DNA of 64,000 bases, from contig JAEUIH010000005.1 of the NCBI GenBank assembly GCA_016795105.1, positions 133,220-197,219 of the forward strand, in the 5' to 3' direction. The position numbers and the translations under genes are program-made. Position 1 is the first letter of the stretch, and the number at the start of each line of letters is the position of its first letter. The notes below the pieces were generated by a model. The model made no database searches. It was not told where the DNA came from and saw nothing but the letters and a program-made list of their open reading frames with translations. Origin of the DNA: Planctomyces sp. GTDB lineage: Bacteria; Planctomycetota; Planctomycetia; Planctomycetales; Planctomycetaceae. Positions 1-64,000 of this stretch are shown piece by piece.

Positions 1-2
1 CA

Positions 3-425
3 CTCAACGAAGATGATTCTGCAAAGGACCAGACGATCCGCGAGAAGTTTGCCGCCCACCGGAAGAACCCCTCGTGTGCGGGCTGCCATTCGCGGATTGA
101 CCCTCTGGGTTTTGCGATGGAAAACTTTGACATCACCGGCCGATGGCGCGACACGTACGAAAACGGCAAGCCGGTCGATTCAAGCGGAACGCTGCTGAGA
201 ACCTATCCGTTCGACGGTGTTGTCGGTTTCAAAGAGTCGCTGGTGAAGGAGGACGAGCGTTTTGCCACAGCCTTCACCAGTCATTTGCTGCGATTCGCCC
301 TGACAAGAGAACTCGGGCCGGCAGACTCAATCACAGTCGACACAATTGTCATGAAGACTGCGAAAGAGGACTTCAGACTCAGATCGCTGATTCGCGAAGT
401 GGCGCTCTGCGTCGCAAAGAGATGA
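3..425 (+). CDS. C-terminal part of a DUF1588/DUF1585 planctomycete cytochrome-like protein (5' end outside window)
   Basis: The reading frame is already open at the left edge, so only the last 140 residues are visible. They contain a CAGCH motif (CxxCH, class c haem attachment) followed by RIDPLGFAMENFD, typical of DUF1588, and then a DUF1585-like end with LLRFALTRELGPAD. In Planctomycetes this family (with DUF1587/1592/1595) forms large exported proteins beside DUF1501 or DUF1549/1553 partners, and that pairing is seen downstream here. The molecular function of the family is not established; an exported redox or polymer-degrading role is usually supposed. The gene ends 153 bp before the next start. 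Confidence 0.85.
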   Translation, partial: LNEDDSAKDQTIREKFAAHRKNPSCAGCHSRIDPLGFAMENFDITGRWRDTYENGKPVDSSGTLLRTYPFDGVVGFKESLVKEDERFATAFTSHLLRFALTRELGPADSITVDTIVMKTAKEDFRLRSLIREVALCVAKR

Positions 426-578
426 TCCTGTGATGCTCCTACCTGCGGGTCGCGCTTGCAACTTCTCCGGATGCGAAGTTTCGCAGCATCTTGTATTTGG
501 CTTCCTGGGGTACTACTCTGTCGGTTTGGAACTCTGAAAATCACATGGTGCATATCACGAAGTGTGGATTTGACAGGC

Positions 579-2750
579 ATGCGATTCACTTGCCGCCCAA
601 CTCGAAAGTGGTTTGCCGCTTGTTCGCTCTTCGCATGTCTGTTGGCTGGCTTTGATGTTTCGGCAAACGGAGATGAGAAGCCCTGGCCGTTTTACGTTCC
701 GACGCACCAGGAACCACCGCTCGTTCAGTCATCAGACTGGGTGATCAACGACATCGATCGGTTCGTATTGAGCGAACTCAAGAAACGTAACCTGAAACCG
801 GCGCCGCGGGCGTCTAAGACAGTGTTGCTGCGGAGGCTGTATTTCGATTTGATTGGACTACCTCCGTCGCCGGAAGAGGTCCAGCAGTTTATGAACGATG
901 AGTCGCCCGAGGCGTACTCAAGACTCGTGGACCGGCTGCTCGATGATGAGCGCTACGGTGAGCGCTGGGCTCGACGTTGGCTCGATCTGGCTCGCTATGC
1001 AGACACGGCCGGATACGAAGGCGATCCCGATCTGCCGCACGCATGGCGATACCGGGATTACGTGATCGACGCTTTCAATCACGACAAGCCTTACGATCGA
1101 TTCATCAAAGAACAGTTGGCAGGCGATGAGCTTGATGAGATCATGGGCGCCGGTGAGCTTCCTTTAAGTAAGCCTGAGCAGATCGTGGCGTTGACCTTTC
1201 TTCGTCTGGCACCATTTACTGAACCGAGAGGTGATGAAACTCGACATGAAATGCTCAGCGAAATGACCTCTACGGTCGGCTCGGTATTTCTTGGGTTGAC
1301 CGTTGGATGCGCGAAATGTCATGACCACAGGCATGATGACATTCCGACGGCGGACTTCTACCGCCTGAAGGCCTTTTTTTCCACTGTTCAAATCCCTCCA
1401 CCGGAACGCGGTGATGGATTCCAGATTGGTGGATCAATCGAGGCTGACTTTTATCGAGCAGGAGAACAGGAATGGGCAGAGAAACGTCGCAGCGAAATCA
1501 AACAACAGCTGGAAGCATCGAACAATGAACTTCAACAACTGAGAGAGTCCATTTCACAACGACTGGGGCAGGAGAAAGTCGACGAGTTATTCAAAGGCGG
1601 CGACGATCGAATCACTCAGGCCGAGAAGGACCAGTTTGATAGACTTTCCGCGGCACCTCGTTTTCTCAACCAGGATCTCAAGCGGCTTCAGCCTGTTGCG
1701 ATGTCGTTACGACATTCCTTTGGTCCGCCTTACGAACCGGGCGTTCCGGTGACACGGATCATGCATCGAGGTGAGTACGACAATCCAGGGGAAGTCGTTG
1801 AAGCCGGATTCCTCAGTGCGATTACCGGAAATCAGGAGCCCGCCGCAATTCGCCTCGATCCGTTCAGGAGATGGCCGACTCGCAGTCGTCGAATGGCGCT
1901 GGCAAACTGGATCGCAAGCGACAGCAACCCAATGACCGCACGCGTGATGGTGAACCGACTTTGGCAATGGCATTTTGGTCAGGGGATCGTGCGGACGCCC
2001 AGCGATTTCGGTCAACTCAGTGGTGGTCCGTCTCATCCGCAATTACTCGACTGGCTGGCACTCAGGTTTGTCGACGAGAAATGGAGCCTCAAAGCGATGC
2101 ATCGCCTGATCGTCCAGTCGGCCACGTACCGACAGACATCGATGCACTCTGATGAACATGCTCTGTTGGTCGACCCTGACAACCGACTATTGTGGCGGTT
2201 CAATCGTCAGCGGCTGGATGCCGAGGCCATCCGCGACAGCATATTGCAGGTCAGTGGGCGTCTGAACAACGAAAAGTATGGCTTGCCGATCTTCCCGCCT
2301 TTGCCGGGAGATGTCGCCGAAGCGGTGAAGTTTACGAACTCGAAATGGAACGCACAGCACGGACCGGAAGGTCGGCGGCGAAGCATCTACATCTATCAGC
2401 AGCGGACCCTCACAATGCCGATGATGCAGACGTTCGATGCCTTAGTTTGCGACGAGTCGAGACCTGATCGAAAAGCTTCCGTAACACCATTGCAGGCGTT
2501 GGCACTTTTGAACGGAGAGTTCTCCAACGAGGAAGCCAGACATTTTGCAGGTCGGGTAAGACAACTTTCTGGCGACGACTTAACTGTACAGATCGAACAC
2601 GCCTTCGAAATCGCGTTGAGCAGACCTCCAACAAAGCCGGAATCGGAACGCATGATCTCGTTGTGCATGTTGAATGACTCGGAGAACGATCGGTTGGTCA
2701 GCGTGTGCCGCGTGCTGTTGAACTCGAACGAATTCATTTACGTTGATTGA
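579..2750 (+). CDS. DUF1549/DUF1553 planctomycete protein
   Basis: The protein has 723 residues from ATG 579. The frame is open upstream to 456, but 579 is preferred because it begins a signal peptide (MRFTCRPTRKWFAACSLFAC and a hydrophobic stretch ending at SANG). DUF1549 follows (FDLIGLPPSPEEV, YGERWARRWLDLARYADT), then a CAKCHDHRHDD haem-type motif, then DUF1553 (ANWIASDSNPMTARVMVNRLWQWHFG and a C-terminal YVD). The N-terminal PSCyt1 cytochrome domain common in longer relatives is absent. It is probably co-transcribed with the DUF1501 gene, which starts within or just after its stop. The family is exported and of unknown biochemical role, often near sulfatases and polysaccharide-related genes. 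Confidence 0.9.
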   Translation: MRFTCRPTRKWFAACSLFACLLAGFDVSANGDEKPWPFYVPTHQEPPLVQSSDWVINDIDRFVLSELKKRNLKPAPRASKTVLLRRLYFDLIGLPPSPEEVQQFMNDESPEAYSRLVDRLLDDERYGERWARRWLDLARYADTAGYEGDPDLPHAWRYRDYVIDAFNHDKPYDRFIKEQLAGDELDEIMGAGELPLSKPEQIVALTFLRLAPFTEPRGDETRHEMLSEMTSTVGSVFLGLTVGCAKCHDHRHDDIPTADFYRLKAFFSTVQIPPPERGDGFQIGGSIEADFYRAGEQEWAEKRRSEIKQQLEASNNELQQLRESISQRLGQEKVDELFKGGDDRITQAEKDQFDRLSAAPRFLNQDLKRLQPVAMSLRHSFGPPYEPGVPVTRIMHRGEYDNPGEVVEAGFLSAITGNQEPAAIRLDPFRRWPTRSRRMALANWIASDSNPMTARVMVNRLWQWHFGQGIVRTPSDFGQLSGGPSHPQLLDWLALRFVDEKWSLKAMHRLIVQSATYRQTSMHSDEHALLVDPDNRLLWRFNRQRLDAEAIRDSILQVSGRLNNEKYGLPIFPPLPGDVAEAVKFTNSKWNAQHGPEGRRRSIYIYQQRTLTMPMMQTFDALVCDESRPDRKASVTPLQALALLNGEFSNEEARHFAGRVRQLSGDDLTVQIEHAFEIALSRPPTKPESERMISLCMLNDSENDRLVSVCRVLLNSNEFIYVD

Positions 2751-2761
2751 AGAACTTAGAT

Positions 2762-4186
2762 ATGTCACCGTCATCGCGGCGAACCATTCTGTCACACGCG
2801 TACAATGGCATCGGCGGACTGGCGCTCAGCAGTCTGCTGGCCAGTGAGGCTCGCGCCGCCGGCAACCCACTCTCCGCCAAATCACCGCATATCACTCGAA
2901 AGGCAAGAAACTGTATTTTCCTGTTCATGCAGGGGGGCGTCAGCCAGGTCGATTCTTTCGACTACAAGCCTGCCTTGAATAAGTTGCATGGGGAACCTCT
3001 GCCGCGAATTCCATCGATCTCCGGCGAACTTCAGGGAAGACTCACCTTTCCTCATGCGGTGGTAGGAAGTGCGTTTAAGTTTGAACGCCATGGTGGTTCT
3101 GGTCGGTATATGTCGGAGCTGTTTCCCAACCTTGCGCGCCATGTCGATGACATGGCGTTTATCCACGGAATCAGGACCGACAATCAAAATCACGGTCCAT
3201 CCACTCTGCACGTAACGACTGGCAGTCAGTTCCCAGGCAGTCCATCCGTTGGTTCGTGGGTGAACTATGGACTGGGAAGTGAAAGCGAGAACATGCCTGG
3301 CTATGTCGTCATTCAGGATCCTCGCGGAGCACCCGTCAATGGAGCGGCGGTCTGGGCCAATGGATATCTGCCAGCCACACATCAAGGTGCATTACTGCGG
3401 CCAACAGGCAGCCCGATCCTGGACTTGAATCGCCCGTCCGGTATGTCTGAAGCACAACAGCGTGCTGAACTCGATGCACTGAAGTGGTTCAACCAGCAGC
3501 ATCTCGAAACACGGCCCGGAGCATTGGAACTTGAAGCTCGTATCTCTGCATATGAACTGGCATTTCGCATGCAGTCGACAGCACCCGCACTCGTCGATAT
3601 TTCCGATGAGCCCAGGCAAATTCAGGAAATGTACGGCCTTCACCAAAAAGAAACCGCGGGCTTTGGCAGGCAGTGTTTGCTGGCAAGGCGATTTGTAGAA
3701 GCCGGAGTTCGCTTTTCACTTTTAATACACGGTGTGCAGATTGGGCCTGACAGCTGGGACGATCACGGCAATGTTGAACAGGGAATGCGAAAGCACTCAA
3801 AAGAAGTCGATCAACCCATTGCGGCATTGCTGTCGGATTTGAAACAACGCGGATTGTTAGAAGAAACACTTGTGGTGTGGGCCTCCGAAATGGGCCGCAC
3901 GCCGTTTGTGAACGGCCAGCTGAAAAGCAACCCTGGCCGTGAACATAACTCATACTCGCTGTCCATGTGGATGGCCGGCGGCGATGTGAAAGGGAGTGCC
4001 ACTGCGGGCGAAACCGACGAGTTTTCTCTGCGATCGATCCATGAACCGATCCCCATTCGCAACGTCCACGCAACGATCCTGAATCTGCTGGGACTTGACG
4101 ACGACAAGCTGCGATACCTGCACGCGGGGCGTCTACGACAATTGACGGATATCGGCGGCGAAGTGCTGGATGAAATCATCGCCTGA
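2762..4186 (+). CDS. DUF1501 (sulfatase-like fold) protein
   Basis: The protein has 474 residues from ATG 2762. A TTG at 2747 that overlaps the preceding stop is an alternative start giving five more residues. The N-terminus SRRTILSHAYNGIGGLALSSLLAS resembles a twin-arginine signal, although the motif is not canonical. DUF1501 hallmarks are FLFMQGGVSQVDSFDYKP, ELFPNLARHVDDMAFI, NHGPSTLHVTTG, and WASEMGRTPFVNG with GREHNSYSLSMWMAGG near the C-terminus. DUF1501 is related to the alkaline phosphatase/sulfatase fold. It is the standard partner of DUF1549/1553 genes in planctomycetes and very probably forms an operon with the gene upstream. Confidence 0.92.
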   Translation: MSPSSRRTILSHAYNGIGGLALSSLLASEARAAGNPLSAKSPHITRKARNCIFLFMQGGVSQVDSFDYKPALNKLHGEPLPRIPSISGELQGRLTFPHAVVGSAFKFERHGGSGRYMSELFPNLARHVDDMAFIHGIRTDNQNHGPSTLHVTTGSQFPGSPSVGSWVNYGLGSESENMPGYVVIQDPRGAPVNGAAVWANGYLPATHQGALLRPTGSPILDLNRPSGMSEAQQRAELDALKWFNQQHLETRPGALELEARISAYELAFRMQSTAPALVDISDEPRQIQEMYGLHQKETAGFGRQCLLARRFVEAGVRFSLLIHGVQIGPDSWDDHGNVEQGMRKHSKEVDQPIAALLSDLKQRGLLEETLVVWASEMGRTPFVNGQLKSNPGREHNSYSLSMWMAGGDVKGSATAGETDEFSLRSIHEPIPIRNVHATILNLLGLDDDKLRYLHAGRLRQLTDIGGEVLDEIIA

Positions 4187-4461
4187 GAATCTCGAATGAG
4201 TTGCGTCCCCATTCTCCTGCCCCCAACTTTCCTGTCCCGGGTCATTGATCTTGATCTTGCCTTCTGAGTTGACCAGGCTGTTGCTCGGGTAAAACGCCTT
4301 TCCGAACATGCTGACGGGGCACAGTCAACGTGTCATGCAATGCAGTAGCATTCACGTTTAACGGCAAGCCAAAGGCGTCTGCGCAAGTTTAGCGGCAAGC
4401 CAAAGGCGTCGGCCTGCTGTTCCGCCAGTCACAAAACGTACACTCATCCATCAAACCTATT
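4187..4461. other. Non-coding stretch with a dispersed repeat
   Basis: No convincing gene is seen. The stretch holds one copy of the GTTTAACGGC...GGCGTC repeat (listed separately) and leads into the tandem repeat array. Confidence 0.5.
4356..4410 (+). repeat. Dispersed GTTTAACGGC/GGCGTC repeat, copy 1
   Basis: The unit is GTTTAACGGCAAGCC followed by a GGCGTCTGCGC spacer and a second half GTTTAGCGGCAAGCC...GGCGTC. The same two-part unit occurs at 10991-11045 in the same orientation and at 11264-11318 inverted. It is an intergenic repeat of unknown function. Confidence 0.8.
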
Positions 4462-5042
4462 AATTCCCCAGTGTTCTTTCAAGTACAAGGCTGACCGAAA
4501 GGTTTGAATCAACACCATTCCGCGGCATGTCGACATGGCAAAGGCAAGAGGGAACGCAAAGGCGCAGAGACGCAAAGAGATCAAACACCCCGGTGTCACT
4601 CTTCTCTGCGTCTTTGCGCCTTTGCGTCTCTGCGTTCACTTTCCCCAAAAACCCATTCAATTCCCAGAGGCCATTCAAGCACACGGCTGACCGAAAGGCC
4701 TGAATCAACACTGTTCCGCGGCATGTCGACATGGCAAAGGCAAAAGCGAACGCAAAGGCGCAGAGACGCAAAGAATTCAAACACCCCGGTGTCACTCTTC
4801 TCTGCGTCTTTGCGCCTCCGCGTCTCTGCGTTCACTTTCCCCACAAACCCATTCAATCCCCAGAGCCCTTTCAAGTACAAGGCTGACCGAAAGGCCTGAA
4901 TCAACACCGTTCTGCGGCATGTCGACATGGCAAAGACAAAAGGGAACGCAGAGGCGCAAAGAATTCAAACACCCCGGTGTCACTCTTCTCTGCGTCCTTG
5001 CGCCTCAGCGTCTCTGCGTTTACTTTCCCGACAAGCCCGTTC
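4462..5042. repeat. Three tandem ~190-bp repeat units with internal inverted repeats
   Basis: Units lie at 4462-4658, 4659-4854 and 4855-5042, and a fourth begins at 5043 but is cut short. Each contains GCTGACCGAAAGG, the GCGGCATGTCGACATGGCAAAG segment, and a long hairpin in which an arm rich in CGCAAAGGCGCAGAGACGC faces its reverse complement across CACCCCGGTGTCACTC. In the third unit the left arm has lost about 18 bp, so the array is diverging. Open frames read through it on both strands are artefacts of the repeat. It could be a MITE-like or REP-like array. Confidence 0.9.
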
Positions 5043-5138
5043 AATCCCCAATCCGTTGTCACTTCATGCTGACTATTGGAACTCCCTCGGCTGGAAAGAC
5101 CCCTTTAGTCAGGAAGCGTTCTCTGAGCGACAGCGGGA

Positions 5139-6095
5139 CTAAGGTTGATTTCCGAGGAAATCACGGATGAGCGCAGCGATCGCCGCCCCGTCCTCTTCGA
5201 GGGCAAAATGCCCTGTATCCAGCAGATGAAACTCCACGCTCTTCAGGTCACGCTTGTACGGGAACGCACCGGCGGCAGGAAAGATCGGGTCGTTTTTACC
5301 CCAGACGATCAGTGTGGGCGGCTGGTACTTGCGGAGATATTCCTGCCACTGGGGATACAGAGGTGGGTTGCTTCCATAGCTGAAGAACAGAGCCAACTGG
5401 ATCTCCTGATTGCCAGGTCGATCCAGAAGCGGTTGTACATGTCCCCATGTGTCGGGACTGATGGTTTCCAGATTGCGGACGCCTGTAGTGTACTGCCATT
5501 TCGTCGCATCCAGAGTCAGCAGCGATCGCAGACCGTCCCCCTTTTCTTTGCTTCGATCTGCCCAATAGGCCTTGACGGGTTTCCAGAAGTCGTTGTCGAG
5601 CCCTTCATCATAGGCGTTTCCGTTTTGCACGATCAGCGATCTCACCCGTTCCGGGTGTTTTACGGCAAGACGAAACCCCACCGGAGCCCCGTAGTCCATC
5701 AGATAAATCGAATACTCGGTCAATCCAACCTTCTCGGTGAACTTCTCGACCACGTTCGCCAGGTTGTCGAAGGTGTAGTCGAAATCGTCGACCGACGGAG
5801 CCGAACTATTGCCGAAGCCAGGGTAATCCGGCGCGACGACATGATACTTCTCTGCCAACGACGGAATCAGATTCCGAAACATGTGGGATGAAGTCGGAAA
5901 GCCGTGCAACAGTAATACAGTCGGCGCATCCTTTGGGCCCGCCTCGCGGTAGAAGATGTCGAGATTGTCGACCTTGATCGTGCGATGCAACACTGTTGTC
6001 GTCGGCAACTGCGGCTCATCGGCTGTGACGGACGCACCGTACGAGATAATCGTGGCAAGAGTCATCGCGACAAAGGAGTTATGGAATAGATTCAT
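5139..6095 (-). CDS. Exported alpha/beta hydrolase (epoxide hydrolase/haloalkane dehalogenase-like)
   Basis: The protein has 318 residues from the ATG at 6095-6093. The frame stays open upstream, but this start follows GGAG at good spacing and begins a signal peptide ([20 protein letters not shown]...TADE). The mature part has the HGFPTSS oxyanion motif, a DYGAPVG nucleophile elbow with aspartate as the probable nucleophile (as in epoxide hydrolases and dehalogenases rather than serine esterases), WGKNDPIFP around the acid residue, and DTGHFALEE with the catalytic histidine. The substrate cannot be predicted. It stands alone and convergent to the upstream cluster. Confidence 0.85.
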
Positions 6096-6183
6096 GGATT
6101 CACTCTCCAGGGGTAAAGTCTGCTTTTCTGAATGGGGCGATGCTGAATAAAACGGTGTTGAATAAACGGCGCGTTGAAGATGG

Positions 6184-6777
6184 TTAGCGAGTCTGATCGC
6201 AACCGGGGATGGTCGCGCAAACGTCATGATGATCGACGATCGGCTCGACCCTGGGGAAATCAATGTCCGTCTCGGCGACGTGATTGAAGTAGTTGGTGAA
6301 GATGTTGAGAGCGACGTTGGCAACAACTTCCGCGATTGCGCCATCATCCAGACCTGCACCGCGGGCACTGGCCAGGTCCGCATCGGTCACTCACCCCTGT
6401 TTGGTCAATACCTGCCCGGCAAACTGCACAATCGCAGCAGAATTCGAATCGACGGATGTGCCGCGGCGGCTATCCAGTATCTGATCAGCCGTGAGACCAA
6501 CCATCTTGCCGATTGTGGAATGTGCAGCAAGGCAATAGTCGCAGCCGTTCGCCTGACCAACAGCCAGAGCGATGCGTTCCCGATCTTTCGCGGACAGCGA
6601 TCCTTTTCCCAACGCGCCGCTGAGTGAAAGATAGCCTTCCAGAACCGCTGGAGCATTGGCCATGACTCGCGTTATGTTTGGAATCGATCCCAGCTTGCTT
6701 TTGACGGCATCGAGCAGTTCCCTGGCTTTTCCCGTTGCTGACTCTGGAACAATTTGTTGGATTCGTGACATGATCAA
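6184..6777 (-). pseudogene. Carboxymuconolactone decarboxylase/AhpD-family gene with an in-frame TGA
   Basis: The first 128 codons (6777-6394) encode an AhpD-like protein with the CDYCLAAH redox motif. They end at a TGA at 6393-6391, and the same frame continues at once with [28 protein letters not shown] and [18 protein letters not shown], which is the normal family C-terminus. The combined length (about 197 codons) is typical. Family members usually have an arginine at this place, so a CGA to TGA change is the simplest explanation. The active-site CxxC lies upstream of the stop, so a truncated product could be made, but the helices lost probably pack the fold. Readthrough is possible but unsupported. 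Confidence 0.8.
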
Positions 6778-7002
6778 AACCTTTCGAGAACAGTATTCGT
6801 CGGACTTTGTTGTGCCAGCTGAGCAATTCAGCGGGCGATGAATCGATACAGTTCACTTTCCGTGCCAAACCGGATGATTTGACGCAACTATTTTCCTCAA
6901 TTGATCTTGCGAAAACCCGAACACGCCAGCGAAATCAACGACATTTCGTCGTTCAACGACTTTACGTTGAACAAGCACGAAAACTCGTCACAAAGCCCTC
7001 AG
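6778..7002. other. Non-coding stretch upstream of the hipB remnant
   Basis: No gene is recognised between the decarboxylase start and the hipB-like remnant. It may hold the promoter of the minus-strand decarboxylase gene. Confidence 0.4.
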
Positions 7003-7101
7003 AGCAAACTTCCGCTCGGACTGGCGATTGAATTCCTGCAGCGATTCGGACTCGAACTTCACGGTCGGACTTCGTGGGAAGCGGAGGCGAGGGCACGATG
7101 A
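7003..7101 (+). pseudogene. Remnant of a hipB-like antitoxin 3' end
   Basis: The frame KLPLGLAIEFLQRFGLELHGRTSW matches the C-terminus of the intact hipB-like gene at 8434-8658 (TLQLGLAIEVLQLFGLELHVRTRG) at both protein and DNA level. No helix-turn-helix region precedes it. The ATGAG at 7098 corresponds to the hipB/hipA overlap, but hipA coding sequence does not follow; REP-like repeats begin instead. It is the scar of a second hipBA locus or of a local duplication. Confidence 0.75.
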
Positions 7102-7116
7102 GTTGCTATTCGATTC

Positions 7117-7150
7117 GCCCACCTGCGATTGACCCCAACGGGATCGCACA
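7117..7150. repeat. REP-like repeat left of the RAYT-like gene
   Basis: It contains TCGCCCACCTGCGATTGACC and a GACCCCAACGGGatc hairpin, and is nearly identical to the repeat immediately right of the transposase gene at 7796-7829. The two copies bracket the gene in the same orientation. Confidence 0.75.
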
Positions 7151-7326
7151 TTACGTGCACCTTCACGCCTGGCCCATTGTGGAACTGTGTTGAGGTTCGG
7201 TTCCGAGACTTCCGTCAAGAGGGCGTTTCGCTCCGGGGCACCCTAATATGTGTTGCCCCATACGTACATGGTATACTTGCAAAGCTCCTACTGAATGTTG
7301 TCACACTCTGAACGAGGCATAACGTA

Positions 7327-7782
7327 ATGAGTCAGTCCTTGGCCCAAATTTACGTCCACATTGTTTTCTCTACTAAGGATCGATTCGGATTCCTTAAAGA
7401 CGTGGCCTTTCGAGAACAGGTGCATGCCTATCTTGCTGGCATCTGTAAAAATCAGGATTGCCCTGCATTGATCGTTGGAGGCGTTGCTGATCACGTTCAC
7501 ATTCTGTGCCGACTGGGAAAAGTCATCGATGTGAGCAGCCTCATCCGTGAAATCAAACGCGACTCGTCTGGCTGGATCAAGAATCAGAGCAAATCGCAGT
7601 CTGGCTTTTATTGGCAGGGAGGCTATGGAGCATTCTCAATCAGCCCCTCTCACGTTCCAGCTTTGGAACGCTATATTCAGAATCAGGAAGAGCATCATAA
7701 GCGAGAGACGTTTCAGGATGAGTTTCGGAGGATCTGCGCTAAGTACAGCCTGGCGATTGATGAACGCTACGTCTGGGATTAA
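7327..7782 (+). CDS. IS200-like Y1 transposase (REP-associated, RAYT-like)
   Basis: The protein has 151 residues. It carries the HUH motif DHVHIL in the expected place, an N-terminal AQIYVHIVFSTKDR strand typical of Transposase_17 (Y1_Tnp), and the likely catalytic tyrosine in ERYIQNQEEHHKRETF. These enzymes nick single-stranded DNA at hairpins. The gene is flanked by hairpins of the GACCCC-AAC-GGGGTC type, which is the arrangement of RAYT genes with their REP/REPIN elements. It starts at ATG 7327. No IS605 TnpB is adjacent. Confidence 0.88.
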   Translation: MSQSLAQIYVHIVFSTKDRFGFLKDVAFREQVHAYLAGICKNQDCPALIVGGVADHVHILCRLGKVIDVSSLIREIKRDSSGWIKNQSKSQSGFYWQGGYGAFSISPSHVPALERYIQNQEEHHKRETFQDEFRRICAKYSLAIDERYVWD

Positions 7783-7795
7783 CCCCAACCGAGAG

Positions 7796-8025
7796 TCGCC
7801 CACCTGCGATTGACCCCAACGGGGTCGCACAACAAAGCCTGGGGTCGCCGTCTCAACGGCGCACCCCAGGTATTACGCCCAATCGCGAATGAACCCCAAC
7901 GGGGTTCCACATTACGTGCACCTTCGCGCCTTGCCCATTGTGGAACCCGATTGTGGAACCCCGTTGGGGTTCGGTTTCCTCGTCTCGTGCAACCTGGGGT
8001 GCGCCGCTTTGCGGCGACCCCAGGC
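7796..8025. repeat. Cluster of REP-like hairpins
   Basis: Several short palindromes are visible: GACCCCAACGGGGTC near 7812, GAACCCCAACGGGGTTC near 7891, an inverted version ending GGGGTTCGG near 7960, and longer arms GCCTGGGGTCGCC/GGCGcACCCCAGG (7839-7870) and CCTGGGGTGCGCC...GGCGACCCCAGG (7990-8022). They are the likely non-autonomous partners of the adjacent transposase. Confidence 0.75.
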
Positions 8026-8040
8026 TATGCTGTTGAACCC

Positions 8041-8300
8041 GTACCGGGTAATAATGCACAGCACGTCTGTGACGTGTACGTAACCGCCTGCATTCGAGTC
8101 ATCGTTGTACCATCAGTCCAAGTGATATTAACCCAGGTTACGCCTTTTGCACCACCCATCGGGCCGGGGATCCGATCCTCAGAATTCCGGCCGGGGACAG
8201 GGTTGGGGCCATAGACCGTCGTTTCTGGCGACGTGTTGGGTCCGCCAAAAACCAGAAGGCACACTTGTCGAATTCTGCCTTCCATCAGAGCCATCACTAT
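8041..8300. other. Non-coding stretch before hipBA
   Basis: It contains an ACCCGTACCGGGT palindrome. On the minus strand it reads as glycine/proline-rich (GPNPVPGRN...) and might be the tail of a lost gene, but no domain is recognised. Confidence 0.35.
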
Positions 8301-8307
8301 CGAAATG

Positions 8308-8417
8308 TACCGAACGGGACAAATCAACTTGACATCGGTAGTTTCTGGTCTAAATTTACCGAGCGGGACAAAAGAGTCGGCCATATAGCGATATGGCAAA
8401 ATTGTTCCCGAGCGGGA
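8308..8417. promoter_or_regulatory. Three operator-like sites upstream of hipB
   Basis: The motif TACCGAACGGGACA at 8308, TACCGAGCGGGACA at 8357 and TCCCGAGCGGGATT at 8406 recurs at exactly 49-bp intervals, and the third site is a perfect palindrome (TCCCG-AG-CGGGA). Between the last two lies another perfect palindrome, GCCATAT-AGCG-ATATGGC (8380-8397). HipB antitoxins bind several palindromic operators upstream of their own operon, so these are candidate autoregulatory sites. The site at 8406 lies 17 bp before the hipB start, where it could also block translation initiation or a promoter. Confidence 0.6.
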
Positions 8418-8433
8418 TTCGATCGGACATGCG

Positions 8434-8658
8434 ATGAAGAGAGTCAGCAACGCGAAAGAACTGGGCGCGATCCTGCGGCAGCGTCGAAAAGAAGCAGGGC
8501 TGACCTTGAAGGATGCCGCGGGAATGGCCGGAGTCGGCATCCGGTTTCTCTCTGAACTTGAACGAGGAAAACCAACACTTCAGCTCGGACTGGCGATTGA
8601 AGTCCTGCAGCTGTTTGGACTCGAACTTCATGTTCGCACTCGTGGGGAACCCCAATGA
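8434..8658 (+). CDS. hipB: HipB-like antitoxin, XRE-type helix-turn-helix protein
   Basis: The protein has 74 residues with an XRE helix-turn-helix: LGAILRQRRKEAGLTLKDAAGMAGVGIRFLSELERGK. It overlaps the hipA start by four bases (ATGA), giving translational coupling. In HipBA systems this protein dimerises, represses the operon and neutralises the kinase. The repeated palindromes just upstream fit autorepression. A decayed copy of its 3' end lies at 7003-7101. Confidence 0.85.
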   Translation: MKRVSNAKELGAILRQRRKEAGLTLKDAAGMAGVGIRFLSELERGKPTLQLGLAIEVLQLFGLELHVRTRGEPQ

Positions 8659-9914
8659 GCGAATGTCTCTGCGTGCACTACCGTCAGGAGCTTGTTGGCC
8701 TGCTGGAGCAAACCGCTGCGCGCACCATGAAGTTCGTTTATGACGATGGATGGTTGCGGTCCGCAGCCCGTTTTCCGATCTCGCTCTCGTTACCTCTGGA
8801 TGGAACCTTCACTGATTCGGAAAGCCAGTACTTCTTCGCCAACTTATTACCCGAGGGTAATGTACGCGAACAGATTTGTAAGTCGCTAAGAATTTCGGCA
8901 GACAATGACTTCGAATTGTTGAAGGCGATTGGCGGCGATTGCGCGGGCGCATTGACAATCACAGGTACTCGAAACGGTGAACTGCCGGAAAAGCCACCAC
9001 GGTATGAACAGGTCACCGAGGAGCAACTCGCACGCTGGTCACCTGGAACACCGAACGTCTTTGCGGCCGTCACAGGTCAAGGCGACATTCGACTGTCGCT
9101 GGCCGGCGCTCAGGACAAACTTCCAGTCTACATTGAGGGCACTCAGATCATGATCCCGCTGGGCAGCGCACCCAGCACTCATATATTAAAGTTCGCGTCG
9201 CCGCATTACTCACATCTTCCGGAAAACGAAACCTTCATGACAATACTCGCCAAAGAAGTTGGTTTGCCAGTCGTTGATGTTCGCATTCGCAAGACCGCCA
9301 AATCGTCAATCACAATCATTGCTCGGTACGATCGACAATGGGAAGCGGGGCAGTGGATGAGACTGCATCAGGAAGATTTTTGCCAGGCGCTGGGGATCGA
9401 TGCTTCGCGAAAGTATGAGAAAGAAGGCGGACCGAGTTATAAGCACTGCGCAGACTTGATTCGGCGACACGTCAATTTTCCGCTGCTTGACCTGCAAAAG
9501 CTGTTGCGTTGGTCGCTCTATAATTTGCTGACTGGCAACGCTGATGCTCATGGCAAAAACCTTTCGCTACTCTATGGCAGCAGTGGTTCGCCCAGTCTCG
9601 CACCTTTCTATGACCTGGTGTGTACTCGCAACTACAGGAACCTGTCGCGAGAGCTGGCCATGAGCGCAGGCGGCGTATGGAACCCTGATGTTGTCAGTGC
9701 GAAGCAATTGAGCGCCCTTGCCGACGATCTTGGGATTCGACCTAACCTCGTCATCGAACAAGCCAAAGAGTTGGCAGACCGCATCATGCTTTCGTTGCCG
9801 TTGGTCATTGAAGTTTTCCGAGAGCAGTACGGCGACTCGCCAGTGCTGCAGCGTCTACCCGCCATCATCCGCAAACTGGTCCGCCGTTTGAGTTCTCAAT
9901 TAAAGTCAAGATGA
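8655..9914 (+). CDS. hipA: HipA-like serine/threonine kinase toxin
   Basis: The protein has 419 residues, close to the E. coli HipA length. It has an N-terminal lobe, the conserved LSLAGAQDKLPV segment (about 148-158; the family's SGAQ-K loop), STHILKF with the ATP-lysine, TGNADAHGKNLS around the catalytic aspartate 297, and PFYDLVC for the metal-binding aspartate. HipA toxins phosphorylate glutamyl-tRNA synthetase or other synthetases, arrest translation and cause persistence. All the key residues I can identify are present, so it is probably active when freed from HipB. It lies about 1.5 kb left of the prophage junction, outside the prophage. Confidence 0.9.
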   Translation: MSECLCVHYRQELVGLLEQTAARTMKFVYDDGWLRSAARFPISLSLPLDGTFTDSESQYFFANLLPEGNVREQICKSLRISADNDFELLKAIGGDCAGALTITGTRNGELPEKPPRYEQVTEEQLARWSPGTPNVFAAVTGQGDIRLSLAGAQDKLPVYIEGTQIMIPLGSAPSTHILKFASPHYSHLPENETFMTILAKEVGLPVVDVRIRKTAKSSITIIARYDRQWEAGQWMRLHQEDFCQALGIDASRKYEKEGGPSYKHCADLIRRHVNFPLLDLQKLLRWSLYNLLTGNADAHGKNLSLLYGSSGSPSLAPFYDLVCTRNYRNLSRELAMSAGGVWNPDVVSAKQLSALADDLGIRPNLVIEQAKELADRIMLSLPLVIEVFREQYGDSPVLQRLPAIIRKLVRRLSSQLKSR

Positions 9915-9999
9915 GTATCTTCTCTCTCACCGACCTTCACATTGCAGTATTTGTATTCTGGGTGCTGACTTGCTCTCCGTTCACGTCGCCGATCTCTAC

Positions 10000-10614
10000 T
10001 CATCCAATTGAAGCAACAATTTTTTGACCAAGTTCCAGTTCATCGGCTTTGGCACGAAGCAGTTGGGCGATCAGGGGCAGGCTTTGAACAATTTCGGGGG
10101 TTTCTGCCACGTCCCGCAATTGCTGATGAAGGTCCAGTTTATCGCAAGCGGAGATGGCCCATACGGCGTAGCTGAACGCTCCCTCTCTTGCTGGAGAAAG
10201 TTCATCAAGGGACATTAGCCAGTTCAGTTCTTCTGTGAACAAATCCATCCGCCTGTTGGCGATAGAACACTTCATCAGATAATAGTGGCACATCACCTGC
10301 ATCGCCGGATCGTCTTCTGCTTTGCTCAATGCACGGAGGAGTGCTGATCTTCCATTGTTTGCTGCATCAGACAGCAATCTGCCATGAAAATAAGATGCCA
10401 TTGGTGATTCTGGATACTTGTCCGTCACCCGTTCTGCACAAGACAACAATCGACGCTGATAGACATCTTCGATATTGTGGAGTACAAGTCGGTTGGGTTC
10501 TTCGCATCTGATGATATTCAACAGCACCGACTCTGCTTCATCTAGTTTTGCATGATCGATCAAGTCTTCGGCAACCCTCAGCGCTTTCTGGCCTTCGATG
10601 CTCAAAGGTCTCAT
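10000..10614 (-). CDS. Hypothetical helical repeat (TPR-like) protein
   Basis: The protein has 204 residues and is helical throughout, with segments such as ALRVAEDLIDHAKLDEAESVLLNII and MASYFHGRLLSDAANNGRSALLRALSKAEDDPAMQVMCHYYL that fit tetratricopeptide-like pairs. There is no signal peptide. No neighbour indicates a function; a scaffold or immunity-type partner of the adjacent Rhs remnant is possible but only a guess. Confidence 0.6.
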   Translation of the reverse strand: MRPLSIEGQKALRVAEDLIDHAKLDEAESVLLNIIRCEEPNRLVLHNIEDVYQRRLLSCAERVTDKYPESPMASYFHGRLLSDAANNGRSALLRALSKAEDDPAMQVMCHYYLMKCSIANRRMDLFTEELNWLMSLDELSPAREGAFSYAVWAISACDKLDLHQQLRDVAETPEIVQSLPLIAQLLRAKADELELGQKIVASIG

Positions 10615-10633
10615 TGTTCACCATTGTTCCTGA

Positions 10634-10990
10634 CTACAAGACTCCTGAATAACCCAAATGACCTCGATGTAGCGGTCCCAGTTTACTGAATCGCGATGCG
10701 TCAGTTTCTGTGCTTTCTCTGAACGATGAAGTACCATCTTTCCTGGTGCGAAGCCAATGATTCCAGAAGAAATCTATCGTCCCGCACATGCACTTTCGCC
10801 GGGTCCCTGCGGTAGGCAATCAGTCGCCCCTTGTACTGCTGTGAGTTGGCCGTGCTACCGGTCGAACTGCGAAGTGTTCCGAACGCTGCGAAGGCGTATT
10901 CATCGGTCACCACTTCTAAGTCATCGGTGAGTTGCCGAATGTTGGAAATGCCGTCCCACAGGTAGAATGACGAGTGTGTCGGGCTTGAAA
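10634..10990 (-). pseudogene. Remnant of an Rhs/YD-repeat protein core
   Basis: On the minus strand the frame reads FYLWDGISNIRQLTDDLEVVTDEYAF, AAFGTLRSSTGSTANSQQYKGR and then YRRDP, which matches the conserved end of the RHS repeat-associated core. The frame then breaks up. The N-terminal cage and the toxin tip are both missing, and the left part runs into a dispersed repeat. It is a decayed fragment. Confidence 0.7.
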
Positions 10991-11045
10991 GTTTAACGGC
11001 GAGCCGCAGGCGTCTGCGCGAGTTTAGCGGCAAGCCGGAGGCGTC
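10991..11045 (+). repeat. Dispersed GTTTAACGGC/GGCGTC repeat, copy 2
   Basis: It has the same two-part unit as the copy at 4356-4410, here GTTTAACGGCGAGCCGCAGG then GTTTAGCGGCAAGCCGGAGG. Copy 3 at 11264-11318 is inverted relative to it. Confidence 0.8.
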
Positions 11046-11263
11046 CGTGCGCTGCGGCGACAACGCGCAGGCATCTGCGAGGTGCAGTGACAATACAACC
11101 ACGTGGCTGAACGATCAAAACGCGACCATTTGGCTGTCTTAGGCGAACCAACTGTTGGCGACGAATTCAGCCGTCAACAAGAGGTAGAGGAAGAAGCAGA
11201 CGACAAGGAGACGCCTGGGGTGTGCTGCGGTGCTTCGAAGCCTGCGGCTTGTGTGCGTGTTTT

Positions 11264-11318
11264 GACGCCTGCGGCTAGCCGCTAAACTTGCGCAGACGCC
11301 TGCGGCTCGCCGTTAAAC
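11264..11318 (-). repeat. Dispersed GTTTAACGGC/GGCGTC repeat, copy 3 (inverted)
   Basis: Read on the minus strand this gives GTTTAACGGCGAGCCGCAGG and GTTTAGCGGCTAGCCGCAGG. It forms an inverted pair with copy 2 around about 220 bp, immediately left of the prophage junction. Confidence 0.8.
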
Positions 11319-11368
11319 TGTGCATCGAACAACACGGCTCTACTGCTCTGCGTTCTATTCGCGAAGCG

Positions 11369-11415
11369 AATGGAGGATAACGGACTTGAACCGATGACCT
11401 CTTGCATGCCATGCA
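11369..11415. repeat. attL: attL, 47-bp core (displaced 3' end of tRNA-Ala)
   Basis: This 47-bp stretch, from AATGGAGGATAACGG to GCATGCCATGCA, is identical to 56770-56816. It carries the 3' 45 bases of tRNA-Ala (T arm, acceptor strand and part of the anticodon arm) but not the 5' half, so it is not a tRNA gene. It marks the left end of the prophage. Confidence 0.95.
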
Positions 11416-11507
11416 CGTAGATCGGAAATCGGCTCTTGCTGCGATTAAAAGGCCCGTGATTTGTAGCTCGCGTATTTTGATCGCGACACGAAACGCCACG
11501 GCATGCC

Positions 11508-11531
11508 ATGTTTTGCGCCATGTTTTGCGCC
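11508..11531. promoter_or_regulatory. Left pair of candidate integrase arm sites
   Basis: Two adjacent 12-bp direct repeats ATGTTTTGCGCC lie at 11508-11519 and 11520-11531, 92 bp inside attL. The same tandem pair, with one base different in the second copy, lies 39 bp inside attR. Sites of this kind at both ends fit arm-type sites for the N-terminal domain of the integrase. Confidence 0.65.
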
Positions 11532-11746
11532 GCAGTGATCTAGACGAGCCGCCTGCCTCATACGTCGCTACGTGTCGCGTTTACGAAAACCCTGTCAAGG
11601 GGTGAAAACCGGACAACCAGTCGACTGTTTCCGGTTGACGAGTTCACAACCGGTAGACGAATTCCGGATCCGCAAAAAAGTGCCCCTTATCGTTCCCCCC
11701 GTCGCAGGCAAGACCAATCGCGACAGTCAAAGACAAGGGGATTGTA
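11532..11746. promoter_or_regulatory. Left-end leader with a CCGGTTG palindrome
   Basis: The stretch precedes the leftmost phage gene. It holds CCGGTTG (11631-11637) facing CAACCGG (11647-11653) across nine bases, a symmetric operator-like element. It probably contains the early promoter, and a repressor site is plausible. No gene is seen in it. Confidence 0.45.
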
Positions 11747-11941
11747 ATGGGAAGCACAACAAAGATACCTGAACTCCTGACGGTACCGGAGGTGGCAGAA
11801 CTCCTTCGCTGTTCCATCCGACATGTGCAGCGAAAGCTAAGGGCTGGCGAGATGGAAGCCAGGAAGGATGGCCGACGAACACTGATTCCACGCTGGTCGG
11901 TTGAAGCGTTCCTCTCCGCGATGCCACGGAGGACAGCATGA
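11747..11941 (+). CDS. Excisionase-like helix-turn-helix protein
   Basis: The 64-residue protein has a MerR/excisionase-type winged helix: LLTVPEVAELLRCSIRHVQRKLRAGEMEARKDGRRTLIPRWSVEAFL. Such proteins bend DNA at attachment sites and direct integrase towards excision, or act as small repressors. It is the first phage gene inside attL, far from the integrase on the linear prophage but close to it once the phage circularises. It overlaps the next gene by four bases. Confidence 0.75.
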   Translation: MGSTTKIPELLTVPEVAELLRCSIRHVQRKLRAGEMEARKDGRRTLIPRWSVEAFLSAMPRRTA

Positions 11942-12288
11942 ACGCTTTTGAAATCAGAACTCCAGATCCCGGCGTGGGCTGGCGGCTTGTCCGAAACGAG
12001 GTCGATGACCCGAACCCATACGCTGAGTTCTGGTCTGATGCGGCACGCCGCTGGATACCTCGCCACGAGAATTGTCGGTACGAGCCATATTGCAACTGCA
12101 CGTACTACCGGGTTCCCGACAAAGCACCGGTGCTCGGATTGCCAGATATCAAGGTCTGCGAAGACCAGTGGTTCAACGAGCAGTACGAACAGGGGCGTCC
12201 GGAAGCGGTCGTCGTCTGGATGGTTGGAACCATCGGAGCCTTCCTGGTGTTTCTGCTGGGCGTCGCCGTCGGGAGATGGACGGCATGA
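11938..12288 (+). CDS. Hypothetical protein with C-terminal membrane segment
   Basis: The protein has 116 residues. A soluble cysteine-containing N-terminal part (RHENCRYEPYCNCTYY) is followed by one hydrophobic segment, VVVWMVGTIGAFLVFLLGVAVG, near the C-terminus. It is coupled by ATGA overlaps to the excisionase-like gene and to the next small gene. Function is unknown. Confidence 0.6.
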   Translation: MNAFEIRTPDPGVGWRLVRNEVDDPNPYAEFWSDAARRWIPRHENCRYEPYCNCTYYRVPDKAPVLGLPDIKVCEDQWFNEQYEQGRPEAVVVWMVGTIGAFLVFLLGVAVGRWTA

Positions 12289-12392
12289 CTGAAGCCCCAT
12301 CACTCTCGGACATTGGCGAAGTGTTGTTCAAGGCTGGAGCGTTTGTCTGTTTTGTGATCTGGCTCTTTCAGGATGAAGAGGGAGACGACTAA
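12285..12392 (+). CDS. 35-residue membrane miniprotein
   Basis: The reading frame starts at ATG 12285, overlapping the previous stop (ATGA), and ends at TAA 12390-12392. It encodes a short hydrophobic core VLFKAGAFVCFVIWLF with an acidic tail QDEEGDD. The overlaps on its left and the csrA start two bases after its stop support it as a translated gene. Its 3' end contains the GGA-rich leader of csrA. Confidence 0.55.
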   Translation: MTEAPSLSDIGEVLFKAGAFVCFVIWLFQDEEGDD

Positions 12393-12394
12393 CC

Positions 12395-12577
12395 ATGTTG
12401 GTGCTGTCACGGAAGAAGAACGAAAAGATCGTAGTGGCCGACATCATCCGAATCTGCATCGTCGAGATTCATGGCGACAAAGTTCGAATTGGTATCGAGG
12501 CGCCTCGCAATGTGACGGTGCATCGCGAAGAGGTGTGGCTCGGCATTCAGAAATCGGTGGACGTTGCGACCAATTAA
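12395..12577 (+). CDS. csrA: Phage-encoded CsrA/RsmA-family RNA-binding regulator
   Basis: The protein has 60 residues and reads as a CsrA: MLVLSRKKNEKIVV, GDKVRIGIEAPRNVTVHREEVW. Both RNA-contact regions (Leu4/Arg6 in the first strand and Arg44 in VHREE) are conserved. CsrA dimers bind GGA in hairpin loops or near Shine-Dalgarno sites and control translation. Two GGA motifs (12371 and 12381) sit just upstream of its own start, the second inside the likely ribosome-binding site GGGAG, so autoregulation is plausible. A phage copy may act on host or phage messages; the targets are unknown. Confidence 0.9.
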   Translation: MLVLSRKKNEKIVVADIIRICIVEIHGDKVRIGIEAPRNVTVHREEVWLGIQKSVDVATN

Positions 12578-12580
12578 CCA

Positions 12581-12635
12581 CCACCCGGTCGGTGTGTACT
12601 TCGCCGTCCTGTTGTGAGCAGGGCCGACCGGGTGG
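12581..12635. other. 12-bp perfect inverted repeat downstream of csrA
   Basis: CCACCCGGTCGG (12581-12592) pairs with CCGACCGGGTGG (12624-12635) across 31 bases, and the loop contains a smaller CCTG/CAGG stem. No T-run follows, so it is not a classic terminator. It may stabilise the csrA message or form a separate structured RNA. Confidence 0.6.
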
Positions 12636-12653
12636 ATTTCTCAGAGGTGGAAT

Positions 12654-12893
12654 GTGCGAACGATCAATTGCAGGTTTTGCGGCGGTGTGCGGGTGGTAAG
12701 TCAAGGGGGTGTCTGCACCGGATGTGGTTCAGATGCTCAGGCAGCAAGCCAACCTAGGCCCTTTGAAAGTCGGAAGTGCCCGAAGTGCTCCGATGGTGTT
12801 TTGGTTCGAACGGTGTCGGGGCAGAACTGGAGCTGCGCAACGTGTGGATTCAGTCTGGCGAATTTGGATCAGTTGAGTTTTCGGAGAGTTTGA
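12654..12893 (+). CDS. Small zinc-ribbon protein
   Basis: The protein has 79 residues from a GTG start that follows CAGAGGTGG. Four CxxC knuckles (CRFC, CTGC, CPKC, CATC) suggest two zinc ribbons. Proteins of this sort in phages are usually unassigned nucleic-acid or protein adaptors. An ATG in another frame at 12652 gives a frame without zinc motifs and is not preferred. Confidence 0.6.
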   Translation: MRTINCRFCGGVRVVSQGGVCTGCGSDAQAASQPRPFESRKCPKCSDGVLVRTVSGQNWSCATCGFSLANLDQLSFRRV

Positions 12894-12898
12894 CAACG

Positions 12899-12987
12899 CC
12901 CCTCCCCGCACGTCGCGGAGCGCTGCGAGACCGGCATCAGGAGAGGCAAGCACGATGCGGGCCGGAGTGGGGAGGGGTGGTTTTTTT
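12899..12987 (+). terminator. Large-loop terminator-like structure
   Basis: CCCCTCCCC (12899-12907) pairs with GGGGAGGGG (12969-12977), and TTTTTTT follows at 12981-12987. The wide loop has its own CCGGC/GCCGG stem. It would end or attenuate the csrA/zinc-ribbon transcript before the recombination genes. Confidence 0.5.
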
Positions 12988-13020
12988 GACCGCAATTTCG
13001 CGGGAAGGGAGATGTGGTTT

Positions 13021-13701
13021 ATGGCGAAGAAACGAAAGCAGGCCCCAGTGGAGCCCGATCCGGTGGAAGACTTGGGTGTCACCGAGACGGCCGTAGCAGT
13101 CTTCGAAGAACCGGCAGTTGATCAGGCACCCGAAGGCACGGTTGTCGAAGTAGTTACGGACGAACCCAGCGAGGTCGATCCAAATGAGGAGCTTGAGCGA
13201 GTTCACTATTCCGAGATCGTCGAGCTGCATAAGCAGGTTCGCGAAGCGGAATGGGATTATGCGACGGCAAAACAGCACGCGAACACCGCAAAGAAGTCTC
13301 TCGAAGAGCTTCAGGCAGACCTGAGTCTTTTGATCGCCCGCGGCCCGAAGCGTCCTAGTCCTCAGCGGGAGCTGCCGTTCGACGACGACGATTCAGAGTC
13401 GGACGATGAGCCCAATCCCGACTGGTGGCGAGATGTATCGATCCGCGATGTCCTCGACCTGACGGACAAGCAGTGCGAGAAGCTCGATGGAGCTGGGATC
13501 AGAACCTTCGGACGCTTCGAGGACGTTCGAGCCGGCCAGGACTCTGACTATCCTCGAGGCCTGCGTTCAATCAAGGGTGTTGGTGAGAAGTCCGTCGACG
13601 AATGGGAGGAAGCTGTTCTCAAGTGGTGGGGGCGACACCGGCAGCACGCCGCGAATCAGGTCGCCGACGATCCGGACGACGATGACGACAGTGAAGAGTA
13701 G
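13021..13701 (+). CDS. Hypothetical protein with a C-terminal helix-hairpin-helix
   Basis: The protein has 226 residues from ATG 13021; the frame is open to 12955 but without a ribosome-binding site. A disordered acidic N-terminus is followed by a coiled-coil part (EIVELHKQVREAEWDYATAKQHANTAKKSLEEL), an acidic linker, and a C-terminal region SIRDVLDLTDKQCEKLDGAGIRTFGRF...LRSIKGVGEKSVDEW that looks like helix-hairpin-helix repeats of a DNA-binding module. It stands before the nuclease gene and may serve the same recombination or replication step. Confidence 0.6.
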   Translation: MAKKRKQAPVEPDPVEDLGVTETAVAVFEEPAVDQAPEGTVVEVVTDEPSEVDPNEELERVHYSEIVELHKQVREAEWDYATAKQHANTAKKSLEELQADLSLLIARGPKRPSPQRELPFDDDDSESDDEPNPDWWRDVSIRDVLDLTDKQCEKLDGAGIRTFGRFEDVRAGQDSDYPRGLRSIKGVGEKSVDEWEEAVLKWWGRHRQHAANQVADDPDDDDDSEE

Positions 13702-13759
13702 TTCCGATTGATCATGTGTGTTCAGGGCGTTCAATTCATTTCTTCTGGAGAGATTTCAA

Positions 13760-14635
13760 ATGGCATGTCCAAAACCAGGTATTTATGAAGGTGTCGGTGA
13801 TGAGTATTTCGAATGGGACGCGGTCAGCAATTCTCGGCTGAGTTTGTTGAATCGGTCCCCGAAGCATTATCAGCTCGGATTCACTGAACCGACGGAACAG
13901 ATGAAGCTGGGTTCCCTGGTGCATTCAGGAGTACTCGAGCCGTTGGCGATCATGAAGCGGTACACCTTCATGCCGAACTATGCGAATCATCCCGACAACA
14001 AGACCGGCAAAGGTGACCGGTCGTTTTCGGCTGCCACGACCTTTGTCAAAGAGATGGAGGAGAAGTTTCGTCAGCTCAACCATGACAAAGAGATCATCAC
14101 GGAACAGCAGTACAACGTGATGCTGGGAATGGCACAGTCCCTGGCAGAACATTCGGTCGCGTCTCCGCTTCTCCGAGGTGGTAAACCCGAAATCGCTGTT
14201 GTGTGGGTCGATGAGGAGACCGGACTGACTTGCAAGGCCAAGGCGGACTGGCTCAAGCCTGGGTTGCTGGTGGACTTTAAGACGACGGCCGACGCCAGCA
14301 TGTTCGAGAAGGCCATTGCAAATTACGGCTACCACCGCCAGATGGCGTTCTACCAGCGTGGGTTGCAGGCAAACGGAATCGACGTTTCGCCGTGGATCAT
14401 CTGCTGCGAAACGAAGGCACCGTTCGGTGTCCGGGTTGCTCCGATGTCGGAAGACTGTCTGGACCTCGGCCGGCGAGAGGTGGATGCACTCCTCGGCACG
14501 CTGGTTGACTGCATGGAATCGAACAACTGGCCGGGATACGAAAGCCCTGAGGCCTGGACATTGCCCGGGTGGTACAAGCGGCCGGAAGAAGAGTCGATCG
14601 AGCTGACTATCGGCGGCGAAAAACTGCTGGTGTGA
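13760..14635 (+). CDS. PD-(D/E)XK exonuclease of RecE/DUF3799 type
   Basis: The protein has 291 residues from ATG 13760, preceded by CTGGAGAG; the frame is open to 13718. Nuclease motifs are visible in order: GSLVHSGVLEP with the conserved histidine, LTCKAKADW (Asp163), LLVDFKTT (Asp172-x-Lys174), and YHRQMAFYQ (the Q-x3-Y motif). The layout matches the C-terminal nuclease of RecE-like phage recombinases, which resect double-stranded ends for single-strand annealing. No RecT-type annealing protein was recognised; the small gene downstream could take that place. Confidence 0.85.
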   Translation: MACPKPGIYEGVGDEYFEWDAVSNSRLSLLNRSPKHYQLGFTEPTEQMKLGSLVHSGVLEPLAIMKRYTFMPNYANHPDNKTGKGDRSFSAATTFVKEMEEKFRQLNHDKEIITEQQYNVMLGMAQSLAEHSVASPLLRGGKPEIAVVWVDEETGLTCKAKADWLKPGLLVDFKTTADASMFEKAIANYGYHRQMAFYQRGLQANGIDVSPWIICCETKAPFGVRVAPMSEDCLDLGRREVDALLGTLVDCMESNNWPGYESPEAWTLPGWYKRPEEESIELTIGGEKLLV

Positions 14636-14684
14636 TTTTGGTGGTTTAGGTTTGTCAGGTGAATTTGATTGCAAGGGGAACGAA

Positions 14685-15050
14685 ATGAGAGTTACAGATT
14701 TGTGTCCGAGTCCACACTTGGAGGCGTTGGACATTGGTGACGAAATCGGGGCGTGCACTGTGGTCACAATCACGAAGGTTGAGATCCGGGAGGTCGGCTC
14801 CGAGAAGGTCAAAAAGGGAGTGGTGTTCTTCCAGGAGAAGGACCGCGGACTCGTACTGAACAAGACGAACAGCCGCACGATTGCCGGTCTCTACGGGTCG
14901 GACTCAGACGAGTGGATTGGCGAGCGGATCACGATCTATCGTGGCGAGACGAGCTTCCAGGGAAAGATCGTGCCCTGCATCCGGGTTAAGGATCAGAAGC
15001 CAGCTCCGCCTGTTGAAGCCAAACCGACCAAAGCCACAAAGGCAAAGTAG
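14685..15050 (+). CDS. Small phage protein, possibly OB-fold
   Basis: The protein has 121 residues from ATG 14685, after a good AAGGGGAA site. The segment DSDEWIGERITIYRGETSFQGKIVPCIRV resembles small proteins often found next to phage RecE-like or single-strand-binding genes. The beta-rich pattern would fit an OB fold, but this is only a suggestion. The C-terminus is a basic, alanine/proline-rich tail. Confidence 0.55.
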   Translation: MRVTDLCPSPHLEALDIGDEIGACTVVTITKVEIREVGSEKVKKGVVFFQEKDRGLVLNKTNSRTIAGLYGSDSDEWIGERITIYRGETSFQGKIVPCIRVKDQKPAPPVEAKPTKATKAK

Positions 15051-15056
15051 TCAGCC

Positions 15057-15121
15057 CCCATCGTCTGGCGTGGCTGGGAGCCACGGACCACCGGTGTCTC
15101 GGTTCGATTCCGAGAGATGGG
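15057..15121 (+). ncRNA. tRNA-like structure lacking a full anticodon arm
   Basis: A 12-bp acceptor/T-arm stack can be drawn: CCCATC pairs with GATGGG, and TCTCGG-TTCGATT-CCGAGA forms a canonical T arm with a seven-base loop. A D-arm-like hairpin (TGGC...GCCA, or GTGGCT-GGG-AGCCAC) follows the acceptor strand. Only about 14 bases remain between D arm and T arm, where a normal tRNA has more than 20, so no five-base-pair anticodon stem with a seven-base loop can form. The 5' end resembles bacterial tRNA-Glu. It fills most of the 91-bp gap between two phage genes. Confidence 0.5.
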
Positions 15122-15141
15122 TTTTGAAGGAGGATCGCGAG

Positions 15142-15693
15142 ATGGATCAGCTCAAGGGTAAGGATTTGGAACGGCTCGTTGTTGAGCTGTCCAGCGAATA
15201 CAAGCGTCGGAAGTTGGCCCACATCACGCGGTGCGGTGTTCAGGCGGTCCGTATGAAAGAGGACTGGCAGGTGATTCAGTCGCTGCCGGACTTCGAAGGC
15301 CTGCTCCGTGATGGTCGGCAACTGATCTTCGACTGCAAGGTGTGCAGCCAGGCCAGCTTCGATCTCACGAAGTATCGGAGCGAGACCAAAGGGGCACGCG
15401 CCCGCCAGCTCCGACATCTGCTCGATCGGTCCGAGTTTGGGGCGATCTGTTTCTTTCTGCTGCACTGGAACCAACGGACGGGAAAGACATTCACACAGGA
15501 GGCAGCAACATTCGTCTTTCCTGTGATTGAGGGGAGCGACTTCTGGGAGTCGTTCCGTTCGGGCGAAACTCGGAACATCAATCGGAAAGACTGTGAAACG
15601 TACGGGGATCGGGTCCGGTGGCAATCGTCCGAGCGAGGACGGAAAGAACGACCAGATTTTGTAGCAACCATTCTGGAGGAGCGGTGGAAGTGA
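15142..15693 (+). CDS. RecU-like Holliday-junction resolvase
   Basis: The protein has 183 residues from ATG 15142 behind a strong AAGGAGGA site. It has the RecU-type order: LERLVVELSSEYKRR, VIQSLPDFEG, QLIFDCKVCSQASFDL (the Asp-x-Lys core), then ARQLRHLLDRSEFGAICFFLLHW. Such enzymes cut recombination or replication intermediates before packaging. It follows the RecE-like nuclease in the same operon and overlaps the next gene by four bases. Confidence 0.75.
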   Translation: MDQLKGKDLERLVVELSSEYKRRKLAHITRCGVQAVRMKEDWQVIQSLPDFEGLLRDGRQLIFDCKVCSQASFDLTKYRSETKGARARQLRHLLDRSEFGAICFFLLHWNQRTGKTFTQEAATFVFPVIEGSDFWESFRSGETRNINRKDCETYGDRVRWQSSERGRKERPDFVATILEERWK

Positions 15694-16013
15694 ATCTTGA
15701 ACGAATTAGAGAGGCACAGGCCGGGAGCCGTGGGGAAGATCAAAAGAGGATTGCCGAAGCTGGGTTGGCAATCGTCGATCTGCTCCTGCAAAAGAATGCG
15801 GACTATGGTGGCTCTGCCTGGCAGACCCCAGTCCTGGCTCCCGGCCTGAGCTGTAGAGAGGCGATCCAGTGCCGGATGAGCGACAAGATTCAGCGGTTGC
15901 AGACTCTGTTGGCTGGGAAGTCACCAGAGGTCGCTGAGTCGATCGCTGACACCATGCGGGATCTGGCTGGATATTCGATTCTCTGGCTGGGAGCTCCAGT
16001 CGATGAGGACTGA
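15690..16013 (+). CDS. DUF1599-like (nucleotide-modification associated) protein
   Basis: The protein has 107 residues from GTG 15690, which overlaps the upstream stop (GTGA) and lies nine bases after GGAGGA. The pattern LLLQKNADYGGSAW, CREAIQCRMSDKIQRLQTLL, SIADTMRDLAGYSIL matches the DUF1599 family (nucleotide modification associated domain 1). The family is known from phages that carry modified bases, but a role here is inference. Confidence 0.65.
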   Translation: MNLERIREAQAGSRGEDQKRIAEAGLAIVDLLLQKNADYGGSAWQTPVLAPGLSCREAIQCRMSDKIQRLQTLLAGKSPEVAESIADTMRDLAGYSILWLGAPVDED

Positions 16014-16326
16014 TCCGATCGAATCAGCCAACGGACACGCGGTCCGGATCGACATGCTGCGCGAACACGGGTGGGTGCCGTGGACCCAGTATGGTGTTGT
16101 CCGAGCGATGGATTCGCTGTGCAAGCCTCGTCAGTGTGTCTGGATTGAAGGCAAGCTTGCCGGTGCCGAACGAACGGCATTTATCGTCATCGACGATGGT
16201 CGCATCATCATGCACGCCGAAGAGCAGGACTATGAGTTCGTCGAGTTCATCCGGCTACTGACACATGGGCCGGAGCCGGTCCGCGAAACAAGACAGGTTG
16301 TGGACAGACAAAGGAGTTTGTTTTGA
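16003..16326 (+). CDS. Hypothetical phage protein
   Basis: The protein has 107 residues, starting at ATG 16003 inside the end of the previous gene, with GGGAG upstream. It has no recognised motif. It lies between the DUF1599-like gene and the C5-methylase and overlaps the latter by four bases. Confidence 0.55.
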   Translation: MRTDPIESANGHAVRIDMLREHGWVPWTQYGVVRAMDSLCKPRQCVWIEGKLAGAERTAFIVIDDGRIIMHAEEQDYEFVEFIRLLTHGPEPVRETRQVVDRQRSLF

Positions 16327-17231
16327 AGGCCTGCGACACCAAAAGCGGAGACTCTCGAGCGACTCCTGTTTCGGAGACGATTCAAACTGTCTTGAGCCTT
16401 TTCCCAGGCGTTGGACTTCTCGATCGGGCGTTTGAGGAACGCGAAGAATTCAGCGTCGTACGAGGCCCTGATCTGATCCATGGCGGAGACATTCGGAACT
16501 TCCGTGTCGCCGCCGGCGTGTACGGCGGGATTATCGCTGGTCCGCCATGTCAGGGATTCAGTCAGGCAAATGCACATCGATTCAATCCACAACATCCAAG
16601 TGTGCGAAACTCAGTGGAAATGCTCGAACTGACTGTTCGGCTAATCGAAGCAGCTCGGCCGACATGGTTTCTGATTGAGAACGTCCCAAACGTTCCGGAC
16701 GTGCGTGTGGGGCCCTACATTGTGCAGCGAATAGCAATCAATGATTGGGAGTGCGGTGGCCTGCAACTTCGATGGCGGGCTATTCAGTTCGGCCACATTG
16801 AAGGATGGCACCTCCGCCCGAGTCGCGTGAATGACCGGAGCTTTTCCCGGAAAAAAGGTCGACGGCCGGAAGCGATTACAACGAAGCCGACCAGCAGACA
16901 CATGACATTCGCAGAACAGTGCCGCAGGCAAGGCCTGTCAGAGCCTGTGAGTCTCCCCGGATGGACTCGAGAAGCGAAGTTCAGGGCCGTCGGAAACGGA
17001 GTCCCATTGTCCGTGGGCCGTGTTCTCGCTGCGGCGGTTGCTGAATGTGTTTCGCCGGCAAACGAAAATGATTGTCTTTGTGGATGCGGTCGCAGCGTGT
17101 CGGGCCCAAGGCAACGGTCGGCAACAGCAGCTTGCAGGAAACGGCTACAGATGAGGCGGGAAGCCGCAGCGAAGTTCGGTTCCCCTAATCATGATTTCGC
17201 CGAAATGGCAGATCAAAGGAGTTCGATTTGA
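16323..17231 (+). CDS. DNA (cytosine-5) methyltransferase
   Basis: The protein has 302 residues from TTG 16323 (AAGGAG seven bases upstream; TTGA overlap with the previous stop). C5-methylase motifs are clear: LSLFPGVGLLDRAF (motif I), GPPCQGFSQ with catalytic Cys76 (IV), FLIENV (VI), LQLRWRAIQFG (a divergent motif VIII) and RAVGNGVPLSVGRVLA (X). The target-recognition region is short. A cysteine-bearing tail, CLCGCGRSV...RSATAACRKR, follows the catalytic domain. No cognate restriction gene is adjacent, so it is probably an orphan phage methylase used against host restriction or for regulation. Confidence 0.9.
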   Translation: MKACDTKSGDSRATPVSETIQTVLSLFPGVGLLDRAFEEREEFSVVRGPDLIHGGDIRNFRVAAGVYGGIIAGPPCQGFSQANAHRFNPQHPSVRNSVEMLELTVRLIEAARPTWFLIENVPNVPDVRVGPYIVQRIAINDWECGGLQLRWRAIQFGHIEGWHLRPSRVNDRSFSRKKGRRPEAITTKPTSRHMTFAEQCRRQGLSEPVSLPGWTREAKFRAVGNGVPLSVGRVLAAAVAECVSPANENDCLCGCGRSVSGPRQRSATAACRKRLQMRREAAAKFGSPNHDFAEMADQRSSI

Positions 17232-18193
17232 TGTATCGCATCGTTAAGTGGAATGAGACATTCGAAAACGCGGATACTCGGAAGCGGGTTCGACTCGGAT
17301 ACTTCATGGTGCCTTCCGGAAGCGACTCTGCTGGATACATCGAGCTAATGTCACACGGTCATGATGGAGTGACCGCATTTGGGGTGTTTATCGCAATCTG
17401 CCAATGGTCTGCCACCTGTCCGCCACGTGTCCGTGGAACCTGCTCGAGGACTGACGGGCGTGCCCTGACGGTACGACAGATAGCAGCTGCCATCCGAATG
17501 GACGTTTCCATTGTGCAGAGAAGTCTGGAACTGCTTTGCAATGAAGATGTCGGCTGGATGCAGTTCGAGGAACAAAAACCTGAGCAAATTCAGCCATCTG
17601 CCAACGATCTGCCACCATCTGCCGGTAATCTGCCACTGCCTGCCGAAAATCTGCCGCAAGGAGAAGGAGAGGTAAAGGGAAAAGGAGAAGGAAAGGGAGG
17701 GAAGGAACCGGCAGACGCCTCCGCCGCTTTCGCGGCCCCCTCCGGCATTTCCGATTTCGACGATTCCGAATCCGACCCTCCCGACAAACCACCTACCCAG
17801 ATCGCCCACGTCGTTCCGTACGAAGCGATCCGCAACCGATTCGACGAGACGTTCGGCCTTGCCTCCCAGCTCACCGAAAAACGACGCAAGGCCCTCAAAG
17901 CCAGGTGGCGTGATTCCTGGTGGCGCGAGAATTGGGAGGCTGCACTGGAACGTGCTGGCCCTTCAGCGTTTCTTCGAGGTGCCAATGACCGAAACTGGGT
18001 AATCGACTTTGAGTTTTTCGTGCGCCCCGACACCGTAACCAAAATGCTCGAGGGAAAGTATGACAACCGAAAATCAGCAAACCACCGCCAGGCCGGGAAC
18101 ACCGCAGCTGCCCGCGAAGACCGGAACGCAGCAGCTTTCGCGGCCTGCTTCGCAGCAGCACAGACCGACGATGCTCCCGGCGGCCCGGAATAG
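17231..18193 (+). CDS. Replication initiator/organiser-like protein (lambda O-like role)
   Basis: The protein has 320 residues from ATG 17231 (AAGGAG eight bases upstream; TGATG junction). The N-terminal 115 residues look like a winged helix (HDGVTAFGVFIAICQWSA, LTVRQIAAAIRMDVSIVQRSLELL). A low-complexity linker follows, then a C-terminal domain typical of phage replication proteins: KRRKALKARWRDSWW, NWEAALERAGPSAFLRGAND, WVIDFEFFVRPDTVTKMLEGKYD. Repeated ATCTGCC-type motifs and a long purine tract lie inside the gene, as the origin does in lambda O. It overlaps the next gene by 134 bp. Confidence 0.7.
   Translation: MYRIVKWNETFENADTRKRVRLGYFMVPSGSDSAGYIELMSHGHDGVTAFGVFIAICQWSATCPPRVRGTCSRTDGRALTVRQIAAAIRMDVSIVQRSLELLCNEDVGWMQFEEQKPEQIQPSANDLPPSAGNLPLPAENLPQGEGEVKGKGEGKGGKEPADASAAFAAPSGISDFDDSESDPPDKPPTQIAHVVPYEAIRNRFDETFGLASQLTEKRRKALKARWRDSWWRENWEAALERAGPSAFLRGANDRNWVIDFEFFVRPDTVTKMLEGKYDNRKSANHRQAGNTAAAREDRNAAAFAACFAAAQTDDAPGGPE
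17396..17709 (+). other. Candidate replication origin inside the initiator gene
   Basis: Cluster one has ATCTGCC, GTCTGCC, GTCCGCC and GTCCGTG at 17396, 17407, 17418 and 17429, spaced exactly 11 bp. Cluster two has ATCTGCC at 17596, 17607, 17617, 17628 and 17649 (10, 11 or 21 bp apart). A run of almost pure purines follows at 17658-17709. The spacing follows the DNA helix, and in cluster one it is not matched by any repeat in the protein. Confidence 0.5.
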
Positions 18194-18497
18194 CCTTCCA
18201 GCTGTCGCCCCTGCTTTGCAGAGACTCTGCGCGATGAAAAACACCGTCGATCTGACGCCGTTTGCGATCGAGACGTGGGCGGCGGTGTTGAGCGTGTTCG
18301 ATGTGACGGTTGTCAATGAGGCGGTGCTCAGGATCGGCCTCAGCGAGGATCCCTTCCCGGACCTCGGGAAGTTGGTGGCGAAGTGCACGGCAATTCAGCG
18401 GGAACGTTTCCCGAAAGTCGTACAGTCGGATTTGCCCTCAGTACAACGAAGTGTGCTGACCGAAGTTGCGAAAGCTCTGCGATTAACGATAGACTAA
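18060..18497 (+). CDS. Hypothetical protein overlapping the initiator gene
   Basis: The frame from ATG 18060 gives 145 residues, with internal starts at 18171 and 18234. The first 58 residues are low complexity, but the part from MKNTVDLTPFAIETWAAVLSVF to LGKLVAKCTAIQRERF looks like a folded helical domain. By position it may be a helicase loader or similar replication partner. If the first start is used, 134 bp code in two frames. Confidence 0.5.
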   Translation: MTTENQQTTARPGTPQLPAKTGTQQLSRPASQQHRPTMLPAARNSLPAVAPALQRLCAMKNTVDLTPFAIETWAAVLSVFDVTVVNEAVLRIGLSEDPFPDLGKLVAKCTAIQRERFPKVVQSDLPSVQRSVLTEVAKALRLTID

Positions 18498-18707
18498 ATG
18501 CAATATGCGATTGAAATGAACGAATCGGCAGAATCCGCAGTAATTTCTCAGGTATGTGCAGATTCTTGTTCATTTCGAAAACATTCTCGATTGAACTGAC
18601 GTTTTCAGCTGTAAGTAAGACTTTCCATCATGTTTTCATTTTGACAATGCGAACAAACGCAGCAGTGAATTCGGCTGCATTCAGCTTTCTGGAATGAGAG
18701 TTTGTTC

Positions 18708-19331
18708 ATGAGAATCACGGCTCGATCTTTGGTTTTAGCAGGACAAGGTTTCGCACCACAAGCGATAACGGATCATTGGTTGATCACAAAAGGGGTGGTT
18801 CCAGAAAGCAAGATTTTCTCGCCAAGGGTCGCGACCAATCAGTTCGCGATCGTTACCTCCTCGGATTTTTCCTTGCAGGTTTTTCCAGAAAAGATGCAAT
18901 TCCATATAAACGAATTGGTGAACTACAGTCATATAAGAGGATCTTTGCACAAGCTCCTCGATAATTGGACATTCGGCAGAGCCACTGCATGCGGCATCAA
19001 CGTTCATTGCTTGTTGAATCCAAGTGACCCAGAATTGCTGTCACGACAGAATTTGAAGCCAACTAAAACAATCCACGGATTGGAACGAGCAAGATTCGGG
19101 ACACTCGCGGTATTAGAGAATGCAATTGAAGGGGCAGTCATGAAAATGGTCATCGCTCCAGAATTCGAAGATGGTGACCCATCGAACAAACTCAGAAGCA
19201 TTGAAGCTGACTTCAATTTCCATTTGCCTCTGACGCAAGAAAACGGCGCGTTAAAGGAGGCAAAGTTGTTCTTCGATCAATACGAAAAAATCTCTGATTT
19301 TGCAACGACTTTGCTGGCACAAGTGTCATGA
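18708..19331 (+). CDS. Cassette gene 1: unknown 207-residue protein
   Basis: The protein starts at ATG 18708 (a TTG at 18702 is in frame) after a 210-bp gap. It is a mixed alpha/beta protein with no signal or membrane segment. Segments include NQFAIVTSSDFSLQVFPEKMQFHINELVNYSHIRGSLHKLLDNW (given by position, residues about 46-88) and RARFGTLAVLENAIEGAVMKMVIAPEF. I do not recognise it. Its base composition is more AT-rich than the phage genes on either side. It overlaps gene 2 by ATGA and heads a three-gene coupled unit. Confidence 0.6.
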   Translation: MRITARSLVLAGQGFAPQAITDHWLITKGVVPESKIFSPRVATNQFAIVTSSDFSLQVFPEKMQFHINELVNYSHIRGSLHKLLDNWTFGRATACGINVHCLLNPSDPELLSRQNLKPTKTIHGLERARFGTLAVLENAIEGAVMKMVIAPEFEDGDPSNKLRSIEADFNFHLPLTQENGALKEAKLFFDQYEKISDFATTLLAQVS

Positions 19332-20044
19332 ACAAAGACCACACAGAGATAAAAAACCGCATTCGCAAGACGAAGACAGAACGTCAAGATGTTCCGCATG
19401 ACCTGGTCAGCGAGTTGATAGACGATTCGGAAGACATCAACTTCTATCGAATCCAAAACGCTACTCACCACTCAGACGGCCTGGGTGGCTTCGGCGAAAG
19501 AGGTGTCGCACCAACCCAAAACGTGCCAGTTCTCCGTCAACTGTTGAATAAATTTTCAATCATTTGGATCGATTACATCGATTCATCTCGCGGGTCTGTT
19601 ACGGACTGGGCTCGTCACCAATTGATGGGTTCAGGGAAACGCCGTTGGTCTTCTGCGTCTTCGTTAACTCAAGTGTCCTGCTCGATCAGTATGTCATCGA
19701 CGTCAAGCATCAGTGATATTTCGGAGTTCTTCGTCAGCAGCTTTTTCCAAGAGATCGAACGATTCATAGAGAATGGAAATGAGGATCGCTGCCTTGTCTT
19801 CGTCTACAGGGAACTAGGTGCAGTTGTTTATCGCCGCAACTTTAAACTTGGCGAACGAATACTCTCAAGCGTCTCAGTCAAGGACACTCATCCGGACGTT
19901 TTGGTTGCAATTGCAATTTCGATTGCTGATATTCAGGAAGACGCACTGCCTTCCAAAAAACTCTTTTTGAGAAGTGTACTGGAGAAGCTGCAAGAGGTAC
20001 CTGCTAACGAACAGAGGTATAATTTGGTTGTGAAATTTGTATGA
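19328..20044 (+). CDS. Cassette gene 2: unknown 238-residue protein
   Basis: The N-terminal third is charged. A middle stretch is rich in serine (RWSSASSLTQVSCSISMSSTSS), followed by a folded-looking C-terminal part, SEFFVSSFFQEIERFIENG, RCLVFVYRELGAVVYRRNF, HPDVLVAIAISIADI. I recognise no domain. It overlaps genes 1 and 3 by four bases each, so the three products are probably made in fixed ratio and may form a complex. Confidence 0.6.
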   Translation: MNKDHTEIKNRIRKTKTERQDVPHDLVSELIDDSEDINFYRIQNATHHSDGLGGFGERGVAPTQNVPVLRQLLNKFSIIWIDYIDSSRGSVTDWARHQLMGSGKRRWSSASSLTQVSCSISMSSTSSISDISEFFVSSFFQEIERFIENGNEDRCLVFVYRELGAVVYRRNFKLGERILSSVSVKDTHPDVLVAIAISIADIQEDALPSKKLFLRSVLEKLQEVPANEQRYNLVVKFV

Positions 20045-20700
20045 CCAACGTTCCGTGTTGTTTGCCAGTTTCAAAGAAGCAAATTCGGCGATTCGCCGTC
20101 GCCTTCGGCTTTCGAAACCATGGGCACCCTCCCTTGGTTGCTCACGCCAGCATTATCTATCGCGATACGGAAGGTGAGTTGTGTATCGTGGAATTGGCCG
20201 ATACGTCTGGCCATGTGCTTACGAATGAGCTTCGAGATTCTACCTGCGATTTGGTAGATGCGTGGGTGATTCCGGCATTAAGTGAAGCTGAACTCTTGCA
20301 CCTCTCGAAAATCTGTGAGGCATATGAAGACGAGTGGGTTCGTTTCGGGTTCAACTACGAGCAAGGAGAACTGACCTGCGCAAGTTTCGTGATCAGCATT
20401 TTCTGGAAGATTCGTTTCCAGCTGATAGACGCGTCCACGTGGGAGATTTCGGAGGCTGACAAAAGACTACAAGAATTACTCTGGGAACGACGATGTCAAG
20501 AATTGAAGAAGAGTGGAATGCGTCCTTCGGTGCTGGGTAAGGGTTACCTTGAATTTTTTAATAGATATCGCCCGGAAGATGTCTTTGGAGCCTGTTTGGC
20601 AGGAGTGGAAAAGGTCTCATTTCAGCAGGCGCGTGATAACGCAGAGGTACTCACGTCATGGATGCAGTCAATTGAATCATCGCACAACATGTCAAAGTAG
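20041..20700 (+). CDS. Cassette gene 3: possible permuted papain-fold (YiiX/NlpC-P60-like) enzyme
   Basis: The protein has 219 residues. The order AHASIIY (His35), IVELAD (Glu51) and GELTCASFVISIF (Cys113) follows the permuted NlpC/P60 pattern of YiiX-like proteins, where histidine comes before cysteine. The stretch WVRFGFNYEQGELTCASF matches the usual hydrophobic-Tyr...Cys-Ser/Ala segment. Members of the fold cut peptide or amide bonds or transfer acyl groups. No signal peptide is present, so it would act in the cytoplasm. The assignment rests on motif order only. Confidence 0.45.
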   Translation: MTNVPCCLPVSKKQIRRFAVAFGFRNHGHPPLVAHASIIYRDTEGELCIVELADTSGHVLTNELRDSTCDLVDAWVIPALSEAELLHLSKICEAYEDEWVRFGFNYEQGELTCASFVISIFWKIRFQLIDASTWEISEADKRLQELLWERRCQELKKSGMRPSVLGKGYLEFFNRYRPEDVFGACLAGVEKVSFQQARDNAEVLTSWMQSIESSHNMSK

Positions 20701-20831
20701 TCTTCGGGTCAGAATTTGAAGAATCAGGTTTTGTAAAAGAGTAGTGTTGCGGGTCAATATTGACTCAGTAGCCGCGATTGTTACTATCAATGGCAGCTCA
20801 CAACAGGACAGCCCACTTCTGAAAGGCAATA

Positions 20832-20864
20832 GGGCTGCCTGATGCTACCGAAAGCATGCAGCCC
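20832..20864. other. Two-part hairpin downstream of the cassette
   Basis: GGGCTGC...GCAGCCC encloses ATGCT-accgaa-AGCAT with a three-base bulge on the 5' side. No T-run follows. It separates the cassette from the DUF1353 gene and may act as an mRNA end-protection or rho-dependent element. Confidence 0.5.
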
Positions 20865-20917
20865 ACTCGGGCTGATCCAATCCGATCAAACCGGCTCCGT
20901 GTCACCTGAGGTGGCGC

Positions 20918-21277
20918 ATGTTTGAGCCCGTTGACGGAACGCGAATGCGGTTGACTCGGGAACTCTCGATTTCCATTTCATCGATTCCCTGCGTTGTTCA
21001 TCAGGTTTGCATTCCCGCTGGCTATGAATTTGACGGGGCCAGTATTCCTCAAGCCGCCTGGTCGATCATCGGTGCACCATTCGAGCCGGATTTCGTGCTC
21101 GCGGCCTGTATACATGACTGGTACTGCGATCGAGCACGGTGTTACCACCAGCGGATGATCGGGGACGCCGTGTTCTTCCTGCTATTGGCTCGCGCTGGTG
21201 TGCCGTACTGGCGCAGGGCCTGCATGTATGCTGCGGTCCGGGTCTATGGATGGCTGAAGTGGAGGGGGCAGCGATGA
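20918..21277 (+). CDS. DUF1353 phage protein
   Basis: The protein has 119 residues after GAGGTGG. The signature IPAGYEFDGASIPQAAWSIIG, VLAACIHDWYCD and RMIGDAVFFLLL is typical of DUF1353, a small family common in tailed phages. It often lies near lysis or tail genes, and its function is not established. It overlaps the nuclease gene by ATGA. Confidence 0.8.
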   Translation: MFEPVDGTRMRLTRELSISISSIPCVVHQVCIPAGYEFDGASIPQAAWSIIGAPFEPDFVLAACIHDWYCDRARCYHQRMIGDAVFFLLLARAGVPYWRRACMYAAVRVYGWLKWRGQR

Positions 21278-21723
21278 GGCTACTTCTCGCCAACGTCGGA
21301 TTCATCTGCAGCGTCATGACGTGGCTATCACTCCAGCCACCCCCAACCGGCCTGACCACTCACGCAACAGTGACGCGGGTGATCGATGGAGACACGGTTG
21401 AAGTCGAAATTCGTCACCGCGTCCGGGTGCGACTTCTGGACTGTTGGTGCCAGGAGAGTAAAGCCGACCCACGTCTTCCCGAGGATCAGAGAGAGCAGGC
21501 AAAGGCCCGGGGACTCGCCGCCAAACAGCATCTCCACGACCAATGCGAAGGCAAGGAGGTCATCCTCTACGTGCCGACCGATGGCTCTGGTGACATGTCC
21601 AGGATTTGGACGATGGGGCGAGTCCTCGGGCGGGTGTGGGTGGCTGGTTCGGACAAATCGCTAAACGAGTTGCAGGTGGAATCGGGGCATGCCACGACAG
21701 AGAAGCCGGAGCAGTTGAGATGA
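21274..21723 (+). CDS. Staphylococcal-nuclease-like (thermonuclease) protein
   Basis: The protein has 149 residues with a hydrophobic N-terminus (signal or anchor). The SNase core THATVTRVIDGDTVEVEIRHRVRVRLLDCWCQESK supplies the calcium-binding aspartates and the catalytic arginine and glutamate; the normally following PE is replaced by CQESK. A later NELQVESGHA matches the C-terminal SNase segment. If exported it would degrade DNA outside the membrane. It is coupled by ATGA to both neighbours. Confidence 0.8.
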   Translation: MRLLLANVGFICSVMTWLSLQPPPTGLTTHATVTRVIDGDTVEVEIRHRVRVRLLDCWCQESKADPRLPEDQREQAKARGLAAKQHLHDQCEGKEVILYVPTDGSGDMSRIWTMGRVLGRVWVAGSDKSLNELQVESGHATTEKPEQLR

Positions 21724-22019
21724 GTGGACGACCGAACATTGAGCAGATTAATGAACTGCGAAATGAACTTCGGGCGATTTCGCAGCTGAGAAAAGACATC
21801 TCGATGTATCGGGATCGAATCAAGTCTGACACAGCAGCGTTGCAAGAGTCTGAGGATGTGTATCGAAAATGTGTCGCAACCGTTTCCAGACTTATGGACG
21901 AAATGGACGTCCGCTCATGCCACAACTTCGGATGGGAGGGCCGATTCATGACATTCATTTCGGAATTGATGTTTCCAGTCGAAAAGCCTGAAGAACTGAA
22001 AACAACCCAGGGCGGGTAG
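21720..22019 (+). CDS. Coiled-coil hypothetical protein
   Basis: The protein has 99 residues, starting in an ATGA overlap. Residues about 5-65 are heptad-like (INELRNELRAISQLRKDI, MYRDRIKSDTAALQESEDVY). Function is unknown. Confidence 0.55.
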   Translation: MSGRPNIEQINELRNELRAISQLRKDISMYRDRIKSDTAALQESEDVYRKCVATVSRLMDEMDVRSCHNFGWEGRFMTFISELMFPVEKPEELKTTQGG

Positions 22020-22151
22020 CCCATAACGACAGGCCTGAGTGCTGCGACCGGAAAGGCAGAACGGCCAAACATTGCAGTGGGGGAATCCGGATTGCCCCCA
22101 ATAAAACAGGAGTTCGTTTTGAAAACGCAGGAGTTAAAAACAGGAGTTGTG

Positions 22152-23210
22152 ATGAAAAACGCACTAATCTTGCTGCTGCTTGCCATTCCGAGTTGTTGTC
22201 AGGAAACCTGCCAGGCACAGGTCTATCCGGTTTGTGTCCCGTATCGCGAAGCGGGCCGCGTGATTGAGGGGCACGGTTCAGCGGTGTGCGTTCTAACAAC
22301 TCGAGGCGATGGCCACTCTTTCTTCGTAACCGTAAAGCACAACGTCACGGACGATCCGAAGAATGTCTGGCTGAAAGACGATTCCGGTGAGTGGATCAGG
22401 GCCGAAGATGTGCGATTGCATCCCACGGAAGACATCGCAACGTTTCGAATTTCCCGAAGAGTTCGAGCACAGTTGCCACTCGCTTCGAGCTCCACCATGG
22501 TTGACCAGACGCCCGTTGTGTTCACCGGCCTGAAGACACAACAGCCCGTCAACGGAAATCTGGTCGATACGGAGTGGCTGAAAGCAGAAGGCGGTAAACA
22601 CCCAGTCCCTGGCGACAGTGGTGGTCCAGTGATTATCCAGTATGGCAACGGCAAACAGGCTGTGGCCGGGCTGATCGTCGGGTACGAGACAATCAGCAAA
22701 GATGTCCGATATGTTCATTGCCGGCGGATCGTTGAGTTCATCAAGACTCAGTATGGAAGTTGCCCAACGTGCCCGGAGTATGTGCGTCCGATTGTCCGGC
22801 AACCCATGATTGGGATCGGGCTGCCCGTCGGGCCTCCGGAAATCCTGATTCCTCGAGAGCGACCGCAGCAGCCACCGCAGACAGTCACGAACGGGCCACC
22901 AGGACCGCAGGGACCAGCCGGGCCTCCTGGCCGGGATGGAATTGACGGGCAGTCAGTAGACCCAGCTCAGGTTGAAGCCATCGTGGTCCGCTGGCTCGAG
23001 CAGAACAGGGATCAACTCCGGGGTGAGCGTGGTCCAGCAGGTGAGTCCGGATCACTGCCACCGGACGTGGAAAGCAGACTGACTGAGCTGGAGAACCGCA
23101 AGCTCAGAATCATGATCGTGGACGGTGCGAAGGGCACTGTTCTTGACGATGAGCAGTATTCAGCCGGTGAGCCGGTAGTGTTCGATTTGAGGCGTTTTAG
23201 GGGCGAGTGA
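22152..23210 (+). CDS. Secreted trypsin-like serine protease with a collagen-like segment
   Basis: The protein has 352 residues from ATG 22152, behind AGGAG. A signal peptide (MKNALILLLLAIPSCC) is present, and IPSC could be a weak lipobox. A trypsin-fold domain has the full triad: FFVTVKHNV (His63), PTEDIATF (Asp94) and PVPGDSGGPV (Ser156). Residues about 250-280 are collagen-like G-x-y triplets (GPPGPQGPAGPPGRDG), with another GERGPAGESG later and a helical stretch between. No peptidoglycan hydrolase was recognised in the prophage, so this protease could be a lysis enzyme acting on the proteinaceous envelope, or a host-modifying factor. Confidence 0.8.
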   Translation: MKNALILLLLAIPSCCQETCQAQVYPVCVPYREAGRVIEGHGSAVCVLTTRGDGHSFFVTVKHNVTDDPKNVWLKDDSGEWIRAEDVRLHPTEDIATFRISRRVRAQLPLASSSTMVDQTPVVFTGLKTQQPVNGNLVDTEWLKAEGGKHPVPGDSGGPVIIQYGNGKQAVAGLIVGYETISKDVRYVHCRRIVEFIKTQYGSCPTCPEYVRPIVRQPMIGIGLPVGPPEILIPRERPQQPPQTVTNGPPGPQGPAGPPGRDGIDGQSVDPAQVEAIVVRWLEQNRDQLRGERGPAGESGSLPPDVESRLTELENRKLRIMIVDGAKGTVLDDEQYSAGEPVVFDLRRFRGE

Positions 23211-23524
23211 TGCCCAGCGATACAAGTGATACACCCGTTCCGGGGGACGGGGTTTTGACAATCCCCCTTGATGACTCCAATTCAGACGGAGACAGTTCAA
23301 TGCCAATGGATCTTCCCGAGGGCGTCGGTCAGCTCATGATGACCGAGACCGCTGCAAATGTGCAGCAGTCCAACCGTAACAGCCGTGGCGTGTTTGACAT
23401 CGCCATGGGAGCACTGGCTGCCAATGTTGGCCAGGGCTACAAGGATGTTGGAGCAGTTGAAGGTCGGACCATCAGTGGTCTGCTCGCAACTCCGCTGGCT
23501 TCCCCGACTTCTCGCACCGCGTAA
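23210..23524 (+). CDS. Hypothetical phage protein
   Basis: The protein has 104 residues from ATG 23210 at a TGATG junction. The N-terminus is acidic and disordered, and the middle (VFDIAMGALAANVGQGYKDVG) may be helical. No family is recognised. Confidence 0.5.
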   Translation: MPSDTSDTPVPGDGVLTIPLDDSNSDGDSSMPMDLPEGVGQLMMTETAANVQQSNRNSRGVFDIAMGALAANVGQGYKDVGAVEGRTISGLLATPLASPTSRTA

Positions 23525-23532
23525 CACGTCCC

Positions 23533-23799
23533 ATGTGGGAACAGTGGGTGCGTGATTATTTGGCCGAAAGCAAACAGTACAGGGGCCGTCTCGATGAGGC
23601 GGCTTCTCGTACTGTGGAGGCAGTGCGCAATGGAGACACAGACAGAATCAGCGACATCATCTCCGATCTCACCGGACTTCCGTCGGCAGGCGGAGAAGAT
23701 CGGGATCGTGAGAGCGAAGGTGGAGGCACTGACGGGAATGCTGGGATACAAGGTGCTGGAGACCCATCAGGCACGGACACAACGGAATCTGGAAGCTGA
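23533..23799 (+). CDS. Hypothetical phage protein overlapping its neighbour
   Basis: The protein has 88 residues. The first half is helical (WEQWVRDYLAESKQYRGRLDEAASRTVEAV) and the tail is glycine/glutamate-rich and disordered. From 23630 to 23799 it shares DNA with the next gene in a different frame. Confidence 0.4.
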   Translation: MWEQWVRDYLAESKQYRGRLDEAASRTVEAVRNGDTDRISDIISDLTGLPSAGGEDRDRESEGGGTDGNAGIQGAGDPSGTDTTESGS

Positions 23800-24115
23800 G
23801 GACAAGGCGGTCCGCACAAAGCTATGGGGCAACGACGGGGGGCCGGCGGAGGCTGATCAGATGGGCGGCAACACAATACTCGGTGACGTGACTCACCCAA
23901 CACCGGTCATCGTTACTGGGCAGCAGTCATCCGGGCTGGCGAAGACGCTGGCCGGGATTGCTATCGGAGCACTGATCCCAGGGGCTGGCGTTGGTGGCTA
24001 TCTGCTCAGCCAACTCGGCAACAAGACTGTGTCGCCAGTCATTGAACAGGGCGAGCAGATGGACCTCGGGTTGGGACGCATACAGGACTATCTCGAGCAG
24101 GAGGAAGGGCCATGA
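23630..24115 (+). CDS. Hypothetical protein with a hydrophobic segment
   Basis: The protein has 161 residues from ATG 23630; the frame is open to 23552. A helical N-terminal part (RRQAEKIGIVRAKVEALTGML) is followed by a hydrophobic run LAKTLAGIAIGALIPGAGVG and a short acidic tail. The start lies inside the previous frame, giving 170 bp of double coding. The arrangement recalls nested small membrane proteins of phage lysis cassettes, but no family match supports that. Confidence 0.45.
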   Translation: METQTESATSSPISPDFRRQAEKIGIVRAKVEALTGMLGYKVLETHQARTQRNLEAEDKAVRTKLWGNDGGPAEADQMGGNTILGDVTHPTPVIVTGQQSSGLAKTLAGIAIGALIPGAGVGGYLLSQLGNKTVSPVIEQGEQMDLGLGRIQDYLEQEEGP

Positions 24116-24214
24116 GGCCTCTGATCCACCCAGAAAACATCGCGGGTCCTCCGGTGGGGTGGGCGCAGCGCGCAGGCATCGCTTAGCAAATTTTGGGCGC
24201 TTACCGAATTTTTT

Positions 24215-24252
24215 GAACGGGGGTACGGTCGTTCTCCGTTCATTCTTTTTTC
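24215..24252 (+). terminator. Terminator before the packaging operon
   Basis: TGAACGG (24214-24220) pairs with CCGTTCA (24236-24242), followed by TTCTTTTTTC. It lies in the gap before the ParB-methylase gene. Confidence 0.55.
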
Positions 24253-24267
24253 AGGGACGCAGAATTC

Positions 24268-25614
24268 GTGGGAAATCGCAGCAGTAAAACTCAGCCGGTG
24301 GCGGAGGGAACTTTTCGGGACCGCATTCGAGAGTTCCGCAAAATCAAAGCAGCGGACCTTGTGGTGAATGAACTGAACTGGCGAGTACATCCGGAGAATC
24401 AGAAATCCGCGATGCGTGCCGTCCTCAGCGAGATTGGCTGGGTCGACGCGATCATGGTTCGCGAACGGGGCGACGGCAAATTCCAGATCGTCGACGGTCA
24501 CCTTCGTGCGTCGATGGCACCCGACGACGAAGTGCCCGTTCTGGTCATCGACGTCACTGAGGAAGAGGCAAACAAGATTCTGGTGACGTTCGATCCGATC
24601 GCGGCCATGGCAGAGTCCAACGCGACCAACCTCGATACGCTGCTCCGGGAAGTGGACTTTTCAGACCCCGCACTGAAGCAGCTGCTGGAGGAACTGTCGG
24701 CAGCCGCGGCTCTGGACGAATCGGCCACCCCAATGGAAGTCGTCGAGGACGATATTCCTGCACCACCAGACCAGGCAACCACAAATCCCGGAGATCTCTG
24801 GGTCTTGGGGAATCATCGACTGCTCTGTGGTGATAGCAGTAAGGCCGACGACTTCGATCGGCTGTTGAACGGACATCCGATTCACCTCGTGAATACGGAT
24901 CCTCCATACAACGTGAAGGTAGAGCCTCGCAGCAATAACGCTCATGCTTCAGGTACGAATGGTCTTCGGAATCTGCAACAGAAGCAAAAGACCACGGACG
25001 TTCTACGAGCCAAAGACCGTCCCCTCGCGAATGATTTTGTGTCCGATGAAGAATTCGATCGACTTGTGGATGCTTGGTTCTCCAACATCAGTCGGGTGTT
25101 GCAGCCGGGACGGGCCTTCTACATCTGGGGGGGCGGTTATCCTGGAAGCGGCGGAGCTAAAGGGAACCACGAAACCTATCCACAGTTCATGCGCAAGCAT
25201 GAGCTGAAGTATGCCCAGCTGATTATCTGGGACAAACAACATCCCGTGTTGACACGAAAAGACTTCATGGGCGCTCACGAGTCATGTTTCTACGGCTGGA
25301 GAGAAGGAGCGGCACATCAGTACTACGGCCCTCCAAATGCCACGGACCTTTGGCATGTCAAGAAGGTGAATCCGCAGTCGATGGTTCATCTCACTGAGAA
25401 ACCTGTGGAACTCGCTGCACGCTCGATTCAGTACTCTTCCGTGCGTGGCGAGAACGTACTCGATCTGTTTGGGGGATCAGGATCGACGTTGATTGCTGCT
25501 GAGCAAACTGGCAGGAATTCATTCCTGATGGAGCTCGACCCTCTGTATTGTGATGTGATCGTTCAACGATGGGAAAATCTTACAGGAAGGAAGGCTTATT
25601 TGGAGACGTCTTGA
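24268..25614 (+). CDS. ParB-like domain fused to an N4/N6 DNA methyltransferase
   Basis: The protein has 448 residues from a GTG start. Residues about 25-110 are a ParB/Srx-like domain (LNWRVHPENQKSAMRAVLSEIGWVDAI, IVDGHLRASMA). From about 175 comes a DNA methylase of the beta arrangement: NTDPPYNVKV (Asp211-Pro-Pro-Tyr, motif IV) well before NVLDLFGGSGSTLIAAEQTGR (motif I near residue 415). Such fusions are common next to terminase genes. The methylase probably modifies phage DNA, and the ParB domain may give site selection. It is the first gene of the packaging operon. Confidence 0.9.
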   Translation: MGNRSSKTQPVAEGTFRDRIREFRKIKAADLVVNELNWRVHPENQKSAMRAVLSEIGWVDAIMVRERGDGKFQIVDGHLRASMAPDDEVPVLVIDVTEEEANKILVTFDPIAAMAESNATNLDTLLREVDFSDPALKQLLEELSAAAALDESATPMEVVEDDIPAPPDQATTNPGDLWVLGNHRLLCGDSSKADDFDRLLNGHPIHLVNTDPPYNVKVEPRSNNAHASGTNGLRNLQQKQKTTDVLRAKDRPLANDFVSDEEFDRLVDAWFSNISRVLQPGRAFYIWGGGYPGSGGAKGNHETYPQFMRKHELKYAQLIIWDKQHPVLTRKDFMGAHESCFYGWREGAAHQYYGPPNATDLWHVKKVNPQSMVHLTEKPVELAARSIQYSSVRGENVLDLFGGSGSTLIAAEQTGRNSFLMELDPLYCDVIVQRWENLTGRKAYLETS

Positions 25615-25916
25615 TGGTGATAACCAGTGCAGAACTCAAAACGATAGAACAGGCGATTCGAAAGAAGTGGGACATACCGGAAGGCGTTTACAAAGCTTTG
25701 CCAGCAACGCTTGTGAATATCCTTCTGAGTGGCAGCAATCGTGAGAAGATCGCGGCAGCACGTGTGATCGCTGCAATCCGTGAGCAGGATGAGGACTCCG
25801 AACCAAAACTTTCCCTTGTAGCCCACAAGCACAGCCACGAGATTATTGCCAGGTCAACCGATGACATTGAGTCCAAACGACAAGAGTTATCTGAAAGAAT
25901 TGCTCGACTCAGCTGA
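25614..25916 (+). CDS. Hypothetical protein before the small terminase
   Basis: The protein has 100 residues from ATG 25614 at a TGATG junction. It is helical (AELKTIEQAIRKKWDIPEGVYKALP, NREKIAAARVIAAIREQ) with no recognised family. Its end overlaps the small terminase start by 56 bp. Confidence 0.5.
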   Translation: MVITSAELKTIEQAIRKKWDIPEGVYKALPATLVNILLSGSNREKIAAARVIAAIREQDEDSEPKLSLVAHKHSHEIIARSTDDIESKRQELSERIARLS

Positions 25917-26514
25917 GTCCCACGAGGATCTCGCTGCTGTTGAAAAACTTGTCGCTGATGCGGAACGGGGGGCAGCGAAGGAACCTGCCAGACCTGCTCG
26001 AGTCAAATCGCAGCAACAGGCTGCGGATATGCTGGGCGTCGCTCGCCCAAGGCTCCGAGACTGGGAGCTCAACGCACCATGGTGGAAACCGGAATTCAGA
26101 ATCAAACCGGGCGGATATGACGTTGCTGCCATCGCAAAGGCACAGGCCGAATTTCACGGCAAGCCGCAAGCACCCGCACCCGCAGACAACTGGGTCGAAC
26201 GAACAAAGAAGGCCAAAGCACTCGAGGCCGAACTGGAACTGGAGGAACGACTCTATGAGTTCCAGAAGAAGAAAAAGAACATCCTGCCAGCCGATGTCTA
26301 CGCAAGCTTTACGCGCGAGCTGCTGGGGATGATTCGAAAGAGACTGGAAGAGATTCCGCTGAAGGTCATGCGGAATGTGGCTCCAGCTGCGAAAGCAGCC
26401 ATCATCAACACAAAGGGAAATGCTCCACTTCAGCGTGAGATCGAAAAGCTGATCACAGACGTTGAGGAGTGGCTGAAGAAATCACCGGAGGATGATAGCG
26501 ATGCGACTGATTGA
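25861..26514 (+). CDS. Terminase small subunit-like protein
   Basis: The protein has 217 residues from ATG 25861. A helix-turn-helix, VKSQQQAADMLGVARPRLRDWE (residues about 50-70), is followed by YDVAAIAKAQAEF, a long charged coiled coil (TKKAKALEAELELEERLYEFQKKKK) and a helical C-terminus. This layout matches Nu1-type small terminases, which bind the packaging site and recruit the large subunit. The large terminase follows after one tiny gene. Confidence 0.7.
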   Translation: MTLSPNDKSYLKELLDSAESHEDLAAVEKLVADAERGAAKEPARPARVKSQQQAADMLGVARPRLRDWELNAPWWKPEFRIKPGGYDVAAIAKAQAEFHGKPQAPAPADNWVERTKKAKALEAELELEERLYEFQKKKKNILPADVYASFTRELLGMIRKRLEEIPLKVMRNVAPAAKAAIINTKGNAPLQREIEKLITDVEEWLKKSPEDDSDATD

Positions 26515-26677
26515 GACGATCTGGAATACAAGCCTGACGGCACTTCTGCACTGTTGCCTGGCGTCACTGTTGCTGGTCTATAACTGCATGACGACGCGGG
26601 GAAAGCGGAGTGTTGCCGATTCGCTTTCTCGTGTCATCAATCGCAGGCAGCCCGTGAAGGGAAAGCGACGACGTTGA
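26501..26677 (+). CDS. Small membrane protein between the terminase genes
   Basis: The protein has 58 residues from ATG 26501, overlapping the small terminase by 14 bp and the large terminase by four. A hydrophobic span TALLHCCLASLLLVYNC precedes a basic tail ending GKRRR. Function is unknown. Confidence 0.45.
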   Translation: MRLIETIWNTSLTALLHCCLASLLLVYNCMTTRGKRSVADSLSRVINRRQPVKGKRRR

Positions 26678-28617
26678 GCCATCTCGCCGGCATGACACCA
26701 GGTCGCTGGCGGTCGATGGTCGCGGATGGCTGGCAATCTCGAGTTCCCGAGAATCCTCTTACCTGGCTTCCAAAGTATGTGCGATATCCGGAGGGATGGG
26801 AGACCCCCCGGTTTGATTTCGATGACGCGCCCCACGTTCGAGGCCTGATCGAACGATTCGTGATGGACCCGACAAAGCGGAAAGCCAATCTCTGCTGGGC
26901 CACGCGATTGGCAAAAACGACAACACTCGAAGCCCTGGCAATGTGGAAGGCAGTTGAGGACCCAGTCCCCATGGTGATTATGTATCCGGACAATGACAGT
27001 TTGCTGGCCATCGACGAACATCTGTATCCAGTGTTCGAGCGATGCGAGCCAGTCGCTGCCCAATTGCCTCCGGAATACCAGCGGAACACGATCTCCATTC
27101 GACTTACAAACTGCTCGATCCGTCTGGCTTCCGGTGGTAAGAAAAGCAGCGTGAGCGGGTTTCCGGCCCAGTGGATTATGAAATTCGAGCATGACAAGAC
27201 CTCGAAACGGAAATCCACCGAGGCGGATGCATCGCTTCGACTGGACTCTCGTGCGTCCGGATTTGTACGCGGCGTGAAGATCATGGAGGAAGGGACTCCG
27301 GAGGAGAAGCACGCCAGTCGTGTTTCAAAGCTGATCGATTCTCCGGACGTGCAACAGGTCCACTATTGGGTGCAGTGCCCGCACTGTCGCAAGTACCAAA
27401 CGCTGCACCATGATCAGATCGAGTGGGACAAGGCTGCGTCCGGGAAATCTGAAGTGGCACTGGCCGAGCGGACCGCCTGGTACCGTTGCATTCACAAGGG
27501 CTGCCGAATCGAGGATCACCATCGGCCGGAGATGATGAGATCCGGCAAGTGGTTGATTGAGGGCGAGCGTATCGACTCGAAGGGCAAGGTCTCCGGGAAA
27601 CCAAAGGTGGATTCCGCCACCATGGTCTTCGGCCCGCTGAGCAAACTCTACAGCCTACTGATCAAGGGCTGGGGCTCCATCGCAACGGAAATGGTTGCTG
27701 CCCGACATGCAGCTGCCGTTGGCAACATGGAGCCCATGAAGAAACTCTATTCAGAGACATTCGCCATTCCCTGGGATCCGATGCGAAAAGCGGTGCGAGT
27801 CAACGAGCTCGCTGAACGACTCCGTTGTGACGATCATCAGGAACGGGGCGTGCTTCCAGACTGGACAAACTTTCTGACACTCACTGCGGACGTCGGGAAG
27901 ATCGCGGAAGAACTTATCTTCTATTGGATGGTCATTGCCTGGGGGCACATCGCTCGAGGGGCCGTGACTGATTGGGGAGTCTCGACCGGCGTTTCTGAAC
28001 TCCTCGAATTCTGGAAATCGGCAGCCTACAGCCTCGGAGGGGTGCATGTTCCGCTTTGGGGCCAGCCGGCAGGAATCGATTCAGGAAAGTACTCGACCGA
28101 AATCTATCAGCTAACGCGTTCGATCAAGAACTGCTTTCCGACCAAAGGGGACACGAAGAGCAAGTCGATTGACCTGTACTGGCCGGGATACCAGCGGGCC
28201 GGATTGACACCGCGCGAACTGGAGCTCAAGCGGAAGGCCAACGCCTATGATCTTTTGTACTTCAACTCAAACATGACTCAGGAATGGCGAGTCAGTCTGG
28301 TCGAAGGACGATTGACTCCGGATCAACCAGGGTTCGTATCTCTGCCGACAGACGTGTGTGACAGCTGGGAGCTGCATGAGGACTTTCTGCAGGAGCTGAC
28401 AGCGGACCAGCAGGTCGGCGGCAAGTGGCTCGGAGAAAACAACGAATACGGCGACACGTTGCGTTACGGTCGCGGTCTGGCTGAGTGTGTCACTCAGAAC
28501 GGGAAGAAATGGGGCAAGCTGAGACCCATGTCTCAATTGGCTCAATCCGGCCCGAAAATGTTTGTTCGTGAAAAACCCGGGGCCGTCAGTGCCCCATTTG
28601 TGAAGGGATGGCAGTGA
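26674..28617 (+). CDS. Phage terminase large subunit (GpA family)
   Basis: The protein has 647 residues, the size of lambda GpA-type terminases. It starts at TTG 26674 (TTGA overlap); ATG 26692 is an alternative. It shows an adenine-binding/Walker A region ANLCWATRLAKTTTLEAL, VIMYPDNDSLLAIDEHLYP, and the GpA zinc-binding insert WVQCPHCRKYQ...CIHKGC. The C-terminal nuclease domain continues with TADVGKIAEELIFY, an RNase-H-like strand. It cuts concatemers and drives DNA into the prohead. Confidence 0.88.
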   Translation: MSHLAGMTPGRWRSMVADGWQSRVPENPLTWLPKYVRYPEGWETPRFDFDDAPHVRGLIERFVMDPTKRKANLCWATRLAKTTTLEALAMWKAVEDPVPMVIMYPDNDSLLAIDEHLYPVFERCEPVAAQLPPEYQRNTISIRLTNCSIRLASGGKKSSVSGFPAQWIMKFEHDKTSKRKSTEADASLRLDSRASGFVRGVKIMEEGTPEEKHASRVSKLIDSPDVQQVHYWVQCPHCRKYQTLHHDQIEWDKAASGKSEVALAERTAWYRCIHKGCRIEDHHRPEMMRSGKWLIEGERIDSKGKVSGKPKVDSATMVFGPLSKLYSLLIKGWGSIATEMVAARHAAAVGNMEPMKKLYSETFAIPWDPMRKAVRVNELAERLRCDDHQERGVLPDWTNFLTLTADVGKIAEELIFYWMVIAWGHIARGAVTDWGVSTGVSELLEFWKSAAYSLGGVHVPLWGQPAGIDSGKYSTEIYQLTRSIKNCFPTKGDTKSKSIDLYWPGYQRAGLTPRELELKRKANAYDLLYFNSNMTQEWRVSLVEGRLTPDQPGFVSLPTDVCDSWELHEDFLQELTADQQVGGKWLGENNEYGDTLRYGRGLAECVTQNGKKWGKLRPMSQLAQSGPKMFVREKPGAVSAPFVKGWQ

Positions 28618-28967
28618 TGAGCAAGAAGAAATTTCAGGACCATGAATCGGCTCCAATGTTCGAAACACCAGGAGGATCCGATCAGACGGAAGTGACACCA
28701 GCAGTAATTCCGACGACCAATTCCATGGTTGCTGATGTCGACGCGAGCGACGTTGTCGGCAATTCCGAATGCATCTTCACGAAAGGTTGCCGAGGTCGCA
28801 TCTACACTTATAACACAGTCCGAGTCCCTGTGCAGGATGGCGATCGGCAATTCGTAGAGACACGCCAGCAGCTGCGGTGCAACTCGTGTGGGAAGGTTGC
28901 GAGAGGGCACCGGGTCGTGGGGGTGCCAGGAGGGAGGCGGCTGTTTGATCGGCGTGCTCGATCGTAA
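28617..28967 (+). CDS. Small zinc-knuckle phage protein
   Basis: The protein has 116 residues from ATG 28617 at a TGATG junction. The second half has CIFTKGC and CNSCGKVARGHRV, so one zinc site is likely. It is the last gene before the disrupted HNH region. Confidence 0.55.
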   Translation: MSKKKFQDHESAPMFETPGGSDQTEVTPAVIPTTNSMVADVDASDVVGNSECIFTKGCRGRIYTYNTVRVPVQDGDRQFVETRQQLRCNSCGKVARGHRVVGVPGGRRLFDRRARS

Positions 28968-29210
28968 AGATGTCGGTAAGCACTCAAGTTGCTTGCACAC
29001 TCGGAATAGACATCACGTCAAAAGCTCTCAAAACAGTGAGTGTTGACAAGCACAGCTTGGCAGTTTACTCCTACCGTCGAACATGCCATAGTTACGCAGC
29101 CTCCAGTAACAGCTCTTTCGCTTTCATGTGGAGGCAAATATCTGCTTCAATTGAATCGCAGTGCCGAAGTCGATTGATGTGAAATGCTTAGCTACTTTGA
29201 TTGAGCTTTT
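28968..29210. other. Non-coding leader of the HNH gene
   Basis: No gene is recognised. The sequence is more AT-rich than the packaging genes, and the change suggests that the HNH region was acquired separately. Confidence 0.4.
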
Positions 29211-29439
29211 ATGAAACAAAAACCAGTTTCTATAAACTACTATGACACCTACTACTTCGCAAACATCATTCACAATGTGCTTCGGGATCCATTTCCGTAT
29301 TTGGATTCTCTTGATGAGTTCTTCAGCGATGAACAGTGAAGTGGACCCCAGTTTTAGGACCACGGAATAAGATAGAGACGACGCGTTTTTTCCGGTATTC
29401 TGTTGAGGCAAAGCCAATTCGGTTTATCAAGGAAGAAGC

Positions 29440-29739
29440 ATGGCCAGGAAGCGAAGATCGTTCACGCCGTCTTTTAAGGCCAAAATAGCCTTAGAGGCAG
29501 TGAAAGAGACGAAGACGGTTGCGGAGATTGCTCAAAAGCATCAGGTGCACCCAACGCAGGTGAACCTCTGGAAGAAGCAGCTGCTGGATAGCGCAGAGGA
29601 TGTCTTCCAGGATGGTCGATCGAGGGATTCAAAAGCGGTTTCGGATGAGCCGGATGCCGCAGAGCTCTATGAGCAGATCGGTCGCCTGAAAATGCAGCTG
29701 GAGTGGCTCAAAAAAAAAGTCACCCAAGACGGTTCGTGA
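29440..29739 (+). CDS. IS3-family transposase OrfA
   Basis: The protein has 99 residues with a helix-turn-helix (SFKAKIALEAVKETKTVAEIAQKHQVHPTQVNLWKK) and a leucine-zipper-like C-terminus (LYEQIGRLKMQLEWLKKK). It binds the terminal repeats and regulates transposition. A run of nine A residues (29710-29718) lies near its 3' end. Confidence 0.92.
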   Translation: MARKRRSFTPSFKAKIALEAVKETKTVAEIAQKHQVHPTQVNLWKKQLLDSAEDVFQDGRSRDSKAVSDEPDAAELYEQIGRLKMQLEWLKKKVTQDGS

Positions 29740-29767
29740 AGCGAGGTCTTGGATCGACTACGACAAC

Positions 29768-30583
29768 GTGTCGATCAGTGTCCGCGAACAGTGTCGATTG
29801 CTGGGTTTCCAGCGCAGCAGCATTTACTATGAGCCTCAGCCGGAAACGCAGGACAATTTGCGGATCATGCGATTGTTGGATGAAGAGCATATGCGGCATC
29901 CTGCGAGCGGCTCGCGACAACTGGTCGACTTTCTGGAGGATCAGGGAGTGGATGCCAATCGCAAGCGAGTGCAGCGTTTAATGAGGAAAATGGGGATCGA
30001 AGGGATCTCGCCGAAACGCCGAACGACACTGGCCGCGGCTGGTCATCACGTCTATCCGTATCTGCTACGAGACATCAAGATCGAACGACCAAATCAGGTC
30101 TGGTGTAGCGACTTTACCTACGTCCCCATGGCAACCGGGTTCATGTATCTCGTTGCTGTGATGGATTGGTACAGTCGTCATGTTCTCAGCTGGCGTCTAT
30201 CGAACAGCATGGACGCAGATTTTTGCGTCGAAGCACTCGACGAAGCTTTGGAAGGAGGCAGTCCGGAAATCATGAATACCGATCAAGGCTCGCAGTTCAC
30301 GGGCCGCGAATTCACCAACCGTCTCAAAGACCGTGGGGTGGCAATCAGCATGGATGGCAAGGGGCGAGCGATCGACAATGTCATGATCGAACGTCTGTGG
30401 AGAACTGTGAAGTACGAAGACATCTACCTCAAGGAATACACAGACGGAACCGATCTTCAGAAAGGATTGAAATCCTATTTCTACCACTATACTTCAATCC
30501 GCAAACACACTTCGCTTGACCGCCAAACGCCGGCAGAAGTGTACCGTAGTGGTCGGATAAAACGCGACGTTCCCTCTATCTAA
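29768..30583 (+). CDS. IS3-family transposase OrfB (DDE integrase)
   Basis: The protein has 271 residues from GTG 29768; its frame is open upstream to the A9 run. The HTH_21 region (RLLDEEHMRHPASGSRQLVDFL) and the DDE catalytic core (WCSDFTYV, MNTDQGSQFTG, NVMIERLWRTVKYE) are complete. Its frame is +1 relative to orfA, so a fused OrfAB needs a +1 or -2 change, or transcript slippage, at the A9 run. Confidence 0.93.
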   Translation: MSISVREQCRLLGFQRSSIYYEPQPETQDNLRIMRLLDEEHMRHPASGSRQLVDFLEDQGVDANRKRVQRLMRKMGIEGISPKRRTTLAAAGHHVYPYLLRDIKIERPNQVWCSDFTYVPMATGFMYLVAVMDWYSRHVLSWRLSNSMDADFCVEALDEALEGGSPEIMNTDQGSQFTGREFTNRLKDRGVAISMDGKGRAIDNVMIERLWRTVKYEDIYLKEYTDGTDLQKGLKSYFYHYTSIRKHTSLDRQTPAEVYRSGRIKRDVPSI

Positions 30584-31328
30584 GCAACGCGCGGCCGTGG
30601 TCCTAAAACTGGGGTCCACTTCACAGTTCATGAAGTTTAGCTCGCCGTTTCCCAAGTACAGCACGCTTCATCTCTTCATTGAATTCGTGGTCGGCAAGAT
30701 ATACTTTCAAGGGATCGATGATGTCGACGTGGATACGGTCATGAGGAGAGATGCTAAAGGACGATTCTGGATGAACGATGCGCTTGATTTCCACCATCTC
30801 AGCCATCAGTCTTTCAGAGAATGGTTAGCCGACCGAAACGTCAGCGATGAAGAGGTCGACGAAGACACACTGCGAGCGTACATCAATGCACTCTACGACA
30901 GTGGGCCATTGGAGAAACTCCTTCTTCAAATGGTGGAAGAGATCTTCTTCCTGATGTTCATGAATCGGGAGTTTCTTCGAAAATATCATGAAATGGTCTC
31001 ATCCTGCGTCAAGACGGCTGAACTTGACTTGCTATCGAAAAGTGATTGTGACCATTTTGCGTCTGATGGCGTCTTAAAGCGAAGCCATATCCCGATGTGG
31101 GCGCAACGAGCAGTCTTTTATCGAGACCGTGGAGCATGCGCTATTTGTATGACGGATTTGACCGGGATTGTGTGCATTGGAAACAGGAAGCACTTCGATC
31201 ACATGGTTGCACTTCAAAATGGAGGAGTCAACTGTGTGACTAATCTCCAGCTTTTGTGCGAAACTTGCAATTTATCAAAGGGTGCTGACAGCAGCGTAAC
31301 CTCGACAAAATATGAGTCTTGGTATTGA

Positions 31329-31613
31329 TATGCAGAAGGCTCACACTTTGCGGTGGCTCAACGCCATGCACTTCCAGTCATTTGGCGATTCCCTCGCGAG
31401 TTTCGTAAAGAGAATGAAACCGTCATCATGATGGGCGCGCAGAGTGGCATTTCTAGAGCACGCCTCGAAGTCGACTGCAGATAAGAAGTTTCGGGCGAAT
31501 CCGCTTTCCTCGAGCACGAGAAGAAAACCTCGCGGCTTATGGCGAGACGAGCATCATCCGAATGGAATCGAGACCGGAGTCTTAAAGTTCAGCGAACAGA
31601 TGGTAGGAATAAA
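31329..31613. other. Non-coding stretch between HNH and tRNA-like gene
   Basis: No gene, repeat or clear terminator is recognised. Apparent reading frames end in peptide that is merely the translated tRNA-like T arm. Confidence 0.4.
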
Positions 31614-31725
31614 TGCCTGCGGTGGGATTCGAACCCACACGTCATAACGACACGAACCTGGGTATAGGCACAACTATGGGTGCCCATACCAAGATTCGTA
31701 TGTCTGCCATTTCCATCACGCAGGC
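31614..31725 (-). ncRNA. tRNA-Leu-like RNA with a greatly extended anticodon arm
   Basis: Read on the minus strand, GCCTGCG (5') pairs with CGCAGGC (3', discriminator A). The D arm ATG-GAAATGGCAGA-CAT is of tRNA-Leu type, a variable arm GTC-GTTAT-GAC is present, and the T arm GTGGG-TTCGAAT-CCCAC is perfect. The anticodon stem CGAAT/GTTCG is there, but the loop is 36 bases instead of seven. Most of it forms an 11-bp hairpin, GGTATGGGCAC/GTGCCTATACC (one G-U pair), with an eight-base loop CCATAGTT. At 112 bases it is far longer than a normal tRNA-Leu, and a usable anticodon cannot be assigned. It could be a decoy, an RNA with a tiny intron, or a structural mimic. Confidence 0.7.
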
Positions 31726-31987
31726 CAATTTGGCAGCTATGTCCAGCCGTCACCACCAGATGCAAATCGCGTGCCGCAAGGCCGCGTGTTTTAGCGAATT
31801 GGCAGCTGTGTTGTGTGAAGTTGTTGTCCCACTATCCCTGAGAAACAATCCCGCAAAGTAAATGCCGATTTTCCGACCACCTCGGGAAGTTCGGCTTGGA
31901 GTCGTCACGCTCGCGATCTTTGGTTCAGAATCGGTGCCAAGTTGGGATTCCTGGCATACTAAAGGTCAAATGATGGTTGTCGGTCGC
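31726..31987. other. Spacer upstream of the tRNA-like gene
   Basis: The spacer lies between the minus-strand gene at 31988 and the minus-strand tRNA-like gene. Two imperfect direct repeats, CAATTTGGCAGCTATG (31726) and GAATTGGCAGCTGTG (31796), are about 70 bp apart. A promoter for the RNA gene may lie here, but no clear -10/-35 pair was seen. Confidence 0.4.
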
Positions 31988-32311
31988 TTACAACATGCTG
32001 TCGAAGGTGTGTTCTGCGATCCCGGCGGCGAGGAAGTCCACAATCTCGCGGGCGTCGCCTGTCGTCGGATGCAGGTCCCAGGCCCGGTCGAAGTTTGCGA
32101 CCACCTGGCGGTCGGCCTGGCGTCGCAGCCAAAGTTTGCTGATCCGGCTGGTTCCGAGTTCGTACTCTTCGTTCTCGGCGTGGTCCGCGAAAACCAGAAT
32201 CTCGAAGGTGTGGCCCGCGATGGTACCGCTGACCCAGGTGCCCCCGACCTCGAGGCCCCGTCGTGTGGTCTTTGTAATCTTCAGGGTGTCTTCGATCTCG
32301 TTCGTCGTCAT
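31988..32311 (-). CDS. Small hypothetical protein, minus strand
   Basis: The protein has 107 residues, with AAGGA upstream of the ATG. The pattern GGTWVSGTIAGHTFEILVFADHAENEEYELGTSRISKLWL is beta-rich and resembles small DUF-type proteins common in phages. It is one of the few minus-strand genes in the prophage and is followed on the same strand by the tRNA-like gene. The opposing plus-strand frame (31862-32410) is less protein-like. Confidence 0.6.
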   Translation of the reverse strand: MTTNEIEDTLKITKTTRRGLEVGGTWVSGTIAGHTFEILVFADHAENEEYELGTSRISKLWLRRQADRQVVANFDRAWDLHPTTGDAREIVDFLAAGIAEHTFDSML

Positions 32312-32537
32312 CTTCGTGGTCCTTTATTTTCTGCGTCCCAGGGCAGTTTCAACGACCACACATGTACCGCATGTTCGGAACGCACATCCACTCGATTCGC
32401 ATGGAATTGACATCATTTGCAGCAGCTTTTGAAAAGCTCCTTTCTGCGGCCCTGAACACGGGATCCTGCACCAACGATTTTGAAAAAGTTTCGAGAAAGT
32501 CCTTGCGGGTGAAATCTGGTCGACTAAACCCGAGGGC

Positions 32538-32819
32538 ATGGCTACCAATCCGACACCACCACTTGTGAAATGGTCGTATGCAGACTGGCGACGTCAGGCC
32601 ACCGACGCGGAACGGCTTGATCGTTTGCGCCTTCACATGGAGGAAGTCTCCGGCTTTGTTCTGGAATCCATGAGCAAGGGCCGGTCACTTCGGATTGATT
32701 CACAGTACCTCTCGATGCTGCAGAGTGAATGCGAGCGACTCGAGAAGGCCATCGCTCTCAAGACGATTGGTTCAAGAGCTGGCCGGACCTCTTCCTTTGT
32801 GCGAGGGAACGGGCCATGA
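32538..32819 (+). CDS. gpW-like head-tail joining protein (by position)
   Basis: The protein has 93 residues and is helical (YADWRRQATDAERLDRLRLHMEEVSGF, SQYLSMLQSECERLEKAIAL). It lies immediately before the portal gene and overlaps it by ATGA, the place of gpW in lambda-like phages. The sequence match to gpW is only general. Confidence 0.5.
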   Translation: MATNPTPPLVKWSYADWRRQATDAERLDRLRLHMEEVSGFVLESMSKGRSLRIDSQYLSMLQSECERLEKAIALKTIGSRAGRTSSFVRGNGP

Positions 32820-34366
32820 GTCAGTCAGTGATCCGCGATCTGGTACGACGATCCCGCCACAAGGCCAGTCGAGACGACTATGCGACCGCGAAGAATGGCC
32901 TCGACTCTGTCCGAGCTGCCTTCTACGGCACAACGGGGCGATTGCCGAACACTCGAGCGGATCAGACGCGTCGTACTCGATCGATCACTGGCGGTCCCGG
33001 TGATCGTCACATGTCGCAGCTGGACCTGTGGACAGAGAGGGAAATCTCTCGGTATCTCCGAGACGAGTCCACTGTCTTCGATGGCATGATTCAAACGTGG
33101 GCTGCGGAAGTGATCCAGTGCGGTTTTCGGCTCAAGCCTGACACTGGAGAGGAAAAGCTGAACGCCGAAGTCCAGGAGGCCCTCTTTGGATGGGATGGGG
33201 ACGAGGGTTGGGCCTCAGAGTGTGACGCTCGCGGAATGATGCATTTTTGGGATCTGGTCACGCTGGGTGAAGAGACCGAACTGACAGACGGCGATGTTGC
33301 GTACTACCTCGATCCGGAAGGCAACAATGGTCGTGGTACGATTTCGATCATCGAAGGCGATCGTATCCTGACTCCTGCCTACGGCCACGAAGAACGTCCC
33401 GGTCACATTCTGATCAACGGCGTTGAGATGGATATGGCCGGTCGACCAACGCGGTTTTGGATCGCCGACGAAGCTCCGCAGTATTGTCACGCATCCAGCG
33501 AAAGTGGGCGATTTTATCCGGCGTTTGACCCAAAGAGACCGGAACTTGGCGGTGTGCTGTTTTCCGTTGAACTGCGCCGATATTCGGCTACCCGCCGGCA
33601 GCCATGGTTGAGTAGTGCCGTTCGGGCTCACGATGAGATCGACGATGTGTTCGTGGCCGTCCGGATTGCCCTTCGAAACATCGCGTGCCGTTCGACGTAT
33701 ACGAAGATTCAGAACTTCGAACAGTATCTGCAATGGCTTCAGTCCGTCGACCCGAATCTGGAAGGGGTCGCTCCGGAAGTCACTCTGGAACACACACCAA
33801 ATCCAGGTGATCACAATTATCTGAATCCAGGTGAGGAACTCGGAGTTGTTGAGACGAACGCTCCGGGCGACAACTTTGATCCGTTCATGCAGCTTCAGCT
33901 GAACATGCTGGGGCTCGGCATCGGAATGTGTCTCGAGGAGTCGACGAGGATTTTTCAGAAGTCATTCTCGTCGAGTCGAATGGCGGTCGAAGGAACCCGC
34001 CGGCGATATGAGCGACGCCAGAAGCGGATCAAACGCTGCAAGGTCTCTCCGATCCTGAAGTTCGGGGTTGCACGTCTGCAGGCTGTTGGTGATCTGCGGA
34101 AGAGTGATCGGGCCAGCCGAATTCGATCTGGATATCCCGGGTATCCCTACATGGAGCCTCAGAAGGACGCGAACGCCTCAAAGATTCTGGTCGAAACGAA
34201 GCTCCGTTCACGTCGGACCTGTGCGACCGAGATTGGCGACGATTATGACGCCGAACTGCCGTTGATTCAGGAAGAAGAAAAGCTGTTTCCAGCTCCAGCT
34301 GCACCCGCAGCAAACAGTCCGCCGGCTGATTCACAGGACGAACCCCCGGGAGATCAGGAACAGTGA
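32816..34366 (+). CDS. Portal protein (lambda gpB family)
   Basis: The protein has 516 residues from ATG 32816. Features of the lambda-type portal are present: RSITGGPGDRHMSQLDLWTEREIS, TVFDGMIQTWAAEVIQCGFRLKP, DGDVAYYL, AIRALRN-type helix (VAVRIALRNIACRS), and a C-terminal SSSRMAVEGTRRRYERRQKR segment. The protein forms the dodecameric ring at one capsid vertex. It is coupled to both neighbours. Confidence 0.8.
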   Translation: MSQSVIRDLVRRSRHKASRDDYATAKNGLDSVRAAFYGTTGRLPNTRADQTRRTRSITGGPGDRHMSQLDLWTEREISRYLRDESTVFDGMIQTWAAEVIQCGFRLKPDTGEEKLNAEVQEALFGWDGDEGWASECDARGMMHFWDLVTLGEETELTDGDVAYYLDPEGNNGRGTISIIEGDRILTPAYGHEERPGHILINGVEMDMAGRPTRFWIADEAPQYCHASSESGRFYPAFDPKRPELGGVLFSVELRRYSATRRQPWLSSAVRAHDEIDDVFVAVRIALRNIACRSTYTKIQNFEQYLQWLQSVDPNLEGVAPEVTLEHTPNPGDHNYLNPGEELGVVETNAPGDNFDPFMQLQLNMLGLGIGMCLEESTRIFQKSFSSSRMAVEGTRRRYERRQKRIKRCKVSPILKFGVARLQAVGDLRKSDRASRIRSGYPGYPYMEPQKDANASKILVETKLRSRRTCATEIGDDYDAELPLIQEEEKLFPAPAAPAANSPPADSQDEPPGDQEQ

Positions 34367-35826
34367 ACCCGCTGCACTCATTCTTTTCCGAAGCACTCGC
34401 GATGCACCAGCCTGCCCTCGAGGAACTGGTGTCGAAGATCGCGAGGGTTGGTGTCTCCCCTTCTGTGGTCAAGGATGACGCTGCGAAGGCGGGAGCGGGT
34501 CTGCCATCGCTCGATGATCTGATCGTCAGCGAATCGAACGGAGTGGCGCTCATCCCTGTGCACGGAGTGATGGTCAAACGAACCCGGGTGTTCTCCGGGT
34601 GGTTCGACACAGTACGAGTTGTCGGTGTGGACTTCTGGGCCGAGATGGTGGAAGAGCTGACGAAGCGTTCAGACATCACAGATATCGTCATCGATTTCGA
34701 CACGGGCGGTGGGCAGGTCGCCGGTACCGAACGACTGGCCAATGCGATCTGGAATGCACGTCAGACGAAGAACGTTGTCGGAGTCGCCAACGAGTTTGCC
34801 TGCTCCGCCGGACTCTGGGCACTGTCACAATGCTCGCGCGTAGTCACGACGAGAACCGCGGGTATCGGATCGCTGGGCGTGTACATGCTGCACTTCGACG
34901 ACACGAAGTTTTTGTCGGAGAACTGGGGCATCGAGAAGTCGGTCGTGTATCGCGGAAAGTACAAGGCCTCGCACGAGCGCCCCCTGGACAAAGAGCTGCG
35001 GGCCGACATGCAGCGTTTCATTGACTCAACCTATTCCGAGTTCATAGACGCAGTCGCTCGAGGACGTGGAGTCTCTGCGAATGAAGTCATCGACCGCTGG
35101 GGTGAAGCCCAGCTGTTTACTGGTAGTGAAGCGGTCAGCAACGGGCTGGCCGACGACTTCGGCACACTGCAGGAGGTGCTCGAAGAGTTGAACGCTGGCC
35201 GAAAAAGCCAGGTTTCTGTTTCTGATCCTCCTGCTGACTCTTCTCCAGATGAAGGAGACCCATCAGCCATGAAGCTCAACGCGACAGGGCAGATTCTCGA
35301 CAGTGCCGGCAAAGTCGTCGGCAGCCTCAATGAACTGGAACTGACCGCCTCAGTTCTGGGAACTCACTGCAAAGCCGTCGTTGACGAGATGATCGCTTCT
35401 GCTGTGAAAACGGCCACCCATGCCAACACCGAAACGTTCAAAGCGGAACTGGCAGGCGCCCGCAAGGCCGATCAGGAACGACTGGAAAGCCTGGTGGCTG
35501 CGGTCGGTGCTGACGATGGCGTGCAGGCGTTCCTCGCAGGGCAGTCCATCGACCAGGCCAAGGCTGGTAAAGCCGATAAGTTGGCTGCAGAGAACGAAAC
35601 CCTGCGAAAGCAGCTGGCCGACGCCCAGACAAAGCCGCAGCACGCCCCCGCTCCCTCGTTTGCATCCAGCGAACGAAGCAAGACCGGTTCCGACAAGTCC
35701 GGCACCGACAAGGCCGATCCGATGAAGGCCGACTGGGACGCGAACAAAGAGGCCTGCCAGGACACGTTCATCGAGTTCGCTCATTACAAGGCATACCGGG
35801 AGTATCAGGAAAGTAAAGAGTCCTGA
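34363..35826 (+). CDS. Prohead S49 (SppA/ClpP-fold) protease fused to scaffold region
   Basis: The protein has 487 residues from GTG 34363 (GTGA overlap). The protease part contains VALIPVHGVMVKR, DIVIDFDTGGGQVAG, FACSAGLWALSQC with the likely nucleophile Ser148, GIGSLGVYM and KSVVYRGKYKASHERPL with the lysine partner. From about residue 300 the protein becomes a helical, alanine-rich scaffold (LAAENETLRKQLADAQTK). This is the lambda C/Nu3 plan, in which the protease matures the prohead and removes the scaffold. Confidence 0.88.
   Translation: MNPLHSFFSEALAMHQPALEELVSKIARVGVSPSVVKDDAAKAGAGLPSLDDLIVSESNGVALIPVHGVMVKRTRVFSGWFDTVRVVGVDFWAEMVEELTKRSDITDIVIDFDTGGGQVAGTERLANAIWNARQTKNVVGVANEFACSAGLWALSQCSRVVTTRTAGIGSLGVYMLHFDDTKFLSENWGIEKSVVYRGKYKASHERPLDKELRADMQRFIDSTYSEFIDAVARGRGVSANEVIDRWGEAQLFTGSEAVSNGLADDFGTLQEVLEELNAGRKSQVSVSDPPADSSPDEGDPSAMKLNATGQILDSAGKVVGSLNELELTASVLGTHCKAVVDEMIASAVKTATHANTETFKAELAGARKADQERLESLVAAVGADDGVQAFLAGQSIDQAKAGKADKLAAENETLRKQLADAQTKPQHAPAPSFASSERSKTGSDKSGTDKADPMKADWDANKEACQDTFIEFAHYKAYREYQESKES
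35269..35826 (+). CDS. Nested internal scaffold protein (Nu3-like)
   Basis: An in-frame ATG at 35269 follows a strong GAAGGAGA site (35250-35257) placed inside the protease gene, exactly where the scaffold domain begins (MKLNATGQILDSAGK). Independent initiation would give a 185-residue scaffold that shares its C-terminus with the protease. This is known for lambda C/Nu3 and is inferred here from the ribosome-binding site. Confidence 0.7.
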   Translation: MKLNATGQILDSAGKVVGSLNELELTASVLGTHCKAVVDEMIASAVKTATHANTETFKAELAGARKADQERLESLVAAVGADDGVQAFLAGQSIDQAKAGKADKLAAENETLRKQLADAQTKPQHAPAPSFASSERSKTGSDKSGTDKADPMKADWDANKEACQDTFIEFAHYKAYREYQESKES

Positions 35827-35904
35827 TCTGATGCCGTTGCCGAACTGACACTTCAAACCGCCTGAAAACGGCGTTTCAACTTTCAATCACAAAGGATGTC
35901 ATAA

Positions 35905-36336
35905 ATGGCGGCTCTCGCACAAATTCAGACATACAGCGAAAACACCGGTCCCAACGGACGGGGCAAGGTCAAAGGGACCACACAAATCTTTGAAGGCGGA
36001 TTGCTCGGTCGCACCACGGCGGGCTTTCTGCGTCCATTTGCGACCGGCGACTTCTTCGCGGGCCATGCTCTTGAAGACTGTAACAACGTGGCCGGTGCTG
36101 ATGGAGCGAAGTACTGCAAGTACCGACGCGGCACGTACTACGCAACAGTTCCAGTCTTCGGCTCGGTCACCATCGCCAACATCGGTGACAGAGTCTGGGC
36201 GGTCACGGATAACCATGCAGACCTGACAATTGTCGACCCGGGTACCACGAAGACCACGACCGACCTTGTCGGCTACATCCATGACATTGATGAGTCCGGA
36301 GCGGTGATCATCAAGTTCGTTGCCCGCGACAACTAA
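35905..36336 (+). CDS. Capsid decoration-like protein
   Basis: The protein has 143 residues after AAAGGA. It is beta-rich (KVKGTTQIFEGGLLGRTTAGFLRPFATGDFF, RGTYYATVPVFGSVTIANIGD, SGAVIIKFVARDN). It lies between scaffold and major capsid genes, the usual place of gpD-type decoration proteins. Confidence 0.65.
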   Translation: MAALAQIQTYSENTGPNGRGKVKGTTQIFEGGLLGRTTAGFLRPFATGDFFAGHALEDCNNVAGADGAKYCKYRRGTYYATVPVFGSVTIANIGDRVWAVTDNHADLTIVDPGTTKTTTDLVGYIHDIDESGAVIIKFVARDN

Positions 36337-36406
36337 TCACTGCGGATCCTCGCAGGCACTTTCTGTCTCTGTTTCAGAATTCAATCAAATCACAAGGTGA
36401 AAACCT

Positions 36407-37363
36407 ATGCCTAATGCAAGTACCAAGAAACTCTCCTCGGTTGCGATCATTGGGATGATTCTGTCATTCCTCAATGCCCCAACCCGAACCCCGTGGTGCG
36501 AAAAGATCGCCCACATGAACCTCGATGCTCAGGACGATGTTCTTGAGTATGCAATCGCATCAGCAACGCCGCAGATGAGACGCTGGATTGGCGGACGAGA
36601 ATCGAAGAAACTCTTCGCGCAGTCAATCGAAGTGCGATCGGAACCGTTCGAAGCCACTGTTTTCGATCTGGTGAAGAACTGGGTGTACGACAAGACAGGC
36701 CTGTTGCGGAGTCGCGTCGCTCGTTTCACCGCACGATCTCAAACCCATTGGGACAAGCTGGCCTCCGAAGCGATTGAGCTCGGTGAAGCCACTCAGACCT
36801 ATGACGGGGCAAACTTCTTCAGCGCGACGCATTCGACGGGGAAAAGCGGGACCATCAAAAACCTCGTGGTGGCTGCTGACGTCCCGGCCCTGAATGTGAC
36901 TACTCCCAACGCACCGACCGCTGCGGAAGCAGTGGACATCATCTATGGACTGTTTACTCACTTCAAAACGTTCAAGGATGATGCTGGCGAGCCGATCTAC
37001 GAAGACCTGATGTCAATCATCGTGATGGTCCCCGTCAAGATGGGTGCCGCCTTCCAGCAGGCAGTCTCCGCGACGATTCTCGCAACCGGAGGCTCCACCA
37101 AGGACAATCCGCTGCTGAGGTCAGACTACCAGGTGGAAGTCATCGTCAATCCCCGACTGACTTCGGACACCGTGATCTACGCGTTCACGAAAGAAAACGA
37201 TCCAGCCTTGATCTGCCAACAGCAAGGAAAGGTTGAACTCAGCAACAAGGCTGAAGGCAGCGACTACGAACACGACACAGGGCAGTGGGAATTCGGCATG
37301 AAGGCTGATCGGTCTGTGGGCTTGTTCTGCTGGCAGGCGGCCCTGAAAGCCACGTTGAGCTAG
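36407..37363 (+). CDS. Major capsid protein (Mu gpT-like)
   Basis: The protein has 318 residues. The pattern PWCEKIAHM, MRRWIGGRESKKLFAQSIEVRSEPFEATVFDLVKN, GLLRSRVARF and a C-terminal DPALICQQ...FGMKADRSVGLFCWQ resembles the Mu gpT family of major head proteins (HK97 fold). Its position after the decoration gene, and the attenuator-like hairpin behind it, fit a very abundant product. Confidence 0.82.
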   Translation: MPNASTKKLSSVAIIGMILSFLNAPTRTPWCEKIAHMNLDAQDDVLEYAIASATPQMRRWIGGRESKKLFAQSIEVRSEPFEATVFDLVKNWVYDKTGLLRSRVARFTARSQTHWDKLASEAIELGEATQTYDGANFFSATHSTGKSGTIKNLVVAADVPALNVTTPNAPTAAEAVDIIYGLFTHFKTFKDDAGEPIYEDLMSIIVMVPVKMGAAFQQAVSATILATGGSTKDNPLLRSDYQVEVIVNPRLTSDTVIYAFTKENDPALICQQQGKVELSNKAEGSDYEHDTGQWEFGMKADRSVGLFCWQAALKATLS

Positions 37364-37384
37364 TCAACGAATTGAGTCCAACTC

Positions 37385-37432
37385 GGGAGGGGGCTTCGGT
37401 TGATCGCCCGGCCTTGAGGCTCCCTCCCTTTT
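37385..37432 (+). terminator. Attenuator-like terminator after the capsid gene
   Basis: GGGAGGGGGC (37385-37394) pairs with GCTCCCTCCC (37419-37428) with one G-U pair, followed by TTTTG. It lies 22 bp after the capsid stop and would reduce readthrough into the tail genes. Confidence 0.65.
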
Positions 37433-37459
37433 GTTCATTGCCACTGCCGAGAGCTTTCC

Positions 37460-37984
37460 ATGTCGTCCACCGAAATCACCAACCTGACAGCGCTGCGGAA
37501 TCTGCTCGCCGACCTGCCGACGTGGGTGACGTGGACAGGTTTGGCGACGACACCGGAACGGCTGGACCGGATTGCAGCTCCGGAGCTCTCGGACGCAATG
37601 TCGCTGCCGGCGATCTGCATCGACTTTGGTTCGGGGCGACGCATCAACCCATATGGCTCTGACTCCAGTGCCAACTTCCGACCGTCGGGGCAGTTGGTCG
37701 TGTCGGTTTATGATCTCGATGCGGTCGACTCCGGTTCCGTAACCGAACGATATACCGTGTTTGCCGACCGATTCTTCGGCTTGATTGACTCATTGATCGA
37801 GGCCGCCTCTATGGCGGAGATCATGATCAACAATGTTGTGTACCCGGACGCACCCATCATCCGGGGACCGGTCAACGTTCGATCCGCTCAGGATGAGAAT
37901 GCAGACAAGGCGGATGACGCGTTCGAAATCGATGTCTGGTTCGGCACCTTCTCATTCACATGGGGAGGTCCACCAGAATCATGA
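37460..37984 (+). CDS. Head-tail junction/tail terminator-like hypothetical protein
   Basis: The protein has 174 residues with an alternating beta pattern (FRPSGQLVVSVYDLDAVDSGS, FEIDVWFGTFSFTWG). By position it would be a connector or tail-terminator protein. No family is recognised with certainty. It overlaps the next gene by ATGA. Confidence 0.5.
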   Translation: MSSTEITNLTALRNLLADLPTWVTWTGLATTPERLDRIAAPELSDAMSLPAICIDFGSGRRINPYGSDSSANFRPSGQLVVSVYDLDAVDSGSVTERYTVFADRFFGLIDSLIEAASMAEIMINNVVYPDAPIIRGPVNVRSAQDENADKADDAFEIDVWFGTFSFTWGGPPES

Positions 37985-38616
37985 CAGTCGTTCTCAACAT
38001 CAGTGTGAAGGCACCTGCGCCTGGAGTGACCATCAGAGCATGGCGTGAGATTCTTCGGCACGCGTTCGCTGATGCAGGCAGGGTCTGGCATTCGACGATG
38101 CTGCCGAAGCACTTCGGATCAGGTGCTCGCAGAGCATATCCGGGCGTCTATAAACAGCGATCCAGAAAATGGCTGATGCGTAAACTCAGGATCGCACCCT
38201 CGGAAATACGCCGCCAGATGGGACCGACGAAACCAGGACGGAAAAGCCAGGCCGAGGTGGATCAGTACTGGGAAGAGTACAGGCGCACGGCAGACCGCAT
38301 CATTGAGGAACGCGGCGGAGCGAACTTTCTGGTCTCAACTGGGACGCTCCGCAATCTCTCAAAGCTCGCGACGTTCAGGGCCTTCCCTTCTCGTCTCTCC
38401 GTACAGATTCAAGGCACAGCCTACACACCCAGCAAACCACGGCCCAACGCGAATGGACGAATCAGCCAGCCGAACATTCGAGCCGAACTGACGGCGACCA
38501 CAAAAGCTGAACAGAATGAACTGAGAATCATCGTCTCGAAGAGGATTCGAGAAGGCGTCAAGTACTTTTTCGAGCACGGGCACGTTCCCGCAGCTCAGCG
38601 ACAAGGGATCTTCTGA
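37981..38616 (+). CDS. Neck/tail-completion-like protein
   Basis: The protein has 211 residues. The N-terminal part is basic and helical (WREILRHAFADAGRVWHSTMLPKHF, KWLMRKLRIAP), and FLVSTGTLRNLSKLATF with a later EGVKYFFEHGH resembles HK97 gp10-type proteins. The position between head and tail genes supports a neck role. Confidence 0.55.
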   Translation: MTVVLNISVKAPAPGVTIRAWREILRHAFADAGRVWHSTMLPKHFGSGARRAYPGVYKQRSRKWLMRKLRIAPSEIRRQMGPTKPGRKSQAEVDQYWEEYRRTADRIIEERGGANFLVSTGTLRNLSKLATFRAFPSRLSVQIQGTAYTPSKPRPNANGRISQPNIRAELTATTKAEQNELRIIVSKRIREGVKYFFEHGHVPAAQRQGIF

Positions 38617-39527
38617 TGACCGTTCAAAACGTCGAACTGCTGCACGGACTCAAACTCGGATCGAACTTCTTCAGCCAGCTGGAGAATGCCGATCCAACCT
38701 TCAACGACGAGCAGTTTCCGGTGACAGCCTCTGGCGATACACACCCTCGGTTCATCAGCCTAAACGGTTCGAAGGAAGAGGTTCCGTTTGCCACGCATCA
38801 GATTGGGACGCTTCTCGCACAGCTCGGCCTGTTCGGTGCCGGCGGTACAGGGGCTTATGTGCTGTTTCGCAAAGTTGCCAACAAGTCGACGCGTGTTGGT
38901 GCCGCAACTGCGGAACACACGAAGTTCACAATGGCAAGCTGGTTCTCCTACCTCATGAGTCTTTCTGCCGGCCATCGCCAACAGGCGGTTGCCCGAGGTC
39001 GAGTCATCGCGTTGTACGATGGGACAAACTCGCCGTTCGTGCGTTCCTCCGTGGCCATCAGCAGTGATACTCCGTCGACCGCGGAAAGCTTCGTACTCGG
39101 TCCCATCGCCCACAACGGAACGAAGATTGGTGGCTGCGACAACTTTTCCATGGACCTCGCTCCGAACATGATCGAGCTGGCGGATGAGTCGGATCAGGGC
39201 ACAACGTTCTGTGCAATCAACACAATCAGCCCGGTCATCACGTTTACGACCACAGCCCTCGCGGCGGAGCTGCTCCGGGGCACTGGTGTGACGACCAGTT
39301 TCAAAATCAATCTGCTGAGACGAAAGCCGGATGGCTACCTATATGGACCACTGGAAACACAGCACATCGTGATCAACGTTGCCAGGGGGATGTTCTTTGT
39401 GAACGGGCTCTCCGGCAATCCGACTCAGAAGCAGGTGTCGCTGCTTTGCCGGGGAACGGACGCCGGCGGCTACACCGATGTTCCACTCACCATGACCGTC
39501 AATTCTGCTGTCGACACGGCAGCCTAA
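38616..39527 (+). CDS. Major tail (tube) protein, by position
   Basis: The protein has 303 residues and is beta-rich (TTSFKINLLRRKPDGYLYGPLETQHIVINVARGMFFV). It lies after the neck genes and before the tape measure. A tube protein must exist here, and this is the best candidate for size and composition. It starts at a TGATG junction. Confidence 0.6.
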   Translation: MTVQNVELLHGLKLGSNFFSQLENADPTFNDEQFPVTASGDTHPRFISLNGSKEEVPFATHQIGTLLAQLGLFGAGGTGAYVLFRKVANKSTRVGAATAEHTKFTMASWFSYLMSLSAGHRQQAVARGRVIALYDGTNSPFVRSSVAISSDTPSTAESFVLGPIAHNGTKIGGCDNFSMDLAPNMIELADESDQGTTFCAINTISPVITFTTTALAAELLRGTGVTTSFKINLLRRKPDGYLYGPLETQHIVINVARGMFFVNGLSGNPTQKQVSLLCRGTDAGGYTDVPLTMTVNSAVDTAA

Positions 39528-39536
39528 GGAGAAACC

Positions 39537-39686
39537 ATGCCAGAAGAAGTGACTCAGCCGGAGGCAACACCACCGGAACCAACTCCCGCACCAGCTCCAC
39601 CAGTCGGTGTGACCGTCAATAAACGGTCAATCATGGTCGACGGCCAGCTGATAGAGATGGACGAGAAAGACCAGATCAAGGTCTAA
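39537..39686 (+). CDS. 49-residue proline-rich protein
   Basis: The reading frame starts ten bases after the tail gene stop, behind AAGGAG. The first half is a Pro/Glu/Ala linker and the second half reads VTVNKRSIMVDGQLIEMDEKDQIKV, a possible small beta hairpin. Its stop codon forms the start of the first structured RNA element. Confidence 0.55.
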   Translation: MPEEVTQPEATPPEPTPAPAPPVGVTVNKRSIMVDGQLIEMDEKDQIKV

Positions 39687-39790
39687 GAAAGAAAAGAGCC
39701 AGACCCACGGCGGCGAAGCAACAGGAATGGCTCAGACGGACCGTCCGGAAGTGTAATCGTTCTTGAGGCTCGAAACCGGACATGCATTTT
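39685..39790 (+). ncRNA. Structured RNA element, copy A
   Basis: Helix 1 is GAGCCA (39696-39701) with TGGCTC (39728-39733). Helix 2 is GTCCGG (39743-39748) with CCGGAC (39776-39781). Inside helix 2 a small TCG/CGA stem and a CGAAA segment occur. Copy B at 40136-40245 has the same order of parts with compensatory changes in helix 2. Both copies start with AAGnAAGAA, end in GGACAyrCATTT and lie just before a gene. Confidence 0.55.
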
Positions 39791-39804
39791 GAAAGAAAAA
39801 GGCG

Positions 39805-40080
39805 ATGGAAGTGGACGGCGCAACCATTACAGCGATCGCAGGAATCAGCGGAACTGTGGCCACGGCCGTCGGTGCCGCAATGAAAGTATTGTGGGCGAAA
39901 GTCTCGGAACAGCATCAGCGGGTTGAGACTGCTCTGGACGAATGCCAAAACGAGCACGCCAAAGCCGCAGAGAAGATTGATGCAGTGCAACGTGATGTTG
40001 TGTTGCTGAATAGGCACGTTGGAAGGCTCGAGGGTGCCATTCGGGCCAGAGGGATCGATCCGGAAGAAATCACTGAGTGA
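39805..40080 (+). CDS. Small membrane/coiled-coil protein, possible holin-like
   Basis: The protein has 91 residues. A hydrophobic N-terminal span (ITAIAGISGTVATAVGAAMKVLWAK) is followed by a coiled coil (VETALDECQNEHAKAAEKIDAVQRDVVLL). One-span proteins of this kind in late operons are sometimes holins or tail-associated. Its translation may be influenced by the RNA element just upstream. Confidence 0.5.
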   Translation: MEVDGATITAIAGISGTVATAVGAAMKVLWAKVSEQHQRVETALDECQNEHAKAAEKIDAVQRDVVLLNRHVGRLEGAIRARGIDPEEITE

Positions 40081-40135
40081 ATCAAGACCCGACCGTCAGC
40101 GACGGAATCCAATTGTTCGAAGTTTGACTGTCGCA

Positions 40136-40245
40136 AAGTAAGAAGAGAGCCAGCACCGAGTCGGTGAACAACGGTACTGGCTCGGACAGCCGGCTGACTG
40201 TCCGCTGGGTTATCGCAGAGGCGACCGAAAAGCGGACACACATTT
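40136..40245 (+). ncRNA. Structured RNA element, copy B
   Basis: Helix 1 is GAGCCAG (40147-40153) with CTGGCTC (40177-40183), enclosing CACC-gagtc-GGTG. Helix 2 is TGTCCGCT (40199-40206) with AGCGGACA (40231-40238), enclosing TCGC-AGAG-GCGA and CGAAA. An alternative stem GGACAG/CTGTCC (40184-40203) would exclude helix 2. Relative to copy A both strands of helix 2 differ but pairing is kept. Confidence 0.55.
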
Positions 40246-40265
40246 ACTGAGAAACTGAGAGTTTT

Positions 40266-40877
40266 ATGAACGCTCTTGAAACTGCTGAACGCCTGGCAAT
40301 TACTGGTACCGACGAACAAATCGTCTCCGTCCTGAAGTCATTGAGTCGGAACAATATTCCGTCTGCGAAAGTCCGACTCTGGCTGAGCGACAACGATCTG
40401 CTGTCGTGGGATGGATCAAGCTGGTTTGGCCGACTTGAACACAACCTGACAGCATTGCCCGTGGACCTTCAGACCGGAGTGAGAGACCTGAAAGCCCGCG
40501 TCCTCGCCGGGGATCCGATTCGCAGCGCGGAAACGAAGTTCGGTCCTCGAGTACTCGCGATCATCACCGGCATTGCAGCTGCGATGCCATCAATCGCCGG
40601 GCTGGTGGATTCGTTTTATGAGCTGGATGGCGGGAGACCTTTTTCTGCACTGACCGTTGCAGAGTTTCAGGCACAGAGAGTGGCAGCAGAGTCGGCGTTG
40701 GCAGAACAGGCCGCGGAGGAAGCACGCCAGACGGCTCGAAGGGAATTCCTTCGCGACGTCTACAACCCAGCGTACAACACTCACCTTGCTCCGATGCTGG
40801 ATGGCGGAGACGCACTGACGCCTGAGTCGATGGCATTTGCACTCGAAGCAATGGCCGCACAGATTCGAGGTGTCTGA
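40266..40877 (+). CDS. Hypothetical late protein
   Basis: The protein has 203 residues and is helical, with an alanine/glutamate-rich segment (AVAEFQAQRVAAESALAEQ-like, residues about 140-160). No domain is recognised. It begins 20 bases after RNA element copy B. Confidence 0.5.
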   Translation: MNALETAERLAITGTDEQIVSVLKSLSRNNIPSAKVRLWLSDNDLLSWDGSSWFGRLEHNLTALPVDLQTGVRDLKARVLAGDPIRSAETKFGPRVLAIITGIAAAMPSIAGLVDSFYELDGGRPFSALTVAEFQAQRVAAESALAEQAAEEARQTARREFLRDVYNPAYNTHLAPMLDGGDALTPESMAFALEAMAAQIRGV

Positions 40878-41548
40878 TGACGATCACCTATGTCGGTGCA
40901 AACGCTGCAAACGGGACTTCAGTCACGATCCCTCTTGGTCATCAAGCAGGTGATCTGATTGTTATGCTTGTGTACCGAAACGGCAGCACTGGGGCACCAA
41001 CGCCACCCAATGATTGGCTGTACTGTGATTCTGGATCGGGCACAACCAACTGGTTGGGTATCTACTGGCTGGAAGCTTCTTCAGCTTCGATGACTTCGGG
41101 AACGTGGACTAATGCCACACAGTTGGTTGCTGCGGTGTATCGTCCCGACACCGACAAACGTCTTGTTCTCACACGTGCTGCGGCGACAGGAGGTACTGCT
41201 GGAAGTGGGGGGAATATTACATACACAGGTTTGGCTCAGATGGCGACTCCTACAGATGCGTGGGTAATTGGAGGAGTCGGTCATCGATCTGTCGATACCG
41301 ACTGTCAAGTAGCCCCAACCGGAATGACGAATCGAGTGAGCCTCGCCGGGGGCTCCGCAGGTGAGATTGCTTTGCATGATTCAAACGGAACTGACGTGGA
41401 TTGGCCCTCTACAACATACACGTTGACCGCGGGAACGAGTTCTGGTTTTAGGACAATCGTTGCCCAGATGGCGGAAATGGCTATTGCCGCATCCGGAAGC
41501 GGTGGTGGAACTCGGATTCATCCACTACTTGGGAGTCTTGTGTCATGA
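40877..41548 (+). CDS. Virion-associated beta-rich protein
   Basis: The protein has 223 residues, starting at a TGATG junction. The pattern VTIPLGHQAGDLIVMLVYRNG, TWTNATQLVAAVYRPDT, IVAQMAEMAIAASGSGGG is typical of beta-sandwich proteins on phage tails or capsids. Its role is unknown. It overlaps the next gene by four bases. Confidence 0.55.
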   Translation: MTITYVGANAANGTSVTIPLGHQAGDLIVMLVYRNGSTGAPTPPNDWLYCDSGSGTTNWLGIYWLEASSASMTSGTWTNATQLVAAVYRPDTDKRLVLTRAAATGGTAGSGGNITYTGLAQMATPTDAWVIGGVGHRSVDTDCQVAPTGMTNRVSLAGGSAGEIALHDSNGTDVDWPSTTYTLTAGTSSGFRTIVAQMAEMAIAASGSGGGTRIHPLLGSLVS

Positions 41549-42300
41549 CACTTTGGACTCCTGCTGAACTTGGTTCTTCAATCATTTTCGGGCAATGGGA
41601 TGCTTCAACCCTGTCCGGAGCAGACAACTCAAACGTGAGTTCGTGGGCTGACAGCTCTGATAATGGAAGAACCTTATCTACAGGGGCCACACCACCAAAA
41701 CTTAGAACCTCAGTTGGAGAGAAACAAAACGGACTCAATACCGTACAGATTTCTACATCCATCTTCGACTCACGTCAGTTTTGGTATAAGGCTGGGAGTG
41801 AAGTGACCTGTAACGGAATGTTTGCGATCTCTGTCTACAAGTGCGTGACGGGAGTAACAAACGCACGAGTTGTTGACGTTTCTGGGAGAGTACAACACAC
41901 AGCACAGACGGTCGGGTTCTCGCAGGGTTTGGTTTCGTTTTCAAACGCTGCAACGGGGTGGACATTCACACTAACATTTCGGCAAGGGATAACCCACACG
42001 CAGACCGTCATCATTGGGCAAGACATGCTGCATTCTGGGAGCCCTCCGTATGAAGTTCAGGCCACTCCGTACAACGAGAGCGCAGACTTTCAGTTGGTCG
42101 GCAGCGTAGCAGAAGTTCTGATTCTCCGGACCATCCCTTTTGCCGACATACGCAGAAGAATTGAGGGTTACATAGCTCACAAATGGGGAATCACTTCAGT
42201 GCTGGCATCAGACCACCCATACAAAATAACAGCCCCCACCATCGATGAGCCCCCTGCGGCATCTGAGCGAGTGCTTCATCCGATACAGCTTTCACTTTAA
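41545..42300 (+). CDS. Concanavalin/LamG-like virion protein
   Basis: The protein has 251 residues. The opening ELGSSIIFGQWDASTL and the end ADIRRRIEGYIAHKWGI, LASDHPYK match the lectin-like jelly-roll proteins frequent in phage and metagenomic virion clusters. It may help adsorption to cell-surface sugars. Confidence 0.6.
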   Translation: MTLWTPAELGSSIIFGQWDASTLSGADNSNVSSWADSSDNGRTLSTGATPPKLRTSVGEKQNGLNTVQISTSIFDSRQFWYKAGSEVTCNGMFAISVYKCVTGVTNARVVDVSGRVQHTAQTVGFSQGLVSFSNAATGWTFTLTFRQGITHTQTVIIGQDMLHSGSPPYEVQATPYNESADFQLVGSVAEVLILRTIPFADIRRRIEGYIAHKWGITSVLASDHPYKITAPTIDEPPAASERVLHPIQLSL

Positions 42301-42312
42301 CAGGCGGAAAAC

Positions 42313-43212
42313 ATGACAAAGCAATATCACTTTTCTGCCGATGGTAGCGACGTCGATGTCTACGTCCGTGCGATGGACCCTACCACTGGTGATCACATTG
42401 ATCCGGATGGGTGGTTGGCGAATCCTAATTCAGCTGACGTGACGCTTACTGAATATCCGTCAGCAGTTCACGCAGGGACGAGGCTCAGTCAAGGTGAGTA
42501 CAGATTCACATTTTCAGGATTATCGCCCGCAGTGTCAGCAAGTGCTACGGTTCATGCTGTTATAGACGGGGCGATTGCTTCTGTTGCATGGACCACATTG
42601 ATTATTCCGATCGTTGTCAGCCGTCCTTGGTTGATAACACTCGGAACAAATGCACCATCCAATTGGATCAATGCAGCGGCGATTGCAGCCGGAGCACTGA
42701 ACGACAAGGGCAATTGGTCAAAAGCCGGCGACGCCATGGCACTGACCTCAGGCGAAAGATCGACACTGGCCACAGCAGTCGAGGCGGCATTGCTCAATGA
42801 AGGTGACGGGCAGCAGTTGCTCGCAGCGATCTCAGCACAGGTGCAGGCATTGTTTGACTCCGGGGCCGACATTCCGGTTTCAACGCTGGTCACATTGATT
42901 CGCGACGGGATTCTCAATCGAGTGCTTTCCGGCAATCATGAAACAGCGGGAACAGTCGGGAAGGTCCTGCAAGACACTGTCGCCGACACCGCTGAACTTC
43001 AGACGGACTGGGCGAATGGCGGGCGCCTCGACCTCTTGGTAGATCAGGCGATCGCTGAAGCCCAACTCGCTCGACGTGTCCTGGCAAACAAGCATGTTGT
43101 TGTGGAATCGCCACCGGGAACGTTCACCATCAGCGTTCGAAACGATGACGACACGGCCACCGTCAGAACGATTGTCTACATCCCGGCGACTGGAGCGAGG
43201 ACGGTGTCATGA
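42313..43212 (+). CDS. Tail/baseplate-associated structural protein
   Basis: The protein has 299 residues. A beta-rich N-terminal domain (QYHFSADGSDVDVYVRAMD) is followed by a helical stretch with TAGTVGKVLQDTVADTAELQTDWANGGRLDLLVD, a segment shared by many phage fibre and baseplate proteins, and a beta C-terminus. Exact role is unknown. Confidence 0.55.
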   Translation: MTKQYHFSADGSDVDVYVRAMDPTTGDHIDPDGWLANPNSADVTLTEYPSAVHAGTRLSQGEYRFTFSGLSPAVSASATVHAVIDGAIASVAWTTLIIPIVVSRPWLITLGTNAPSNWINAAAIAAGALNDKGNWSKAGDAMALTSGERSTLATAVEAALLNEGDGQQLLAAISAQVQALFDSGADIPVSTLVTLIRDGILNRVLSGNHETAGTVGKVLQDTVADTAELQTDWANGGRLDLLVDQAIAEAQLARRVLANKHVVVESPPGTFTISVRNDDDTATVRTIVYIPATGARTVS

Positions 43213-43814
43213 TCCCATTCGTAGCCATTGGCCCGGGACCGGATTATCCAGCCGTTGCGGACGTCGAAGACGGGGTTGTCTACGACTTCGGAAACCTCGA
43301 GGGTACGCTCGTCGGCGGAGCCGGTGGTACCTTTCCTGCAACGGATGACGTTCGAAATGGGACTGTCTACGGGCCGACCGACAACCTCGTCGGTACAGCC
43401 ACAGAGTTCGCCACGCCACTGGCCGATCTTGACGACGCCAACATGTCGGCATTTGAAGACGCCGCACTGCAAGGCCTCGAGACTCTCTACGATGTTGAGG
43501 GTGTCCCTGCCGATTACACAACCGACGGCGAGACTGTCCGGATCACCGTTCTCGTGGAATCGAAGCAGACGACGCTCGACGACAGCAACAACCAGCGCAA
43601 AGAGATTGAGGTACTCAGATGCAGTGCATTGGCCAGCATTGTGACCGACCCGAAAGTCGGTGACACGCTCACTCTGAAAGCCAGCAACGGCACTCGAACA
43701 TATCGGCTCACTCAAATGCCTGTTCTCTCAGACAGCCACCTCGAGTGGGAACTTGAATTCCAGCGGTCCAAACTCATGAAAGTAGGGGGCGTCAAAGTCG
43801 CTCCGACCAAATAG
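43209..43814 (+). CDS. Structural hypothetical protein
   Basis: The protein has 201 residues. It opens with repeats of the type DVEDGVVYDFGNLEGTL and DVRNGTVYGPTDNLVGT, often seen in phage fibre-like proteins, then a helix and a beta C-terminus (ETVRITVLVESK, TLTLKASNGTRTYRL) resembling small head-tail proteins. It overlaps the upstream gene by ATGA. Confidence 0.5.
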   Translation: MIPFVAIGPGPDYPAVADVEDGVVYDFGNLEGTLVGGAGGTFPATDDVRNGTVYGPTDNLVGTATEFATPLADLDDANMSAFEDAALQGLETLYDVEGVPADYTTDGETVRITVLVESKQTTLDDSNNQRKEIEVLRCSALASIVTDPKVGDTLTLKASNGTRTYRLTQMPVLSDSHLEWELEFQRSKLMKVGGVKVAPTK

Positions 43815-43817
43815 CCA

Positions 43818-44612
43818 ATGACACCAATCCTATTTATTGCGGACATCGAAACCTCTAGCCTGGTCGATCCTACAGCCATCGGGGACGAAACAAATCCGTT
43901 TCAGAAACGACTGTCCACATGGGAGTCTTTGGGCCTGCTCGACTATATCTCCGACGTCAATACCGGTCGGTGGTGCGGTTGGCAGGAAGTGAAGGGCTCT
44001 GGGCCAGATGGCCAGTCCGGATTCGCATTCCGGGTTCTGCCGAAGCAATCACGAGAAGACGCGGCTCCGATCCTGACACCTTCAACGGTCTGGCATCGTG
44101 CTTCTGAACGGGTCTGGTTCTCTGGCACGATCCCGACCCCTGACGAGCTTCTCCGGTACAGTCTCCCGCCACTTCCTACGCATTCAGTTCTGTTGAGCGA
44201 CGGGCAGGTTTGGGAGGTTCCGAGGATCAGGAGGCCAATCGCTGGGGGTTACGTGCTTCATCCGACCCAGAACCTTTCGGAACTTCCGCAACGGGTCCGA
44301 AAGACATGGGACGGGCAGGTAATCCTTGAACCGTCGCCGGCATGGAATGAGCTTTGGCAGAAGTCGCTTCGATTTGCAATGTCGATCTGGGGTGAATCGC
44401 AGGGGATCACCTACCAGGAGTTGTATGAATTCGCTCTTGAGCTTCTGGGGATGCGATACCGCTACACGGACCTGATCGCCCGAGCATTCCCGGAACCACT
44501 TGAAATCGATTCACTGTGGCGAGTTATCAGGGCCGCATGTGGCGGTGATCTGGTGGAGGCGGAACTTCAAAAAAAAAGACAGTACGAAGAGGCGGATGTC
44601 TACTCTCAATAG
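43818..44612 (+). CDS. Tail assembly chaperone-like protein with predicted -1 frameshift
   Basis: The unshifted product has 264 residues. The last 80 (WNELWQKSLRFAMSIWG, YQELYEFALELLGMRY, LWRVIRAACGGDLVEAEL) are helical and fit a gpG-type chaperone. A run of nine A residues (44569-44577), read C AAA AAA AAA-G in context, provides an A-AAA-AAA slippery heptamer. A -1 shift replaces the last 11 residues by 49 others and ends at TAG 44723-44725, two bases before the tape measure start, giving 302 residues. Confidence 0.65.
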   Translation: MTPILFIADIETSSLVDPTAIGDETNPFQKRLSTWESLGLLDYISDVNTGRWCGWQEVKGSGPDGQSGFAFRVLPKQSREDAAPILTPSTVWHRASERVWFSGTIPTPDELLRYSLPPLPTHSVLLSDGQVWEVPRIRRPIAGGYVLHPTQNLSELPQRVRKTWDGQVILEPSPAWNELWQKSLRFAMSIWGESQGITYQELYEFALELLGMRYRYTDLIARAFPEPLEIDSLWRVIRAACGGDLVEAELQKKRQYEEADVYSQ

Positions 44613-44725
44613 AGTTTCACGCTTGGCTGTCCGGCTTCCTGCCTGATCATCAGCCGACCGCTGCGGAACTTCTGCTGGCCCCGATCCTGAAACCGACAAC
44701 ATCAATCATAATTCCTGCGAGATAG
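44569..44725 (+). other. Programmed -1 frameshift extension (gpT-like)
   Basis: After the slip the frame reads KTVRRGGCLLSIEFHAWLSG and continues through DHQPTAAELLLAPILKP to the stop. The 157-bp stretch would otherwise be an unexplained gap. The position directly before the tape measure is that of the lambda G/GT frameshift. Confidence 0.65.
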
Positions 44726-44726
44726 C

Positions 44727-46637
44727 ATGAGCAACATTAGCTTTGACATGTCGGCAAACGATCAGAACGTCGAGAAGACGCTGGTCCAGCAGCAGAAGGA
44801 GATCGCGAAACTCACCGCCGAATTGGAGAAGCTCCGGACCAAAACAACTGAAAACACTAAGGCCGCTCAAGACGCAGCGAAAACCGCGGCCGAACAGAAC
44901 AAACTGGCCGCAGAAGCCCAGAAGGTAATCACAGCAACCAGGACTGAGACCGAGCGACACTCAGCAGCGGTGGCAAAACTCGACGAGTTGAAGCATAAGG
45001 GGCTTCTGACCGAGGAGCAGTACAGCCGAGCACTCGAGGCCGAGCGATCTGGGCTGCAATCCACAAAGGACTCTCAAGCAGCAGCAGCCAAAGCAACGGC
45101 TGAGCACAATCGGGAACTTGAAGAATCCCGGAGAGTGATCGACGGCCTCAAGACCCCGCAGGATCGATACAAGGAGCGGGTTGAACGATTGAACCAACTC
45201 CGGGACAAGGGGCTTCTGACGACGGAGCAGCACGCGGCTGCAATCGCGAAGGAAGGCCAGGGACTCAACACGAACGCGAAAGCGGCCGACACCTTCGGAT
45301 CAAGTCTCAGCTCCGCAGCGACAAAAATGGGAATGATGGTCGCGGGGTTCTCGGCAGCGACGTTTGTCCTGCAGCAAATGCGAGCCGAGTACGACGCATT
45401 GATCGAACGGCAGGGGCGGTCACGTGACAAGAACCTCGATCTGGGAAAAGAGCAGGAAGCGCTGATCGAGAACCTCGGGGGAGAAGATGCAGGAAAACTG
45501 TTCTCCCAAATTCGCGGTCTGTCGAAAGGAACCGGAATCGAAGAGGATCGACTCACAGCGGCGATGAACGAGACGCTTGCGGCCCGTGGTGATATGTCGC
45601 TGGACTCTGTGTTCAAGGCCGTCGAAACCACATCGAAGGTCAAGAAGCTCGACCCGGCCAAAATACCCGTGATGGCCGCAGCAACTCTTGACGTCCAGAA
45701 GCAGACTGGCATGAGCGCCGAGGAGTCTCTCGGATTCTTGATGCAGCTCCAGAGTCAGAGCCGAGTTAAGAGCCTCGGAAGTCTCGCGGAAAATGTCACT
45801 CCTGGAATCGGGGCCGTGATGGAGTTCGGAGCGGATCGCCAAACGGCGGCGGGGATGATGGCTGCACTGTCTCACGGAATGGGCGACACAACCGGAGCGC
45901 AGACAAAGACATCAGCAATTCAGCTTGCCAGACAGCTTGAGGCGTTCGGGGGTAAAGGCTCGGACCTCGGGCAGTTGATGAAGGACATCCAGGCGGACCC
46001 ACAACTTCAGGAGATCTTTCTTGCGAATGCGTCGTTCGAGGCCGCAGCACTTCCGGCGGTTCGATCACTCCTCGGAGGCGGAAAGCAGGCTCAACAATTT
46101 GCAGGTGCTCGCAGTGTATTTGCCCAGGACCCTACCGGAGCACTGAATGCAGCAATCGCAGCCCGTGGGGCTTCTCCTGCGATCGGACTCGCGGAAGGAA
46201 AGGCCCAGCTCGACAACTTCATTTCGCAGCAGCAGCTAGCCGACATGGCCGGGGCTGAATCTGCGATCGTGCGGGAGTCGATGCAGAAGATCCGAGACGG
46301 ACTCGGGCGATCGAGGCTTTCTCAATCGGCTCTCCAGATTTTCGACGATGCTGCTTCCGGAGGATACCAGAGCTTCGAGGATGCGATTGCGGCACTCGAG
46401 TCGGAGCGAGAAGCCGCAAGGATTGGCCAGTCGGACCTGACGAACGCTCTCGGGTTTGTTCCAGGGGCTTCGTCGACGAAAACATTTCTTCAGAGCCGAA
46501 ACGCAGTTCAGAACGTCCGGCAGATCGAGCAGCTCGACCAATTGATCGCAGCCCTGCAGGAACAAAACAAACGGCTCGCCGCCCAGCAGAACGCAGGGGC
46601 GATGGCCGGTAAAGCAACAGCACAGAGGGAGCGCTAA
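44727..46637 (+). CDS. Tail tape measure protein
   Basis: The protein has 636 residues. The first third is coiled coil with two repeats built on LxxLxxKGLLTxEQ (about residues 85-105 and 150-175). A hydrophobic patch MGMMVAGFSAATFVL follows, then a helical region with minor-tail-like features (GLSKGTGIEEDRLTAAMNETLA) and a C-terminal coiled coil. Tape measure length sets tail length at roughly 0.15 nm per residue, which would predict a tail near 95 nm. Confidence 0.82.
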   Translation: MSNISFDMSANDQNVEKTLVQQQKEIAKLTAELEKLRTKTTENTKAAQDAAKTAAEQNKLAAEAQKVITATRTETERHSAAVAKLDELKHKGLLTEEQYSRALEAERSGLQSTKDSQAAAAKATAEHNRELEESRRVIDGLKTPQDRYKERVERLNQLRDKGLLTTEQHAAAIAKEGQGLNTNAKAADTFGSSLSSAATKMGMMVAGFSAATFVLQQMRAEYDALIERQGRSRDKNLDLGKEQEALIENLGGEDAGKLFSQIRGLSKGTGIEEDRLTAAMNETLAARGDMSLDSVFKAVETTSKVKKLDPAKIPVMAAATLDVQKQTGMSAEESLGFLMQLQSQSRVKSLGSLAENVTPGIGAVMEFGADRQTAAGMMAALSHGMGDTTGAQTKTSAIQLARQLEAFGGKGSDLGQLMKDIQADPQLQEIFLANASFEAAALPAVRSLLGGGKQAQQFAGARSVFAQDPTGALNAAIAARGASPAIGLAEGKAQLDNFISQQQLADMAGAESAIVRESMQKIRDGLGRSRLSQSALQIFDDAASGGYQSFEDAIAALESEREAARIGQSDLTNALGFVPGASSTKTFLQSRNAVQNVRQIEQLDQLIAALQEQNKRLAAQQNAGAMAGKATAQRER

Positions 46638-46640
46638 CAG

Positions 46641-47060
46641 ATGGCAGTTTTCAGGAGCTGGATCACGGCTGAGGGCGACCTGACGCACGTTCTTGATTTC
46701 CTGAACATTCAGGGAATCCCAACTCCTACGCGCCAACAGTTTGATCGAGTTTCGCGGCCCGGTGTCGACGGAATTGGGCTTTGGTATACCGGGGAACGGG
46801 GGGAGCCGTTTCAGATCATCACCGTATCTGACTATGCATCAGAGGCAAACGCGAATTCAGCATTCACCGCTGCTCGAGCAATGGTCGGTGGCAAACGTGA
46901 CCTGTACTGGCAGAACGGTCTGTGGGGGACAGTCTTGATTCATGCCGTCTCAATGCAGCCGAAGAAGTACGTGAAGTCAGCTGTTGGCGGACAGGCAATC
47001 TCAGCTGGCGGCTCCGGATTCCTGCTGACCCTAAACTGGACGATGGAGACGCTGGTGTAA
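46641..47060 (+). CDS. Tail-tip hypothetical protein
   Basis: The protein has 139 residues after GGGAG. It is beta-rich (FQIITVSDYASEANANSAFTAARAMVGGKRDLYWQNGLWGTVLIHAV), a pattern found in small tail proteins between tape measure and hub. Its stop shares bases with the next start (TAATG). Confidence 0.5.
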   Translation: MAVFRSWITAEGDLTHVLDFLNIQGIPTPTRQQFDRVSRPGVDGIGLWYTGERGEPFQIITVSDYASEANANSAFTAARAMVGGKRDLYWQNGLWGTVLIHAVSMQPKKYVKSAVGGQAISAGGSGFLLTLNWTMETLV

Positions 47061-49219
47061 TGCCGATCAATCTTCCCACCGCAAGTAACATCCTGACACT
47101 GGTCTATACAAAAGCCACATGGGCCGGATCGTGGGTGGAGCGGTCCCTCATGGAATGCCTGTCGATTCAGGATAACGCGGCTCCGTCGCATTCGTCAGCT
47201 GTCTTCCGGTATCGCTACGGGGGACTCCTGATGCCGGCGATTGGCTCGAGGCCGGAGGACACATCGGCGGCCACCGAAGCACGGCCCAGCCTCCTTGGGC
47301 ACTATGTAAAGGTTGTCATCACCGGGGTTGCTGAGTGGTACGGAGTGATTCCGGAAAGTGCCGACAATCGACGCGGATTGCTGGCGACGGTTCCGACGGG
47401 CGAGGTCACATACAACGCCTTCGGACTTACGTGGCTCCTGGATCAGGCAAAACCAGTCAGGCAGTCGAAGGTCAAGACCGGGACCGGAACGACCGTGATG
47501 ATCAATCGCGGGATCCCATTTAACGGTGGGACCGGTTCGGAAAAGAAATCATCGCGATCGAGGTGGAAGAACTACGACGCCACAGAAAAGAGTTTCACGG
47601 ATCGCGGAAAGACCACATCCCCGGCAGCGTGGAAAGCTTCGAACGCGATCGAATACCTTCTCGACAACTTTGCTCCCAAGGATAGCTCCGGAGCTGAACT
47701 GCTTCCGTTCGTGCTCGACTCCGGAGCCCTCTCGTTCTTGGACTACGAGATTCCATTCACCGAGTACCATGGCCGGACGGTCTGGCAGATTATAAATCAA
47801 TTGGTTGCCAGGTATCGGGGCCTCGGGTTTCACGCGTGGGTTGATACAGCGCCGACGACACCGGAAGTGAAGCTCAAGGTTTGGAGCCAGAACGCTGCCG
47901 CAATCACACTGCCGAGCGGTGGCACGATCCCGCTGAATCCCGACACTGCGACCTATGACTTTGATACGGCAAAAAACGTACTAGACGCCACGATCTCGAC
48001 AACACTTCTGACGCAGTTCGATCAGATTGTGGTTGAAGGTGAACGAGCCGGATCGATCTTCACGGTTCGACCCACCGAGCACATGTACGGGGCGTGGCCG
48101 TCCGTGGAGGAGGATGACTACGAGTCAGCCGCAACCGGCCAGACCTCGTTCAGCTCCATGACCGACGAGGACAAGTTGGCGGCGAACACCGACTGGCGAG
48201 CTCGAGACTATCTCGCAAAGGTGTTCAGCCAGTGGAAGCTGGACAGCACATGGACCGGACGAGCCGACACGGACCCCAGCAGCGCGAGCCATGACTTTGC
48301 GTTCCCTGAACTGGACGAGGACGGGGCAGACAATCCGGCGACGTCTGCGAAGTTCCAGCGGGCGGGTTTGCGGTTTCAGTCCTACATTCCGCTGCTTCCT
48401 GGAATCGATTACACAACCGGGGTCGACTCCGACACCAACGGGGATGACGAGCAGGAGGCCGACTTTCTTCCGCCGATTGTGCTGTTCAAGACTCAGGCGA
48501 TCAACACGGCTCACACTGCCGACGTGGGTTGGGTTCACGCTGAGCGGATCAACGAGGCTGTTGCGTCCGGATCAGAAAAACGACTCTATCCGTTCTCTGT
48601 CGATGTCCAGGTCCGAGACGACGCACCGGGATTGATCCTCCGAGTCGTCGGAGCCCCGCAGCATTACATTTGCCAGGATCAGTTCGACAGCAACGGAGCC
48701 TACGAAGACATCCCTGCGGATCAGGGACTCAACATGGAAGACTGGCTGGCGACTGTATACGTTCTGCAGGACGACTTCTGCCGAGCAGTATACCCGCTTC
48801 AGGCCGATCTTCCGACGCTCGATCTCGTTCGGCAGCTGCTGATCAAATACCCGGGCGCCCACCTCGACTATCTGGTCGATGGCACAATCGTCGGAGTCGA
48901 AGGCGGCGGGCTAGTGAAGAACTCCGATGGCGGGGTCTGGCTTCGAGATGACCGAGAGAGGTGCAAGGACATAGCCCGACTGGCATTTGCCTGGTATGGG
49001 GCCGAGCGGCGAACGCTGTCTCTCGGGATCCGGGGAATCGTGGCGATCCCGGACTTCGCTCTGGGAGTCCTCGTAACCGACATCGGCAGCGGGGCAACTC
49101 TTCAGACGATCAACACCGTGATCACTTCCGTCGCTTACGATCTTGTCGCCGGCACGACACGGATCTCCACTCAGTTCGGGGAGATCGACTTCATTTCCAG
49201 TTTCGTGGATCAAACATGA
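47060..49219 (+). CDS. Large tail hub/tip protein
   Basis: The protein has 719 residues from ATG 47060. Several beta-rich domains are seen, for example VKVVITGVAEWYGVIPES near the N-terminus and LDATISTTLLTQFDQIVVEGERAGSI in the middle, a pattern of baseplate-hub or distal tail proteins in siphoviruses. The C-terminal 80 residues (LGVLVTDIGSG...TTRISTQFGEIDFIS) resemble hub-protein ends. Function is inferred from position and size. Confidence 0.6.
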   Translation: MPINLPTASNILTLVYTKATWAGSWVERSLMECLSIQDNAAPSHSSAVFRYRYGGLLMPAIGSRPEDTSAATEARPSLLGHYVKVVITGVAEWYGVIPESADNRRGLLATVPTGEVTYNAFGLTWLLDQAKPVRQSKVKTGTGTTVMINRGIPFNGGTGSEKKSSRSRWKNYDATEKSFTDRGKTTSPAAWKASNAIEYLLDNFAPKDSSGAELLPFVLDSGALSFLDYEIPFTEYHGRTVWQIINQLVARYRGLGFHAWVDTAPTTPEVKLKVWSQNAAAITLPSGGTIPLNPDTATYDFDTAKNVLDATISTTLLTQFDQIVVEGERAGSIFTVRPTEHMYGAWPSVEEDDYESAATGQTSFSSMTDEDKLAANTDWRARDYLAKVFSQWKLDSTWTGRADTDPSSASHDFAFPELDEDGADNPATSAKFQRAGLRFQSYIPLLPGIDYTTGVDSDTNGDDEQEADFLPPIVLFKTQAINTAHTADVGWVHAERINEAVASGSEKRLYPFSVDVQVRDDAPGLILRVVGAPQHYICQDQFDSNGAYEDIPADQGLNMEDWLATVYVLQDDFCRAVYPLQADLPTLDLVRQLLIKYPGAHLDYLVDGTIVGVEGGGLVKNSDGGVWLRDDRERCKDIARLAFAWYGAERRTLSLGIRGIVAIPDFALGVLVTDIGSGATLQTINTVITSVAYDLVAGTTRISTQFGEIDFISSFVDQT

Positions 49220-50418
49220 TTCAGCAGCCGACCAGATTCCGAGGAGTGCGTCGCCGGTGCGCGGGCCCGTTGCTGGTTCGGAGCCGCCCGGCGATCCCGC
49301 GAGTCTCAGAGGAAGTAAACGAGATCGGCGGAGCTGTCTGGCGAACCATGAAGCCAACGTTCATTGCTGACTACGAGGGCATCTCGACGGCGAGCTGGGC
49401 GAGTGGGACGAACGTGAAGACCTACGCGTTCACCGGGACAAATGGTCAATCCGTCATCATGGACCCGATTCGCTGGGTCGTATACGAACCGACAACGGCA
49501 GGCGATCGATATGACTATGTCAATCGGCAGTCGGCGCCCAAAACCAGCTTTCTGGATCTCCCGATGACGAACTTGGTGTTCGATCCAAATCCGCACGGGC
49601 GGCATGCACTGCTGAATACGATCCTTCCAGTCTCTGGACGGTCTCACGTGACACTGAAGCCGACAAGCCAGCTCAACGCATCATTCGTGAACAGTCCGAT
49701 CCGGATCAGCGGTGTGACCGCGACACCATCAGTCTACAAGTTCCGGCATCGTATCAACGGCTCTGCGGTCGGGACCTTGCAGTCAGGCCCGGTGACGGCC
49801 TTCACCGGAGCGGAGTGGGGCGTTTCGCTGAACGAAGGAGATGTGTACGAGCTGGACGTCTGGACGAAGTATCAGCTCGGGGCAACCGGAACCTCGACGC
49901 TCCAGATTGAGACCGGGCAGAACATCGGCGGCATCTCGGATAACTATTCGCCGCTCGCCGCAACCCGCAAGTTGACGATGGACGCCCTGATCTCGTACGG
50001 CTGGAATCCGTCAACTCACAAGTACAATCTTTCGTTCACCGGCGGCGACATGACCACCATGGACTACGAGTTGTTTTACGACACTCGGGCTCAATGGGGC
50101 TACAATGGGACCACATCGTACTGGTACATCGCTCTCGACTGGCTTGGCGAAATTCCTCTGCTGTCGATCGGTAATCCCGTCCACGGCGCCTGCTGGTTCG
50201 TTCCGACCGACTCCAGCGACTACATCCTCAGCACAACACGGCCCGACATGACCGGGACGCAGCTCTGGAAAATGGGCTGCTGGGACTGGGACGGGACCAC
50301 GACCTTTGTCCCGGTGCATCGCTACTCGGCACTCGAATCGTTCATTGGGAAACGGTCGGGGACATTCGAGTTTACCGACATCAAGATGCCCACCGCTGTC
50401 TCGGTGGCGTACGCGTGA
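49216..50418 (+). CDS. Terminal tail/receptor-binding candidate
   Basis: The protein has 400 residues from ATG 49216 (ATGA overlap). The basic N-terminus (RFRGVRRRCAGPLLVRSR) may attach to the tail, and the rest is aromatic, beta-rich and threonine/serine-rich. It is the last gene of the late operon, directly before the strong terminator, a common place for receptor-binding proteins. Confidence 0.55.
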   Translation: MIQQPTRFRGVRRRCAGPLLVRSRPAIPRVSEEVNEIGGAVWRTMKPTFIADYEGISTASWASGTNVKTYAFTGTNGQSVIMDPIRWVVYEPTTAGDRYDYVNRQSAPKTSFLDLPMTNLVFDPNPHGRHALLNTILPVSGRSHVTLKPTSQLNASFVNSPIRISGVTATPSVYKFRHRINGSAVGTLQSGPVTAFTGAEWGVSLNEGDVYELDVWTKYQLGATGTSTLQIETGQNIGGISDNYSPLAATRKLTMDALISYGWNPSTHKYNLSFTGGDMTTMDYELFYDTRAQWGYNGTTSYWYIALDWLGEIPLLSIGNPVHGACWFVPTDSSDYILSTTRPDMTGTQLWKMGCWDWDGTTTFVPVHRYSALESFIGKRSGTFEFTDIKMPTAVSVAYA

Positions 50419-50446
50419 GAGCAAGGACCGTCATAGTCGACAGGTC

Positions 50447-50475
50447 GCCCCGGTGCGAGAACACCGGGGCTTTTT
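50447..50475 (+). terminator. Strong rho-independent terminator of the late operon
   Basis: GCCCCGGTG (50447-50455) pairs with CACCGGGGC (50462-50470) around CGAGAA, followed by TTTTT. It closes the structural operon. Confidence 0.9.
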
Positions 50476-50584
50476 CAATCGTCGGTTGAAATTCTCCTCC
50501 CGCTGGGCAAGGATCTGACCTTCACGCGGGTGTGGGTGTGGCGGAGTTTGCCCCATTAATCACTCTCAGCTGAAGGAGTTATAC

Positions 50585-51535
50585 GTGTCAGATCGTATGT
50601 ATATGGTGGAAAAGCCTGGCGGCAAGCGAACGAAAGCTGTCACTAAGGCCGCGATTATCGAAGCATTCAAGGCTGGAAAACTCAGTGACGAGTGTCGGGT
50701 TTACCCATCCGGTTCAGAGTCGTTTCTGATGATTGAAGAATTTGTCTTCGCAGAAAACGCTTCAGCATTAACATCATCTCCTCCCGAAATGTTGCCCGTT
50801 GTAATTCAGGCACTTCCAAAGCCTGTTCCGATAGAAAGAATCTCGGGGTCACCAAGGCGGAAGCGTCGATCCTCAGTCAGGGCATTGGGGTTCTTGGCAA
50901 CTTTCGTACTGTTTGTTGCTAGCGTTGGCGGTGGTTGGCTTTGGGTGGTTGCACAACAGCGGATGGCAGAAGCAGAGAAGCAACGAATCGCAGAAGTGAA
51001 ACGGCTACAGGAAGCGGAGGATCAAAAGAAGGTCGAGGCGTTGATTGTCGCTGCACTGTATCAACAAAACCTTGCGACAATCGTTGATCGAGAGGCAAAG
51101 AACGAAGATCGTTCATCCGCACTTGGAACGGTGGTCAAACATTGCGCTAACGAAGCAGGATTAGATATGGAATTTGGCGCCCATGCGCCAAAACTCACTG
51201 AGGTCGGAATGCCCACATCGAGCGACTTCGCTAGTGGAGTGGTTTTCATAGTTCTGGTTGAAGATGAGAAGACGATCCTCAACGTTCGATTCAACGACTT
51301 GACCTACTTTAATGAGGAGAATATGTCGCAATTTGACACAATCCGCAAGATTGGCTGCCTGATTGCCTATCAGTTGTGTGAAGCACGATTTCAAGTCGCC
51401 CCTGACGCATTCACGTCTGAGCTGACAAGTCTGAAACGAGATGCGGTACGATCTCTGACAAAAGATGGCCCCGGCTGGTCAGGAACGATGGAAACATCCA
51501 TCAGCAACTTTGCGATTTCCTATAGCAGGAAATAA
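50585..51535 (+). CDS. GYF_2-like, single-span membrane protein
   Basis: The protein has 316 residues from GTG 50585 behind GAAGGAG. The N-terminal 55 residues (MYMVEKPGGKRTKAVTKAAII, FKAGKLSDECRVYPSGS, FLMIEEFV) resemble a GYF_2 domain, a presumed peptide-binding module. One membrane span (ALGFLATFVLFVASVGGGWLWVV), a short coiled coil and a C-terminal alpha/beta domain follow. It stands beyond the late terminator and so is probably expressed on its own. The neighbour encodes another GYF_2-like membrane protein. Confidence 0.65.
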   Translation: MSDRMYMVEKPGGKRTKAVTKAAIIEAFKAGKLSDECRVYPSGSESFLMIEEFVFAENASALTSSPPEMLPVVIQALPKPVPIERISGSPRRKRRSSVRALGFLATFVLFVASVGGGWLWVVAQQRMAEAEKQRIAEVKRLQEAEDQKKVEALIVAALYQQNLATIVDREAKNEDRSSALGTVVKHCANEAGLDMEFGAHAPKLTEVGMPTSSDFASGVVFIVLVEDEKTILNVRFNDLTYFNEENMSQFDTIRKIGCLIAYQLCEARFQVAPDAFTSELTSLKRDAVRSLTKDGPGWSGTMETSISNFAISYSRK

Positions 51536-51687
51536 TTGCACTCAGAGTATGGCAATCCAAATCTGCACACCAAACATGGCGATCAACGACTGTTGCAACC
51601 AGTAATTCCGGTAATCGGGGAGCCACGTCTTCTACTAGGGACAGATGTTGTATCAGGCTGACGATTCGAGATTCAGGGGGAGTACTT

Positions 51688-53400
51688 TTGAAAAAGTGGT
51701 TTGTGTCTGCAAATGGCAAGAACGGTGGTCCGTTTGATTCGATCAAGATCAACGAAATTCTGTCGTCAGGAAAAGTCCGAGACAGAGCATTTGTAAAACG
51801 CGACGAACTGCTTTCCGACTGGGAAGAGGTCTCGACAGTTCCATCGTTCACCACAATCATGGAACTTCCGGTCGCGTGCTATTGTTCGGAATGCGACACT
51901 AGAGTTTTGATGCCAGAGAACGACTCACGAGGGATAGTGCGCTGCCCGGAATGCGGTCACAAATCGCAACTCGTAAATTATCTGGATGACACGAGGAAGA
52001 TATTCGAAGAGATTCCGCTGGAACCGTGGGGAAAGTTCGATCTCGCGGTACTCGGTGCTGGTGCTCTGCTGCTGATAATAGGTGTGTGTGGGGCAATTGC
52101 CTTGCTGTTCAACGCATCGCTTTCAGTATTGCTGGGGTTTGTATTTCTCGTCACAGCGGCCGGCTTGTTTGGGGTAACATTCCATCATCGCGCACAAGCC
52201 AGTCGACATAGAAAACACATGCGCAGAGTCGAAGTGGCCCTTACCGACAGGAGCCGGGAGTTGGTGAGGCTGCAAGATGAGGCCTCAGCGATGAAGCGAA
52301 ACTTCAGGGAAGCCCAGGAATTTGCACTGCGAGACGCAAGAGAGGTTCACGAGAAGGCGAAGAGGGATGTGAGGGATGCTCACGAGAAGGCGCAGAACGA
52401 CGTTCGAGACGCCCTTGCAAAAGCGGAAAAGGAGGTGAAGGATGCTCTCAAGAAATCCAAGCTTGCAATTAAGGATGCAAGCGATCTAGTCCAACTTCAC
52501 ACAGAGATGACGAGCGCAATGGCGGAGAGATTCCTCTCTGAAACGCAGAAGTGGTGGACATCGAAAATGAATGGACAGAATTACCAGCTCACAAAGGATC
52601 GAATTACCAAAGCGATCGGCTTCGTCAGAAAGCAGGGCCACAAGGTTACGGAGTCTGAGGAAAAGAAGATGCTCAAACAACTGCAGGACGATTACGAGTC
52701 TGTGGTGAAGAGCGAACACGAAAAGGCTGAGCAGAGAAGAATCAAAGAACAAATGCGGGAAGAACTCAGAGTCGAACGTGAGCTAAAACGGGAAATGGAC
52801 CGTATTGAAGCAGAGCAACGTTCGATTGAGTCGGCCTTGAAAGAGGCGTTGAAAAAAGCGGGTGATGCTCATTCCGCTGAAGTAGAGAAATTGCGTCAAA
52901 TGCTCCTCGAGGCCGAGGAACGTGGCAGGCGCACAAAGTCTCAGGCTGAGCTGACAAGGGTTGGGCATGTGTATGTCATTTCGAACTATGGAGCGTTCGG
53001 AGAGAATACTTTCAAAGTTGGCTTAACCCGGCGTTTGGATCCAGAGGATCGCGTGAAGGAACTTGGTGATGCATCAGTGCCGTTTCCGTTTGACGTTCAT
53101 ATGATGATACTTTCTCAAGACGCCCCAGCTCTTGAACGGACGCTGCACATGGCGCTTCATCGCCATCGAGTCAATCGCGTCAATTTCCGGAAGGAATTCT
53201 TCAGAGTCGATATTGAAACAATCCACAAACTGGTCAAACGACACCACGGCGTGGTCGAATACAAAGTCGATCCCGAGGCACTTGAGTTTCGGCAAACGCA
53301 AAACATTTCGGATGACGACTTCGCGTTTCTTGAGAAGGCGAACCTCGCCGCGGGCATGGACGATGAAGACGATGATCTTGATGGAACTGACGGCGAGTAA
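51688..53400 (+). CDS. GYF_2 - zinc ribbon - two-span membrane - coiled coil - GIY-YIG nuclease fusion
   Basis: The protein has 570 residues from TTG 51688 behind GGGGGAG. In order: GYF_2-like domain (1-55: WFVSANGKNGGPFDS, SGKVRDRAFV), zinc ribbon (CSECD, CPECGH; 66-91), two membrane spans (about 118-141 and 145-165), a long coiled coil with DAREVHEKAKRDVRDAHEKAQ-type repeats, a DUF4041-like helical part, and a Mug113/T5orf172 type GIY-YIG domain (about 424-520: VGHVYVISNYGAFG, FKVGLTRRLDPEDRV, RTLHMALHRHRVNRVN). It would hold a nuclease at the inner membrane, where incoming phage DNA appears. This is a candidate superinfection-exclusion factor; the function is inferred from architecture. 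Confidence 0.75.
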   Translation: MKKWFVSANGKNGGPFDSIKINEILSSGKVRDRAFVKRDELLSDWEEVSTVPSFTTIMELPVACYCSECDTRVLMPENDSRGIVRCPECGHKSQLVNYLDDTRKIFEEIPLEPWGKFDLAVLGAGALLLIIGVCGAIALLFNASLSVLLGFVFLVTAAGLFGVTFHHRAQASRHRKHMRRVEVALTDRSRELVRLQDEASAMKRNFREAQEFALRDAREVHEKAKRDVRDAHEKAQNDVRDALAKAEKEVKDALKKSKLAIKDASDLVQLHTEMTSAMAERFLSETQKWWTSKMNGQNYQLTKDRITKAIGFVRKQGHKVTESEEKKMLKQLQDDYESVVKSEHEKAEQRRIKEQMREELRVERELKREMDRIEAEQRSIESALKEALKKAGDAHSAEVEKLRQMLLEAEERGRRTKSQAELTRVGHVYVISNYGAFGENTFKVGLTRRLDPEDRVKELGDASVPFPFDVHMMILSQDAPALERTLHMALHRHRVNRVNFRKEFFRVDIETIHKLVKRHHGVVEYKVDPEALEFRQTQNISDDDFAFLEKANLAAGMDDEDDDLDGTDGE

Positions 53401-53466
53401 TGATGTCACTGCTAAGAACGCGTAGCGCAACCACCAGATTCAAAACAGATTGTGAACTGTTACTAC

Positions 53467-54336
53467 TCACTCGGCCAAAGATGTATTTGGGGCATTGCTC
53501 GGTTCCGATGACTCAGGAGGTCCTGGTTCTTCCTGAGATTCCTCACTCTGTACTTCCGAAGCATCTTCGTTGACAGACTTTCTTGCAGCTCGTTCACGCA
53601 GGACCTTAGCGGCGGCTTTGTTGGCTTTCTTCTGCGCTTCCTCTGCCTTCTCGCCCTCGAGGACCTCCCGCTTCAGAACCTCGGAGCTGAGGACAGATTT
53701 GATCTCTTCGACTTCGACTTTCAAATCCGGAGAAAGTCGTTTCAGTTCCCTTCGGATCACCTGAAGCACTGGATCGCTAAGAATCATGGCGCCGAGGAAG
53801 TAGCGAGAGAGTGCGAGTTTCTGGCTGTGGTATTCACCCAGGATGGATTTAAGCCAACCTTCTTTACAGAACAAGTACAGCAGATCGATGTCTTTCGCGT
53901 TCTTTGGTCCGAGCGTAGAAAAGTCGATGTCGACGACCAAATCCGCTGAAATTGGCTTTGAAAACGTGACCTTGTAGACTCGCCAGTTGATTCCGTTTGT
54001 CAGCACAACCCAGTCGACACCTTGGTTTGCAGCATAGTCCACGGCCTGTTTGACGTGGGGTTCCTTCAAGTCGATACCGATGGCCTTGACCTCAATCAGC
54101 ATTTGAAGGCTGCCATCGATCTTTGTGGCCAAATCACAGAATGTTCCACGAATCGCGTGTTCAGACGTGATTTCAGAGTACTTGTCGTAGCCAAAGATCT
54201 CGGCCAGCATGTCGACAATGATGGTGACCGTGTCAGACTCACCAACGTCTCGGGACTTCGCGGCCACCAGGATCGGCTGAAATCTCTTGATGCCTGCAGA
54301 TATCCGTTCAGATGTCTTTGTCGGAATTTTCGCCAT
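53467..54336 (-). CDS. Type I restriction HsdR-N-like nuclease protein
   Basis: The protein has 289 residues on the minus strand. The N-terminal 190 residues resemble the stand-alone HsdR_N nuclease: MLAEIFGYDKYSEITSEH, GTFCDLATK (Asp68), MLIEVKAIG (Glu82-x-Lys84), KQAVDYAANQGVDWVVLTNGINWRVYKV. The helicase domains of HsdR are absent. A charged, disordered tail follows. Such proteins are widespread in phages and prophages and of unknown role. It is convergent with the GIY-YIG gene. Confidence 0.8.
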   Translation of the reverse strand: MAKIPTKTSERISAGIKRFQPILVAAKSRDVGESDTVTIIVDMLAEIFGYDKYSEITSEHAIRGTFCDLATKIDGSLQMLIEVKAIGIDLKEPHVKQAVDYAANQGVDWVVLTNGINWRVYKVTFSKPISADLVVDIDFSTLGPKNAKDIDLLYLFCKEGWLKSILGEYHSQKLALSRYFLGAMILSDPVLQVIRRELKRLSPDLKVEVEEIKSVLSSEVLKREVLEGEKAEEAQKKANKAAAKVLRERAARKSVNEDASEVQSEESQEEPGPPESSEPSNAPNTSLAE

Positions 54337-54707
54337 TGAACGGCCTTTGTTGTTTTGGGTGGATACTTTGTGGGCATGAAATTCGGCCCCCCAGCATGTG
54401 AAACGATTCCCTACGTGTCAACTGTCCACGGACTAATCCCGCCACGCTCAAGCTGAGATCGATCGCATTGGATGGAAAACACAACATGTAGTGCTCAAAC
54501 ACTACAAAAAACCGAATCGGGAAAACGACTCTTGCAACCTCCATCACGTCTGGTAGTCTGCCGCTTCCTGACACGACTCAACAACGGCGGACGGAACCGC
54601 TCGACAGCAGACCGGAAACCGTTCAGATGCGAGCAACAGACAATCATTGGCAGGCCGTTGCCATCACACGCGAGTTCGCGGGAGACCGCTGGAGCTCTCC
54701 GCCGCCT
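54337..54707. other. Non-coding stretch between two minus-strand genes
   Basis: The stretch has no gene. It holds a GTAGTG-CTCAAA-CACTAC palindrome (54488-54505) flanked by A residues, which could be an operator for the minus-strand nuclease gene. Confidence 0.4.
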
Positions 54708-54920
54708 TCAATCTGAAGAGCTGGGGTTCCGTCGCTCATTCAATCTTGCCAGCTCTGCTTTCAGAACCTTGCGTATCCAATCGCTTGTGGATTGATCAGC
54801 TTCTGTAGCCGCTGATTCGTAGCGCTGCTTCTCATCGACGGTTGCCAGGAATACAACCGTTTCGCTGCGTTTCTGCTTTGCTGGTTTCTTCTTTGCCATG
54901 CGGTGTGGTTTAACTCGCAT
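54708..54920 (-). CDS. Small ribbon-helix-helix-like protein
   Basis: The protein has 70 residues from the ATG at 54920-54918, behind GGGAGA; ATG at 54899 is an alternative. A basic N-terminus (MAKKKPAKQKRSETVVFLA) is followed by TVDEKQRYESAATEADQSTSDWIRKVLKAELARL, which fits a ribbon-helix-helix fold. It could be the phage's lysogeny regulator, since no CI-type repressor was seen, but that is an inference. Confidence 0.55.
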   Translation of the reverse strand: MRVKPHRMAKKKPAKQKRSETVVFLATVDEKQRYESAATEADQSTSDWIRKVLKAELARLNERRNPSSSD

Positions 54921-55311
54921 TGGTATCTCCCTGCAATTCGATCTGGAAAACATATCAATGTTATTGACATCTTATAAGGATTCTATCAAATTGCGGTCCG
55001 GCACGGATGGCTGTCTGGCGGCTTGCCAACCGTTCCTTCGAAAACTCCTCATCGGGTACGCCCGATCTTCGACCCGCCGCGGGGGACCGCCAGCCCCCGC
55101 GCGCGGGTTTTGTGTTTTTTGGAGGCAACGCTTCATGAATGACTTCTGACAACAAAAAAACCCCCGAGACGCCAATCTCGGAGGTTTCATGATTCAGGGG
55201 CTTCCCTGCATTTGTTTGTGCTGAGAGCGGGTACCAGCCGTCTCTCAGCGGTTGCAAAAACCTCGGCTAAGAAGTTTCGGCACCGTAGAGCATACGGTGG
55301 GCGTGGGAAAT
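54921..55311. other. Regulatory stretch between the repressor-like gene and the integrase region
   Basis: It holds three hairpins: CGCGGGGG/CCCCCGCG (near 55078-55101, followed by a T-rich run), CCCCGAGA/TCTCGGAGG (55151-55180, with a T-run on the minus strand) and GCTGAGAG/CTCTCAGC (near 55220-55250). It probably insulates the two transcription units. Confidence 0.5.
55145..55185 (-). terminator. Rho-independent terminator, minus strand
   Basis: On the minus strand ACCTCCGAGA pairs with TCTCGGGGGT across TTGGCG and a run of T follows. It would stop transcription entering the minus-strand genes from the integrase side. Confidence 0.65.
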
Positions 55312-55584
55312 ATGTCAAGTTCCAGCCAGAATTGGGATTGGTTGGTGCAGATTTGCACGAACCCACCAGAGAAAACCTGGGAGTGCGTACCACCTACAAA
55401 CTGGCGATTCTGTCCAGGAAAATCTGGGGAACCATGGGTGTCGTACGAAATCGCTTCACAGGTTTTGCGCATGAGTGCGGCGACGATTGAACGGAAGGCC
55501 CGGCGAGTGAAAAAGCACCCAGCGTTCCCCGGATTGATCCGGCTTACTGATTTCGAGGACATTGGCAATGGCGAAGAAACGTAG
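55312..55584 (+). CDS. Possible small DNA-binding protein before the integrase
   Basis: The frame gives 90 residues and overlaps the integrase start by 17 bp. The C-terminal part, GEPWVSYEIASQVLRMSAATIERKARRVKKHPAFPGLIRL, reads like a helix-turn-helix with a basic end. The N-terminal part is tryptophan- and cysteine-rich. The start is uncertain. Confidence 0.4.
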   Translation: MSSSSQNWDWLVQICTNPPEKTWECVPPTNWRFCPGKSGEPWVSYEIASQVLRMSAATIERKARRVKKHPAFPGLIRLTDFEDIGNGEET

Positions 55585-56647
55585 TCGGCAGGCCCATACC
55601 GGAAGTGTCTACCAGTCGGGAGGTCAGTGGTACGCAGCTGTGATGGTTCACGGCCGGAGACGTCGCATACGGTGTGAAACAAAGGCAGAGGCTTTACAAA
55701 AGCGGTTCGAACTCTGCCAACTTGCAGAGGCGAATTCCAGTTTGGTTGCTTCCACATTTGGGGTGTTTCGACTGCGTTGGCTGGAGACCGTAAAGGCCAA
55801 CAAAGCAGCGAATACCCATGAAGCAATCAAGTACGCCCTGAGACATTTCGAGCCGCTTGATCAGATTCCACTCGAGAAAGTCACAGGGCAGTCGATTCAA
55901 ACGGTGCTGAATGGGCTCAACGGTCGTTCCCGGCAACATGCCTTCGACAAATGCCGACAAATGCTAAACATGGCCGTGCGTTGGAAGTGCCTACTGAGCA
56001 ATCCGATGGAGCACATGGATCGTCCCGCTCATGAACGAGGTGCGATTGACCCGTTTGAAGTCGGTGAGGTCTCGATGATCCTCGAGGCGTTGAAGGATTG
56101 TCGTTACGGGGCCGCCGTTGCGCTGGCGTTCTGTTGCGGTCTTCGAGGTGGCGAACTCTGGGGGCTTCAGTGGGGAGATTTGAAGGGAAACGAACTGACC
56201 ATTCAGCGACAGGCGTGTGAGGTGTCAGGGAAGGTTGAGATCAAGACGACAAAAACGACCAATTCAATTCGTAGAATACTCATTGCAGATTCTGTTTTGA
56301 CAGAGATCCACGTCCGTCGTGAGGAATCACTTCGAGAAGGCAATGCTGCCATTGCCTGGATGTTTCCGGGACTCAGGGGAGAAGTGACACGGCGAAGCAA
56401 TTTTGCCCACCGTGTGTGGAACCCTTTGCTCAAGCAGCTCAAGCTCCGGCAACGAGGCTTTCATCATGCGAGACATACAGCCGCAACATTGTTGCTGAAT
56501 GCCGGATCCGTGCCACTGGCTGTTGTGTCGAAGATTTTAGGCCATGCCAGTCCGAAGATTACTCTCCAGACTTATGCTCATGTAATGACAGCCGACCTTG
56601 AAAAACACAGAAACGCATTCGACGTCATCACGAGAAAGCTGGGGTGA
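55568..56647 (+). CDS. int: Tyrosine recombinase (phage integrase)
   Basis: The protein has 359 residues from ATG 55568. An N-terminal arm-binding region (SGGQWYAAVMVHGRRRRIRCETKAEAL) is followed by a SAM-like core-binding domain and the catalytic domain with LRGGELWGLQW (Arg193), HHARHTAATLLL (His299/Arg302), LGHASPKITLQTY (His326) and Tyr336. All catalytic residues are present. It lies beside attR and the tRNA-Ala target, as usual for tRNA-directed integrases. Confidence 0.95.
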   Translation: MAKKRSRQAHTGSVYQSGGQWYAAVMVHGRRRRIRCETKAEALQKRFELCQLAEANSSLVASTFGVFRLRWLETVKANKAANTHEAIKYALRHFEPLDQIPLEKVTGQSIQTVLNGLNGRSRQHAFDKCRQMLNMAVRWKCLLSNPMEHMDRPAHERGAIDPFEVGEVSMILEALKDCRYGAAVALAFCCGLRGGELWGLQWGDLKGNELTIQRQACEVSGKVEIKTTKTTNSIRRILIADSVLTEIHVRREESLREGNAAIAWMFPGLRGEVTRRSNFAHRVWNPLLKQLKLRQRGFHHARHTAATLLLNAGSVPLAVVSKILGHASPKITLQTYAHVMTADLEKHRNAFDVITRKLG

Positions 56648-56706
56648 TGGATCACAGCAAGTTGTCACCGACGCGGTTGCGGAACCTGAGTAGTCGGGTG
56701 TGCAGA

Positions 56707-56730
56707 ATGTTTTGCGCCACGTTTTGCGCC
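56707..56730. promoter_or_regulatory. Right pair of candidate integrase arm sites
   Basis: ATGTTTTGCGCC (56707-56718) and ACGTTTTGCGCC (56719-56730) lie 39 bp inside attR, in the same orientation as the pair near attL. Confidence 0.65.
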
Positions 56731-56735
56731 AACGC

Positions 56736-56768
56736 AAAAAGCTGGAAGTGAAAACTCCCAGCTTTTTT
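56736..56768 (+). terminator. Terminator after the integrase gene
   Basis: AAAAAGCTGG pairs with CCAGCTTTTTT around AAGTGAAAACTC. It lies between the arm sites and the attR core and would work in both directions. Confidence 0.8.
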
Positions 56769-56769
56769 C

Positions 56770-56844
<75 letters not shown>

Positions 56845-56907
56845 GGGACGGTGGGAACGCTATCGGGTTGCGGGATTGGTGTCAAGTTGTTTCGTGTGTG
56901 GTTCCGT

Positions 56908-57564
56908 TCACGGGGAAGTCGCAGCCGACGGGTTGTTGTTGTACCACGTTACTTTCTCTGAATTGGGTGTGCGGGTGCCTGTGGGCCAGGGTTTTGAGGG
57001 ATAACCGAGGTAAAACAGGCCAAGGACTTTGTCGTCGGGCGACATTCCGAGGAAATCACGAAATTCGTTGGTACAAATCGGGGCTCCGGAAGACCAATAG
57101 CCGCCAATTCCCAGGGCAGTGGCCATCAGGTGCAAATTTTGAACTGCACAGGCAACGGCTTCAATTTCCTCGATTTCCGGGATCTTCTTCGAAACCTGGC
57201 GGTGCATGCCAATTGCCAGAATGCAGGGGGACAGTGACGGGTTTCGACACAGCTTTTCAGCTTTTGCATCCTGAATCTGGTCGGCTGACGTCGTTGAACG
57301 GTAAATTCGAGCCAATTCTTCGCCAAGTGCGATTCTTGTGTCACCTTCAAAGACGACAAAACGCCAGGGTTCGGTCATTCCGTGAGTGGGAGCCCAGTTG
57401 GCTGCTTCAAACAGCTGGTCGAGGATGGCGGGGGGGATTGGGGTTTCCAGATAGTCGCCGGGCTTGATGGAACGACGGTTGCTGATGATCCGCAGAATGA
57501 CGGCGGCGTCTGTTTCGGGCCGGGTATCGAGCAAGTTTTCGGGCCGGATTTCGGGGGCAGGCAT
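56908..57564 (-). CDS. Nitroreductase-family flavoprotein
   Basis: The protein has 218 residues. It has RIISNRRSIKPGDY near the N-terminus, AANWAPTHGMTEPWRFVVF (FMN-binding), CAVQNLHLMATALGIGGYWSSGA, and LGLFYLGYPSK at the end, typical of the YdjA-like branch. These FMN enzymes reduce nitro compounds or other electron acceptors with NAD(P)H. It is the first host gene right of the prophage. Confidence 0.9.
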   Translation of the reverse strand: MPAPEIRPENLLDTRPETDAAVILRIISNRRSIKPGDYLETPIPPAILDQLFEAANWAPTHGMTEPWRFVVFEGDTRIALGEELARIYRSTTSADQIQDAKAEKLCRNPSLSPCILAIGMHRQVSKKIPEIEEIEAVACAVQNLHLMATALGIGGYWSSGAPICTNEFRDFLGMSPDDKVLGLFYLGYPSKPWPTGTRTPNSEKVTWYNNNPSAATSP

Positions 57565-57769
57565 TCGTCTGGACTCACGATACTCAAAAAAACAGTGAAA
57601 ATAGCTCCGCGATCCACCTTGTCGGCGGTTCCGGGCAGATTATCGTTTGACGCCGGGAAAACCGAGTCCTCGCTGAGAACGGTTTGCCAGTTCGAACATT
57701 TCCGTTTATCCTGTAGCAGCGTTTATCGCAAATCAATCAAAGTACGTTTACACAACGAGATCGTGTTCC

Positions 57770-60130
57770 ATGACCAAATCCGACGGGGACTTCCAAAAAC
57801 GACTGACTGAAGCCACTGACATGCTGTCAGGCGGCACATTTGGAGTTGATCCAAATGCCGAAGGGCTTGGAAGCGAGCTGCTGTTCGACGACTACGATGA
57901 TACTCAGTCAGCCGTCGACGCACTGCTCGGAATTAATCGCGAGTCCAGCGCGAACGCGGAGAAGGTGGAAAGCTCTCAGGGCCGAGGCCTTGACGGTCTA
58001 ATCGATAAAGAATCCGTCGGCGATCTTCCTCAGCGAGAAACCTCGCTGGAGTTCGAAGATGACCTCGATGATCTGATCGTCTTCAATGACAGCGACGAAG
58101 ATGAGGATGAAGAGGAAGAAGACGACGACGATTTTGATGACGACGAGGACGACGAAGAAGAAGATGACGAAGACTTCGGCTTCGATGACGACGAAGAAGA
58201 TGACGAGGACGATGAGGATTTCGCAGACGACATTGATGACTCTGTGGGCGCCGAAGTCTCCGACGAAGTTGAAGACGTTGAAGATGAAGCCGATGACGTA
58301 GTGTTTGACGACGAAGACGATGTCGTTTTCGAAGATGATACCAAGCCGACGCCTGCCTCAAAGGCAACTCCTGTTAAGGCAGAGCGCGCCCAAAAAAAAG
58401 AGACCGCCAAACGCGACCAGCCTGAGGACCGAAAAGCCGGACGTCGTGGACAGAAACCAGTCTCCGGAAAGTCGGATGAATCCTACTGGGATGAGCTCGA
58501 TCGATGGGTCTGGGATGATGAAGAGTCCACTGAAACGGCTGAATCTGCGGACGAAGACTCGGAACTCGATGCGGATGATGACGAAGTCGAAGTGTCATCA
58601 CCAGCAGCCGATGCTGAAACAGATGCAGACGGTGATAAGGGCGAGAAAAAACGCCGAGGTCGACGTCGAGGTGGCCGCGGTCGTGGTCGACGTCGGAGAT
58701 CCGGACCGGGCTCTGATGAAACAACGACTGCGGACAGCAGCTCTGCCAGTGATGATGAAGGCGATGAAGATGATCTCGCCGACATTCTGTTTGAAGAAGA
58801 TCAGGAAGATATCGTAAGCGTTTCTGCGGCGAGCCAGAAAGCTCAGCGAAAAAGTCCACCAGAGCCTGCAGCTGCCCCGCGTGCTGCGGCACCGGCTCAG
58901 AAAAAAGAGGAACCAGCAGAGAGCAAAGAATCTGATGAAAGTTCACAGGGCGGACGTGGTGGTCGAGGCCGCCGCGGACGTCGTGGACGCGCAAGCAATG
59001 AAGAGCGATCCGGACGACGTGGGCATCGCGGCAACCGTGTCGACGAAGATCGACATATGCGATTTGTCGATGATGAAGACGAAGATGATTTTGAAGATGA
59101 CGATGTCATCGTGGATCTGGACGAAGACTTTGAGGAAGAAGAAGTCGAAGAACCCGTTCGAGGCAGTCGTGGCCCGGGACGTGGCCGAGGTGACCGATCC
59201 GGTCGTGGCGAATCCGCTGAAACGGAAACTCGCGGCCGAGGTCGTGGTGGTGAACGCGAACGAAGCTCTGAACGTGGCGGAGAGCGCAGCTCTGAACGCA
59301 CCGGAGAACGAAGCGGCCAGCGTGAACGCGGTGGTGAACAGCGTGAACGCGGTGGAGAACAGCGGGAACGTGGCGGTGAGCAGCGGCCTCGTGGCGGCGA
59401 ACAACGTGAACGCGGTGGAGAACAGCGTGAACGCGGGGCCGAGCAGCGGGAACGCGGCGGTGAGCAGCGGGCGCGTGGTGGTGAGCAGCGTGAACGCGGC
59501 AATGCACCGCGTCAGCGTGGCGTTGAACCACGCAATACAGAACCACGCGGTACGGATTCACGAAGCACCGAATCACGAAGCACAGAGCCTCGTGGTGGCG
59601 ATCGAGATCGCTCTTCTCGCGGAGGAGAGCGGCAGCGAGGAGACCGCGGCCGGGGCGCTGAACGTGAAGCGGTTGCCAAAGAATCCTCTGCTCGCGAAAC
59701 AAGCCGGGAAACCGGCCGTGATGCGGGACGCGAGACGACCGGCCGCGACTCAGGCCGCGAAGCTGGCAGAGATGCCGGACGCGACGCGACGAGAGACTCC
59801 GGTCGGCGTCAGGAACGCCCTCGTCGTGAAGCCGAGACTGCAGCCAAAGGACGCCAGGAAGAAGTTCGAGAAGAGCGAACCCCACGTGAAGAGGGACGTC
59901 GACGATCCGAAGGAACAACTCGGAAGCCAGACGAATCGACTCGGCGTGAACGACCTCAGAAAACTGAACGAACAGAGACTGTTGCTCGAGTCGCACCGGA
60001 GTTTCAGGAAATTCCGACCTGGGAAGAAGCAATCGGATTATTGTCGATCAAGAATCCCTCTGAGGAACAAAATCGACGGTCTGATGCTGGCCGAGGCGGA
60101 CGCGGTGGACGGCCTCCACGCAGAAGATAG
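57770..60130 (+). CDS. Large disordered acidic/RGG-repeat protein
   Basis: The protein has 786 residues. After about 100 ordinary residues there are long Asp/Glu runs (58090-58350), then alternating basic RRGRRRGGRGRGRRRR blocks and acidic blocks, and a run of seven-residue repeats of the type GGEQRER (59318-59500). The last 45 residues (FQEIPTWEEAIGLLSIKNPSEEQNRRSD then GRGGRGGRPPRRR, given as two adjoining segments) look conserved. Such RGG proteins may bind RNA or form condensates. Longer reading frames in other phases over the repeats are by-products of composition. Confidence 0.75.
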   Translation: MTKSDGDFQKRLTEATDMLSGGTFGVDPNAEGLGSELLFDDYDDTQSAVDALLGINRESSANAEKVESSQGRGLDGLIDKESVGDLPQRETSLEFEDDLDDLIVFNDSDEDEDEEEEDDDDFDDDEDDEEEDDEDFGFDDDEEDDEDDEDFADDIDDSVGAEVSDEVEDVEDEADDVVFDDEDDVVFEDDTKPTPASKATPVKAERAQKKETAKRDQPEDRKAGRRGQKPVSGKSDESYWDELDRWVWDDEESTETAESADEDSELDADDDEVEVSSPAADAETDADGDKGEKKRRGRRRGGRGRGRRRRSGPGSDETTTADSSSASDDEGDEDDLADILFEEDQEDIVSVSAASQKAQRKSPPEPAAAPRAAAPAQKKEEPAESKESDESSQGGRGGRGRRGRRGRASNEERSGRRGHRGNRVDEDRHMRFVDDEDEDDFEDDDVIVDLDEDFEEEEVEEPVRGSRGPGRGRGDRSGRGESAETETRGRGRGGERERSSERGGERSSERTGERSGQRERGGEQRERGGEQRERGGEQRPRGGEQRERGGEQRERGAEQRERGGEQRARGGEQRERGNAPRQRGVEPRNTEPRGTDSRSTESRSTEPRGGDRDRSSRGGERQRGDRGRGAEREAVAKESSARETSRETGRDAGRETTGRDSGREAGRDAGRDATRDSGRRQERPRREAETAAKGRQEEVREERTPREEGRRRSEGTTRKPDESTRRERPQKTERTETVARVAPEFQEIPTWEEAIGLLSIKNPSEEQNRRSDAGRGGRGGRPPRRR
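59318..59500 (+). repeat. 21-bp tandem repeats in the RGG gene
   Basis: Nearly nine copies of a 21-bp unit encode GGEQRER and variants (GGEQRPR, GAEQRER, GGEQRAR). The units differ by base substitutions and stay in frame. Confidence 0.85.
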
Positions 60131-60339
60131 TTTAGGCAGCATGGCAGGAACGTCAGCCCGTGCGACGGGACAGGACCTGCTGCCCTGCTGTTTGTAGCGA
60201 TTATTGGGGAAATCCGGGCTGACGTGAACCGGAGCGTCGAAATGCGGGTCTTCATTGAAAGACGGGCATTAGAACTGCCGAAATTGTCCCGTGGAGTGTC
60301 TTGAAAAATAGGTACTCCGCGGTAAACTTTGCTCAACGA

Positions 60340-60413
<74 letters not shown>

Positions 60414-60414
60414 T

Positions 60415-60452
60415 TCAAAAAAGCCTTCCGGTTCATTCCGGAAGGCTTTTTT
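60415..60452 (+). terminator. Terminator after tRNA-Asp
   Basis: GCCTTCCGG pairs with CCGGAAGGC around TTCATT, with AAAAAA before and TTTTTT after the stem. Confidence 0.92.
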
Positions 60453-60455
60453 GTT

Positions 60456-60841
60456 GCCATAAGTCTGCGTGTGTCATGCACTAGATCGTATTGGAATTTC
60501 CTGACTGTCATAGTCTTTATTGTGTCTTGATGTCGTCTCTGGCCTTGGCCCGAATGGCACTCGTCTCGCCTACCCGAGACGGCTCGTGATGACCTTCGCC
60601 TCAAGGACCCGCGATTGTTTCGAGGTGTACGGCTCCCTCGAGCTGGCCTGAAATTCCTCGCTCGACTCCGAATGCAACGCCCGCTCCATCGTGACTTGTG
60701 CAGCATGGGGGTTACCAGGTAGACCAGTGCTGAATGGATTCAAAATGAGAGCCCGCATGCGGGTTTCACTTGCCAGATGAGCCCCATAACCTAAGTACTC
60801 AATACGTAATCTGGTTTCCCCGCCTGGCCAACAGCCGAGCT
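60456..60841. other. Non-coding stretch before the PilZ-like gene
   Basis: No convincing gene is seen. A perfect palindrome CCCGCATGCGGG lies at 60752-60763, followed by TTT. It may be a terminator or an operator. Confidence 0.45.
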
Positions 60842-61468
60842 ATGAGCTCTTCTGAATCATCTGCAATGGCACCCGTATCAACGAAACAAGACGCAGAAGC
60901 GAATCTGCAGATCGTCCGGGACATTACCTCGCTTGTTGGGGTTCAGGCGGACGGTGAATGGTTCGATGCCTACTTTCAGCGAACGGATGAGAATCGAATT
61001 GTTCTCGTCCATCATTCAGAGGTCGTTACCTATCGACCTGGACAGAATGTCAAAGTCCGACTGGGTGATACGAACACTGAGAGCGGCGTCATCATGGCGG
61101 GTTATATTCAATCCGTCAGTCGGCGTCCCAAGTGCGCATTGATTGATGTGATCCTGAAAGAAGAGGTCGTCGTTAAGGCTCGATCAACTCCTTCTCAGGA
61201 TGTTCGTGGGTCTCGACGAATCAACTGCGTTCGCAAGGGCGAACTGCATCATTGCACGACTGGCGCATCCGGGAGTGCCACTCTGCTGAATTACTCGGCC
61301 AACGGCGTTTGCATTAAGTCGTCGATTTCCGCTGGCCCCGATGTCAGAATTCGCTTTGAGGATACTCAGGGAAATATCGAACCGATTCTGGCTACCGTTC
61401 GCTGGGAAGTTCCAATCGACAAGAACTTTCTGCTGGGCTGCCAGATTGCTGATGATGGTCAACAGTAA
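60842..61468 (+). CDS. PilZ-like domain protein
   Basis: The protein has 208 residues from ATG 60842; the frame is open to 60770 and ATG 60866 is also possible. The C-terminal half (RRINCVRKGELHHC, ATLLNYSANGVCIKSS, ILATVRWEVPIDKNFLLGCQI) has the PilZ beta-barrel pattern. The usual RxxxR...D/NxSxxG signature is only partly kept (RGSRR and NYSANG), so c-di-GMP binding is uncertain. The N-terminal domain is a YcgR-N-like beta domain by general pattern. Confidence 0.6.
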   Translation: MSSSESSAMAPVSTKQDAEANLQIVRDITSLVGVQADGEWFDAYFQRTDENRIVLVHHSEVVTYRPGQNVKVRLGDTNTESGVIMAGYIQSVSRRPKCALIDVILKEEVVVKARSTPSQDVRGSRRINCVRKGELHHCTTGASGSATLLNYSANGVCIKSSISAGPDVRIRFEDTQGNIEPILATVRWEVPIDKNFLLGCQIADDGQQ

Positions 61469-61487
61469 CGGGCACGGGCTTGTTATT

Positions 61488-62658
61488 CCCCGGTGATGCA
61501 ATAGGGATACCGCGAAAAGGTGCGAAAAGGCCCGGGGGGCCGACACATACACATGCCGATGTGTCAACTGCAACACGTGGATCAATCGAAATGTGTCAGC
61601 CCTCAGGGCTTTTGGGTGTGATTCAACTCCGTAACCCGTGGCTTACGCCACGGGCTGACGATGTGCCGGCCCGCTGGGCCTGAATCGCAACTCGCGTTTT
61701 CATTCTGATTGGATGAGTGTTCGTTCTGATGGGATGAACAGGAAGAGAGTCATGGTGCGTTAAGCCCAGAGGGCTGGCACATCGTCAGCCGGGGTCGGCA
61801 GGCCCCGGTGATGGAAACAGGGATGTCGCGAAAAGGCCCGGGGGGCCGACACATCAACATGCCGATGTGTCGATCTGCAACACGTGGATCAATCGCAGTG
61901 TGTCAGCCCTCAGGGCTTTTGCGGGCGATTCAACTCCGTAACCCGTGGCTTACGCCACGGGCTGACGATGTGGCGGCCCGCTGGGCCTGAATCGCAGTTT
62001 GCGTTTTCGTTCTGAGGGGATGAATAGAACGAGAGTCCTGGTGCGTTAAGCCCGGGGGGCTGGCACATCGTCAGCCGGGGTCGGCAGGCCCCGGTGGTGG
62101 AAACAGGGATACCGTAAGAAAGGCCCGGAGGGCCGACACATTAACATGCTGATGCTTCAAACTGCACCACGTGGATCAATCCCAGTGTGTCAGTGTCAGC
62201 CCTCAGGGCTTTTGCGGGCGATTCAACTCCGTAACCCGTGGCTTACGCCACGGGCTGACGATGTGTCGGCCCGCTGGGCCTGAATTGCAGTTTGCGTTTT
62301 CGTTCTGAGGGGATGAACAGAACGAGAGTCCTGGTGCGTTAAGCCCGGGGGGCTGGCACATCGTCAGCCGGGGTCGGCAGGCCCCGGTGGTGGAAACAGG
62401 GATGTCGCGAAAAGGCCCGGAGGGACAACACATCAACATGCCGATGCTTCGATCTGCACCATGCTGATCAATCCCAGTGTGTCAGCCCTCAGGGCTTTTG
62501 GGGGCGATTCAACTCCGTAACCCGTGGCTTACGCCACGGGCTGACGGTGTGTCGGCCCGCTGGGCCTGAAACGCGGTTCGAATTGTTGTTCTGTTCCCGT
62601 AACCCGTGGCTTACGCCACGGGCTGACGATGTGCCGGCCCGCTGGGCCTGAATCGCAA
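61488..62658. repeat. Four tandem ~290-bp hairpin-rich repeat units
   Basis: Units begin at 61488, 61803, 62089 and 62382 with CCCCGGTGrTGsAA, and a partial copy ends the array at 62596-62658. Each carries AGGCCCGGrGGgCCGACACAT, TCAGCCCTCAGGGCTTTTG, the hairpin CCGTGGC-TTAC-GCCACGG and CGGCCCGCTGGGCCTGAAt. Spacings of 315, 286 and 293 bp show small insertions and deletions. No protein is encoded. Confidence 0.9.
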
Positions 62659-62717
62659 AAAGAGTCTTTTGTGGCTGTCCCACGGAGGGCTTCGACGCCT
62701 GGGGCTTGCCGGTGAAC

Positions 62718-64000
62718 TTAGCGAATTTTTCCTCGGAGCTTTACGGACTTCCAGAGAACGCTGGTCGTGCCGTCGAGGTTCGCCATCGTATGCAAATGCA
62801 GGCCGCCGATTGCTGTTGGCTTATCGGTAATGACTTCTGTTTCCAGCAGGCGGTACCTGAGCGCATCGTTCTCCGCAAACAGGTAGTACACCGTATCTCC
62901 TCGGCGAGCCATTCGCATTCGACCACTCTTCGCTTCAGTGCTGATTGGAGGCACTGATGAATATGATCGATTCCCATCGGCACGTAATTCAGAGACGGAT
63001 GAGTGCAGTTCCTCTTTTTGTACTTCGTTTCGCGCACGAAGCAGTCGGCACTGTCTGCGTTTTTCATCGTCAAAGTCCACAACCATCATGATGCAGCCGA
63101 ATTCTTTTCCAACAGACGAATACTGGTCGAACTGAACCTCGAAATCGAAGTCACCTTCCATCACAAACGGAAGGTTCACATGAATATCACACCATGGACC
63201 AATCGCCGGACGAACAACCTTTAGCCCCTGATTGGCAATCAAGTTCACGGTGCCTTCTGGCTGAGGCTGAACAGCTGTAAAAAACTCGGCTGGTAGTCCC
63301 GACCTGGAAAAGTCATGGTCGAGTATCACCGGCAGAAGATCACGCTCTGCATCAAGCTGGTCCGGTCGGCGATCTGCCAGTTCCTGAGTTTCTGCCTCAT
63401 CGCTTGCCTGAGCATCTGCCGTATGGCTTGCCTGAGTATCCTCTGCAACAGTTGGCTGCCCTGATGCATCCGGCAGAGTCAGGGGCCAGTCGCCACGCAG
63501 ACTGACTCGACGAACACGACCACTGGTTTGATCTGCATAATGAAAGAGTCCAAAGACACGGTCGTTTTCCGCATCAATACGACATTCATAAATGACTGTC
63601 CCGTTGAGTGTCAGCTGAACAGACTGCTGTTCGACCTTCAGACTCAGTTGATTCCATTCCTGATTTTTCAGGGGCAACGGTAAGTCGCCTCGACGATCTT
63701 CCTCAGATTCGTACACGTTATCCGGAGTCAGGTCGGATTCATCGAATGGTCCGTCGGTGAGCCAGTGAATCCGAACACCATCGGGATGAAGCAGAAAGAC
63801 CATCCGATCCAGAGCAGGATGAATCTCAAAGACACCCTGTTCGTAATAAAACTCGTAGTCAACCGACCCTTTCTGATCCAGAGGTCGCTGGTAAGCCAGC
63901 AGACTCTCGGAGAAAGTGCCCGCAGCAGCCCCGCTTCGAGCAAACAGGCAGGGACCTTCGACGGGATCCTGCTGGAACTCCCAGCTGCCACCGGGTACGG
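62718..64000 (-). CDS. DUF1583/DUF1581-type planctomycete protein (5' end outside window)
   Basis: The frame is open from the right edge to a TAA at 62720-62718, at least 426 residues. Segments such as VDYEFYYEQGVFEIHPALDR, MVFLLHPDGVRIHWLTDG, LVEQQSVQLTLNG-like strands, FDFEVQFDQYSSVGKEFGCIMMVVDF and YYLFAENDALRYRLLETEVI match concanavalin-like DUF1581/DUF1583 proteins restricted to Planctomycetes. An alanine/glutamate-rich linker separates two such domains. Function is unknown. Confidence 0.8.
   Translation of the reverse strand, partial: VPGGSWEFQQDPVEGPCLFARSGAAAGTFSESLLAYQRPLDQKGSVDYEFYYEQGVFEIHPALDRMVFLLHPDGVRIHWLTDGPFDESDLTPDNVYESEEDRRGDLPLPLKNQEWNQLSLKVEQQSVQLTLNGTVIYECRIDAENDRVFGLFHYADQTSGRVRRVSLRGDWPLTLPDASGQPTVAEDTQASHTADAQASDEAETQELADRRPDQLDAERDLLPVILDHDFSRSGLPAEFFTAVQPQPEGTVNLIANQGLKVVRPAIGPWCDIHVNLPFVMEGDFDFEVQFDQYSSVGKEFGCIMMVVDFDDEKRRQCRLLRARNEVQKEELHSSVSELRADGNRSYSSVPPISTEAKSGRMRMARRGDTVYYLFAENDALRYRLLETEVITDKPTAIGGLHLHTMANLDGTTSVLWKSVKLRGKIR

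Follow-up and report, generated by a model that had tools for sequence, protein, structure and literature searches.

A recurrent three-gene unit with a predicted permuted papain-fold protein in a Planctomyces prophage, a candidate mobile conflict cassette

We have found that three overlapping genes in a prophage-like region of a Planctomyces sp. genome, called here A, B and C, belong to a unit found with the same order of genes at dozens of distant loci, which excludes a chance origin of the arrangement. Genomic association leads us to favour, with some confidence, the reading of this unit as a mobile conflict cassette with three components, which most likely provides immunity against phages or other mobile elements and also protects the carrier prophage from superinfection. 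The computed results behind this reading are the conservation of the unit, the fold of C and its catalytic positions, the fusions of B, the swapping of A and the mobility of the whole. The first-pass annotation of this DNA, which had proposed a coupled cassette carried as conflict or defence-type cargo and ending in a permuted NlpC/P60 enzyme, was largely right. Support for the cargo proposal is indirect and comes from the transferable unit, the joining of B to restriction enzymes, the restriction-modification (R-M) and DISARM genes next to relatives and the presence of the unit on tiny plasmids.

The cassette and its prophage setting

The window, that is, the whole stretch of 64,000 nucleotides analysed, is part of a 255-kb contig, and A-B-C is present once in the 8.9-Mb genome. 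All three genes lie on the forward strand. Gene A (18708..19331, 207 aa) is the variable front component and the proposed sensor; gene B (19328..20044, 238 aa) is the putative adaptor; and gene C (20041..20700, 219 aa) encodes the predicted hydrolase. The three frames are intact and are coupled by ATGA stop/start overlaps at 19328..19331 and 20041..20044, as had been noticed from the start. The non-coding gap assigned to the unit on its 5' side was also confirmed (18498..18707), and a consensus scan detected no sigma-70-like promoter site in it. Likewise, the unit is indeed more AT-rich than its neighbours, with a G+C content of 45% in gene A, 46% in gene B and 49% in gene C against 55-60% in the adjoining phage genes checked, where GC3 is 0.58-0.69 as opposed to 0.49-0.53 in the three genes. 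The hairpin that had been placed behind the unit, however, turned out to be a structured non-coding stretch (20701..20917; z -3 over 20690-20880), with no intrinsic-terminator-like site from 20700 until 20956.

The unit has an O-like replication initiation gene (17228-18193) on one side and a nuclease/terminase region on the other. The prophage-like surroundings include an exonuclease VIII-like gene (13718-14635), a DNA methyltransferase gene (16323-17231), an endonuclease gene (21139-21723), an ORF with PHROG matches to both ParB-like and DNA methyltransferase families (24268-25614), the terminase large subunit gene (26674-28617) and an ORF that is integrase-like as read from its start only (55562-56647). 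The first-pass annotation had put the cassette between replication and lysis modules; the replication side of this placement stands, but a downstream lysis module was not established. Inside the prophage, the start of another ORF (29768-30583) resembles an IS3-type transposase by eye.

Gene C and its predicted fold

None of the three window proteins has a meaningful-score match in Pfam, NCBIfam or PADLOC, and gene C hits PHROG 11836 (E 4e-6), a family whose function is unknown. When 42 members of the C family were compared with Pfam, no family was matched by more than one of them and none at a meaningful score. An AlphaFold2 model of window C built on these 42 sequences (mean pLDDT 83) shows five strands and, after them, a helix starting at Cys113. 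Foldseek by itself gave no significant match for this model; when its candidates were ranked with VIA-align, the best was YiiX (2if6; Z 8.6, rmsd 4.4, 156 residues), followed by the permuted peptidase of B. cereus (BcPPNE, 3kw0; Z 8.3, rmsd 4.3, 135 residues), the MARTX RID domain (Z 5.8) and Aichivirus 2A (Z 5.0), with the remaining entries starting at ~3.6. PMC3142127 describes the YiiX, RID and B. cereus proteins as permuted NlpC/P60 folds and gives as the signature a Cys, a His, a polar residue and a Tyr. In the C family, Cys113 is invariant (42/42) and is preceded by His35 in 41 of the 42 sequences, the exception being L043, whose ORF call, perhaps because of a wrong start or a frameshift, lacks this residue. 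The polar third position is Glu51 in window C and is H, E, D or N in all 42, and the signature Tyr is found in every sequence except that of the window, which has Phe102.

The model, the scores of YiiX and 3kw0 above the background of the remaining matches and the conservation of His35 and Cys113 agree with the original suggestion that the third gene encodes a permuted NlpC/P60 protein, and the assignment of gene C to the YiiX-like papain folds is a well-supported prediction. The family shares with the YaeF/YiiX-like enzymes (YiiX 2if6 and BcPPNE 3kw0; PMC3142127) the predicted fold, the His located before the Cys and the polar third residue, and outside the window copy also the signature Tyr; it differs from them in having no meaningful Pfam match among its 42 members and in being nearly always encoded behind a B domain. 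Because of the Phe in the Tyr column, we call window C YiiX-like in fold and not a full member. This substitution, together with the shortening of the loop that precedes Cys113, makes the activity of window C more doubtful than that of the other C proteins, and the window copy may be an altered one. Its branch, of length 2.19, is the longest in the C tree.

A conserved B-C pair behind an exchangeable front gene

Searches with single B or C proteins gave few or no matches, so that profiles were required. Protein searches in relatives yielded a few divergent C homologues, each of them preceded by a B-resembling gene, and a profile scan for C recovered 39 loci in genome contigs and five in viral contigs, making 44 loci with flanks. 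Their hosts belong to Planctomycetota, Verrucomicrobia, Myxococcota, Proteobacteria, Bacteroidota, Acidobacteria and other groups, with a low and patchy frequency: 4/392 in Planctomycetota, 16/284 in the phylum of a Polyangiaceae genome (L033) and 4/369 genomes in the class of Pseudomonas mandelii (L037). An A-type search in viral contigs found none, and a DNA-level search of E. coli with one Pseudomonas gene gave nothing, this search having low power at such divergence. The gene immediately 5' of C contains the B domain in 42 of the 43 testable loci, as judged with a leave-out HMM from which the sequence under test had been removed together with its close relatives, whereas none of 551 other ORFs used as background scored better than ~0.008. 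Window B itself was recovered at 6e-8 by a model built without it. Among 19 newly fetched loci, 18 have the B domain 5' of C, with ORF calls that overlap in two. The failure of homologues to occur as a three-gene unit had been named as the observation that would count against the cassette; this was tested, and the unit does recur.

The conserved part of B is a helical domain formed by its C-terminal ~110 residues (about residues 128-238 of window B; 19709..20041). In the AlphaFold2 model, residues 128-237 form six helices at high confidence (pLDDT ~97 over 131-220), and the first half, residues 1-125, is of low confidence. The structural matches of this domain are generic TPR/HEAT-like repeats, which would fit a protein-binding adaptor and carry no information on function. 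In relatives, the same domain also occurs fused to other proteins. It makes up the C-terminal end of two MmeI-type R-M enzymes with Pfam MmeI domains (L025 and L048) and of an EcoP15I-Res-like (type III) protein encoded 3' of a DNA methylase (L033), and also of three HTH proteins with an HExxH region that is ImmA/IrrE-like by motif only (L095:6099-7616, L098:977-2464 and L101:5534-6943), in all cases followed by C. The three R-M fusions are scattered on the C tree, which has weak support. Many B proteins end in short LxGL-like tails, most of them having G-L/I/F at the C-terminus, and window B ends in VVKFV.

The gene that precedes the B-C pair varies, being of the TIGR04255 type, the 'WKVESLR' type, COMMD-like, of the window type, of other types or absent. 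The TIGR04255 model (NCBIfam) is matched by 8 of the 31 front genes scanned and by the front gene on a Rhizobium plasmid; this family serves as gene A in relatives, but window A does not match the model. The COMMD-like class was recognised with the A12 profile, which matches the 'COMMD-like protein' of PDB 9q6a (E 9e-19), and is the gene A of planctomycete-type units (L017:2601-3281, L014:5492-6232, L019, L021, L026-L032 and similar loci), a family different from that of window A. As judged from sequence, eukaryotic Commander-type proteins may therefore have bacterial relatives within planctomycete-type A-B-C operons. Because hhalign found no link between the TIGR04255, WKVESLR and window A families, we describe A as several sequence-unlinked families. 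Parsimony on the C tree requires at least 13 switches of A class, a count that depends on the weakly supported tree. The window A family is also the front gene in L049 and L091, and it occurs away from B-C in two places. In genome G059 (L003:1477-3324) its relative is coupled to different, uncharacterised genes of 141 and 267 aa, and on an 18-kb Picosynechococcus plasmid the relative (L109:4254-4934) lies with two other small genes (4254-6004) between hsdR and hsdS of a type I R-M locus; the partners in both loci were compared with B and C without a match. Since A is swapped before B-C and window-type A also travels with other small genes, both halves of the unit are exchangeable.

Mobility, neighbours and possible function

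An A-B-C type unit is the main cargo of a 6.9-kb plasmid of Acinetobacter and a 6.6-kb plasmid of Psychrobacter, and on a Rhizobium plasmid (L060:2603-7585) the unit lies directly 3' of a multi-ubiquitin-like/ThiF E1/DUF6527 operon. Type I R-M genes adjoin L022, L029 and L049, the last with HsdR next to the window-type A, and matches to drmA, drmB and drmC (DISARM), obtained in a pooled scan of neighbours, fit three genes beside L036. The unit is therefore associated with R-M systems (MmeI type IIG, type III and type I) and DISARM both by fusion of B and by adjacency, but the window unit differs from them in that no nuclease or methylase domain was recognised within it. The sensor-adaptor-effector conflict systems of multicellular bacteria (for example PMC8195603) also use shared adaptor domains to join exchangeable immunity parts; the three proteins of the unit differ from them in showing no identified NTPase, death-like or TRADD-N domain.

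As a conflict cassette, the unit could work as follows. Gene A would recognise the invasion trigger and the variable N-terminal part of B would connect to A, a role that in the fusions could be taken over by the restriction enzyme or the HTH-metallopeptidase as the sensing part. The conserved C-terminal helical domain of B would hold C, and upon activation C, with His35, Glu51 and Cys113, would be unleashed or positioned and, if active in the window copy, would cleave a bond (amide, ester or lipid-linked) within a cell or phage component that is essential, with phage restriction as the outcome. More tentatively, B and C could form a portable hydrolase cartridge, attachable to nearly any invasion sensor (the A families of obscure nature, COMMD-like proteins, HTH-metallopeptidases or restriction enzymes), adding to R-M a suicidal or protein-directed second arm.

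The combination of two unknown proteins and a papain-fold effector had been said to match no known system, and this holds for PADLOC-DB 2.0, which gave 0 matches for window A, B and C and for 10 relatives, and for the literature searched. There we found nothing on TIGR04255 and no permuted NlpC/P60 defence system, although subscription papers and preprints were poorly covered and a recent description elsewhere is possible. Modular sensor-adaptor-effector conflict systems are, as a kind, already known. If our reading is correct, this one would be an undescribed phylum-spanning member with a hydrolase effector, in which a single adaptor domain is joined to restriction enzymes as well as to several sensor families unrelated to each other. 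The uncharacterised TIGR04255 family and the COMMD-like proteins of bacteria would thereby gain a function, and the idea of a second, protein-directed arm of restriction would be open to direct test.

Three observations speak against a conflict cassette: PADLOC lists none of its parts, many chromosomal C loci have no recognisable defence neighbour (the neighbour count having no matched control) and the window copy of C is the atypical one described above. The main rival, to which we give a clearly smaller but appreciable chance, is a toxin-antitoxin or addiction module in which C is a growth-inhibiting hydrolase restrained by B, or by A and B, that stabilises plasmids and prophages, any effect on phages being secondary. 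Its role as main cargo of ~7 kb plasmids, the tight translational coupling of its genes and a mobile, patchy distribution would all be expected of such a module; however, the replacement of A by whole restriction enzymes or HTH-metallopeptidases is a better fit to a trigger input than to simple neutralisation, and the Acinetobacter plasmid (pAJ_082-4) already has a RelE/ParE-type toxin gene. It is also possible, if rather improbable, that C processes or deconjugates B or a protein tag. Permuted papain folds include deconjugating enzymes, the PPPDE peptidases, and the G-L/I/F tails of most B proteins and the position of the Rhizobium unit behind ubiquitin-like genes are in line with this; against it, the tail of window B is not GL, ubiquitin-like genes are found at one locus only, and in the model the B tail may be just the final helix packed in this domain.

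Two further explanations concern the window copy and its prophage. That the family is a defence cassette of which the window holds a degenerate or repurposed copy, with C as a pseudo-enzyme or an altered enzyme, would account for Phe102, the shortened loop and the long branch, but we regard it as unlikely, as the three frames are intact and coupled and a change from Tyr to Phe need not destroy activity. Least probable of all is an ordinary phage function in lysis, replication or morphogenesis. The unit does lie in a prophage, with replication genes on one side and packaging genes on the other, and the NlpC/P60 superfamily also includes endolysins; yet three C queries run against 50,697 annotated phage records matched none of them, the relatives are mostly chromosomal or plasmid-borne, and the B domain is fused to R-M enzymes.
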